Below are positions 1 to 41,423 of a stretch of DNA of 41,423 bases, one piece after another. Location of the stretch: NCBI GenBank assembly GCA_015065685.1, contig SVPU01000014.1, forward strand, positions 1 to 41,423. Direction: 5' to 3'. The notes under the pieces were generated by a model. It was not told the origin of the DNA. It did no database searches and was given only the letters and a program-made list of their open reading frames with translations. Numbering within the stretch: the stretch's first letter is position 1; every line of letters starts with the position of its first letter. Both the position numbers and the translations under genes were made by a program. Origin of the DNA: Oscillospiraceae bacterium. Lineage in GTDB: Bacteria > Bacillota > Clostridia > Oscillospirales > Acutalibacteraceae.

Positions 1-120
1 TATACTTTCAAGCAGGCGGGTTCTAACCACTTTTGTACCAACTGTACTCATATATTTCATTCATTTGTTCCGCTAACTTGTTTTCCTTTCGGAAGTTTTT
101 CGTTAGCGAACAAGTCGCAC
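1..120 (-). mobile_element. 5' end of a group II intron (partial, runs off the window)
   Basis: On the minus strand the sequence directly after a dnaE codon starts GTGCGACTTG, which matches the conserved GUGYG 5' boundary of bacterial group II introns. The next bases fold into a 12-bp stem with one bulge: TTGTTCGCTAAC (102-113) pairs with GTTAGCGGAACAA (63-75). Inside it is a short hairpin TTCC-GAAA-GGAA with a GNRA tetraloop. This is what the start of intron domain I should look like. The dnaE frame is lost at exactly this point. Domains II-VI, any reverse transcriptase ORF and the 3' exon would lie to the left of the window, so intron class and activity cannot be judged. The alternative is another insertion or a chimeric contig end. 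Confidence 0.68.
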
Positions 121-1764
121 ATCCATTTTTAAAAGGCCTAATTCTTCAAGGCTTGTCATTGTATACTGTGTAACAACCGCCTCATCGTTTATTGATAATG
201 GCACATATTCCGCAACCGGCTTGTCAGAAATCACAACACCTGCCGCATGGGTTGAAGCGTGTCTCGGCATACCCTCTAATCTGCGGGACATATCAATCAA
301 TTCTTTGATTTGCGAATCGTTTTCATAAAGGCTTCTAAGCTCACTCGAGCCTTCTAAAGCGCGGTCAATAGTCATTCCAATTGACTGTGGAATAAGCTTT
401 GCAATTTTATCGCACGTGGCATACGGAACCTCCATTGCTCGACCAACATCACGAATAGCGCCTCTGGCTGCCATAGTGCCGAAAGTAACAATTTGCGAAA
501 CATGGTCGCTTCCGTATTTTTCAATTACATAATCAATAACCTTTTGCCTCTTAACATAGCAAAAATCAATGTCAAAGTCGGGCATTGAAACCCTTTCAGG
601 ATTCAAAAATCTCTCGAAATAGAGGTTGTATTTTATTGGGTCAATACCTGTAATACCAATGCAATAAGCCGCAAGACTTGCTGCACCAGAGCCTCTTCCT
701 GGGCCCACGGGTATTCCCTGCTTTTTTGCATATTCAATAAAATCGGCAACAATTAGATAATAGTCAACATACCCCATCTTATTTATAACCGAAAGCTCAT
801 ATTCGAGTCTTTCAGTGGCAACACTGTCGGGGTCATCTCCGTAAATTTTATATAAACCATTGTAGCATTTTTCTTTAAAATACTCAAAATGGTCGCGCTC
901 TCCAATATCAAAATGCGGTAATTTCACTTTGCCGAATTCAAACTCAACATTACACATTTCAGCGATTTTAACCGTATTACTTATCGCCTCAGGCACTTGC
1001 GAGAATAATTCAAGCATCTGCTCAGCGGTTTTTAAATAGAATTCATTTGTTTTGAATTCTAATGCAGACTCCTCATTAACGCTCGAGCCTGTTTGAACAC
1101 ATAACAAAACCTTGTGCATTTTGAAATCTCCGTGATTTATATAATGCACATCGTTTGTCGCAACAAGCGGAATACCGGTTTCTTTTGAAAGCTTGATAAT
1201 TTGAGGAATTACAATTTTTTGTTCACGAATGCCGTGGTCCTGCAGTTCCAGATAATAATTTCCTTCACCAAAGGTGTCTCTATACCACTCTGCAGTGGCC
1301 TTTGCCTTATCATAATCCCCATTTAAGATAAGCTTTGGAATTTCACCCGCAAGGCAAGCAGAAAGCGCAATGAGACCCTCGCTGTGTTTTTTTAGCAATT
1401 CTCTGTCAACACGCGGCTTGGAATAAAATCCCTCAGTAAAGCCGGCAGAAACGAGTTTTATTAAATTTTTATAACCTTCATTATTTTTGCACAGCAAAAC
1501 AAGGTGTGAATATTGGTTATCAATCCCCTTTTGCTTATCAAAACGGCTTCTTGGAGCAACATAAACCTCACAACCAATAATTGGTTTCACGCCTTTACTT
1601 TTAGCATATTTATAAAAATCAATAACGCCATACATAACACCGTGGTCAGTTATGGCAATGCTTTTTTGACCAAGCTCTGCAGCGCGGTCAATTAACTGCT
1701 TAGTGCGGCAGCAACCGTCTAAAAGACTATATTCGGTGTGCAAATGCAAATGTGCAAAATCCAT
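121..1764 (-). CDS. dnaE: DNA polymerase III alpha subunit DnaE, 5' exon only (interrupted gene)
   Basis: This is the catalytic subunit of a bacterial replicative polymerase of the DnaE type. The start is the ATG at 1764, preceded by AAAAGGGGG, and it gives the usual N-terminus with HLHTEYSLLDG (PHP domain, residues 7-17). Further motifs are GPGRGSGA (354-361) and the catalytic pair in PDFDID (395-400). After residue 548 (...GLLKMD) homology ends. The family continues FLGLRTLT, but here the frame reads five foreign residues and stops at 103. A full protein is about 1150 residues, so the C-terminal half of the polymerase domain, the tau-binding region and the OB fold are missing from the window. 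The aspartate at 548 should equal E. coli D555, the third catalytic Asp. The gene is last in the hprK operon, 32 bases behind whiA. It is probably restored by intron splicing; a dead copy is possible if a second dnaE exists. Confidence 0.9.
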
Positions 1765-1796
1765 AATCCAACCCCCTTTTTTAATGTGTTTGATTT

Positions 1797-2687
1797 TTAT
1801 AATTCGTTCTCGTATATTTCTATTATTCTGTTTAGTCTGTGATAAAGCCCCGACAGTGAAATGGGCGTTTTTGAAATTTTGCAAAGCTCTTTTAGTGTAG
1901 CTTCAGGATTTTCACGCCGTAGCAGTGCCACCTCTAAAAGTTCTGATGGTAAACTGTATAGTCTGTCAGTTTTTTCAAGATATTCAATCGCAGTTCGCTG
2001 TTTTATTGATGCCTCAACAGTTTTTGAAATATTGGCATCATCACAATTTCTTGCGCGGTTTATATTATTTTTAACACTTTTTTCAACCTTAGTATCAATA
2101 ATTTCAAGAGCCTTTCTTGAGGCTCCCATAAAGGTTAAAAGGTCTTCGATAATAAGACTGTCCTTAGTGTATAGCATATATCCGTTGCTTCTGGGAATCT
2201 TTCGCATTTGAATACCGTTTTCTAAAAGCAAGTTATACAATTCATCTGCTGATTTTTCATTTTTTAAATTGAATTCTGCTCGGTATTCTTTTTCGGGGTC
2301 GTTAATATTTCCACACGCCAAAAAAGCACCGCGCACAAAGCTTTGCACACAGCATTCTCTAACAAAAAAGGAACGGTCAATAAGTTCCTCCTCAACGCCA
2401 AAATCAACCGATGCTAAAATTTTTAGTCTTTCCGCTTCGGAAATTACCTCCGCTTTATAGGTCGGTCGCTTTGTGCCGCCAACCGAAAGGCTTGGCATAA
2501 CATTATAAACCCTCTTAATTGCCTCGCAATAGGCCTTGGCAACGTTTTCATTTGCCGTTTGCAAACAGATTCGTTTTATAGAAAAAGACCTGCCAAAAAG
2601 CATAAAACCGTAGGTATAAGACGGTTGGCAGCATTTAGGCGGTCTTATCAACAATAAATCGTTTTTAACATCAAGGCAAAATGACAT
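1797..2687 (-). CDS. whiA: Sporulation/cell-division transcription regulator WhiA
   Basis: WhiA is a DNA-binding protein of Gram-positive bacteria, needed for sporulation in Streptomyces and linked to cell division in Bacillus. The 296-residue product has the family layout: an N-terminal LAGLIDADG homing-endonuclease-like fold (about 1-190, including FVRGAFLACGNINDPEKEY) and a C-terminal helix-turn-helix (about 200-296, ending in SGLYHRLNRI). I chose the ATG at 2687 (MSFCLDVKNDLL), which sits six bases after AAGGGTG. A GTG nine bases upstream lies inside that ribosome site. The gene lies between murB (38 bases upstream of this start) and dnaE (32 bases downstream). The rapZ and yvcK genes that usually precede whiA are absent here. 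The identification is secure; whether this organism sporulates cannot be told from the window. Confidence 0.93.
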   Translation of the reverse strand: MSFCLDVKNDLLLIRPPKCCQPSYTYGFMLFGRSFSIKRICLQTANENVAKAYCEAIKRVYNVMPSLSVGGTKRPTYKAEVISEAERLKILASVDFGVEEELIDRSFFVRECCVQSFVRGAFLACGNINDPEKEYRAEFNLKNEKSADELYNLLLENGIQMRKIPRSNGYMLYTKDSLIIEDLLTFMGASRKALEIIDTKVEKSVKNNINRARNCDDANISKTVEASIKQRTAIEYLEKTDRLYSLPSELLEVALLRRENPEATLKELCKISKTPISLSGLYHRLNRIIEIYENEL

Positions 2688-2725
2688 ATGTTTCACCCTT
2701 TATCAACAATCTTATATTGAGTAAC

Positions 2726-3631
2726 TTAATTCTCTCTACCAACAAAAATTATTTCAGGCTCTAAAGCCACGCCGTTTTCTTTTAAAACCTTATCAGCAAC
2801 TTGCTTCATAAGATTTCTAACATCCCCACAGGTAGCATTATCATAATTTATAACAAAACCCGCATGTTTTTCACTAACCATTGCACCGCCAACACTAAAG
2901 CCTTTAAGATTGTTTTGTTCGATTAGTGCACCCGCGAAATAGCCCGTTGGTCTTTTAAAGGTGCTTCCTGCACTCGGAAAATCCAACGGCTGTTTTGATT
3001 TCCTGCGTGAAAGATAATCCTCCATTGCGTCACGGATTTTTTCCTTTTCGCCATGCTCTAATTTAAATGTAATGCTTGTGATAATATCACCGTTGCTTTT
3101 AAAAACGCTTGTTCTGTAGCCAAGCTGCATTTGCTCTGCAGATAAGCGTTTAGTTTCAAGGTTCTCGCTCAAACACTCGGCAGAAAATACCACCTGAGAC
3201 ATTTCACCACCATAGGCACCTGCGTTCATATAGAGCGCCCCGCCAACGCTACCCGGTATTCCGTAAGCAAACTCAAGTCCTGTGAGTCCATTTTCTAAAG
3301 CGGTGGTGCAGACAGCCGCTAAAGAAGCGCCCGCACCCGCAGTTATAAACTCGCCTTCCACCGAAATCTCATTCATCTGCAGTACACTTATAACAACACC
3401 TTCGATTCCCTTGTCAGAAACCAATAAATTAGAGCCCTTACCAAGAATAAAGAACGGAAACTCGCATCTTTTAATTTCAGAAATAACCTTTATTAAATTA
3501 TCGGCCTTAACAGTTATAAATCTATCAGCCGCACCGCCGATTTTAAAGGTTGTGTGCAATTTCATCGGCTCATCGATTTTAAACTCTATATTATTTTTTA
3601 AACAAAACTCATCAAATTGTTTGTAATCCAT
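2726..3631 (-). CDS. murB: UDP-N-acetylenolpyruvoylglucosamine reductase MurB
   Basis: MurB is a cytoplasmic FAD enzyme that reduces UDP-GlcNAc-enolpyruvate to UDP-MurNAc with NADPH, the second committed step of peptidoglycan synthesis. The 301-residue length is typical of the short type II MurB. Visible motifs are the FAD-binding GKGSNLLVSD, NAGAYGGEM, the substrate-site YRTSVFK, GSTFKRP (type II form) and the terminal EPEIIFVG, whose Glu is the catalytic acid. The ATG at 3631 follows AAAAGGAG. It sits 19 bases behind the ROK kinase and ahead of whiA in the same direction, so it is probably part of the hprK operon. Confidence 0.97.
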   Translation of the reverse strand: MDYKQFDEFCLKNNIEFKIDEPMKLHTTFKIGGAADRFITVKADNLIKVISEIKRCEFPFFILGKGSNLLVSDKGIEGVVISVLQMNEISVEGEFITAGAGASLAAVCTTALENGLTGLEFAYGIPGSVGGALYMNAGAYGGEMSQVVFSAECLSENLETKRLSAEQMQLGYRTSVFKSNGDIITSITFKLEHGEKEKIRDAMEDYLSRRKSKQPLDFPSAGSTFKRPTGYFAGALIEQNNLKGFSVGGAMVSEKHAGFVINYDNATCGDVRNLMKQVADKVLKENGVALEPEIIFVGREN

Positions 3632-3650
3632 AGCCGACTCCTTTTCTTAA

Positions 3651-4607
3651 CTATTTATACAAATCACAAATATATGCAGCACCGATAATTCCTGCGTCAT
3701 TACCTAAAGCGGCAGTTCTGATTAATGTCTGCTTTTCAACATCGCGAGCATAGTTTTCTTTTGCAACAAATTTCTTGAGAGGAACAATAATATTGTCGCC
3801 CTCTTTAGAAACACCGCCGCCAATGCATACGATATCAGGTTGGAAAATATTGATATGGTCTGTCAGACCAATACCCAAATAGCGAATATAGTTATCAACC
3901 ACTTCTTTACCGGCCTTATCGTTCCTACGCATTGCATCAAAGGCAGTACGGCCGCTAACCTTTTCAATATTGTTATCTACAAGCTTCCACATAATGCTGT
4001 CGCGATTTTCTTGCATTGCTTTTTTAGTCTGGCGGATTAGTGCCGTTGCCGATGCATAAGCCTCCCAACAGCCACGTCTTCCACAGCCGCACATTTCTCC
4101 GTTGAAATCAATAACAATGTGTCCCATTTCGGCACCCGCATAGTTAGAGCCCGAGAATAGCTTGCCATCAATAATAACACCGCCGCCAACACCTGTGCCT
4201 AAGGTAATCATTATAAAACTGTTTGCTTCTTTACCTGCACCTGCAATATACTCGCCATAAGCTGCGGCGTTTGCATCATTTTCAAGATAAAAATCAATAC
4301 CAACCTTAGCTTTAAGCATTTTAGCTAATGGAACATCGTGGAAATCAAGGTTATTTGAAAAACAAACCACACCATCTACAGGGTTAATAGCTCCGGGTGA
4401 GCCAACACCCGCGGCTTCAATATCTTCAATTTTAAGTCCTGCTCTTTCAACCGCCTCGAGTGCTACGGCAGCCATATCACTTACAATAGCCTCAACAGGT
4501 CTTGGGCAATTTGTCTTTCTCTTTGCGGTTGCTAAGATTTTATAATTTTCATCAACAACACCCGCAACAATGTTTGTTCCACCTAAATCTATACCTAGTC
4601 TATACAT
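3651..4607 (-). CDS. ROK-family sugar kinase, probably glucokinase
   Basis: This is a cytoplasmic ATP-dependent kinase of the ROK family that probably phosphorylates glucose at C6. The 318-residue product starts at the ATG at 4607 (MYRLGIDLGGTN), which follows GAGAGGT; a longer frame upstream overlaps hprK and lacks homology. The phosphate-binding LGIDLGGTN is at 4-12, the catalytic END at 109-111, and GHI at 162-164 with the zinc motif CGCGRRGC at 173-180, as in bacterial glucokinases. The position directly after hprK (16-base gap) links it to carbon-catabolite signalling. A hexokinase with other specificity, such as N-acetylmannosamine or fructose, cannot be excluded. It lacks a DNA-binding HTH, so it is not a ROK repressor. 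Confidence 0.9.
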   Translation of the reverse strand: MYRLGIDLGGTNIVAGVVDENYKILATAKRKTNCPRPVEAIVSDMAAVALEAVERAGLKIEDIEAAGVGSPGAINPVDGVVCFSNNLDFHDVPLAKMLKAKVGIDFYLENDANAAAYGEYIAGAGKEANSFIMITLGTGVGGGVIIDGKLFSGSNYAGAEMGHIVIDFNGEMCGCGRRGCWEAYASATALIRQTKKAMQENRDSIMWKLVDNNIEKVSGRTAFDAMRRNDKAGKEVVDNYIRYLGIGLTDHINIFQPDIVCIGGGVSKEGDNIIVPLKKFVAKENYARDVEKQTLIRTAALGNDAGIIGAAYICDLYK

Positions 4608-4623
4608 TTTTATACCTCTCTTT

Positions 4624-5589
4624 TTAAAACGGGTCAACAGTTTCGGCAGCTGAATTTGTTTGCTCACCCTCGGTCATACCAAGGCGTTGCAATAAATCTT
4701 CAGCAGCATTATAGCCAAGCTTTTTCTGGCGGTTATTCATGGCCGCAACCTCAATAATTACCGCTAGGTTTCTACCAGGCTTTACAGGGATTGTAAGCGA
4801 AGGGATTTTAAGATTCAAAATTTCGGTTGTTTCGCTATCAAGTCCCATTCTGTCATACACCTTATTAACATCCCACTGTTCGATATTAATAACCAAATCA
4901 ATTTTTTCGGTAAGCTTAACAGCACCCGCACCGAAAATACGACTCGCATTAATTATACCTATTCCGCGCAGTTCAATAAAATGTCTTATATTATCGGGCG
5001 CAGTACCAACAAGCGATTTATTTGAAACTCTTCTAACCTCCACTGCATCATCTGCAATGAGACGGTGTCCGCGCTTTACAAGTTCAATCGCAGTTTCGCT
5101 TTTACCAACACCGCTTTCGCCAATCAGCAAAATACCTTCACCATAAACCTCAACCAAAACACCGTGCATTGTGATACGCGGTGCAAGATGCAAATTCAAA
5201 AATGCGATAATTGCAGATGTGAAGTTCGAAGTGGTCTCGGTTGTTCTTAGAAGCGGAACATCATATTTTTTTGCAATGGCAATATAATCTTCACTAACCT
5301 CAAGGCCGCGGCAGATAATAACTGCAACCGGCTTGCGTGAGAAAAATTCCTCAAGTCGATTGTTAGCTACATTACCGTCAAAATCCTTTAAATAACCCTC
5401 TTCGCTTTTTCCAATAATTTGAATTCGGGTTGCATCGAAATATTCAAAATAACCCGCCATATGAAGACCCGGGCGGTTAACCTCAGAAGAAGAAATTAAA
5501 ATATCCTCAGCATTCTGTGAAAGGTTTAAGCTTTCGAGTGAAAATTCATCAATAATCTTTTTTAAGGATACGGTAAATTTAGATGGCAT
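4624..5589 (-). CDS. hprK: HPr(Ser) kinase/phosphorylase
   Basis: HprK phosphorylates and dephosphorylates Ser46 of HPr in response to glycolytic intermediates and so controls CcpA-type catabolite repression in Firmicutes. The 321-residue product has the N-terminal domain (about 1-130), the HGVLVEVYGEG segment containing the family's catalytic His region (near 142), the Walker A GESGVGKS (157-164) and the HprK signature IELRGIGIIN (205-214). I chose the ATG at 5589 because AAGGGGGAG lies five bases upstream; a GTG six bases earlier falls within that site. It is the first gene of the minus-strand operon and has its own promoter at 5627-5655. No ptsH or crh is in the window. Confidence 0.97.
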   Translation of the reverse strand: MPSKFTVSLKKIIDEFSLESLNLSQNAEDILISSSEVNRPGLHMAGYFEYFDATRIQIIGKSEEGYLKDFDGNVANNRLEEFFSRKPVAVIICRGLEVSEDYIAIAKKYDVPLLRTTETTSNFTSAIIAFLNLHLAPRITMHGVLVEVYGEGILLIGESGVGKSETAIELVKRGHRLIADDAVEVRRVSNKSLVGTAPDNIRHFIELRGIGIINASRIFGAGAVKLTEKIDLVINIEQWDVNKVYDRMGLDSETTEILNLKIPSLTIPVKPGRNLAVIIEVAAMNNRQKKLGYNAAEDLLQRLGMTEGEQTNSAAETVDPF

Positions 5590-5626
5590 AAACACTCCCC
5601 CTTATATAAAAATATCCTTTTTAAAA

Positions 5627-5655
5627 ATTATACTATATTTCCAAACAAAAAGCAA
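5627..5655 (-). promoter_or_regulatory. Sigma-A type promoter of the hprK operon
   Basis: On the minus strand TTGCTT (5655-5650) and TATAAT (5632-5627) are separated by 17 bases, placing transcription start near 5620, about 30 bases before the hprK start. No other promoter of similar quality was seen among the five genes that follow. Confidence 0.7.
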
Positions 5656-5800
5656 AGACTTTTATGCTTTTTCTCGAAATTATACTTACTAATTTTATTA
5701 TTAAATGAAATTGTATAATGAGAGATTACCGAATTTTCAAAAAATGACCGAATATAATTAAACAACTAGCCATTTTTTAACGTATTTTATATTACATCAA

Positions 5801-5830
5801 TTAAAAAAGCACCTTTCTTGCGAAAGGTGC
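5801..5830 (-). terminator. Rho-independent terminator of the GH16 gene
   Basis: GCACCTTTC (5809-5817) and GAAAGGTGC (5822-5830) form a perfect 9-bp stem with a 4-base loop. On the minus strand it is followed by TTTTTTAA, just past the stop of the GH16 gene. Confidence 0.88.
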
Positions 5831-5844
5831 CATGATAGGTTCGT

Positions 5845-7269
5845 TTAATTAAATTTATAAGCGCGTGCCCAATCAACGTAACCCGCAATAGGTAAATCGG
5901 AAGCTTTAAAGTCGCGTTTACCTACCCAAGCATTATCAAGATAAAGAGAAACATCAACTATCATATAAGCAGGAGTAATTTGACGTCCGTCAGCACTTTC
6001 GGTTTGAAGACCCGAAGATGTTCTTATGAGCTTGTTGTTAACGTAATAATAAAGCGCGTCGGCTGTCCAAACACACGAATAGGTGTGGAAATTTGTTATA
6101 TCGTCATTAAGCTTATAATAAGCCGAACGCTTATTACCCGCTTTGTAATTATTGGTATAATCATAAAAATGTTCAGATATAGCAAAGGTACGGCGGTTTT
6201 TGTTGCCAAATGCCACTGAGGACTCATAAATATCGATTTCAGCCAAGCCATAACGTGGGTCAGAGCTTAAAAAGTTAGTATAAAATTTAGAATACGATCC
6301 CTTTGGCAACAACCAAAATGCTGTATTAATACCGCTAAACTTTGCCGATGCCACACTTGCTTGGAAAAGGCCGAAGGTCTGCTCAAAGCGACCCGCAGTG
6401 TCAAGACAGCATTCACTGTAAAGGTATTTAATCTTGGCATTTGTATCATAGGTCGGCTCAGCCTTAATTAACATATTAAGCTTACCATCGCTTACGGTAT
6501 AGCAGTCCTTAGCAGGCTTTGCACGGTCAATCACCTGATAAGTTGAAGCATCAGCCGGTGCAACGTTGGTTAAATACCAATGCTCCTTCCATTTAGTTCG
6601 GTCGAGCTCGGTGCCATTAAAATCATCGTTAAAGGTTTGTGTCCATTTGAAGCAAGGTATACTAATATCACAGCTTGCACCCGATTCATGTTTAACTGTA
6701 ACAATAACATTTTCGCCTTTTTCTCGTGCACTATAATTCAATGTCACGCGGTTTTGATAAGCCGTAACGCCTTTAACCTTTGAAGTTATAGTGTAACTAC
6801 TTACGTTCACAGGTTTATCATCCACCCTTATCGATAAATCATAACGAACATCTTCATTAGGAAGACCGGGATGCCATTCATAAGTAGCAGTAATTTTGTG
6901 GTTTGAACTGCTATTAACCGTTTCACTTGTTGTGGGTGTAGTTGGACTCGTGGTAGAAATTGTAGTATCACCGTTTCCGGTAGAAGTTGTGCCGATAACA
7001 CTTGAATTTTCAAAAACACCGGAATTGTTTTCGGAGTTAGCAGTATCGTTATTTTCGGTTGTACCAATAATGCTTGAATTTTCAGAAACACTTGGGTCGT
7101 TTGTGTTTTGAGTTTGTGTGGGTATGCTTGTGTCGGTATCGGTCAGGCCCTGACCCTCTGAGGTTATATCAGAATTATTATCCGACTCATTTGCTCTACA
7201 GCAGCATAAAACAAAAACCATCAAAGCCGCCATAATAATTGCAATAGCCCTCTTAAATGTATGTAGCAT
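5845..7269 (-). CDS. Secreted glycoside hydrolase family 16 (beta-glucanase-like), putative lipoprotein
   Basis: This is an exported carbohydrate-active enzyme of the GH16 clan, which includes laminarinases, lichenases and related endo-beta-glucanases or galactanases. The 474-residue product begins with a basic N-terminus and hydrophobic segment ending in LCCCRAN (Cys22-24), probably a lipoprotein or signal-peptidase site. A Ser/Thr/Asn-rich linker (25-125) with two near-identical units (ENSSIIGTT, ENSSVIGTT) follows, then an Ig-like module (about 126-205), then the GH16 domain (about 210-474). The catalytic ExDxxE motif is EIDIYE (Glu344, Asp346, Glu349). The ATG at 7269 follows AGGAGGG. It stands alone between the hprK operon and ychF with its own terminator. 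The polysaccharide substrate cannot be read from sequence. Confidence 0.88.
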   Translation of the reverse strand: MLHTFKRAIAIIMAALMVFVLCCCRANESDNNSDITSEGQGLTDTDTSIPTQTQNTNDPSVSENSSIIGTTENNDTANSENNSGVFENSSVIGTTSTGNGDTTISTTSPTTPTTSETVNSSSNHKITATYEWHPGLPNEDVRYDLSIRVDDKPVNVSSYTITSKVKGVTAYQNRVTLNYSAREKGENVIVTVKHESGASCDISIPCFKWTQTFNDDFNGTELDRTKWKEHWYLTNVAPADASTYQVIDRAKPAKDCYTVSDGKLNMLIKAEPTYDTNAKIKYLYSECCLDTAGRFEQTFGLFQASVASAKFSGINTAFWLLPKGSYSKFYTNFLSSDPRYGLAEIDIYESSVAFGNKNRRTFAISEHFYDYTNNYKAGNKRSAYYKLNDDITNFHTYSCVWTADALYYYVNNKLIRTSSGLQTESADGRQITPAYMIVDVSLYLDNAWVGKRDFKASDLPIAGYVDWARAYKFN

Positions 7270-7422
7270 AATATCCCTCCTATTAATTCATTAAAACATT
7301 TTAAGCACTATTTGTCTTGGTATATTCTTCATATTTTTTTATTACAAATTCATTCTTACCGCTTTTTATTTATCGGTTGAGTGAAACAAATTAATTTTTT
7401 TAAAAAAACAATGTTTAATTAC
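7270..7422. other. Intergenic spacer between divergent GH16 and ychF genes
   Basis: This very AT-rich stretch holds the upstream region of the GH16 gene. Only its ribosome site (CCTCC at 7276-7280, read as GGAGG on the minus strand) is clear. I found no convincing -35/-10 pair for the minus strand and no ORF. Confidence 0.5.
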
Positions 7423-7451
7423 TTGTGAAATACCGTATTTTGTGCTATAAT
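7423..7451 (+). promoter_or_regulatory. Sigma-A promoter of ychF with extended -10
   Basis: TTGTGA (7423-7428) and TATAAT (7446-7451) are 17 bases apart, and TGC directly precedes the -10 box. Transcription should start near 7458, leaving an untranslated leader of about 140 bases. Confidence 0.72.
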
Positions 7452-7457
7452 TATTTT

Positions 7458-7600
7458 TAATAGTGTGCACTTTTAATTAGTGCAAAAATGTTTGGATTTT
7501 AGATGGTATTCAATATAATTCCATCAAAATAGATTGGATTCAAAATTTCCAATCGTAAAATTCCTGAAAATATAGGATTCTTAAAGGAGAATGATATACA
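7458..7600 (+). promoter_or_regulatory. Structured 5' leader of ychF
   Basis: The leader contains two adjacent stem-loops. GATGGTATT (7502-7510) pairs with AATTCCATC (7517-7525) with one mismatch, and GATTGGA (7532-7538) pairs perfectly with TCCAATC (7548-7554). The ribosome site AAAGGAG lies about 11 bases before the ATG. There is no T-run after either stem, so they are not simple terminators. I do not recognise a known riboswitch. Confidence 0.4.
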
Positions 7601-8701
7601 ATGAAACTCGGTATGGTAGGATTGCCAAATGTCGGCAAATCAACACTTTTTAACGCTATCACAAATGCGGGCGCTCAGTCTGCAAATTACCCTTTCTGCA
7701 CTATTGAGCCAAACGTTGGAATGGTTAGTGTTCCCGATGAAAGACTTGAAAAATTAGCAGAAATTTATAATCCCGATAAATTCACACCTGCAGTTATCGA
7801 ATTTGTTGATATTGCGGGTTTAGTTAAAGGCGCCTCAAAGGGAGAAGGTCTTGGAAATAAATTCCTCGCAAATATCCGCGAGGTTGATGCCATTGTGCAT
7901 GTTGTTCGTTGCTTTGAAAGTGATGATATAATTCATGTTGAAGGCTCTGTTGACCCACTCAGAGACATTGAAACCATCAACCTTGAACTTATCTTCTCTG
8001 ACATCGAAATGGCTCAGCGCCGTTTAGACAGAGCGACAAAAGCCTTAAAAGGTGATAAGAAAATGCAACTTGAAGTTGATTTTCTAAAGAGACTTATTGC
8101 TCACTTAGAGAACGGTCTCCCCGCCCGTTCGGTTGAGATACTTGATGAAGCAGAAACCGAAATTATAAATACAACCGCACTTCTTTCAGCAAAGCCTGTT
8201 ATATATGCTTGTAATATGAGCGAAGAAGACTTTACAAACGGAATTGAAAGCAATAATAACTACAATCTCGTGAAGGAAGTTGCCGCAAAAGAAAAAGCTG
8301 AGATTTTACCGATTTGTGCCGCTTTGGAGGCCGAAATTTCAGGGCTTGACAGCGAAGAAAAGGTAATGTTCTTGGAGGAACTCGGCCTTGAGCGTTCGGG
8401 ACTTGACAGAATGATTCAAAAATGCTACTCCCTTCTAGGTCTTATCTCATATCTTACTGCCGGCAAGCCGGAGGTTCGCGCTTGGACAATTACTAAAGGC
8501 ACAAAAGCACCTCAAGCCGCTGGTAAGATTCACACCGACTTTGAGCGTGGCTTTATCAGAGCCGAGGTTATTGCCTATAACGATTTTATCGAGTGTGGCT
8601 CAAATATGGTTGTTGCCAAAGAAAAAGGCTTAGTCAGAAGCGAAGGCAAAGAATATGTTATGCAGGATGGCGACATTGTTCTTTTCCGCTTTAATGTTTA
8701 A
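7601..8701 (+). CDS. ychF: Redox-regulated ribosome-binding ATPase YchF (OBG-like)
   Basis: YchF belongs to the Obg/TRAFAC class but prefers ATP; it binds the ribosome and is linked to stress responses. The 366-residue product is the normal length. G1 is GLPNVGKST (7-15), G3 is [10 protein letters not shown], and the G4 position reads NMSEE instead of NKxD, the substitution that gives ATP specificity in this family. A coiled-coil insert (about 130-190) and a C-terminal TGS domain (about 280-366, starting with [14 protein letters not shown]-like sequence) are present. The start is fixed by [14 protein letters not shown]. It is transcribed alone or with the small membrane-protein gene that follows. 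Confidence 0.97.
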
Positions 8702-8731
8702 TTCTCGCTAGAATATTAGACTCATTTTTCG

Positions 8732-8764
8732 CCAATAATGTTTTTATTGATAAAAAATTATTGG
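8732..8764 (+). promoter_or_regulatory. Intercistronic hairpin overlapping the ribosome site of the next gene
   Basis: CCAATAAT (8732-8739) plus TTTTTA (8741-8746) pair with TAAAAA (8751-8756) plus ATTATTGG (8757-8764), giving a 14-bp stem with one bulge and a TTGA loop. The last bases of the stem are part of the GGTGAT ribosome site of the gene at 8772. No U-run follows, so it is more likely a translation or mRNA-stability element than a terminator. Confidence 0.45.
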
Positions 8765-8771
8765 TGATAAT

Positions 8772-9179
8772 ATGAGAAATTTAAAATCAAAAATCATTCT
8801 TTTCGTAATCGGTGGCTTGGGCTACGGAGCACTTGAGATTCTATGGCGCGGAAGAACGCATTGGTCAATGCTTGGCGCGGGTGGAATTTCGTTTGTGTTT
8901 TTTGCCGATATTGGCAACCGTTTACAAAAGAAATGTTTAATGATTAAAGCTATTGTGGGCAGTTGTTTTATCACAACCGTGGAGTTTGTTTTAGGAATTA
9001 TCTTCAATGTTATTCTTAAACGGAATGTGTGGGATTATAGTAAGGTTCCCTTAAATCTTTTAGGTCAGATTTGTCTTCCCTTTTCTGTTTTATGGACGAT
9101 TTTGAGCTTGATTTTCATTCCATTAGCCACAAAAATAAGCAGGAAACTATTAAAAAATTTTGATTCAGAGGTGTCTTGA
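8772..9179 (+). CDS. Small integral membrane protein, CmpB-type putative ABC transporter permease family
   Basis: The 135-residue product is hydrophobic, with about four membrane segments (about 8-25, 32-50, 60-80 and 100-125). The stretch VWDYSKVPLNLLGQICL with a downstream Trp resembles the WDYS..P.N..G.I pattern of the family annotated as putative ABC-transporter type IV (CmpB-like); I assign it on that pattern only. Its true function is not established. It lies directly upstream of alr, whose ribosome site is inside its last codons, so the two are translationally linked. The ribosome site GGTGAT sits at the edge of a hairpin. Confidence 0.6.
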   Translation: MRNLKSKIILFVIGGLGYGALEILWRGRTHWSMLGAGGISFVFFADIGNRLQKKCLMIKAIVGSCFITTVEFVLGIIFNVILKRNVWDYSKVPLNLLGQICLPFSVLWTILSLIFIPLATKISRKLLKNFDSEVS

Positions 9180-9180
9180 A

Positions 9181-10299
9181 TTGTCAACATCAAAAAGAAC
9201 ATGGGCGGAAATTTCCATTTCGGCCGCATTACATAATTTTAATCTTTTTAAAAGCATAGCCCCTTCTTCAAAAATTATGGCCGTTGTTAAAGCTAATGCT
9301 TATGGTCATTCGTCAGCTGCTTTAGCTCCGATTTACGAGCAAAACGGTGCTGACTTTTTTGGTGTTGCTTGTATCGAAGAGGCTTTAAAGCTACGCAAAA
9401 TCGGCATTACAAAACCCATTTTAATTTTAGGCTATACTGATGTAAACGATGTTGACCTACTTTCAAAAAACAAAATTTCACAATGCGTTCCATCTTTAGA
9501 ATATGCAAGACTTCTCTCCGAATCGGCAGTAAAGAACGGTGTGAATGTTAATATTCACATTAAAATTGATAGTGGTATGTGCCGTTTGGGCTTTGATTGC
9601 CGTGATGAAAATTTAAATGGAATGGATGAAGTTTTGAAGGCTTTAAAGCTTCCTTGTTTGAATTTTGAGGGTGTTTTTACGCATTTTGCCGTTGCCGATA
9701 GAGATGAAGAAACCGAAGACGGTTTTACTGATAGACAGTTCAACCTTTTCTTTAAAGCAACTGAAATTTTGAGCCAAAAAGGTTACACCGCCAAATATAA
9801 GCATTGTTGCAATTCTTACGGAACAATAAACGATGAGGATAAACACTTGGATATGATTCGTCCCGGTATTTTGCTATATGGAGTTGGCGCAACAAAGCCT
9901 GTTGAAAATCTTATTCCTGTTATGACACTCAAATCGATTGTAACAATGACTAAAGAAATTCTTCCCGAAGATACGGTCGGCTATGGCAGAACCTTTAAAG
10001 CCAAAAAGAAAATGAAAATTGCAACTGTTGCAATCGGCTATGCTGATGGCTATCCCAGAGCGCTTTCTAACAAGGGTTATGTTCTAATTGACGGCAAAAA
10101 GGCAAATATTGTTGGCAGAGTTTGTATGGACCAAATTTGTGTTGACATCACCGACATTAAAAATGTTGCCATAGGCGATGAAGTTATTCTGTTTGGTAGG
10201 GATTTACGTGTAGAAGAGTTAGCCACCTTGTGCGACACAATATCCCACGAATTGCTTTGTGGCATTTCTCAGAGAGTTCCAAGAATAATTAAGGAATGA
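9181..10299 (+). CDS. alr: Alanine racemase
   Basis: Alr is a PLP enzyme that interconverts L- and D-alanine for peptidoglycan. I chose the TTG at 9181 ([11 protein letters not shown]) because AGAGGTG lies seven bases upstream; an earlier in-frame TTG at 9160 is inside the previous gene and adds no homology. The product is 372 residues, the usual length. The PLP lysine lies in VVKANAYGH (Lys37), the alpha/beta barrel covers about 1-240, and the C-terminal beta domain carries VGYGRTF (catalytic Tyr region) and [11 protein letters not shown]. It lies in a plus-strand run with glpK, which starts five bases downstream. Confidence 0.96.
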
Positions 10300-10303
10300 T
10301 TTT

Positions 10304-11788
10304 ATGAAAAAATATATTTTAGCACTTGATGAAGGCACAACAAGTGCACGCGCTATTCTTTTTGATAAAAACGGTGATGCAGTTTCGATTGCGCAGCACG
10401 AGTTCCCACAAATTTATCCGAATGCTGGCTTCGTTGAGCATAATCCTTTGGAAATTTATTCAGCACAGTATTCTGCGCTCACAGAAGCGATTGCAAAAAT
10501 CGGTGCCGACCCAAAAGAAATTGCGGCTGTTGGAATTACTAACCAGCGCGAGACAACAATCGTTTGGGATAAAAACACCGGTGTTCCCGTTTATAATGCT
10601 ATTGTTTGGCAATGCAGAAGAACTGCCGATATATGCGAAACGCTTGAAAGGGATGGCTTAGCTGATTACATAAAGAAAACCACAGGTCTTAAAATTGATG
10701 CTTATTTTAGCGGCACTAAAATTAAGTGGATACTTGATAATGTTGAGGGTGCGCGCGAGAAAGCAAAAAACGGTGATTTGTTATTCGGCACGGTTGATAC
10801 TTGGCTTATTTGGAAGCTATCGGGTGGCAAAATTCATGTTACCGATTATACCAACGCTTCAAGAACCATGCTTTATGATATTCACAAGCTTTGTTGGGAT
10901 AAAAAGCTACTAGAAATTTTAAATATCCCCGAAAGTATGTTGCCCACCGTTAAATCAAGCAGTGAAATTTACGGTGAAATTAATATTCTAGGTGAAAACA
11001 TTGCAGTTTCAGGAATTGCAGGCGACCAACAAGCAGCACTTTTCGGTCAGTTATGTTTTGACAAGGGTGATATTAAAAACACTTACGGCACGGGTTGCTT
11101 TTTGTTAATGAACACGGGAAATACCGCATATAATAGCAAAAGCGGACTTATAACGACCATAGCCGCAACTCTAAAGGATGAAAAAGCTTCTTATGCGCTT
11201 GAAGGAAGTGTTTTTGTTGGTGGTGCTGTTATTCAGTGGCTACGAGATGAGCTCGGTTTAATTAAAACATCTGCACAAAGTGAAGCATCTGCTAAAAAAG
11301 TTGCTGACAACGGCGGTGTTTATATTGTGCCTGCTTTCGCGGGGCTTGGTGCTCCTTATTGGGATATGTACGCGCGTGGTACAATTAGTGGGCTTACTCG
11401 CGGAAGCAACAAATATCACATAATTCGCGCCGCACTCGAATCTATTGCTTATCAAACCAATGATTTAATTTGCGCTTTGAAATCAGACACAAACTTTGAA
11501 ATTCATTCGCTTAAGGCTGATGGCGGAGCTGCAAACAATAATTTTCTTATGCAGTTCCAAGCCGATATTTCAAACACCGAAATTATAAAACCCGAATCTT
11601 CGGAGGCCACCGCTTTGGGCGCCGCATTCTTAGCAGGACTTGCGGTGGGATTTTGGAAGGATAAATCAGAGTTACTTAACATTAAGCAAAATAAAAAGTG
11701 CTTCGCGCCCCAAATGGATGCTTCTACCAGAGAAAAGCTTCTCGCAGGCTGGTCTGCCGCTGTTAATAAAACCTTTTCAAAGGAGTGA
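10304..11788 (+). CDS. glpK: Glycerol kinase
   Basis: GlpK is a cytoplasmic FGGY-family kinase making sn-glycerol-3-phosphate from glycerol and ATP. The 494-residue length is standard. The N-terminal [10 protein letters not shown] phosphate motif (about 8-17), GITNQRETT (about 78-86, substrate-site Arg-Glu), WQCRRTAD, the conserved [10 protein letters not shown], and the C-terminal [17 protein letters not shown] are visible. Canonical GlpK reads DQGTTSSR; here the second residue is Glu. The ATG at 10304 follows AAGGA overlapping the alr stop. No glpF or glpD is adjacent. The downstream lipase gene starts five bases after its stop, suggesting that glycerol comes from glycerides. Confidence 0.94.
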
Positions 11789-11793
11789 ATTTT

Positions 11794-12708
11794 ATGTCTT
11801 TTGAGATTAAAACCATAACAACAAAAAGTAGCGATAACATCCACACACTTGTCGGCAAAGCTTTTATTCCGCAAGGTGAAATCAAGGGACTTTTTCAAAT
11901 TGTTCACGGTATGACCGAGCATATTGACAGATACGACCATCTAATGAGTCATCTTGCAGAAAACGGATATTTAACCTTTGGTTTCGATAATTTGGGGCAC
12001 GGCAAAACCGCTAAGGATGACAGTGAGCTGGGTTTTATTGCCCACAAAAACGGTTGGAAGCTTTTGGTTGATGATGTGAATTTATTTGCCGAAAAAATCA
12101 AAAACGAATACCCTCAAATTCCATTCATTTTAATGGGTCATTCAATGGGCTCGTTTATTGTGCGGCTTGTTGCAGAATATTATCCCAATTTATTTGATAA
12201 ACTGATAATTTGCGGCACAGGCGGTAAAAATCCGTTAGCAAGTATCGGGCTTACCCTAACAAAAATAATCGCAGCAATAAAGGGTGAAAAGCATATTTCG
12301 AGCTTTGTTTATAATATGGCTTTTGGTGATTATAATAAGCATTTTTCCGAAGATTCAAAACGCGCTTGGCTTACAAAGGATAAGGATATAATCAAAAAAT
12401 ATGATAACGATAAGTTTTGCAATTTTTCCTTCACAGTTTCGGCCATGCACGACCTAATAAAGCTTAACTACCTTTGTAACCGTGATGAATGGTATGATAA
12501 AATTGACAAAAGCCGCGAAATTTTGCTTATTGCAGGCGATATGGACCCCGTTGGCAATTATGGCAAGGGTGTTACATCTGTTTATGATAAGCTTTCTAAG
12601 GCTAATGCAAATGCAACCTTAAAATTATATAAAAACTGCCGCCATGAAATACATAACGACAGTTGCAAGGATGAAATGTTCTCAGATATTTTAAGCTTTA
12701 TAAACTAA
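11794..12708 (+). CDS. Alpha/beta hydrolase, monoacylglycerol lipase-like
   Basis: This is a serine hydrolase of the lysophospholipase/monoacylglycerol lipase group. The 304-residue product (ATG at 11794 after AAGGAG; a GTG nine bases earlier overlaps the glpK stop) shows HGMTEHIDRYDHL near residue 40, the nucleophile elbow GHSMGS, the acid Asp in AGDMDPVG and the catalytic His in NCRHEIHND. There is no signal peptide, so it is cytoplasmic. Tight coupling to glpK suggests that it releases glycerol from monoacylglycerol or lysophospholipid, which glpK then phosphorylates. That pathway is inferred from context, not shown. The gene ends at a strong bidirectional terminator. Confidence 0.87.
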   Translation: MSFEIKTITTKSSDNIHTLVGKAFIPQGEIKGLFQIVHGMTEHIDRYDHLMSHLAENGYLTFGFDNLGHGKTAKDDSELGFIAHKNGWKLLVDDVNLFAEKIKNEYPQIPFILMGHSMGSFIVRLVAEYYPNLFDKLIICGTGGKNPLASIGLTLTKIIAAIKGEKHISSFVYNMAFGDYNKHFSEDSKRAWLTKDKDIIKKYDNDKFCNFSFTVSAMHDLIKLNYLCNRDEWYDKIDKSREILLIAGDMDPVGNYGKGVTSVYDKLSKANANATLKLYKNCRHEIHNDSCKDEMFSDILSFIN

Positions 12709-12710
12709 AA

Positions 12711-12739
12711 AACCGACTGCGAAAGCAGTCGGTTTAATT
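12711..12739. terminator. Bidirectional Rho-independent terminator
   Basis: AACCGACTGC (12711-12720) and GCAGTCGGTT (12725-12734) form a perfect 10-bp stem with a GAAA loop. TTTAATTTTT follows on the plus strand and TTTTTTAG on the minus strand. It ends both the lipase transcript and the convergent SPFH transcript. Confidence 0.93.
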
Positions 12740-12740
12740 T

Positions 12741-13679
12741 TTAATCACAGCAAGGGTCTTCTTTTTTTGACTTAATTTCCTTTATTACCGGTTTTGTGGT
12801 GTCCCCAAGGCCTGTGGTTTCAGAAAAAATAGCGTTATTTGTAACAGCATTCACAGCATCTGTTGGAATTATAAGCTTTGAAGCGGTGCCATTAGCCATG
12901 TTAACCAAGGCTTCATATTTTTTGAGCTCGATAACTGCAGCATCAACGCCAACCTCTTTAAGCGCTAAAAGACCGTCAGCCTCAGCTTTTTTACGCAAGA
13001 ATATTGCCTTTGCCTCACCTTCTGCACGGGCAATTCGAGCATCTCTCTCACCTTCAGCCGCCAAAATCATTGCCTGCTTATCACCCTCGGCGCGAGTAAT
13101 GGCAGCAGCCTTATGACCCTCCGCCTGAAGCAAGGTTTCACGGCGATCACGCTCAGCCTTCATTTGCTTTTCCATTGCAGACTGAATTTCTTCGGGTGGG
13201 ATAATGTTTTTAAGCTCAACGCGGTTAACCTTCATTCCCCATACATCAGTTGCATCATCGAGAATAGCTGTCATTTTGCTATTGATTGTGTCTCTTGAAG
13301 TGAGTGTGCCATCGAGCTCTAACTCACCAACAATGTTACGAAGGGTTGTTGCGGTTAAATTTTCAAGAGCATTTACAGGGTTAACTACACCGTAGGTATA
13401 AAGCTTTGCATCAAAAATACGATAATAAACAACCGTATCAATTCTCATTGTAACATTATCTTTAGTGATAACGGGTTGCGGTGCAGAATCCAAAACCTGT
13501 TCCTTAAGGGTAATTTTTCTTGAAATGCGCTCTAAAATCGGAATTTTAAAGTGAAGACCCGCACCCCAAGTAGTTCTGTATTTTCCCAAGAATTCAATAA
13601 CATATTCCTGAGCTTGCGGAACAATTCTCAAGCATGAAAATAACAAAACAACGATTAAAAGTAAAAGAATCCAAATCAT
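12741..13679 (-). CDS. SPFH/Band 7 membrane protein, QmcA/paraslipin-like
   Basis: This is a stomatin/paraslipin-type scaffold protein that probably oligomerises at the cytoplasmic membrane and organises lipid microdomains or proteases. The 312-residue product has an N-terminal membrane helix (1-17), the SPFH domain (about 20-200, with EYVIEFLGKYRTTWGAGLHF and LEQ-like paraslipin features), an Ala/Glu-rich coiled coil with repeated AEG units (about 190-245) and a polar tail ending in DPCCD. The ATG at 13679 follows TTAGGAGG. Paraslipins usually pair with an NfeD gene; none is here. Instead an unrecognised gene precedes it by 10 bases. The exact client is unknown. Confidence 0.9.
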   Translation of the reverse strand: MIWILLLLIVVLLFSCLRIVPQAQEYVIEFLGKYRTTWGAGLHFKIPILERISRKITLKEQVLDSAPQPVITKDNVTMRIDTVVYYRIFDAKLYTYGVVNPVNALENLTATTLRNIVGELELDGTLTSRDTINSKMTAILDDATDVWGMKVNRVELKNIIPPEEIQSAMEKQMKAERDRRETLLQAEGHKAAAITRAEGDKQAMILAAEGERDARIARAEGEAKAIFLRKKAEADGLLALKEVGVDAAVIELKKYEALVNMANGTASKLIIPTDAVNAVTNNAIFSETTGLGDTTKPVIKEIKSKKEDPCCD

Positions 13680-13689
13680 AATTAACCTC

Positions 13690-14436
13690 CTAAATTGCTA
13701 AAGCTGTGAGAAGCTTTTTATTTTTAGCCAAAACAGGCATAAAGCTGTTGAAAGCAGTTTTAAAGTGATTATCAACCTCAAGCATATCATTGATTTCTTT
13801 GGTTATATTAGCATCATTATAAGCCGCTGCGCAAAGCAAGGCAATCATAGTATTAACCGTGTCCTTATCGCCTCTCAGATAAGTATCAGCAAGAACATCG
13901 TAAAGCTTTTTAATTTGTTTTTTGTTGCCACTCGCAAAGGTTTCTTTATAAAGCGGAACTAAATTTTTGCCGAAGAAATTAAGATAAAGGAAATTGCCGT
14001 ATTCTGAAATGTGATTTTTATATTCATTTTTCAAGGTTGGATAAACATCAAGCATCTTTTTTGTGAAGCCCTGAATATCCATTTTACCGGTTTTAGAACC
14101 GGTTGGAAGCGCAACACCATTCGTTCCGTTACTGCGAACAGTTTTTATTCCAAGCTCCTTTTTAAGTGAAGAAACAAAATCAATAGAAACTGCTTCGGCA
14201 TCCTTAGCGGTTTGTGAATCATCAAAAAGCCAAGAGCTAAGTTCTCTGAATTCGCCCGTTTCACCGTCAACTATATCTGCAACAGATAAAACATACATCT
14301 GTCTCTCTTCGTTATATTTAATTTCTGCCTTTTTAGAATCATTATAAAAAATTCCGTTTTCATCACATTTAAATGAATGTTGATTTAAAAATTCTTGCAT
14401 ACCCGCAATAACATTATCGTAATATCTATTATCCAT
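13690..14436 (-). CDS. Unrecognised soluble protein co-transcribed with an SPFH gene
   Basis: I do not recognise this 248-residue family. No signal peptide or membrane helix is visible. The N-terminal part (1-about 95) is a compact alpha/beta region containing IKYNEERQMYVLSVADI and WLFDDSQTAKDAEAVSIDF. A linker with VALPTGSKTG follows, then an all-helical C-terminal half (about 115-248) with regularly spaced Leu/Ala, resembling helical-repeat or adaptor folds. The ATG at 14436 follows AATGAGG, and a good promoter lies at 14467-14495. It is first in a two-gene unit with the SPFH gene (10-base gap), so the product may regulate or bind that scaffold. That role is inferred from position only. Confidence 0.75.
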   Translation of the reverse strand: MDNRYYDNVIAGMQEFLNQHSFKCDENGIFYNDSKKAEIKYNEERQMYVLSVADIVDGETGEFRELSSWLFDDSQTAKDAEAVSIDFVSSLKKELGIKTVRSNGTNGVALPTGSKTGKMDIQGFTKKMLDVYPTLKNEYKNHISEYGNFLYLNFFGKNLVPLYKETFASGNKKQIKKLYDVLADTYLRGDKDTVNTMIALLCAAAYNDANITKEINDMLEVDNHFKTAFNSFMPVLAKNKKLLTALAI

Positions 14437-14466
14437 TAAAACTACCTCATTTATTTATTTTATTAT

Positions 14467-14495
14467 ATTCTAACATATTTTACTATATTTCTCAA
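14467..14495 (-). promoter_or_regulatory. Promoter of the unknown-protein/SPFH pair
   Basis: On the minus strand TTGAGA (14495-14490) and TAGAAT (14472-14467) are 17 bases apart, with TGT just before the -10 (extended form). It is back-to-back with the rsmA promoter. Confidence 0.6.
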
Positions 14496-14516
14496 CAAAA
14501 ATTTCACACTTTAATG

Positions 14517-14545
14517 TTGAAAAACAAAAAATCTTATTGTATAAT
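14517..14545 (+). promoter_or_regulatory. Promoter of rsmA
   Basis: TTGAAA (14517-14522) and TATAAT (14540-14545) have a 17-base spacer, about 30 bases before the rsmA start. Confidence 0.72.
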
Positions 14546-14574
14546 TTTGTTAAATTACTTTAAAGGTGGATTTT

Positions 14575-15420
14575 ATGAATCTTTCTGATATAAAAACTAT
14601 TGAATCTCTTCTGCACAAGAACGGTTTTTCATTCAAAAAAAGCCTTGGGCAGAATTTTTTAATTGATAGCACGGTATGTCCCAGAATGGCCGAAATGGCG
14701 TGCGATCAAGAAACCGGTGTTTTAGAGATCGGCCCCGGAATCGGAGTGCTCACCGCCGAGCTTTCAAGGGTTGCTAAAAAGGTTGTTGCAATTGAGCTGG
14801 ATGAGCGGCTCAAGAAAATTCTTCCTGAAACCTTAAAAGAGTGCAATAATGTGCAAGTGATTTTCGGCGATGCTATGAAGCTAGACCTTGAGAAAATCAT
14901 TAAGGAAAATTTCTCTGATTGTGAGAAAGTGAGCGTTTGCGCTAATTTACCCTATTATATTACCTCACCTATTATTATGATGCTGCTTGAAAGCAGACTG
15001 CCTATTGACAATATAACGGTTATGGTGCAATTAGAAGCCGCAGAAAGAATTTGTGCCGAGGTTGGCACAAGAGAATCGGGCGCTGTAACTGCGGCTGTCA
15101 GTTACTATGCCGAAAAAGAAATCTTATTTGAAGTTTCCCGAAAAAGTTTTATGCCCTCGCCCAATGTTGATTCTGCGGTTATTAAACTGAGTATTTTGAA
15201 AGAACCGCCGATTTCGGTTGATGATGAGAAAAAATTCTTCCGCTTGGTAAAGGCTTGCTTTGCCCAAAGAAGAAAAACACTTGTTAACACCGTTTCAAAC
15301 ACTTTAAATATTGAAAAAAATAAATTGCGTGAAGCCTTAAAAATGTTGGAACTGCCCGAAACAGTTCGTGGCGAGCAGCTCAATTTAGAGCAACTTGGAA
15401 AACTTTCGGATTTAATTTAA
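14575..15420 (+). CDS. rsmA: 16S rRNA dimethyladenosine transferase RsmA (KsgA)
   Basis: RsmA dimethylates two adjacent adenosines (A1518/A1519) in the 3' hairpin of 16S rRNA during 30S maturation, using SAM. The 281-residue product starts at the ATG at 14575 after AAAGGTGG. The substrate motif KSLGQNFLID (about 22-31), the SAM-binding LEIGPGIGVLTAEL, AIELD and the catalytic NLPYYITSPI are all present, and the C-terminal helical domain is intact. The gene is monocistronic between a sigma-A promoter and a terminator. Loss of RsmA in other bacteria gives kasugamycin resistance; nothing here suggests loss. Confidence 0.97.
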   Translation: MNLSDIKTIESLLHKNGFSFKKSLGQNFLIDSTVCPRMAEMACDQETGVLEIGPGIGVLTAELSRVAKKVVAIELDERLKKILPETLKECNNVQVIFGDAMKLDLEKIIKENFSDCEKVSVCANLPYYITSPIIMMLLESRLPIDNITVMVQLEAAERICAEVGTRESGAVTAAVSYYAEKEILFEVSRKSFMPSPNVDSAVIKLSILKEPPISVDDEKKFFRLVKACFAQRRKTLVNTVSNTLNIEKNKLREALKMLELPETVRGEQLNLEQLGKLSDLI

Positions 15421-15424
15421 AGAT

Positions 15425-15468
15425 AAAACGCACCTGCATATGCAGATGCGTTTTGTTTTTTATTTTTT
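15425..15468 (+). terminator. Rho-independent terminator of rsmA
   Basis: AAAACGCA (15425-15432) and CTGCA pair with TGCAG and TGCGTTTT (15447-15454), with one mismatch in the stem, followed by a T-rich tract. It overlaps the end of the convergent AraC gene and may also slow transcription from that side, where the U-run is weaker. Confidence 0.85.
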
Positions 15469-16305
15469 AGAAAACTTTTGGCGGTAATAAAGCGGTGAAG
15501 CATCAAGAACTTTTTTAAAACATTTGCAAAAGTAACTGCAACTTGTAAAACCGCATATTTTAGCAATTTGCGCAACTGGAAGGTCAGTTTCAATTAATAA
15601 GATACTCGATTTTTCAATTCTGCAATTAGTGAGAAAGTTTTGGAAAGTCATACCGAAAACATTTTTAAATCTGCGGCAAAAATGACCGTGACTCATAAAT
15701 AATTCTTCCGAAAGTTCTTTGGAAGATGTGTTTTTTCGGGAATAATTATTAGCGACAAAATCATAAATCTTTTTGGAAAAACCTAAATTTTCTTTATCCT
15801 CAGCCGCTACACTTTTTGTGATATAACCTTTTTTGTAAATCTCATAGAATAAAAGCATTAACTTTCCTTTAATCGCAATTTCCCACATTATCGGTTTTGT
15901 TTTATAAATATCACGAATCTCAAACAAAATTCCGTTTATAACATCATCTTTGATAATTTTATCAATCATAAATAAACCGCTTTCGAGAACATCGGTAATA
16001 TCATCGTGGGATAAAATATTTAAATCAAAGTTAAACCCGAAATGCGAGATATCGGTTGCTTCATTTCGCAAATTATAATGAACTCTATAGGGCTCAATTA
16101 TAATAACATCGCCCTTATTCAGAACATATTTTTTATCATCAACAAAATAAATATGTTCACCTTCATTTATGTAAACCACTTCCAATTCATTATGAAAAAA
16201 TGAATCGGTTTTTAATTTAACGTTTTGAGGAACGCTGTTCAGTTCTCTTTCAAAATAGGAAAAATGCAGATTTTTGTATTTCCCCTCAATAATTTTTTCA
16301 ACCAT
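15460..16305 (-). CDS. AraC-family transcriptional regulator with cupin sensor domain
   Basis: This is a one-component DNA-binding regulator. The 281-residue product has an N-terminal cupin-like effector domain (about 1-140, with ELEVVYINEGEHIYFVDDKKY and GDVIIIEPYRVHYN typical of sugar-responsive AraC proteins) and two C-terminal helix-turn-helix units (about 180-280, including LFMSHGHFCRRFKNVFG and the second-HTH signature AKICGFTSCSYFCKCFKK). The ATG at 16305 is preceded only by a weak AGAAGTG. It is not next to a sugar-uptake or hydrolase operon, so its target is not apparent; it may act on a distant locus or on itself. Confidence 0.9.
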   Translation of the reverse strand: MVEKIIEGKYKNLHFSYFERELNSVPQNVKLKTDSFFHNELEVVYINEGEHIYFVDDKKYVLNKGDVIIIEPYRVHYNLRNEATDISHFGFNFDLNILSHDDITDVLESGLFMIDKIIKDDVINGILFEIRDIYKTKPIMWEIAIKGKLMLLFYEIYKKGYITKSVAAEDKENLGFSKKIYDFVANNYSRKNTSSKELSEELFMSHGHFCRRFKNVFGMTFQNFLTNCRIEKSSILLIETDLPVAQIAKICGFTSCSYFCKCFKKVLDASPLYYRQKFSKK

Positions 16306-16343
16306 AAAAACACACTTCTCATTCTAAATTTAATTACAAGTTT

Positions 16344-16373
16344 ATTTTATCAAAAATGTGATATTAAAGTCAA
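16344..16373 (-). promoter_or_regulatory. Promoter of the AraC gene
   Basis: On the minus strand TTGACT (16373-16368) and TAAAAT (16349-16344) are 18 bases apart. A near-copy of the -35 region, TTGACTTAATAT, lies about 50 bases further upstream and may be a second promoter or a regulator site. Confidence 0.55.
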
Positions 16374-16450
16374 TCAAAGAACAAAAATTGCTAAAAAAAT
16401 CCAAAAAATTAGTATATTAAGTCAATAAAGTTATATTTTGCACATATTAA

Positions 16451-16490
16451 AATCCCTATGATTGAAATTTAACAATCATAGGGATTTTTT
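16451..16490. terminator. Terminator between the AraC and P-type ATPase genes
   Basis: AATCCCTATGATTG (16451-16464) pairs perfectly with CAATCATAGGGATT (16473-16486), a 14-bp stem with an 8-base loop. T-runs lie on both sides (TTTTTT on plus, TTTTAAT on minus). It follows the ATPase stop codon on the minus strand directly. Confidence 0.85.
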
Positions 16491-16491
16491 A

Positions 16492-19083
16492 TCACTTTAA
16501 TTTCTTTATAACAATTTTTAATATTTCGTTGAACGGAACAATTAAAACCGCTAACAACAAACTCAAGATAAACTGACCAAAGTTTAAAATTGTTAAGCCA
16601 AACACAAAACCTGCAGGGGTAAAAATTAAGAATAAAATTATAAACAGGCTGATTGCGGCTGAAAAATTCATAAATCTGTTAGAAAAGATTTTCTTAGTGA
16701 AAACAGAACCTTCTTGCTTATTATTGAAGCAATGCAGAATTTGCGAAATTCCAAGTGTTGCAAAAGCCATTGTCATTGCTTTAGAGGTGTCATTAAAATC
16801 ATATCCAAATGCAAAAGAAACTATGGTTATGATTGTTATAAACAAACTTTGAAGCAAAATTGCAGTCCAAGTTTTCACATTTAAAATTTTACCTAATGAA
16901 GCCTTGTGCTCGGTAGTCATTATCTCTTCTTCGGCTTTTTCCAGACTTAAAGAGATTGCAGGGGCTGAATCGGTTAACAAATTTATCCACAAAAGTTGAA
17001 CAGCAGCCACAGGGAATGTTTTAAAGATAATTAAACCAAAGAATGCAGTTGCAAGTTCGGCAATATTGCAACTGAACAAATAAGAAATTGCTTTCTTAAT
17101 ATTACTGAATAATCCGCGGCTCTCACGAACGGCGTTAACAACCGAATCGAAGCGGTTATTCTGAATAATAATATCGGCATTTCCCTTTGCTACATCTGCA
17201 CCGTATTTACCGATTGCGCAGCCAACATCGGCGGCGGCCAGAGCATCAGCATCTTGAATGCTATCACCCGTTATGGTAACGATTTTACCAATTTTCTGCC
17301 AAGCCTTAACAATTCTGATTTTATCACTTGGCGAAACACGGGCAAATACGGAATATTTTTCAATATTCTGCTCGAGCTCCCAGTCGCTCAATTCATTAAG
17401 CTCGGCACCGGTTATCGCCAAAGTTTCATCAGTTAAAATACCAATTCTTCTCGCAACAGTTTTAGCAGTTGTGAGGTTATCGCCTGTTATCATAACAGTC
17501 TTGATGCCTGCACGGTTACAAGCTAAAATCTCATCGACAACACCTTCACGCGGCGGGTCATTAAGACCCAACAATCCAACAAAAGTAAGGTTGTTTTCAA
17601 TTTCCTCGGCAGTTGGGTTAGCGGGAATACTGTCAAGCTGACGCATTGCAATACATATCACTCTGAAAGCCTCGTTGGCAAGTCCATCATTAACTGCAAG
17701 AATCTGCTTTACATCGCAACCAACGCATTTTGGAACAACGGTTTCAGGCGCGCCCTTTACGATTGCAAAAGGTCGCTCATTAATCATTGTGATAACTGTC
17801 ATCGTTTTTCTTTCGGAATCGAAAGGAATTTCTGCAATATGCGGGAAAAGATTATCAATATCAACCTTAGACATTGAATTATAAGCCAAGCAGGCTTTTT
17901 CAATAGCATCTTCGGTTGAATCATTAGAAAGTGTTGAACAAGCAGTTGCAATTTTTAAAATGGTTGCATCGGTTTCGTCAATTCCGTCAACTTCAACATC
18001 GGTTAATTTTTTGCCGCCGAAAATACGCGATAAAACCATTTTATTTCTAGTTAAAACACCTGTTTTATCACAACAAATAACATCGGTTTTTCCGAGAAGC
18101 TCTGCAGCCTTTGCATCCTTAACGATGATTTTATCCTGCAAAATTCTGTGAACACCGATTGCAATAACAATGGTTGTGATAACGGGCAAGCCCTCAGGAA
18201 TAGCGGCAACCGCGAGGGCTACTGCATCAACTAAAACCTTAAGTGTCATACTAGCAAAGTTACCCGATGAAAAGTTTTGTAACAAGGCAATTATGAAAAC
18301 AAGTCCGCAAATACCCAAAATGGCAAGATTAACAATTTTACCGAATCCCTCAAGCTGTGTTTGAAGCGGTAATTTATCCTCACCGGTTTGCTGAAGCAAA
18401 GCAGAAGTTCTTCCAATTTCGGTTTCAAAGCCCGTGTCTGTTACAACGGCTTTTGCAGTTCCATGAGCCACACTACAGCCCATAAAAACTAAATTTGAAC
18501 GCTTTTCAATCGGTGTGATATCTTCAAGAATCAAATCAGAATCCTTTTCAACCGGAATTTCAACACCCGTTAAAACCGATTCGTTACATCTGAATTCGTT
18601 TGCTTCAATAATTCTCGCATCTGCGGGTATATAGTCCCCCGCCTCAAGCAATATAATATCGCCCGGAACTAACAAGGCAGCATCAATACGCTTAATAAGT
18701 CCCTCTCTTAAAACGGTGGCTTTGGGGTTTGTGATTTGTTTGATATCATCTAATGTATTATCACTATTATAAATGTTATAAGCGCTTACAAAGGCATTTA
18801 TCAGTATAATAGCAATTATTAAAAGCGGTGAAAAAACATTTATATTGCCATACATAAGCGACACAATAAAAGAAACCACCGCAGTTATAATAAGAGCAAT
18901 AACAAGCTTGCTTTTAAACTGTGCTAAAAATCTTTGGGTAAAGGTTGGCCTTTCAATTTTTGAAACAACATTTCTTCCAAACTGCTCGAGTCGGTCATCA
19001 GCAACGCCGTTTGCAAGACCAATTTTACTGTCAACACTCAGTTCTTCCAAAACACTGTTATAATCGGCACTGTGCCAAATCAT
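16492..19083 (-). CDS. P-type ATPase of the Ca2+ (P2A/PMCA-like) group with degenerate catalytic motifs
   Basis: By length (863 residues) and layout this is a P2-type cation pump: N-terminal domain, A domain, P/N domains and about ten membrane helices. Ion-site residues of the SERCA class are kept: PEGLP (296-300), NIAEL (673-677) and NLLTD (701-705). KGAPE (443-447), DPPRE (509-513) and TGDN (533-536) are also normal. However, the A-domain TGES reads TGVE (172-175), the phosphorylation motif DKTGTLT reads DKTGVLT (339-345, Asp339 present), and GDGxNDxP reads GDSIQDAD (606-613). Expected targets are Ca2+ or Mn2+, but turnover may be slow or absent. The start follows AAAGGGG and abuts the stop of the nfo-like gene with no gap. 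It could be an active variant subfamily. Confidence 0.88.
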   Translation of the reverse strand: MIWHSADYNSVLEELSVDSKIGLANGVADDRLEQFGRNVVSKIERPTFTQRFLAQFKSKLVIALIITAVVSFIVSLMYGNINVFSPLLIIAIILINAFVSAYNIYNSDNTLDDIKQITNPKATVLREGLIKRIDAALLVPGDIILLEAGDYIPADARIIEANEFRCNESVLTGVEIPVEKDSDLILEDITPIEKRSNLVFMGCSVAHGTAKAVVTDTGFETEIGRTSALLQQTGEDKLPLQTQLEGFGKIVNLAILGICGLVFIIALLQNFSSGNFASMTLKVLVDAVALAVAAIPEGLPVITTIVIAIGVHRILQDKIIVKDAKAAELLGKTDVICCDKTGVLTRNKMVLSRIFGGKKLTDVEVDGIDETDATILKIATACSTLSNDSTEDAIEKACLAYNSMSKVDIDNLFPHIAEIPFDSERKTMTVITMINERPFAIVKGAPETVVPKCVGCDVKQILAVNDGLANEAFRVICIAMRQLDSIPANPTAEEIENNLTFVGLLGLNDPPREGVVDEILACNRAGIKTVMITGDNLTTAKTVARRIGILTDETLAITGAELNELSDWELEQNIEKYSVFARVSPSDKIRIVKAWQKIGKIVTITGDSIQDADALAAADVGCAIGKYGADVAKGNADIIIQNNRFDSVVNAVRESRGLFSNIKKAISYLFSCNIAELATAFFGLIIFKTFPVAAVQLLWINLLTDSAPAISLSLEKAEEEIMTTEHKASLGKILNVKTWTAILLQSLFITIITIVSFAFGYDFNDTSKAMTMAFATLGISQILHCFNNKQEGSVFTKKIFSNRFMNFSAAISLFIILFLIFTPAGFVFGLTILNFGQFILSLLLAVLIVPFNEILKIVIKKLK

Positions 19084-19950
19084 TTAAATTGCCCCTTTCT
19101 TTGAAAAATTAATATAATAATCTTTCATCTGTTTAGCATCTTCAGCCTGTGTTCCGGCTGATTCGCAAATAAAAGTTGGACTGCAATCATATTTATAAAT
19201 TAACTCCATCAGCGGCTCGAAATCAGGACCATAAACATTATCTTCAAAGGTTAAATGTCTCTTCTCGCCGCCTGTTGTGTATTCAATTTTCGAAAAATGA
19301 GAATGGAAATTCTTGAATCTAAATTCTCCCAACTCATTTTTTACCGACAAAAGAACCTTTTCAAAATCAGATTTTTCATTAAGGCAACCAAGGTCTCTTG
19401 CATTTAAATGTCCGAAATCAATACAAGGAATAAGCCTTTCATCGATTTTGCAAAGCTCTAAAACCTCATAAAGAGTGCCCAATTGGTTAACCTTGCCCAT
19501 TGTCTCGGGACAAATATGAACATCGCCTAAACCCTCATTATCTAAAGCTGTGAGAGAAAGCTTCATCGTATCAATAGCAAGTATTAAAGCCTCTTCTCGC
19601 GAGATTTTACCGCAAGAACCCGTGTGAACAATAATTCTGTTTCCACCCATTGCCTTAACAGCTTTTGCGGAAGCCAAAATATAATTAACCGAGTTAAGTC
19701 TTTTTTCTTCTTCAACAGAGGACATTGAAATATAATACGGTGCGTGTAAAGATAGCTTGATACCCTTTTCCTTAGCCTTTTCGCCTAAGAGCTTTGCTTT
19801 TTCTTCACCGATGTTCACACCTCTGCCGCATTGGTACTCAAAACAGTCAAGTCCCATTCTGACAACAAATTCCGGAACATCCAAGCTGTTTTTAAAACCG
19901 AGTTTTGAAAAACTGTCAGAAGTGCCCGCAGGGCCAAAAATAGCAGCCAT
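19084..19950 (-). CDS. Endonuclease IV-like TIM-barrel protein (AP endonuclease family 2)
   Basis: Endonuclease IV (Nfo) cleaves DNA at abasic sites using three metal ions. The 288-residue product is the typical length and shows the family's metal ligands in order: SLHAPYY, VHTGSCG, PETMGK, IDFGHLNARD, FHSHFSKIEYTTGGEKRH and CESAGTQ. These match the Nfo signature blocks well, so a DNA-repair nuclease is likely, although the same fold includes sugar-phosphate isomerases. The ATG at 19950 follows GGAGG and is one base from the stop of yqeG. The stop abuts the start of the P-type ATPase gene, so the three are probably co-translated. Confidence 0.87.
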   Translation of the reverse strand: MAAIFGPAGTSDSFSKLGFKNSLDVPEFVVRMGLDCFEYQCGRGVNIGEEKAKLLGEKAKEKGIKLSLHAPYYISMSSVEEEKRLNSVNYILASAKAVKAMGGNRIIVHTGSCGKISREEALILAIDTMKLSLTALDNEGLGDVHICPETMGKVNQLGTLYEVLELCKIDERLIPCIDFGHLNARDLGCLNEKSDFEKVLLSVKNELGEFRFKNFHSHFSKIEYTTGGEKRHLTFEDNVYGPDFEPLMELIYKYDCSPTFICESAGTQAEDAKQMKDYYINFSKKGAI

Positions 19951-19951
19951 A

Positions 19952-20452
19952 TTAATCCTCCGTGTTTTTAATGTTATATTTATTTATAATAACCTTTTCA
20001 AGCCTGCGTCTTACCTTAAAGCTCCAACCATCTTCGGGTTTAATGGGCGTTAAAAGAATGGTTTTAACTCCCACCGCTTTACCACCGATTATATCGGTGA
20101 AAATTTGGTCGCCAACAATGGCAGCCTTTTTTCTTTTAATCTTCAATGCCTTAACTGCTCTTAAATAACCAAAAGGCAGAGGCTTTAATCCCAAAGAAAT
20201 AAAAGGAAGGTTAATCTTTTTAGCAAATGGCTCTACTCTTTTTTTCTTTGAATTAGAAAGAACAGTGAGCTTTATGCCGTTTTCTTTCATATATATAAGC
20301 CATTCTGAAAGCCCATCGGTCAAAATTTGGCCGTGATGGGTTGAAAGAGTATTATCAACATCTAAAATCAGAGCATCAATACCATATTTTTTAAGTAATT
20401 GAGGGGTAATATCAGTAACTCTTTCGAGTTTAATATCAGGAACAAATAACAT
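19952..20452 (-). CDS. yqeG: YqeG family HAD-type phosphatase
   Basis: This is a small HAD-superfamily hydrolase (subfamily IIIA) of the Firmicute YqeG family; relatives act on phosphatidylglycerophosphate-like or unknown substrates. The 166-residue product shows HAD motif I LDVDNTL (nucleophile Asp), motif II LSNS and motif III/IV GDQIFTDI. There is no cap domain and no signal peptide. I prefer the ATG at 20452 with GGTG six bases upstream over the GTG pair at 20464/20461. It lies behind the rpsU terminator, so expression may depend on read-through. Confidence 0.9.
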   Translation of the reverse strand: MLFVPDIKLERVTDITPQLLKKYGIDALILDVDNTLSTHHGQILTDGLSEWLIYMKENGIKLTVLSNSKKKRVEPFAKKINLPFISLGLKPLPFGYLRAVKALKIKRKKAAIVGDQIFTDIIGGKAVGVKTILLTPIKPEDGWSFKVRRRLEKVIINKYNIKNTED

Positions 20453-20471
20453 ATTTTTCACCACAAAAATA

Positions 20472-20498
20472 AAAAGCGGTTAAAATAACCGCTTTTTT
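20472..20498 (-). terminator. Rho-independent terminator of rpsU
   Basis: AAAGCGGTTA and TAACCGCTTT form a 10-bp stem with an AAA loop between rpsU and yqeG. On the minus strand it is followed by TTTTTATTTTT. Confidence 0.82.
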
Positions 20499-20504
20499 AA
20501 CTTA

Positions 20505-20681
20505 TTAGCGGAACTTTCTTTTACGAGCAGCTTCCGACTTCTTTTTACGCTTTACAGAGGGCTTTTCATAATGCTCTCTCTTACGAACTTCTTGAATTAC
20601 GCCGTCTTTCGCGGTTTGTCTTTTAAAGCGACGAAGAGCGTTATCAAGAGACTCGTTCTCTTTAATTCTAACTTGACTCAT
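20505..20681 (-). CDS. rpsU: Small ribosomal subunit protein bS21
   Basis: bS21 is a basic 30S protein that helps base-pairing between the Shine-Dalgarno sequence and 16S rRNA. I read a 58-residue product directly from the [22 protein letters not shown] at the start and a very Lys/Arg-rich tail ending RKRKFR, the usual bS21 form and length. The ATG at 20681 follows GGAGGGAGGG. It lies between secG and yqeG on the same strand and ends at a terminator. Confidence 0.97.
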
Positions 20682-20756
20682 TTACATTCCCTCCCTCCGC
20701 ATAATATGCAGGGGTAATAATATTTTTGGGGTTAAACCCCTAAGAAGATATCTACC

Positions 20757-21005
20757 TTATCCTTTTAACGCGATAATATTTGCAACAATTGCTAAAACGA
20801 AGAACAAAATAGCAACATACTTTGTCCAACGAGCTAAGAAAGCGTCAAAAGTTCTTGCTTTGTTCTTTGAAAGAAAAGTATCAGCACCGCCGGAAATAGC
20901 GCCATTGATACCAGCACGACGACCGGGCTGCAAAAGAATAGCAATAATTATGACAAGGGAAACGAGTATAACCAGAATACCAAGAATAATTTCAACTGCG
21001 TTCAC
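20757..21005 (-). CDS. secG: Preprotein translocase subunit SecG
   Basis: SecG is the small membrane subunit that stimulates SecYEG-SecA protein export. Two hydrophobic helices (about 5-25 and 58-78) flank a polar loop with the family motif LLQPGRRAGINGAISGG. The start needs care: an ATG at 21020 gives 87 residues, but it has no ribosome site. GGAGGTG lies just after that ATG and six bases before a GTG at 21005, so I place the start there (MNAVEIILGILV, 82 residues), which matches SecG N-termini better. It has its own promoter at 21058-21086. Confidence 0.93.
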   Translation of the reverse strand: MNAVEIILGILVILVSLVIIIAILLQPGRRAGINGAISGGADTFLSKNKARTFDAFLARWTKYVAILFFVLAIVANIIALKG

Positions 21006-21057
21006 CTGTTTCACCTCCATACCAAAAACTCAAATGAACGTGTCAATAACTTTTATT

Positions 21058-21086
21058 ATAATAACACAAGCATTTATAATTTGCAA
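21058..21086 (-). promoter_or_regulatory. Promoter of the secG-rpsU unit
   Basis: On the minus strand TTGCAA (21086-21081) and TATTAT (21063-21058) are 17 bases apart; an overlapping TATAAT three bases downstream is an alternative -10. Confidence 0.55.
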
Positions 21087-21117
21087 CAATTATTTTTGAA
21101 AGTTGGATATTTTTTTA

Positions 21118-23529
21118 TTATTTAACAACAATATTTACCAATTTCTTTGGTACATACAACTCTTTTATAACTGTTTTGTCCTGAATTGCGCTTAAAACTG
21201 CGGCATCTGCCTTTGCAAGAGCGATTGCATCTGCGGCAGAAATATTAACATCAATATTAAGTCTTGCCTTAATTTTTCCGTTAACCTGCACCACAATTTC
21301 AACTGTAGAATCAACGCATTTTGCTTCATCAAATTCGGGCCATTTAGTTTGATTGAGCATACCCTCAAAGCCTGCAACCTCCCAAAGCTCCTCAGTAATA
21401 TGAGGTGCAAAAGGATTAAGCAGAATAATAAAGGTTTTAAACTCATCCTTAGTGATTTTACCGGTTGCCTGAATATTGTTATAAAGCGACATGAGCGCCG
21501 CAATAGCAGTATTCATCTTAAGACCCTCAATGTCTTCAGTAACCTTTTTAATAGTGCGGTGGAATTCTGCTTCTAATTCTTTTCTGTAACCGCACTCATC
21601 AGTAATAATTTCAGAAAGATTCCAAACCTTATCCAAGAAGCGCTTACTTCCCTTAATTGATGATTGACTCCAAGGAGCAGCCTTTTCAAAGTCGCCAATG
21701 AACATTTCATAAACGCGCATTGTATCTGCGCCGTAATTATCAATAATTTCATCGGGGTTTACAACATTGCCACGAGACTTTGACATCTTCTCGCCGTTCT
21801 CACCGAGAATCATACCATGGCTTGTGCGCTTAGCATAAGGCTCGGAAGTGGGAACAACACCGATATCATAAAGGAATTTATGCCAGAAACGGCTATAAAG
21901 CAAATGAAGTGTTGTGTGCTCCATGCCGCCGTTATACCAATCAATCGGGCTCCAATATTCAAGTGCTTCTTTAGAAGCCAACTCTTTATCGTTGTGTGGG
22001 TCGCAATATCTTAAGAAATACCACGAAGAGCCTGCCCACTGAGGCATTGTATCAGTTTCGCGCTTAGCGGGTGCTCCGCAGCAAGGACAAGTGGTGTTTA
22101 CCCAATCGGTCATCTTAGCTAAGGGCGATTCGCCATTATCGGTGGGTTCATAAGAATCAACATTTGGAAGCAACAATGGTAATTCGCTTTCAGGAAGCGG
22201 AACATAACCGCACTTTTCACAATAAACCATAGGAATGGGCTCGCCCCAATATCTCTGGCGTGAGAATACCCAGTCGCGCAGTTTATAGTTTGTCTTAACA
22301 AAGCCAATTCCCTTTTCAGTTAACCATTCCTGAATCTTCTTTTGAGCGTCTTTTACAGATAAACCGTTAAGGAAATCAGAATTAACAAGCACGCCTTCAT
22401 CACAATCGGTATAAGCAGCAGCTTGAACATCCTCACCGCCTGCAACAACCTCAATTATCGGCAAATTAAACTTTTTAGCAAAATCCCAGTCGCGTGTGTC
22501 ATGAGCGGGAACTGCCATAATAGCGCCTGTTCCGTAAGAAATAAGTACATAATCCGAAATAAAAATCGGGATTTCGGTGTTATTAACGGGGTTAATAGCA
22601 GTAACGCCCGAAAGCCTCACACCGCTTTTATCTTTAGCGAGCTCGGTTCTCTCAAAATCAGATTTTTTTGCAGCCTCAGCTTTATATGCTAAAACTTCAT
22701 CAATATTCTCGATTTTATCCTGCCATTTTTCGAGTAACGGATGCTCGGGCGACATAACCATATATGTTGCACCGAAAAGTGTGTCGGCACGAGTAGTGAA
22801 AATTTCGAAGGTATCGCCTATATTTGTTGAGAAGGTAACCTGTGTACCATAAGAACGGCCAATCCAGTTGCGTTGTTGAGTTTTAACACGGTCGATAAAA
22901 TCAACCTCGTTTAAACCTTCCAACAGCTTCTCTGCATAATCGGTAATTTTAAGCATCCATTGGCTTTTTTCCTTGTGAACAACTTCACTGCCGCAACGCT
23001 CACAAACGCCGTTTACAACTTCCTCGTTAGCGAGAACGCACTTACAAGATGTGCACCAGTTAACCGACATTTTTTTCTTATAAGCAAGACCTTTTTTATA
23101 AAGCTGTAAGAAAATCCACTGAGTCCATTTGTAATATGAAGGGTCGGTTGTATTGATTTCTCTTGTCCAATCAAAAGAGAAGCCTAAAGATTTAAGCTGT
23201 CTTTTAAAGTTGGCAACATTGTTTTCAGTAACAATGGAGGGATGAATGTGATTTTTTATAGCGAAGTTTTCGGTAGGAAGACCGAAAGCGTCCCAACCCA
23301 TAGGATAAAGAACATTATAGCCCTGCAATCTCTTTTTACGGGCAACGATGTCAATCGCCGTGTATGAACGAGGATGTCCAACATGAAGACCCTGAGCCGA
23401 AGGATATGGGAATTCAACCAAGCCATAAAACTTGGGTAAAGTATAATCATTTTTTGCAGCAAAGGTGTTGTTATCATCCCAAATTTTCTGCCACTTTTTT
23501 TCTATATCGGTGTAATTATAATTTTTCAT
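21118..23529 (-). CDS. leuS: Leucyl-tRNA synthetase
   Basis: LeuRS charges tRNA-Leu and edits mischarged norvaline or isoleucine. The 803-residue product is the usual bacterial length. The class I HIGH motif is HVGH (49-52) and the KMSKS loop is at 581-585. Between them lie a zinc-binding CxxC pair (CTSCKC, CERCGS), the CP1 editing domain (about 220-400, with the threonine-rich [14 protein letters not shown]), and a second Cys cluster (CEKCGY, CPCCGA). The anticodon-binding helical bundle and C-terminal domain (about 640-803) are complete. The ATG follows AGGAGG three bases after rsfS, at the end of the long housekeeping operon. Confidence 0.98.
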
Positions 23530-23532
23530 CTC

Positions 23533-23898
23533 TTAATCCTCCTGAGAATTTTCTAAAATCTCGTTTAAATCAACCTGTTCGCCATCGCTCCACATTTTAT
23601 CAAGCCCGTAAAATTCACGCTCGTTGCGTGTGAAGATATGCACAATAACAGAGCCATAATCAAGCGCCAACCAACCCGTTGACCTACCTTCAATATGGTG
23701 TGGCTCAACGCCGTTTTCTTTTAATTTATCTTCAACCTCATCGCAAAGTGCTCTAAGCTGTGTTGTTGAATTTGCAGTGCAAATAACAAAATATTCTGCC
23801 AAAACAGTGAGCTCTGCAATTTTAATCACAGAAAGCTCCTTGCCCTTTTTCTCGTTAAGCGCATTTGCGGCAATTTTAATTATATCAAAAGCTTCCAT
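23533..23898 (-). CDS. rsfS: Ribosomal silencing factor RsfS
   Basis: RsfS binds uL14 on the 50S subunit and blocks joining with 30S when nutrients are low. I chose the ATG at 23898 (MEAFDIIKIAANAL), preceded by AGGAGG, giving 121 residues; an upstream TTG lies inside the ribosome site. Core motifs of the family are DYFVI-like EYFVICTANST, the HIEGRSTGWLALDYG segment and VIVHIFTRNEREFYGLDKMW. Its start codon overlaps the yqeK stop by one base (TAATG), so translation is coupled. Confidence 0.95.
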   Translation of the reverse strand: MEAFDIIKIAANALNEKKGKELSVIKIAELTVLAEYFVICTANSTTQLRALCDEVEDKLKENGVEPHHIEGRSTGWLALDYGSVIVHIFTRNEREFYGLDKMWSDGEQVDLNEILENSQED

Positions 23899-24473
23899 TA
23901 TTTTCCTCCTAAACAAGCTTGGTTATAAGCATCAACAGTGTCAGGGTGAATCGCTCTTCCCTGCCCAACTAAATCGTTTATTGAAAACTTTAATGCATAA
24001 ATAAACGCATCATCCAGTGAAATATCCACTAATTTTCTGATAACATCAACATCGGGATAATCTCTATCCTCAGATGTAAAATCAGCTAAATAAAGAATTT
24101 TTTCGGTTAAATTCATATCTGCCTTGGCAGTTGTGTGATATCTCACTGCCGATAAAATTTCTTCATCCTTTATATTTAAAAAATGCTTTAAATAGGCGCT
24201 GCCCGACATTGCATGCCACAGCTTTGGAGCATTTTTTTCAACAGCGGTTAAAATTATACCAAATGTATTAAAAATTTTCAAGTGTTCCTCTGATGATATA
24301 TTTTTTGTTATATCGTGCAGAAGACCTGCAAGATAACACTTTTCGGGGTCGCCGCTATATTTAACTGCCAAACGCTCTGCTTCTCGTGCAACACAAAGCG
24401 AGTGGTGGTATCTTTTTTCATTTAATTTTTCTTTTAATACGCTTTCATACGCAGCGTAATCATTATTAGGCAT
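23898..24473 (-). CDS. yqeK: YqeK, HD-domain diadenosine tetraphosphatase (symmetrical)
   Basis: YqeK is an iron-dependent HD-domain hydrolase that cleaves Ap4A to two ADP in Firmicutes. The 191-residue product starts at the ATG at 24473 with AGAGGT upstream; an earlier in-frame ATG at 24491 lies inside nadD. HD-domain ligands are visible: KRYHHSLCVAREA (first His), GLLHDITKN (HD pair), LWHAMSG, RYHTTA and LYLADFTSEDRDY. It overlaps nadD by eight bases and rsfS by one. The nadD-yqeK-rsfS order is common in Firmicutes. Confidence 0.95.
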   Translation of the reverse strand: MPNNDYAAYESVLKEKLNEKRYHHSLCVAREAERLAVKYSGDPEKCYLAGLLHDITKNISSEEHLKIFNTFGIILTAVEKNAPKLWHAMSGSAYLKHFLNIKDEEILSAVRYHTTAKADMNLTEKILYLADFTSEDRDYPDVDVIRKLVDISLDDAFIYALKFSINDLVGQGRAIHPDTVDAYNQACLGGK

Positions 24474-25059
24474 TATATATACCTCTTTCATTCAAGAATT
24501 CATAAATACCCTGCGGTAAAAGGCGTTTTGATTCACTGAAATTTTTTCGGATTTCGGTTGAACTGACACAAGGTATAATTTCATCCATAACAGTAAGCTT
24601 CATACCCTTTGCTCTTAACCTTTCCACAGAGTTGTTAAATTCATTTTCATCTGTATCGGCTCTTTTGAATGCAATAAAGGGAATTTCCTTTAAGAGCAAT
24701 TCATAGTTATACCATTTTTCAAAAAAAATAAGCATATCGCCGCCCATAACAAAGGCGAAATTTTCGTTTTTATATCTTGCTTTAAGCTCTAAAACCGTGT
24801 CATAAGTATAACTTCTGCCCTCGCGCTCAAACTCAATAAGGCAAAGCTCTGCTTTTTTAAACTCCCTCGATGCTATTTCGCACATTTTTATTCTGTCTTC
24901 ATCAGAAGCTAAAACATCGCACTGCTTGTGCGGTGGAATTCTATCAGGCATTATGAAAATTTTTTCAATGTTCTCACAAGATTCTAGTGCCTTTAGCATC
25001 TCATAATGGCCTATATGAAAGGGATTGAAAGTACCGCCGAAAATCGCAGTAACAGACAT
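24466..25059 (-). CDS. nadD: Nicotinate-nucleotide adenylyltransferase NadD
   Basis: NadD adenylates nicotinate mononucleotide in NAD synthesis. The 197-residue product has the nucleotidyltransferase motif FGGTFNPFHIGH (residues 7-18), the PPHK motif (RIPPHKQ), the middle MGGDMLIFFEKW and the C-terminal SSTEIR. These are the normal family features at normal length. The ATG at 25059 overlaps the yhbY stop by one base. Confidence 0.97.
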   Translation of the reverse strand: MSVTAIFGGTFNPFHIGHYEMLKALESCENIEKIFIMPDRIPPHKQCDVLASDEDRIKMCEIASREFKKAELCLIEFEREGRSYTYDTVLELKARYKNENFAFVMGGDMLIFFEKWYNYELLLKEIPFIAFKRADTDENEFNNSVERLRAKGMKLTVMDEIIPCVSSTEIRKNFSESKRLLPQGIYEFLNERGIYNA

Positions 25060-25352
25060 TATTTCACCAACTTAATAGTTTTGTTATTTTTACTTTCTTT
25101 ATAAAGAATAAAGCGTGTGCCGATAACCTGAACCACATCACTTTGGGTGCTTTCTGCCAAAGAATCTGCTGTTTCTCTGACACTTGTGGGACAGGTTTCT
25201 AAAATTCTGAGTTTTATCAATTCACGCGCTTCTAAGGCATCACTCACCTGTTTTACAGTGTTCTCGTTGATACCGCCTTTTCCAACCTGCAAAATAGTTT
25301 CCATATCGTTAGCCATTGCGCGAAGCTGAGCGCGCTGTCTGCTGTTTAACAT
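25059..25352 (-). CDS. yhbY: YhbY family RNA-binding protein (CRM domain)
   Basis: This 97-residue protein is a single CRS1-YhbY domain, a ribosome-assembly factor associated with pre-50S particles. It shows the family start LNSRQRAQLRAMAN, the GxxG-type RNA loop GKGGI and a basic C-terminus. It lies between rdgB (10-base gap) and nadD (1-base overlap), a common Firmicute arrangement. Confidence 0.94.
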   Translation of the reverse strand: MLNSRQRAQLRAMANDMETILQVGKGGINENTVKQVSDALEARELIKLRILETCPTSVRETADSLAESTQSDVVQVIGTRFILYKESKNNKTIKLVK

Positions 25353-25362
25353 AATCTACTCC

Positions 25363-25950
25363 TTAAATATACTTCTCTAATTCTTCTTTAAAAAGCTTTA
25401 AAGCCTTACCTCTGTGGCTTATACTATCCTTTTCTTCAGCCGAAAGATGCCCAAAGCATCCCTTTTCGCTTATAAATAGAGGGTCGTAACCGAAACCGCA
25501 ACTGCCCGATTCACTAAACGCAATATGACCGTGGCACTCACCTCTTACAGTGAACTGTCTGCCATCGGGAAAAACGCAAGCAATAGCGGCAACATAATAT
25601 GCCGTGCGCTTTTCCATTGGAACGCCTTCAAGCTCTTTTAAAATTTTCTTATTGTTATCGGCATCGTTTCCGTGGCCACCCGAATAACGCGCTGAATAAA
25701 TGCCGGGTGCTCCATCAAGAAAATCCACGCAAAGTCCCGAATCATCAGCAACGCTCATATAACCCGTTTCTCTAAGACCGGCCATTGCCTTTAAAACAGC
25801 ATTTTCTTCAAAGGTTGTGCCGGTTTCTTCTATTTCCTCCAAAGGCTTTGCAAGGTCTTTTTCACAGACAACCTCAAAGCCCATCGGAATTAGAATACGG
25901 CTTAGCTCAACCAATTTTTTTTGATTTTTTGTTGCAATAAAAACTTTCAT
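25363..25950 (-). CDS. rdgB: XTP/dITP (non-canonical purine NTP) pyrophosphatase RdgB
   Basis: RdgB hydrolyses XTP, dITP and ITP to monophosphates, keeping damaged purines out of DNA and RNA. The 195-residue product shows the Ham1 family motifs: ATKNQKKLVEL at the start, VADDSGLCVDFLDGAPGIYSA (substrate and metal site; Asp pair), GFGYDPLFI and SHRGKALK near the end. It abuts ftsY with a one-base overlap of start and stop. Confidence 0.96.
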   Translation of the reverse strand: MKVFIATKNQKKLVELSRILIPMGFEVVCEKDLAKPLEEIEETGTTFEENAVLKAMAGLRETGYMSVADDSGLCVDFLDGAPGIYSARYSGGHGNDADNNKKILKELEGVPMEKRTAYYVAAIACVFPDGRQFTVRGECHGHIAFSESGSCGFGYDPLFISEKGCFGHLSAEEKDSISHRGKALKLFKEELEKYI

Positions 25951-26861
25951 TATTCATCACCAAAAATTCCGTCAGCAAATTCCGCGGCATTAAAGGGCTG
26001 CAAATCATCAATACCCTCACCCACTCCGATATACTTAACAGGGATATTCAATTCATTCTTAATTGGAATTATAATTCCGCCCTTTGCCGTGCCATCAAGC
26101 TTGGTCAAAATGATACCGGTGATATTGGTAACATTTTTAAATTCTCTTGCCTGATTCACCGCATTCTGCCCTGTTGCCGCATCGAGCACAAGCAAGGATT
26201 CTACAGAAGCATCGGGTAACTCACGCGCAATAATACGATTCATTTTAGCAAGCTCATCCATAAGATTTTTCTTGTTGTGAAGTCTACCCGCAGTATCGCA
26301 GATAATAACATCAGCGCCCTTAGCTTTAGCAGATGTTATAGTATCAAACACAACGGCGGCTGGGTCAGAGCCCTCAACACTTTTAACCATTGAAACTCCC
26401 GCGCGCTCTGCCCAAATGCCGAGCTGGTCAATAGCAGCAGCGCGGAAGGTATCTGCAGCACCTAAAACAACGGTTTTTCCTTGCTTTTTGAGCTGAGAAG
26501 CAATCTTTCCTATTGAGGTGGTCTTACCAACACCATTAACACCGATAACCAAAATTACCGAAGGCTTTGTGTCAAGCTTTAGACCCTCATCAGAGCCCAG
26601 CATATCTATTATTATATCCTTCAGAATGCCTTTGATTTCAGCGGGGTCTGTGATGCCGGTTTCTTTAATTCTTTTTCTTGCGGCATCACAAATATTAACC
26701 GATGTTTCATAACCGATATCAGACATAACAAGTGTTTCTTCAAGCTCCTCAAATAAATCTTCATCTATTTTTGTGAAGCTGTTAATAACACTGTTTATGT
26801 TTTCGGCAATTGAATTTCGGGTCTTTTGAAGGCCCTCTTTAATTTTACTAAAAAATCCCAT
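25950..26861 (-). CDS. ftsY: Signal recognition particle receptor FtsY
   Basis: FtsY is the SRP receptor GTPase that delivers ribosomes making membrane proteins to SecYEG. The 303-residue product is the short form with N and G domains and no long acidic A domain, as in many Firmicutes. Motifs are G1 [13 protein letters not shown] (near 110-120), DTFRAAA, G3 DTAGR and G4 [10 protein letters not shown]. The ATG at 26861 has only a weak GGTGAT upstream. It sits 21 bases behind smc, in the classic smc-ftsY order. Confidence 0.97.
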
Positions 26862-26882
26862 TAAATCACCAAAATAATAAGT

Positions 26883-29800
26883 TTATGCGCCTTGATTTGC
26901 TTCTAAAAGCTTCTTTTCAAGCTCTGAAACATTGAGCTCTAAAAGTTTTGTGATACCCTTTTCCTGCATTGTTACACCATAAAGCATATCAGCAGCCTCC
27001 ATAGTGCCTCTGCGGTGAGTAACACAAATAAACTGTGTTGAGAAATCAGGCTTTTTCATATAGTCCGCAAAGCGTTCAACGTTGATATCGTCAAGCGCGG
27101 TGTCAACCTCATCCAAGAAGCAGAATGGCGGAGCATTAACACGCATAATTGCGAAATAGATTGAAAGCGCAATAAGTGCTTTCTCACCGCCAGAAAGACC
27201 ATCAAGACTAGGAACACTTTTTCCGGGCAGCTTAACATTAATATCAATTCCGCTTTCGAGAATATTTTCGGGGTCGCTAAGCGTGAGTGATGCCTCGCCG
27301 CCACCGAAAAGCTCAGTGAAGGTTTTAGAGAAATTCTGATTGATTTTTGCAAAGCCTTCGGTGAAGATTTCGCGCATCTGAGTTGTTAACTGATTGATTA
27401 ACTTATAAAGCTCGGCGCGTGTTTTCTCAACATCATCAACCTGAGCATTTAAGAAATCATAACGCTCCTTAACCTCTTTATATTCTTCAATTGCGGCAAC
27501 ATTAACATTGCCAAGTGAACGAATTTTACCCTTAAGCTCTGCAAGAAGCTTCTTAGCCTCATTAGGATTCTCAGGCTCTTTAGCAATTTTCTCGGCTTCG
27601 GTACGGGTAAGGCTGTATTCATCATAAAGTCTTCTTATAACCTCATCATACTCTTTGAGCATAATTTCCTTACGCTCGGTAAGGCGCGCCAGCTCGCCGC
27701 CGATTTTCTCACGAAGCATGGTTTTTTCACGTTCGGAATTTCTAAGCTCGACGCCCGATTTTTCGGTTTCGTTGCGCTTTTCAAGCATTGTATTGATATT
27801 GCTTTCGCTCTCGGTAATTTTCACTTTAAGCTGCTCAATATTTTCATTTGTTAAAACAATTTTTTCATTAAGTGCGCTATTATTTGCATCAACTGCAATA
27901 ATCTCGTTATCAATTTCCTCCGAACGCTTAGTTCTGTCAGAAATTAAATCGCTCAAAAGCGCTGAAGCCGCATTAATTTGCTCAATATCCTTATTGATTT
28001 CAATAAGCATTAGCTTTGTTGCGGTAATATCGTTGGTTAAGGCTTCGCGAGTGTCATTAAGACTGTCTCTTCCGCCTGTCATACTGTCAATCTCGGTTTG
28101 CAAAGCGCTCTTTTGAGTATCAAACTCGGCAATTTTAAGCGCAGCCTCAACCGATTGCTTCTTAAGAGCCGCAATTTTTTCTTCGCTTATGGCAATTTCC
28201 TCGTTTAATTGACTAAGTGAGCTATTAACGCCATTGCGCAAATCATCAATTCTCTTAAGCTCTGCGAGGGCTCTGATTTTATCCTCATTGAATGTAATGA
28301 TCTCAGCCTTGGTTGCGGTAATATCCGCATCAACTGCCAAAACAGCATCGTTTGCATCGGCAAACTTTTTAGAAATTTCTTGCATTTTCTTTTCGCAAGC
28401 AACAATTTCTTCTTCCATTCTCTTAATATCAGAAGCACGGCTTAAAAGTCCCGCATTTTTAATTAAAGAACCACCCGTAAGTGAGCCGCCCGGGTTAATA
28501 ACCTGACCGTCAAGTGTTACAACCTTTATGCGATATCCAAACTTTTTAGCAATAGTTGTTGCACAGTCAATATCCTCAGCAACAATAGCGCCGCCAAGTA
28601 AGTATTTAACGATTTCTTTATATTTTTTATCACATTCAACCAAATCAGAAGCAAGGCCGATAAAGCCGAACATATCCTCAAAGCCGTGTTCTTTAAACTC
28701 GCGCGCAATAATTGTTGAAACCGGCAAGAAGGTTGCTCTTCCCTTATTTGAGGTTTTAAGATAATTTATAGCGCGTTTAGCATCATTTTCGGTTTCAGTT
28801 ATAATATTTTGAATTGCAGAGCCCAAAGCGGTTTCAACTGCAATACTATATTGCTTTTCAACCTTAATGAGCTTTGAAACGGGGCCGCAAATACCTTTAA
28901 GTGTTCCAAGCTCTGCTTGAGACATTACCGATTTAACAGAATTCCCGAAGCCCTCCATATTAGCTTCAAGCTCTTTTAAAATCTGCACTCTTCTCTTTTT
29001 AGCCTCGATATCAAGGTTAATAGAATCCAACTCGCTCTTTAAGGAATCTGCCGCCTGAGCTTTGGAAGCAAGGCGCAATTCAAAGCCCTTCAAGGAGTTT
29101 TGATAACTTTCTAGAGTTTCTTCGATTTTACCAAGTAATTCCTCATTTTCTTTGAATTCATTATTCAAATTCGAGATTTCTTCATTATATTGAGTTTTCA
29201 ATTCTGCCGCATTGTTGATGCGCAAGGTTATTTCATCGATCGAAGTATCTGCGGTAACCATTGCAACGCGCATATCAGCGCTTTGCGCAGAAATAGTGTT
29301 AAGAGAGCGAATTTGTGCTTCAATTTTTCTTGAAATACTGTCGCTATCAGACAAAAGCTGTGAAAGCTTTTCTTCAAGAGCTCTCAAATCGCCTTCCAGT
29401 TTTGTTTTTTCAGAAATCTTTTCTTCAATCAGCGCGGTTTTATTCTCGATTTCAATAAGAGCATCCTTATCCGACTTATTGAGATTTTCCTTTTCTTCCA
29501 ACAAGCGCTGTTTGGTTTCAGTGTTAAACTTTATACTATTCTCAATAACACTGATTTCACCGCCAAGGCGCACAATTTCTTCGTTGATTGAGGAAATATT
29601 AAGTCTCTCGCCCTCGATATCAGAGGTGAGTTTTGCAAAAAATGCGGTGTTTTGCTCAGTTTTACGGTCGAATTCTTCCAAAGACTCCTCAATCTGCTTA
29701 TAAGAAAGCTGAGAAGCTGCAATCTTGCTCTCCTGATTTCTGAGAGCTTCTTTTGAGTTGTTAAGTGTGTAAAGCCAGAGCCCAATTTCGAGTTCTTTTT

Positions 29801-30464
29801 TAGCCTCGGCAAGCTCCAAGAACTTTTCTGCCTTTTTGCTTTGCTCTTCCAAGGGGCCGACACGAGATTTCAGTTCATCGAGAATATCGTGAAGTCTGAG
29901 TAAATTATCTTCGGCTGCCGTAAGCTTTCTTTCAGCCTCAATTTTACGGTAACGATACTTTGAGATACCCGAAGCCTCTTCGAAAATATCGCGCCTTTCA
30001 CCCGATTTAGAGCTGATAATATTGTCAATCTTACCTTGTCCAATCATTGAATAACCGTCTCTACCGAGACCTGTATCCATAAACAGCTCGTGAATGTCCT
30101 TAAGGCGCACCGAAACACCGTTTATAGCATATTCGCTCTCGTGTGAGCGGTAAAAACGGCGTGTGATACTAACAAAATCATTATCAAAATTGAGAGTTCT
30201 GTCAGCATTATTAATATTAAGCGTTACCTCGCAAAAGCCGTGCGGTCTTCTTGTTTCAGTTCCGCCGAAAATTACATCCTCCATCGACTGCCCACGAAGG
30301 CTCTTGGTTGATTGCTCACCCAAAACCCAACGCACCGCGTCAGAAATATTACTTTTTCCACTGCCATTAGGTCCAACAACTGCAGTAATACCCTTGCCGA
30401 ATTTCAAAACTGTTTTATCGGCAAAAGATTTAAAGCCTTGAATCTCTATCGAGCTTAATAGCAT
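26883..30464 (-). CDS. smc: Chromosome segregation/condensin ATPase SMC
   Basis: SMC dimers with ScpA/ScpB compact and align the chromosome arms. At 1193 residues it is complete. The Walker A GPNGSGKSNISDAVRW is at about 32-47, two long heptad-rich coiled coils cover about 165-500 and 680-1030, and a hinge domain (about 510-680, with GSLTGGSL) lies between them. The C-terminal head has the ABC signature LSGGEKALIAL and Walker B FCFLDEVDTALDD. Long open frames on the opposite strand within this gene are codon-bias shadows. It lies 27 bases behind the radical SAM gene and ahead of ftsY. Confidence 0.98.
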   Translation of the reverse strand: MLLSSIEIQGFKSFADKTVLKFGKGITAVVGPNGSGKSNISDAVRWVLGEQSTKSLRGQSMEDVIFGGTETRRPHGFCEVTLNINNADRTLNFDNDFVSITRRFYRSHESEYAINGVSVRLKDIHELFMDTGLGRDGYSMIGQGKIDNIISSKSGERRDIFEEASGISKYRYRKIEAERKLTAAEDNLLRLHDILDELKSRVGPLEEQSKKAEKFLELAEAKKELEIGLWLYTLNNSKEALRNQESKIAASQLSYKQIEESLEEFDRKTEQNTAFFAKLTSDIEGERLNISSINEEIVRLGGEISVIENSIKFNTETKQRLLEEKENLNKSDKDALIEIENKTALIEEKISEKTKLEGDLRALEEKLSQLLSDSDSISRKIEAQIRSLNTISAQSADMRVAMVTADTSIDEITLRINNAAELKTQYNEEISNLNNEFKENEELLGKIEETLESYQNSLKGFELRLASKAQAADSLKSELDSINLDIEAKKRRVQILKELEANMEGFGNSVKSVMSQAELGTLKGICGPVSKLIKVEKQYSIAVETALGSAIQNIITETENDAKRAINYLKTSNKGRATFLPVSTIIAREFKEHGFEDMFGFIGLASDLVECDKKYKEIVKYLLGGAIVAEDIDCATTIAKKFGYRIKVVTLDGQVINPGGSLTGGSLIKNAGLLSRASDIKRMEEEIVACEKKMQEISKKFADANDAVLAVDADITATKAEIITFNEDKIRALAELKRIDDLRNGVNSSLSQLNEEIAISEEKIAALKKQSVEAALKIAEFDTQKSALQTEIDSMTGGRDSLNDTREALTNDITATKLMLIEINKDIEQINAASALLSDLISDRTKRSEEIDNEIIAVDANNSALNEKIVLTNENIEQLKVKITESESNINTMLEKRNETEKSGVELRNSEREKTMLREKIGGELARLTERKEIMLKEYDEVIRRLYDEYSLTRTEAEKIAKEPENPNEAKKLLAELKGKIRSLGNVNVAAIEEYKEVKERYDFLNAQVDDVEKTRAELYKLINQLTTQMREIFTEGFAKINQNFSKTFTELFGGGEASLTLSDPENILESGIDINVKLPGKSVPSLDGLSGGEKALIALSIYFAIMRVNAPPFCFLDEVDTALDDINVERFADYMKKPDFSTQFICVTHRRGTMEAADMLYGVTMQEKGITKLLELNVSELEKKLLEANQGA

Positions 30465-30491
30465 TTATTTTACACTCCCTAAAATAATGTT

Positions 30492-31487
30492 TTAATTATT
30501 TTCCTTAATTTCTATATTTAAATCAGAAAGTTCGTTTTTAACTTTAACAACACAATCAAAACCCAAAGATTTTAAATAATTGATATTTTCCCTTTTTTGA
30601 CCAATCATTTTAGAAACATCTGATTTATTCACAAAAATCAAATAATTTCCCTTTTTCTTTATCATTGCTAACGCCTTGTTTAGCATAATTTTTGAAAGAC
30701 AAAGCTCACTAAATGCAGGGTGCCATGGTCCTGCAACAAAGGCGTTTTCATCAATTGAATGAAGTCCGAGCCTTATAACCTTTATACCGTTTTCAGTGAA
30801 CATTTGATAAAGCTGTGAAGCCAGTTCTACCGCCTCTTCCAATTTTTGCGGTGAATAAATTTTATCTGCATAGAGAGCGGCAAGATAAGTATCCTTTAAA
30901 ACGATTGTGGGATAAATTCTGACCGTTTGCGGACCTATTTCGATAATTTTCTTTGCACTTTCTATTGTTGAAGAATCATTATCCCCATAAAGTCCTGTCA
31001 TAATCTGAAGGCCTAACTCAAACCCATATTGCTTAATAAGTGACGAGGCATTAAAAATATCGGCCGCAGAGTGATTGCGGTTATTCATTTCTAAAACCTT
31101 GTCATTAAGAGTCTGGGCTCCTAATTCGATGGCAGTAACATTATACCTTTTAAGCAATGATAAAATTTCATCATCAATAGCATCGGGTCTTGTGGAAATA
31201 CGAATTCCCGAAACAATTCCCTCATCAACAAATTTTGAGGCAGTCTTTAAAAGGTCTAGCATATAATTTCGGTTAATAGCCGTGAAGCTACCGCCAAAAA
31301 AAGCAATTTCGGTGGTTTTAGGGTTAAAGTGCTTAGAACGCTTGGCAATTTCAACCGCATTTTCAACCATTTCGGTTGTGGGGGCTTTAGAAAAACCCGT
31401 TATATGCTTTTGATTGCAAAAACTGCAATTATTGGGGCAACCGATATGCGGAACGAAAATTGAAATATTAGAATGTTTGCAGCTCAT
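30492..31487 (-). CDS. Elp3-like radical SAM protein with KH-like C-terminal tail
   Basis: This is a 4Fe-4S radical SAM enzyme related to the catalytic half of Elp3, which modifies wobble uridines. The cluster cysteines are Cys17, Cys21 and Cys24 (GCPNNCSFCNQ), followed by FFGGSFTAI and STRPDAI, which line the SAM site. The eukaryotic or archaeal acetyltransferase domain is absent. Instead, the last 50 residues hold KSDVSKMIGQKRENINYL, which resembles the IGxxxxNI core of a KH RNA-binding domain. At 331 residues it matches relatives often found between rnc and smc in Clostridia. Its start overlaps the rnc stop by four bases (ATGA). The substrate, probably an RNA, is not known. Confidence 0.85.
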   Translation of the reverse strand: MSCKHSNISIFVPHIGCPNNCSFCNQKHITGFSKAPTTEMVENAVEIAKRSKHFNPKTTEIAFFGGSFTAINRNYMLDLLKTASKFVDEGIVSGIRISTRPDAIDDEILSLLKRYNVTAIELGAQTLNDKVLEMNNRNHSAADIFNASSLIKQYGFELGLQIMTGLYGDNDSSTIESAKKIIEIGPQTVRIYPTIVLKDTYLAALYADKIYSPQKLEEAVELASQLYQMFTENGIKVIRLGLHSIDENAFVAGPWHPAFSELCLSKIMLNKALAMIKKKGNYLIFVNKSDVSKMIGQKRENINYLKSLGFDCVVKVKNELSDLNIEIKENN

Positions 31488-32164
31488 ATTTCTGCACCCA
31501 TTAAAATAAGTGCCTGCTTTGCCGCCATTTGTTCTGCGGACTTCTTCGATTTGCCACTGCCAACGCCGATAACATTTGAATTAAGATGCACCTCAACCTC
31601 GAAAAGTTTGTTGTGGTCGGGTCCTGTTTCGTTTTTAAGAATATATGTTACCGATTCTTCGGGGTTGCGCTGAATAATCTCTTGAAGAGCCGTTTTATAA
31701 TCCTTAAAAACTTCATCATCTGTGTGCTTTAACTCTTTTAAAACAAAATGCATAACAATTCTTCTTGCTTCTTCCAAACCGCCGTCAAGATAAACAGCCG
31801 CTAAAACAGCCTCGAAAGCATCTGCAAGAATAGAATCGCGTTCTCTTCCGCCGCCTTTGTCTTCGCCTTTTCCAAGAAGTAAGTATTTACCAATATTAAG
31901 TTCCCTCGAAAAACCGCAAAGAGATTTTTCGCAAACTAATGATGCGCGAATTTTTGTAAGTTCCCCTTCGGGCTGATTCGGAAATTTTTTAAAAATATAA
32001 TCAGAAACAATAACCGAAAGCACCGAATCGCCTAAAAACTCAAGACGTTCGTTAGAGCTAATACCCGAACGCATCTCATTAGCATACGAAGAATGAGTTA
32101 AAGCATTAGCTAACAGCTTCTCGTTTTTAAAGTTATAATGCAAGCTTTTTTGTAAATCTTTCAT
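31484..32164 (-). CDS. rnc: Ribonuclease III
   Basis: RNase III cuts double-stranded RNA in rRNA precursors and other transcripts. The 226-residue product has the catalytic signature NERLEFLGDSVL (about 39-50, with acidic metal ligands), the second acidic site DAFEAVLAAVYLDGG, and a C-terminal dsRNA-binding domain (about 155-226, ending SGKSKKSAEQMAAKQAL). It lies between plsX (13-base gap) and the radical SAM gene. An acpP gene commonly found between plsX and rnc is missing here. Confidence 0.97.
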   Translation of the reverse strand: MKDLQKSLHYNFKNEKLLANALTHSSYANEMRSGISSNERLEFLGDSVLSVIVSDYIFKKFPNQPEGELTKIRASLVCEKSLCGFSRELNIGKYLLLGKGEDKGGGRERDSILADAFEAVLAAVYLDGGLEEARRIVMHFVLKELKHTDDEVFKDYKTALQEIIQRNPEESVTYILKNETGPDHNKLFEVEVHLNSNVIGVGSGKSKKSAEQMAAKQALILMGAEI

Positions 32165-32177
32165 TACCTAATCCTTT

Positions 32178-33164
32178 TTAAGCTAATTGCTCAGAAATTT
32201 TTTCAATAACGCCGTTTTCAGTGAAAATAACGGCCTGTTTAATCGCGTTTTTAATCGCCTTAGCATCCGAACTGCCATGAGCCTTGATAACGGTTGACTT
32301 AACCCCCAAAAGCGGCGCACCGCCAACCTCAGAGCTATCCATCATTGCTTTGAGAGAATATAAATCCTTTTTCAAAACTGCGGCAGCGAGAATATTGAAA
32401 ACATTTTTGTAAAGCACACGCTTTACCATTTTAAAGAATGTGGTAGCGGTTCCTTCGATAAGCTTAAGAGCAATATTGCCTGTAAAACCATCGGTTATAA
32501 CGGCATCACACACACCCTTTGGCATTTCTCTTGATTCAATATTACCGACAAAGTTTATCGGTGCTTCCGATAAAAGCTTATATGCTTCTTTCTGAAGCTC
32601 GGTGCCCTTAGTATCTTCAACGCCGATATTAAGCAAGCCAATGCGTGGATTTTCAATTCCCTCAACATTTTTAAGATACACGCTCGACATTATGCCGAAC
32701 TGCTCGAGCATCTCGGGTCTGCACTCGGCGTTAGCGCCCATATCCATGAGCATATAATGACCGTCGGGCGAAGGTATAAAACCGCCAAGAGCGGGTCTTT
32801 TAATGCCCTTAATACGCTTAACAATAAGTGTTCCGCCAACAACAATAGCTCCTGTTGAGCCGGCAGAAACAAAAGCATCTGCTCTGCCTTCGCTCAGCTC
32901 CTTAAAGGCCAAAGCCATTGAACTGTTATTATGAGCCTTTAAAAGTGTTGTGGGGTCATCGTGCATTGAAATCACATCATCAGTGTCAACGATAATGAGT
33001 TCATTCTCAAAATTAAAACCGTTTTCTTTGATAATTCTTTCAATTTCGGTTTGCTTGCCTGTTAAAGTAATATCAACATCAAGTTCCTTAGATGCCAAAT
33101 AAGCGCCTTTGATAATTTCAAGCGGTGCATTATCGCCACCGTAAGCGTCAACAACAACTCTCAT
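32178..33164 (-). CDS. plsX: Phosphate acyltransferase PlsX
   Basis: PlsX converts acyl-ACP to acyl-phosphate, the first step of phosphatidic acid synthesis with PlsY. I chose the ATG at 33164 (MRVVVDAYGGDNAP) because GAGGAGA lies about seven bases upstream; an ATG six bases earlier touches the ribosome site. The 328-residue product has VDAYGGDNAP at the start, the central ASAGSTGAIVVGG-like SAGSTGAIVVGGT, and DGFTGNIALKLIEG, all family marks. It lies between trmFO and rnc. Confidence 0.96.
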   Translation of the reverse strand: MRVVVDAYGGDNAPLEIIKGAYLASKELDVDITLTGKQTEIERIIKENGFNFENELIIVDTDDVISMHDDPTTLLKAHNNSSMALAFKELSEGRADAFVSAGSTGAIVVGGTLIVKRIKGIKRPALGGFIPSPDGHYMLMDMGANAECRPEMLEQFGIMSSVYLKNVEGIENPRIGLLNIGVEDTKGTELQKEAYKLLSEAPINFVGNIESREMPKGVCDAVITDGFTGNIALKLIEGTATTFFKMVKRVLYKNVFNILAAAVLKKDLYSLKAMMDSSEVGGAPLLGVKSTVIKAHGSSDAKAIKNAIKQAVIFTENGVIEKISEQLA

Positions 33165-33182
33165 TGTCATTCTCCTCAAAAT

Positions 33183-34484
33183 TTAAAATTCTTTGCTAAT
33201 AAACCAGTTTAGTGAACGCTGAGAAAAAACTGCATAGCGTTCCTTTTTGTCTTTAATTTTTTTCTCAAGCGGCGGTAGGACGCCGAAATTCGCACCCATT
33301 GGTTGAAAATTTTTAACCGATGGATCACAAATGTAAGAAAGTAATGCGCCAATCATTGTAAATTGGGGTAAAATAAGTGGCTCTTCTCCTAAAATTCGTG
33401 CCGCTGCATTGATTCCTGCCACAATACCTGAAGCCGCCGATTCCATATAACCCTCAACACCCGATAACTGACCCGCAAAGAAAACCTGACCGTTGCTTTT
33501 TAAAGAAAGGTCGGTTCCAAGTAACTGCGGAGAGTTGATAAAGGTGTTGCGGTGCATAACGCCGTATCTCATAAATTCGGCGTTTTCAAGACCGGGAATC
33601 ATTGAAAAAACTCTTTTTTGCTCAGGAAATTTTAAATTGGTTTGAAAACCAACGATATTATAAAGTGAACCGGCAGAGTTTTCTCTTCTCAGTTGCACAA
33701 CCGCCCACGGTCTGTGCCCTGTTCGAGGGTCTGTTAGCCCCACAGGTTTCAAAGGGCCAAAACGAATTGAATCTTCACCGCGTTTTGCCAGAACTTCAAT
33801 CGGCATACAACCCTCATAAACGGTAAGCGGTTTATCAAATTCCTTAAGAGGAGCACTTTCAGCAGAAATAAGTGCATTATGAAAAGCGGTGTATTCCTCT
33901 TTGTTCATAGGGCAGTTGATATAATCATCAGTTCCCTTACCGTAGCGCGAGGCAGAGAAAGCAATGTCCATATTGATGCTTTCTTTAGTAACAATCGGCG
34001 CTGCGGCATCATAAAAGCTTAAATTACCGCCATCACACAGCTTTGAAATTTCTTCTGCTAAGCAAGAATCGGTCAAAGGACCGGTTGCAACAACACAAAC
34101 AGTGTCGTTCGGTATGCTTGTTGCAACTTCATTCATAACCTCGATATTCGGGTGTGCCTTGATTTTTTCGGTAATAAGCTTTGCGAAAATCTCACGGTCA
34201 ACCGCCAAAGCGCCACCCGCTGCAACGCTGCAGTCATCAGCAACGCTAAGACAAACCGAACCGAGTCTTCGCATTTCTTCTTTTAAAAGACCCGCCGCAG
34301 AATCTATTCTGGCGGCCTTCAAAGAATTAGAACAAACAAGCTCAGCAAAATCATCACTCTTGTGAGCAGGAGTTCTTTTTATGGGCTTCATTTCAACAAG
34401 AGTAACCTTTATTCCTCTGTTGGCGAGCTGCCAAGCCGCTTCACAGCCCGCAAGACCCGCGCCCAAAACCTTAACCTTATTCAT
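33183..34484 (-). CDS. trmFO: Methylenetetrahydrofolate-tRNA (uracil-54-C5)-methyltransferase TrmFO
   Basis: TrmFO makes ribothymidine at position 54 of tRNA using methylenetetrahydrofolate and FADH2, replacing SAM-dependent TrmA in most Firmicutes. The 433-residue product begins with the FAD dinucleotide fold VLGAGLAGCEAAWQLANRG and contains SNSLKAARIDSAAGLLK, TGHRPWAVVQLRREN and the C-terminal GQLSGVEGYMESAASG. It is complete and sits directly after topA (22-base gap), as in B. subtilis. Confidence 0.97.
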   Translation of the reverse strand: MNKVKVLGAGLAGCEAAWQLANRGIKVTLVEMKPIKRTPAHKSDDFAELVCSNSLKAARIDSAAGLLKEEMRRLGSVCLSVADDCSVAAGGALAVDREIFAKLITEKIKAHPNIEVMNEVATSIPNDTVCVVATGPLTDSCLAEEISKLCDGGNLSFYDAAAPIVTKESINMDIAFSASRYGKGTDDYINCPMNKEEYTAFHNALISAESAPLKEFDKPLTVYEGCMPIEVLAKRGEDSIRFGPLKPVGLTDPRTGHRPWAVVQLRRENSAGSLYNIVGFQTNLKFPEQKRVFSMIPGLENAEFMRYGVMHRNTFINSPQLLGTDLSLKSNGQVFFAGQLSGVEGYMESAASGIVAGINAAARILGEEPLILPQFTMIGALLSYICDPSVKNFQPMGANFGVLPPLEKKIKDKKERYAVFSQRSLNWFISKEF

Positions 34485-34506
34485 TTATGGGTACCTTTAT
34501 TTTTTG

Positions 34507-36579
34507 TTATTTTTTTTGCCTTGTAGGGCATTCGGAATTCATGCAGTATTTTCTGCCTCTTACTCCCGAAATTATAAAGCTTCCGCACTCACTGCATTTT
34601 TCACCCGTTGGAACACCGGGAGAAGCAAAATCGCAGTTTGGATAATTCGAGCAACCGTAGAACTTGTTGCCCTTCTTTGAAACTCTCTTAACTAATTTAG
34701 CTCCGCATTTGGGACAAGCTTGTTTAACCTCATCCTCGGGAATGGGCTTGGTGTTTTTGCAATTCGGGTAGTTAGGGCAAGCCAAGAATTTACCAAATCT
34801 GCTCGACCTTACAACCATTTTACTGCCACACTTTTCGCAAACAACATCACTTTCTTCAAGCGGCACCTTAACGCGCTTGCCATCAAGAGTTGATTCTGCC
34901 TTGCGATGATGCTTATCAAAATCCTCATAGAAATCGCGTATGGTTTCAACCCAATTAAGATTGCCTTCGCCGATTTTATCGAGCTTTTCTTCAAGATTTG
35001 CTGTAAACTTAACATCAAAAATTCTGTCAAAATGCTCGGTCATTAAATCAACAACAACCATACCAAGATTAGTGGGCTTAAAGGATTTCTTAACCCTCTC
35101 GATATAATCACGGTTGAGAATGTTTGATAAAATCGGTGCATAGGTCGAAGGACGGCCTATTCCGTTTTCCTCCAAAGCCTTGATAAGTGTAGGCTCTGTG
35201 TATCTCGGTGGGGGTTGTGTGAAGTGCTGATTAGGCACGATTTCACGAAGCTTTAAAACCTCGCCTTCCTTCATTTCAGGAAGATTAATCTGACCATCAG
35301 TTTCCTCATCCTTACCCTCTTCATAAAGAACGGTAAAACCATCAAAGCGAACTGAAAAACCACTTGCTTTGAATAGATAATCGCTCGCTTCAATAACAAC
35401 ATTAACGGTATCTTGAACACATGCAGCCATTAATGATGCCAAGAAGCGCTCCCAAATAAGCTTATAGAGCTTATATTGGTCGGAAGTTAGTGAGGATTTA
35501 ACCCTCTCGGGTGTGAGCTCCACAGAAGTGGGTCTGATAGCCTCGTGAGCATCCTGAGAGTTGCCCTTTGATTTGAAATATCTCGGAGAAGACGGCAGAT
35601 ACTTAGCACCGTAAACATTTGAAATAAAAGCGTTAGCCTGTGCTCTTGCTTCTTCAGAGATTCTCAAAGAGTCGGTTCTCATATATGTGATAAGACCTGT
35701 TGCGCCAATATCGGCAATATCAATACCTTCGTATAACTGCTGAGCAATTCGCATAGTTCTTTGACCTGTAAAGCCCAACTTACGCGAAGCCTCCTGCTGC
35801 AATGTTGAAGTGATAAAGGGCGGTGCAGGTTGACGGTTTCTTTTGCCCTTTTTAATTTCTTGAACAATATAATCGGCATCTGCTAAAGAATCAACAATAT
35901 TCTGCGCTATACTGCCATTTTCAACCGTTTCAAGCTTATTGCCCGATTTATCACCAAAAAGCTTTGCAGAAAAGGTTTTTCTGCCGCTTGCAAGCTTGGC
36001 ATCAATAGTCCAATATTCCTCACTGTTGAACTTTTCAATTTCGCGTTCGCGCTCAACAATAAGTCTCAAGGCAACCGTTTGAACACGGCCTGCAGAAAGA
36101 CCGCTTTTAACCTTTTTCCAAAGGAACGGGCTCAGCTCATAGCCAACAATTCTATCCAAAACTCGTCTTGCTTGCTGTGCATCCACTAAATTGAGATTGA
36201 GTTTTCTAGGTGCGTTAATACCCGCATTTATACCCGATTTTGTAATTTCATTAAAAGTAACACGGTTATTATCATTCAAATCAAGCTCCAAAATCTGTGC
36301 TAAGTGCCAAGAAATAGCTTCACCCTCTCTATCAGGGTCGGTTGCCAAAAGAACTTGTTCGCTGTTTTTTGCAGCCTCTTTCAAAGAATTTATAACATCT
36401 TTTTTATCAGACATATTGATATATTGCGGTTTAAAATCGTGCTTAATATCAACGCCCAATTTTGATTTTGGCAAATCTCTGATATGGCCTTTAGTAGCCA
36501 TAACATTATAACCGCTTCCAAGATATTTTTTTATACTCTTAATTTTGTTTGGAGACTCAATTATTAAAAGCTTTGACAT
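34507..36579 (-). CDS. topA: DNA topoisomerase I (type IA)
   Basis: TopA relaxes negative supercoils through a 5'-phosphotyrosine intermediate. The 690-residue product has the TOPRIM domain (Glu8 in IIESP, DPDREGE at 81-87), the catalytic Tyr299 in GLITYMRTDS, and three C-terminal zinc ribbons: CEKC..CPNYPNC, CPKC..CSNYPNC and CSEC..CMNSEC. The ATG follows GGAGG. It is preceded by dprA and followed by trmFO, the same order as in Bacillus. Confidence 0.98.
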   Translation of the reverse strand: MSKLLIIESPNKIKSIKKYLGSGYNVMATKGHIRDLPKSKLGVDIKHDFKPQYINMSDKKDVINSLKEAAKNSEQVLLATDPDREGEAISWHLAQILELDLNDNNRVTFNEITKSGINAGINAPRKLNLNLVDAQQARRVLDRIVGYELSPFLWKKVKSGLSAGRVQTVALRLIVEREREIEKFNSEEYWTIDAKLASGRKTFSAKLFGDKSGNKLETVENGSIAQNIVDSLADADYIVQEIKKGKRNRQPAPPFITSTLQQEASRKLGFTGQRTMRIAQQLYEGIDIADIGATGLITYMRTDSLRISEEARAQANAFISNVYGAKYLPSSPRYFKSKGNSQDAHEAIRPTSVELTPERVKSSLTSDQYKLYKLIWERFLASLMAACVQDTVNVVIEASDYLFKASGFSVRFDGFTVLYEEGKDEETDGQINLPEMKEGEVLKLREIVPNQHFTQPPPRYTEPTLIKALEENGIGRPSTYAPILSNILNRDYIERVKKSFKPTNLGMVVVDLMTEHFDRIFDVKFTANLEEKLDKIGEGNLNWVETIRDFYEDFDKHHRKAESTLDGKRVKVPLEESDVVCEKCGSKMVVRSSRFGKFLACPNYPNCKNTKPIPEDEVKQACPKCGAKLVKRVSKKGNKFYGCSNYPNCDFASPGVPTGEKCSECGSFIISGVRGRKYCMNSECPTRQKK

Positions 36580-36655
36580 GTTGTTCCTCCGTTGAATAAT
36601 TATAATGATTGTAGCCCTAGCAAAATTAAATTACATACTTAATTTTGCATAGCAC

Positions 36656-37807
36656 TTATAGTTCACATTTTTCATACATACCACCCGGTAAGGCACGTAT
36701 CAGCATTTCCATTTCAAGTTCTGTGAGTGCAGAAAGCAGTGTTGCAGAATCAAGACCGGTGTTTTTAATTTCCTCAGGGAAAAATTTTTGCTTATCTATA
36801 CAATTATATACTATTTTTGCTCCATTTGAAAGGGTTTGATTAGAATTTTTTTCATTTTTTTGATTATTTTTTTCGCTTTTCTCATTTTTAGGAGAAATAA
36901 TTGGTTTTTGATATGCTTTTTCAATATTGATTTTATCTGCAAAGCGCTCAACATATTCACCGAAAATATCAGAAGCATCTAAAATTGGTTTGGCTCCATC
37001 GCGCAGTAACAAATTAGAACCCGCATATTCCTTTTTGTTCGGTGAGCCCGGAATTACGAAAACATCTCTTCCCTGTTCATAAGCGTGTCTTGCGGTAATT
37101 AAAGCGCCGCTTTTTTGACCCGCCTCAACAACAACTGTGCCAAGGCTCAAGGCAGACATAATTCGGTTTCTCACGGGGAAGGTATATCTATTTGCGGCTG
37201 TATAAGGCGGATATTCACTTATTAAACAGCCTTTTTTCGAAATAGCATCTCTTAATGCTTTATTCTCACTTAAATAGTCATTTAAAATTCCGCAGCCCAA
37301 ACAAGCAACAGTTATACCGTCTGCCCTTAAGGTGCCCGAATGCGCAAAGGTATCTGTTCCGAGAGCACCACCACTTACAACAATAAAGCCCGCCGCAGCA
37401 AGACGGTAGGAAAGTGAAAAAGAAGCCTTTTTACCAAATTCACTAACCCGTCTCGGACCCACAATACAAACCGTGGGTACAGTATCAAACACGGGTAATT
37501 TGCCTTTAACATAAAGAACTATTGGCGGATTCTCGATAACCGATAAGCAATAAGGATATTTTTCATCGGTAATACCTATTATTTGGATATCTTCCCTTTT
37601 GCAAACAGCGATAATTTCTTCCGCTTCTGCAATTTTTGTTTGTGCCAATTTTTCGAGTTCCCCTTTAGTGAAAAGCTTAGAAGAAACACGGGTTTTAAAA
37701 TCAGCATTATAAATGTTTTCGGCACTGTGGAAAAATTCCAAAGCAGACCTTGCGCGTTGGTTTCCGGCACCAAGGGCTAATTGCAGCCAAACTAAATATT
37801 TTATCAT
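36656..37807 (-). CDS. dprA: DNA-processing protein DprA (Smf)
   Basis: DprA binds incoming single-stranded DNA and loads RecA during natural transformation. The 383-residue product starts at the ATG at 37807 (MIKYLVW), which overlaps the stop of the upstream methyltransferase gene (ATGA). The Rossmann-like core shows GPRRVSEFGKKASF, VSGGALGTDTFAH, GCGILNDY, FPVRNRIMSAL and EAGQKSGALITARHA. A Lys/Asn/Glu-rich linker (about 305-325) leads to a C-terminal winged-helix domain (about 330-383). DprA is widespread, so its presence does not prove competence. Confidence 0.95.
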   Translation of the reverse strand: MIKYLVWLQLALGAGNQRARSALEFFHSAENIYNADFKTRVSSKLFTKGELEKLAQTKIAEAEEIIAVCKREDIQIIGITDEKYPYCLSVIENPPIVLYVKGKLPVFDTVPTVCIVGPRRVSEFGKKASFSLSYRLAAAGFIVVSGGALGTDTFAHSGTLRADGITVACLGCGILNDYLSENKALRDAISKKGCLISEYPPYTAANRYTFPVRNRIMSALSLGTVVVEAGQKSGALITARHAYEQGRDVFVIPGSPNKKEYAGSNLLLRDGAKPILDASDIFGEYVERFADKINIEKAYQKPIISPKNEKSEKNNQKNEKNSNQTLSNGAKIVYNCIDKQKFFPEEIKNTGLDSATLLSALTELEMEMLIRALPGGMYEKCEL

Positions 37808-38586
37808 TTCATCATTTCCCACATAGCAATAGAGGCCGCAACCGCCGCATTAAGAGATTCAGCATTGCCTTTCATTGGAATAGTTATCAATTGGTTTGAA
37901 ATATTTTTAGTTTCATCGGTAATGCCATTTGCTTCATTGCCAATTATTAAGACACAACCGTCTTCAAACTTTATAGAATCAATAGATTGGGCATTTGCAT
38001 CAACAACGCACGAATAAAGCTTTAAACCACTCGCATGTAACGACTCTGCAAAATTTTCCAACTCAATTATTGGCAATCTGAGTGCCGTGCCCATTGAAGC
38101 TCTCAAGGCCTTGGGAGAAAATGGGTCGCAGCCGTTTGATGATACAATCACACCGCTAACACCCAATGCTTCGGCCGTTCTGCAAACCGCACCTAAATTA
38201 GATGGGTCTTGCACATTTTCAAGTGCAATATATCTTCCGTTTTTATCTAACTTAGAATTTTTAACTTTCGCAAAACTCACTAATGCTATTATCCCTTGCG
38301 GAGATTTTGTATCACTGATTTTATTGAAAAGCGCATCAGTTATTTGAATATTTTCGAGTGAATTATCGGCAAATTTTAATATTTCTTGCGCGAATTTATC
38401 GTATGCAGTTTTTGTGAAAATTAACTTATCAAACTGAATTCCGTTTTCATAAGCATCCTTACAAATGCGTAATCCTTCAAGCACAAAAAGGCCGTTTTCT
38501 TTTCTTGCTTTCGCCGAAGCTTGCAATAAAGAAATCAGCTTGATAAGTGAATTATCCTTACTTTCTATACATTTAAAATTTTTCAT
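37804..38586 (-). CDS. TrmH/SpoU-family 2'-O-methyltransferase, RlmB-like
   Basis: This is a SAM-dependent RNA ribose methyltransferase with the SPOUT trefoil knot. The 260-residue product has an N-terminal substrate-binding domain (about 1-105) and the knot motifs NVQDPSNLGAVCRTAEALG (motif 1), IGNEANGI (motif 2) and IPMKGNAESLNAAVAASI (motif 3). Family relatives act on 23S rRNA or tRNA; the exact nucleotide cannot be read from sequence. It is the first gene of the long minus-strand operon and overlaps dprA by four bases. Confidence 0.92.
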   Translation of the reverse strand: MKNFKCIESKDNSLIKLISLLQASAKARKENGLFVLEGLRICKDAYENGIQFDKLIFTKTAYDKFAQEILKFADNSLENIQITDALFNKISDTKSPQGIIALVSFAKVKNSKLDKNGRYIALENVQDPSNLGAVCRTAEALGVSGVIVSSNGCDPFSPKALRASMGTALRLPIIELENFAESLHASGLKLYSCVVDANAQSIDSIKFEDGCVLIIGNEANGITDETKNISNQLITIPMKGNAESLNAAVAASIAMWEMMK

Positions 38587-38629
38587 TTTTATTCACCAAA
38601 TCCTTGAAAATAAGCAGTTTATTCTAAGT

Positions 38630-38673
38630 TTAAAAAATGAAAAGTCGCCCGAGAGACATTGTGTCCCGGGCGA
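38630..38673 (-). terminator. Rho-independent terminator of infC-rpmI-rplT
   Basis: TCGCCCG (38645-38651) pairs with CGGGCGA (38667-38673) with further pairing (GACA/TGTC) inside. On the minus strand it is followed by CTTTTCATTTTTT, right after the rplT stop. Confidence 0.87.
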
Positions 38674-38680
38674 TAAAATA

Positions 38681-39040
38681 TTATTTTTCAAGTGCTTTTT
38701 TAGCAGTTTTAACAAGGCTTTCAAAAGCTTTAGCATCGCTAACTGCGATGTCAGCAAGCATCTTGCGGTTGATTGTAACACCTGCTTTGTTAAGACCGTT
38801 CATAAATGAAGAGTAGTTCATACCGTTCATTTTGCAAGCAGCAGAAATACGAGTAATCCAAAGCTTGCGGAAATCACGCTTTTTAAGTCTACGACCAATG
38901 TAAGCGTAGTTACCTGATTTCATAACTGCTTCTTTAGCTGTTTTAAAAAGCTTTGACTTAGCGCCGAAATAGCCCTTAGCAAGCTTTAATATCTTTTTTC
39001 TTCTTTTGCGTGTTGCTAACGCACCCTTAATACGTGCCAT
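38681..39040 (-). CDS. rplT: Large ribosomal subunit protein bL20
   Basis: bL20 is an early-binding 23S rRNA protein needed for 50S assembly; in Firmicutes it also represses its own operon through the leader. The 119-residue product has the full basic family sequence ([19 protein letters not shown] at the start, [18 protein letters not shown]-like middle). It is last in infC-rpmI-rplT and is followed by a terminator. Confidence 0.98.
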
Positions 39041-39068
39041 TTCTAATTACCTCCACTTTCAATTTTCC

Positions 39069-39266
39069 TTATTTATAAGGAACCATTTTCTTTACCTTTG
39101 CAACATTTGTTACATCGGCGATAACAGTCTTACGAAGATTTCTCTTGCGCTTTGTTGTTTTCTTGTTAAGAATGTGTGACTTGAAAGCATGAGCACGTTT
39201 AACCTTGCCGGTCTTTGTAAGCTTGAAACGCTTTTTTGCGCCACTGTGTGTTTTAATTTTAGGCAT
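39069..39266 (-). CDS. rpmI: Large ribosomal subunit protein bL35
   Basis: A 65-residue very basic protein with the family features [16 protein letters not shown] and [16 protein letters not shown]. It is in the standard position between infC and rplT. Confidence 0.98.
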
Positions 39267-39297
39267 TTTAATTCCTCCCAGAAATTTTTTACAAATA

Positions 39298-39816
39298 TTA
39301 TTTTGCTGATTTTGGACTTAAGAACATAATCATATTACGTCCTTCCATTTTAGCAGCTTTTTCAACAGATGAATGATCCTTACAGAATTCAGCGAAACGC
39401 TCCATAATGTCCATTCCGATTTCAGGATGTCCGAGTTCTCTTCCTCTGAAACGGATAGAAACCTTTACCTTGTTTCCGCTTTGTAAAAATTTAATTGTCT
39501 GTCTTCCCTTAGTCTCAAAATCGTGAACGTCAATACTAAGTCCCAAACGGATTTCTTTAACTTCGATGACCTTTTGGTTTTTCTTAGCTTCTTTTTCGCG
39601 CTTTGTTTGCTCAAAACGGTATTTACCGTAATCCATAATTTTGCAAACAGGCGGCTCGGCGTTTGGTGAAATGCACACCAAGTCCAAATCTGCTGCGTAT
39701 GCAGCCTCCAAAGCCTGTGATACAGGAATAATTCCTAACTGTGAACCATCGGCTGAAATTGTGCGAACTTCCTTGAATTTAATATTTTCGTTAATTGCGA
39801 GCTCTTTACTGCTAAT
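39298..39816 (-). CDS. infC: Translation initiation factor IF-3, with an AUU start codon
   Basis: IF-3 checks initiator tRNA and start codon on the 30S subunit and prevents subunit joining. The longest ATG-started frame begins inside the protein (39711) and lacks about 35 conserved N-terminal residues. Reading upstream in the same frame recovers them ([20 protein letters not shown]) back to ATT at 39816, preceded by GGAGGTG with a 7-base spacer. This gives 172 residues, the normal length. No ATG, GTG or TTG is in place there. AUU starts on infC are known in E. coli and B. subtilis and allow IF-3 to limit its own synthesis. The C-terminal domain shows [17 protein letters not shown]. Confidence 0.95.
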
Positions 39817-39953
39817 GCTGACACACCTCCAAAATCATAAAAGCGTGGACGCAATAACGCCCACGCATACAAGTACCCCGTAAAAAGAGAAAACTTATAA
39901 ACCCTTTCAGACAAAACCTTAGGGTGTGGACGCAAAGCGTTCATCTTCAATGT
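39817..39953 (-). promoter_or_regulatory. L20-leader-like attenuator upstream of infC-rpmI-rplT
   Basis: The untranslated leader contains three related segments on the minus strand: GCGTCCAC near 39930, GCGTGGGCGTT near 39858-39868, and a second GCGTCCACGC at 39843-39852. The middle segment can pair with either copy. Pairing with the second copy gives a GC-rich hairpin followed by TTTTATGATTTT, a terminator-like form; pairing with the first gives an alternative structure. This is the switch logic of the Firmicute L20 leader, in which bL20 binding promotes termination. Assignment rests on position and pairing; I have not compared it with the covariance model. Confidence 0.7.
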
Positions 39954-39959
39954 AGCTTT

Positions 39960-39987
39960 ATTTTACCATATTTTCTCGAAATGTCAA
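39960..39987 (-). promoter_or_regulatory. Promoter of infC-rpmI-rplT
   Basis: On the minus strand TTGACA (39987-39982, consensus -35) and TAAAAT (39965-39960) have a 16-base spacer with TGG before the -10. Start is expected near 39953. Confidence 0.75.
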
Positions 39988-40047
39988 GCAAAATTTTAAA
40001 AGAAAATTCGCATTTTGAAATTTATTAAAAGTTTTTTAAGAAATAAC

Positions 40048-40076
40048 TTGATTATTTTTTTAAACTATGCTATAAT
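40048..40076 (+). promoter_or_regulatory. Promoter of tRNA-Arg
   Basis: TTGATT (40048-40053) and TATAAT (40071-40076) are 17 bases apart, with TGC before the -10; the tRNA begins 22 bases further on. Confidence 0.75.
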
Positions 40077-40098
40077 ACCAAACGTTGTGAAAACATCC

Positions 40099-40175
40099 GC
40101 GCTGATAGCTCAGTTGGATAGAGCATCTGCCTTCTAAGCAGAGGGTCGGGGGTTCGAATCCCTCTCAGCGTGCCA
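40099..40175 (+). tRNA. tRNA-Arg (anticodon UCU), CCA encoded
   Basis: The 77-base sequence folds as a full cloverleaf: acceptor GCGCTGA/TCAGCGT (with a G-U pair at 1-72), D arm GCTC/GAGC, anticodon stem TCTGC/GCAGA with loop CTTCTAA (anticodon TCT), T arm GGGGG/CCCTC with TTCGAAT loop, discriminator G and encoded CCA. It reads AGA codons, which are abundant in this AT-rich genome. Confidence 0.96.
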
Positions 40176-40217
40176 AAATCGACAAGTTTCGACAGAAGCT
40201 TGTCGATTTTACTTTTT
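40175..40217 (+). terminator. Terminator of the tRNA-Arg transcript
   Basis: AAAATCGACAAG (40175-40186) pairs perfectly with CTTGTCGATTTT (40199-40210), followed by ACTTTTT. The first base is the last A of the encoded CCA. Confidence 0.85.
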
Positions 40218-40315
40218 CACTATTAACTCTTCACTTTTCACTATTCTTTTTTCGAAACTTGTCGATTAAGTAATAAGTAATAGTGAATAGTGAAGAAGTT
40301 TCGGTGTGCCTTTGG
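40177..40315. repeat. Inverted-repeat-rich spacer after tRNA-Arg
   Basis: A 16-base perfect inverted repeat, AATCGACAAGTTTCGA at 40177-40192 and its complement at 40252-40267, encloses short tandem-like CACTAT/TTCACT words. These recur inverted at 40275-40300 (AATAGTGAATAGTGAAGAAG). A small GTGCC-TTT-GGCAC hairpin lies at about 40303-40315. No ORF is present. The pattern resembles small dispersed intergenic repeats of gut Clostridia, but copy number cannot be tested here. Confidence 0.5.
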
Positions 40316-40395
40316 CACGAATTATAAAAACTGTAGGGGTTCGAACACATAGGTCAAAAAATCAAAGGGTTCGGATTTGTGCTCCCTTTCCAATT
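40316..40395. other. Non-coding spacer, no gene recognised
   Basis: This stretch up to the terminator has no ORF and no promoter I can support. A GGGGTTCGAAC string at about 40336-40346 resembles a tRNA T-arm but has no surrounding cloverleaf. Confidence 0.4.
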
Positions 40396-40438
40396 AAAAG
40401 GAATCAGTCCGTAAGGATTGGTTCCTTTTAAATTTTTT
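40396..40438 (+). terminator. Strong terminator-like hairpin upstream of the second SPFH gene
   Basis: AAAAGGAATCAGTCC (40396-40410) pairs with GGATTGGTTCCTTTT (40415-40429) over 15 bp including two G-U pairs, with a GTAA loop and then AAATTTTTT. No upstream gene needs it after the tRNA terminator, so it may end read-through or a short unannotated RNA. Confidence 0.75.
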
Positions 40439-40439
40439 A

Positions 40440-40470
40440 TTGAATTACAAATTCAAATATGATATATTTG
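40440..40470 (+). promoter_or_regulatory. Promoter and twin palindromes upstream of the second SPFH gene
   Basis: TTGAAT (40440-40445) and TATATT (40463-40468) are 17 bases apart. Two perfect palindromes with 7-bp arms overlap them: TTGAATTACAAATTCAA (40440-40456) and CAAATATGATATATTTG (40454-40470). They could be operator half-sites for a dimeric regulator. Confidence 0.5.
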
Positions 40471-40495
40471 ATATAACACCAAAGGAGGAATTTTT

Positions 40496-41293
40496 ATGAA
40501 TAAGAATATTAAAAAATTAATTATTGCCGCGGCAATTGTTTTTTTGGTTGTGCTAATCGGCGCCAACTGTTTTACAATCGTTGATGCAGGTCACACGGGT
40601 GTTGTTGTAACACTTGGTAAGGTAAACGAAGGTGTTTTACAAGAAGGATTACATATTAAAGCCCCTTTTGTTCAACAAATCGTTAAAATTGATAACCGAA
40701 TTGTTAAATTAGAGGTTGATACTGAAGCCTTCTCAAAAGACTTGCAGACCGTTGAAACAACTCTTGCTATCAACTACCGTGTTGACACATCGAAATCTTA
40801 CAGTATTTACAAAAACATTGGTGCAAGATATGAAGATGTTTTGGTTGTTCCCGCAGTTAATGAGGTGCTCAAAGCAATCACCGCACAGTATACCGCAGAA
40901 GAAAGCGTTACTAACCGTTCCCTTATCTCTGACGGATTGATTGTAGGGCTAAATGAAAAGTTAAATAGTATTGGACTTTTTGTTACCGATGTTAATATTA
41001 TTAACTTTGATTTCTCAGAAGCATTCATTAACGCAATCGAAGAAAAACAGGTTGCACAGCAGCAGCTCTTAAAGGCTGAAACCGAAAAGCAAACTGCTAT
41101 TACAAACGCAGAGGCTCAGGCAGAAACCACAAGAATTAAGGCTGAAGCAGAGGCCGATGCTAACAATAAAATTAAGGCTTCTTTGAACGAGGATATCATC
41201 CGTTCAAAGTTCTATGAAAAATGGGACGGAAAACTCCCCGAAGCAATGGGCAGTGATTCAATTATAACAAGTATTGATGGTGCTGCAAACTAA
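40496..41293 (+). CDS. Prohibitin-type SPFH membrane protein
   Basis: This is a prohibitin-family scaffold anchored in the cytoplasmic membrane. The 265-residue product has an N-terminal basic stretch and membrane helix (about 6-28), the SPFH/PHB domain (about 29-190, with VDAGHTGVVVTLGKVNEGVL and GLHIKAPFVQQIVKIDNR, close to prohibitin N-terminal patterns) and a Gln/Ala/Glu coiled coil (about 185-235, QVAQQQLLKAETEKQTAI). The ATG follows AAAGGAGG. It is distinct from the paraslipin-like SPFH protein at 12741-13679. It is monocistronic as far as can be seen and ends just before the mobile-element end. Confidence 0.93.
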   Translation: MNKNIKKLIIAAAIVFLVVLIGANCFTIVDAGHTGVVVTLGKVNEGVLQEGLHIKAPFVQQIVKIDNRIVKLEVDTEAFSKDLQTVETTLAINYRVDTSKSYSIYKNIGARYEDVLVVPAVNEVLKAITAQYTAEESVTNRSLISDGLIVGLNEKLNSIGLFVTDVNIINFDFSEAFINAIEEKQVAQQQLLKAETEKQTAITNAEAQAETTRIKAEAEADANNKIKASLNEDIIRSKFYEKWDGKLPEAMGSDSIITSIDGAAN

Positions 41294-41299
41294 TTTAAA

Positions 41300-41423
41300 T
41301 CATAACCACTAGTAAACTAGTGGTATGCACAGCCCCTATAAGGGGCGCCTACTGGCTAGGTCCCTAAAAGGGACCTCGAAAGTTTGACAACGCATTACCA
41401 TCTCGGGCAGCCGCTCACGTGCG
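41300..41423 (-). mobile_element. Possible IS200/IS605-type element end (or omega-RNA-like hairpin cluster), partial
   Basis: Immediately after the SPFH stop lie three perfect short hairpins in series: ACCACTAGT/ACTAGTGGT (41305-41324), GCCCCT/AGGGGC (41332-41346) and AGGTCCCT/AGGGACCT (41358-41376). The adjoining sequence is richer in GC than the neighbouring genes. Subterminal hairpins without terminal inverted repeats are typical of IS200/IS605 elements. If read on the minus strand, the cluster could be the 3' region (right end and guide-RNA scaffold) of a tnpB gene outside the window. No transposase codons are visible, so this is an inference; a structured regulatory RNA is the main alternative. 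Confidence 0.38.

Follow-up and report, generated by a model that had tools for sequence, protein, structure and literature searches.

In an uncultured bacterium of Clostridia type, a group II intron interrupts dnaE immediately after a catalytic aspartate codon, and seven further genomes, partly of distant bacteria, carry related introns at this very border; this recurrence, which goes beyond the initial annotation of the DNA, is our main result. The case is made from sequence, and it is on this level that the insertion, the in-frame exons, both ends of the ribozyme, the covariation within it, the match to its target and the horizontal transfer are established (see below). The reading that we regard as very probable is that the element is mobile and belongs to the class B type of group II introns; it would be spliced out of the dnaE message, would retrohome to the sequence ATGGAY, and has spread horizontally among its hosts.

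The interrupted dnaE gene

The window, i.e. the whole stretch of 41,423 nucleotides that was analysed, is contig C6 of the 24 contigs of its genome (G000; 1.48 Mb, 91% complete). On the minus strand, dnaE runs from the ATG at 1764 to the GAT at 121 with no stop between, and ends in LLKMD; NCBIfam and Pfam name the product DNA polymerase III alpha, and the PHP domain is present (Table 1). The initial annotation had read the gene as intact to LLKMD (codon 548), with GTGCGAC beginning at the next base, and had aligned the last Asp with D555 of the E. coli enzyme. The minus-strand sequence bears out the former, and counting along the alignment with 2hnh, an E. coli structure of Pol III alpha, indeed places this Asp at residue 555, which we take to be the third catalytic Asp. 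From base 120 onward the strand reads GTGCGACTTGTTCGCTAA, so that the unspliced translation continues as VRLVR and then stops. GTGCG at this border conforms to the GUGYG rule for the 5' ends of group II introns, and the segment also aligns with intron 5' ends from six further dnaE genes, the one of G149 being identical in 112 of 112 bases.

The domain-I-like fold that had also been proposed for these 120 nt proved weak when taken by itself, as the folding energy is not significant (z -1.61; 13 of 200 shuffles at least as good) and Rfam at gathering thresholds finds no intron part within the window, where its single match is a tRNA. The 120 nt of the window alone fall short of proving an intron, and the proof comes from outside the window.

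Table 1. Features of the interrupted dnaE gene in the window and of the second intron copy in the same genome
Feature	Position	Strand	Basis
dnaE (DNA polymerase III alpha) 5' exon, 548 codons	121..1764	-	open-frame reading, NCBIfam, Pfam
IBS1 ATGGAT = Met-Asp codons, final six bases of 5' exon	121..126	-	sequence; pairs with EBS1 loops of related introns
Group II intron, first 120 nt, GTGCGAC..., cut by contig end	1..120	-	sequence; alignment with relatives
In-frame stop TAA closing the unspliced reading	103..105	-	translation
Second intron copy in Gly_transporter (PF03458, TRIC-type) gene	G000:C17:107829-107947 (L002, L015)		RF00029 at 107839-107934 of 107964

The other side of the intron was found in the same genome. 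RF00029, which covers domains V and VI, matches G000 twice, each time near a contig end, on C8 and on C17. The match on C8 (positions 14-109, 56.9 bits, gathering score 40) is followed, behind ..CTAT, by TTTTTGGGACTTAGAAAC, translated as FLGLRNLT, and from base 110 by 602 open DnaE codons, after which comes a pfkA-like gene. The end ..CTAT agrees with the AY rule for the 3' ends of group II introns. The initial annotation had suggested looking for domains V and VI, an AY boundary, a 3' exon starting with FLGLRTLT and a reverse transcriptase (RT) reading frame. The first three were located at the start of C8, with the exon reading FLGLRNLT; an RT is found in complete copies of relatives (see below), and in G000 itself a search with PF00078 gave no assembled RT, the middle of the intron being unassembled as well. 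As read from the two exons, the intron is inserted in phase 0 between the third catalytic Asp codon (D555 in E. coli) and FLGL.

Introns at the same codon in other genomes

Introns at the identical dnaE position were found in eight genomes: G000, G027 (Clostridia bacterium RGIG8652 from water deer cecum, of the same genus as G000), G149 (Oscillospiraceae), G150, G151 (Lachnospiraceae bacterium strain MGB1), G152 (Ruthenibacterium sp.), G153 (Lachnospiraceae) and G251. A scan for YTNAARATGGAYGTGCGMC, with one genome per species, returned 87 stretches, six of which are dnaE genes interrupted at the Asp codon, namely those of G027, G149, G150, G151, G152 and G153; the 3' part of dnaE is also present in each of the last five. 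G251, whose dnaE reads VKMD and therefore escaped the pattern, was added from the order sample described below.

In G027, one contig holds in succession LLKMD, GTGCGCC, the RT, domains V and VI, and FLGLRNLT, with both dnaE exons open; the RT has 621 residues and contains an HNH region (TIGR04416, PF00078, PF01844). This complete intron at the identical site, together with the ribozyme domains and the 3' exon on C8, upholds the original claim that a group II intron interrupts dnaE. The intron lies complete inside a single contig in five genomes: with an RT in G027 (2897 nt), G150 (2844 nt) and G152 (2796 nt), and without an open reading frame in G151 (772 nt) and G251 (683 nt). In G000, G149 and G153 the contig ends truncate the intron, and the G153 copy retains part of the RT. 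Correspondingly, TIGR04416 scores above cut-off in the three introns with an RT and partially in G153, and is absent from the two ORF-less introns. In G151, dnaE additionally contains another group II intron without a reading frame (728 nt; L135:3379-4106), which lies inside the Glu codon of YQEQVMQ.

Ribozyme structure and proposed target recognition

Seven domain V/VI sequences from the dnaE site were aligned, the first of them representing both G000 and G149, which are identical there. Standard base pairs are seen in 154 of 154 cells of this alignment, and in 7 of 22 pairs both sides have changed; when the partner is slid by one to three columns, pairing drops to 31-53%. Helices 1-3 come from the Rfam structure line and helix 4 was chosen by eye, which makes its three pairs partly circular. 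The bulged A of domain VI corresponds to the unpaired UA in the Rfam structure line for the second intron of G151, and its position is invariant across the seven dnaE-site sequences. RF02004 matches the dnaE introns of all five genomes that contain them complete, with 50.2 to 59.1 bits. The dnaE element is a mobile, probably self-splicing RNA; the dnaE transcript would most likely be spliced by the intron RNA together with the RT/maturase, to give an uninterrupted DnaE.

Each complete intron of the dnaE site has, in its 5' part, a hairpin loop with the sequence TTGTCCATT (three introns), TTATCCGTT or TTGTCCGTT. These EBS1-like loops, which were picked by eye, form six of six pairs (G-U allowed) with their own exon, ATGGAC or ATGGAT, in 5/5 cases, ATGGAY being the Met-Asp codons; the EBS1 of the G000 copy lies in the unassembled part of the intron. 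The second intron of G151, which follows ..TTTACCAAG, has a loop CTTGGT that likewise forms 6/6 pairs with its own exon, and exchanging the partners lowers the pairing: this loop forms four of six pairs with the Asp-codon exons, and the Asp-codon loops form only two or three of six with the exon of the second intron. Fully pairing 6-mers are common by chance (1 to 4 per intron for its own IBS1 versus means of 1.5 to 2.7 for random exon 6-mers, i.e. not above chance), and for this reason the weight of the EBS1 match lies in the corresponding position of the loop. Inspection by eye assigned no EBS2/IBS2 pair. In the target DNA, ATGGAY would be recognised by EBS1 of the intron, the match itself being visible in the sequences, and the intron would reach dnaE by retrohoming.

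The intron copy on C17 shows that members of the family also occupy sites other than dnaE. Its 3' exon, TCCTTGGGACTT, is similar to TTTTTGGGACTT in dnaE. A search of G000 for a second 5' intron end found none, which indicates that the 5' border and the 5' exon of this copy are unassembled. Among eight intact Gly_transporter orthologues, the closest (53% identical) reads TATATGGAT at the border, and the other seven read TTYGAY; the presence of ATGGAT in just one of eight, albeit the closest, counts against targeting of ATGGAY.

Class of the intron and relatives of its reverse transcriptase

The RT of G027 is 43.5% identical, over the whole query, to the RT of the intron B.psf.I1, and the best 15 of 200 plasmid-record RTs, including that of pBpOF4-01 (B.psf.I1), are 39-47% identical to it. 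Behind the usual end of domain VI, the G027 intron has 68 extra bases (L018:6556-6623, minus strand), of which 54 match domain VII of B.psf.I1, with none of 1000 shuffles being as good; no domain VII was seen among the other 3' ends compared, including that of the 87% identical intron of G150. According to PMC3261151, B.psf.I1 of Alkalihalophilus pseudofirmus OF4 is a class B group IIB intron with a 70-nt domain VII, a domain then known only from Bacilli, to which G027 does not belong. Domain VII in G027 and the RT likeness to B.psf.I1 point to class B type for the dnaE introns, class B, part of which has a domain VII, being used here as in PMC3261151 and PMC4424553. B.psf.I1 resembles the dnaE introns in its RT/maturase with an HNH region and in its GTGYG 5' end, and shares domain VII with G027; it differs in being plasmid-borne and located in a DNA primase gene, whereas the dnaE introns are found in chromosomal dnaE.

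In a tree of 31 RT rows, which include no class-labelled references, the RTs of dnaE introns form one clade with support of 99/100; among its seven rows, four are partial sequences from the same introns. Members of this clade at other sites may be under-sampled, because the RTs were found through dnaE. All RTs from plasmid records (n=200, E <= 1e-80) and phage records (n=5, E <= 1e-60) are less than 60% identical to the query RT, and none of 222 pattern stretches in viral contigs, examined as possible vehicles, was confirmed as its relative.

Fourteen related RT loci, with identity of at most 45%, occur in 11 of 394 genomes of the order. The 3' exons of ten of them were examined, the remaining four (L158, L160, L165, L166) having fewer than 40 open codons behind the 3' border; by Pfam, three exons are of VirD4/TraG type, two of helicase type, two of other types (L154, L155) and two without a match, and one resembles VirB4 in an NCBIfam match below cut-off. 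These exons make it likely that the wider group is carried by conjugative elements.

In G043 (57% complete, and without a dnaE match), a related intron with its 5' border near 8327 and its 3' border at 5483 on the minus strand of L019 splits recD2 (TIGR01448, 724.8 bits) within HKSQGS|E, the 3' side reading EYTCVIIPL. In G138 (L022:2864-3747), the end of a related intron directly adjoins KTLAAHV, part of a PcrA/UvrD-like helicase fragment that matches NCBIfam pcrA with 190 bits, below cut-off. Related introns at L163 and L167 are placed three bases apart in the DEFGTLPKIES motif of VirD4/TraG-type genes, their joint having been read by eye.

Horizontal transfer of the dnaE introns

The introns are far more similar to each other than are the genes which they interrupt. 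In the parts that can be seen, the introns of G000 and G149 are identical in 112/112 bases at the 5' end and 109/109 at the 3' end (221 bases), while the dnaE DNA of the two genomes is 70% identical in the 5' exon and 65% in the 3' exon (1500 nt each). Likewise, G027 and G150 have introns that are 87% identical (2449/2826) and RTs that are 92% identical (569/621), compared with 64% for the 5'-exon DNA and 61% and 53% for the two parts of DnaE. Since intron identity is so far above dnaE identity between the hosts, it is established, as judged from sequence comparison, that horizontal transfer between Clostridia has brought introns of this family into one and the same dnaE site. On a dnaE tree of 20 rows, chosen by the author and with two long branches that meet, the intron label needs six changes, four of which are forced by well-supported branches; 244 of 500 label shuffles need as few changes, which means that clustering of the label on this host tree does not exceed chance.

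Distribution of the intron and the possibility of regulated splicing

The dnaE intron is rare and patchy. Among 70 genomes of the same genus, 67 match a 220-residue piece spanning the junction and three have no match; 63 of the 67 read across the site, two are interrupted (G000 and G027), and two end at a contig edge (G036 and G046). In the order sample of 394 genomes, 380 match; spans are given for the best rows, so that the sample yields no rate. A re-search of 15 of these, which had a weak match, two matches without a strong best E-value, or no match (seven of the 14 no-match genomes), yielded six that read across, one interrupted (G251), one at a contig edge (G144, where the edge falls before the dnaE site) and seven with no match.

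Neither of the two same-genus genomes with contig edges was accepted as a carrier: the contig of G036 stops within the 3' exon, and that of G046 ends one base past the Asp codon, where the base is T, not G. This T after the Asp codon of G046 (L131:1966-1968) perhaps reflects a mixed population of intron-bearing and intron-free cells, or chance.

These counts bear on the suggestion, made in the initial annotation, of conditional polymerase expression, in which regulated splicing would set the amount of DnaE. The unspliced message stops five codons into the intron, so that the level of splicing would determine the level of DnaE, and regulatory roles for rare introns in essential genes are a matter of speculation in PMC6003770; yet a conserved regulator is not to be expected among relatives of which 63 in 67 are free of the intron, and we consider this explanation unlikely.

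Polymerases of the host and the integrity of dnaE

Bacillus relies on PolC as its main replicase and has DnaE as a second polymerase, also essential in B. subtilis. The initial annotation held that the interruption is tolerable only with efficient splicing or with compensation by a second copy of dnaE or polC. A PolC with an open frame of 1274 aa is indeed encoded on contig C7, and DnaE is thus not the sole polymerase in G000; on the other hand, neither a second intact dnaE nor an intron-free allele was found in the G000 assembly.

The presence of PolC would allow a cell with inactivated dnaE to live, and the assembly, fragmentary and probably derived from a metagenome, could conceal a mixture of intron-bearing and intron-free cells. 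We give still less credence to this pair of explanations. The exons of 548 and 602 codons are free of stops, as are those of G027, and the ORF-less copies retain the pairing of domains V and VI, all of which argues against a dead gene, as does the essentiality of DnaE beside PolC in B. subtilis; the failure to find an intron-free second allele in the G000 assembly speaks against the mixture.

Contig breaks and gene order

At its start, C8 agrees with the beginning of the G149 contig that carries the dnaE 3' exon over exactly 127 bases, of which 109 belong to the intron and 18 to the exon, and the C17 copy likewise runs for exactly 127 bases from the contig end to its departure from the dnaE copy. 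Overlaps of this length at two places indicate that the contigs break at the intron because it is a repeat. They would be expected of a de Bruijn graph with k=127, and suggest a shared or similar assembly as the origin of G000 and G149.

A chimeric contig end, with dnaE intact in the cell, had been named at the outset as what would refute the intron, and the junction does lie just 120 bases from the end of the contig. The repeat explains the ends instead: the same junction with the 112 identical intron bases recurs in G149, a related intron is complete inside one contig in each of five genomes, and on C8 the 3' exon starts exactly behind domain VI, with break points that fit the repeat; a chimera is hence most improbable. 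Equally hard to credit is that the two halves of dnaE, which in the G000 assembly are indeed on different contigs, lie far apart, a split intron joining them by trans-splicing. The halves have as neighbours a gene in the window and a gene on C8 which we take from their sequences to be whiA-like and pfkA-like, respectively, and such genes flank both the intact dnaE of the intron-less G042, in the order of C6 plus C8, and the interrupted dnaE of G152 and G251. From the match to G042, C6 and C8 are the two sides of one dnaE, with the intron between them.

Relation to known introns and significance

Group II introns are carried by the dnaN and RIR genes of Trichodesmium. A further one, in recA of Geobacillus kaustophilus, is listed as a reference entry in PMC4424553. 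Like the dnaE introns, these reside in important genes of replication or repair and must be spliced out; what sets the dnaE introns apart is the occupation of one codon border in eight genomes, with signs of horizontal transfer. Bacterial group II introns seldom interrupt housekeeping genes, according to PMC6003770 and PMC4424553, and in a survey their preference for conserved sites was not significant (PMC2814812). In the literature searched, mostly outside subscription journals, we saw no paper describing a dnaE gene with a group II intron, or a replicative polymerase in which one catalytic codon has repeatedly been occupied through horizontal transfer. Group II introns in housekeeping genes are, as such, known.

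A parallel is offered by inteins and group I introns, selfish elements that are also aimed at DNA encoding an indispensable residue; they use protein splicing or a homing endonuclease, where the dnaE introns would use RNA splicing and retrohoming. The dnaE intron appears to spread by targeting a codon whose change the cell could not tolerate: as the Asp codon is fixed by catalysis, the target is kept in relatives, and the intron would persist as a result. With moderate confidence, we view this class B-type lineage as a specialist for the catalytic Asp of DnaE, whose EBS1 would read the Met-Asp codons, and which would move between Clostridia and persist in the manner credited to inteins and to group I introns but not found for group II introns; its ORF-less descendants would splice unaided or by means of an outside maturase.

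For the assemblies of Clostridia, this means that dnaE can look broken or split due to an intron. The eight natural insertions, with and without an RT, offer a direct test of the splicing efficiency that is needed in an important gene, of whether ORF-less copies depend on help in trans, and of whether a retrohoming target is protected by codon constraint.
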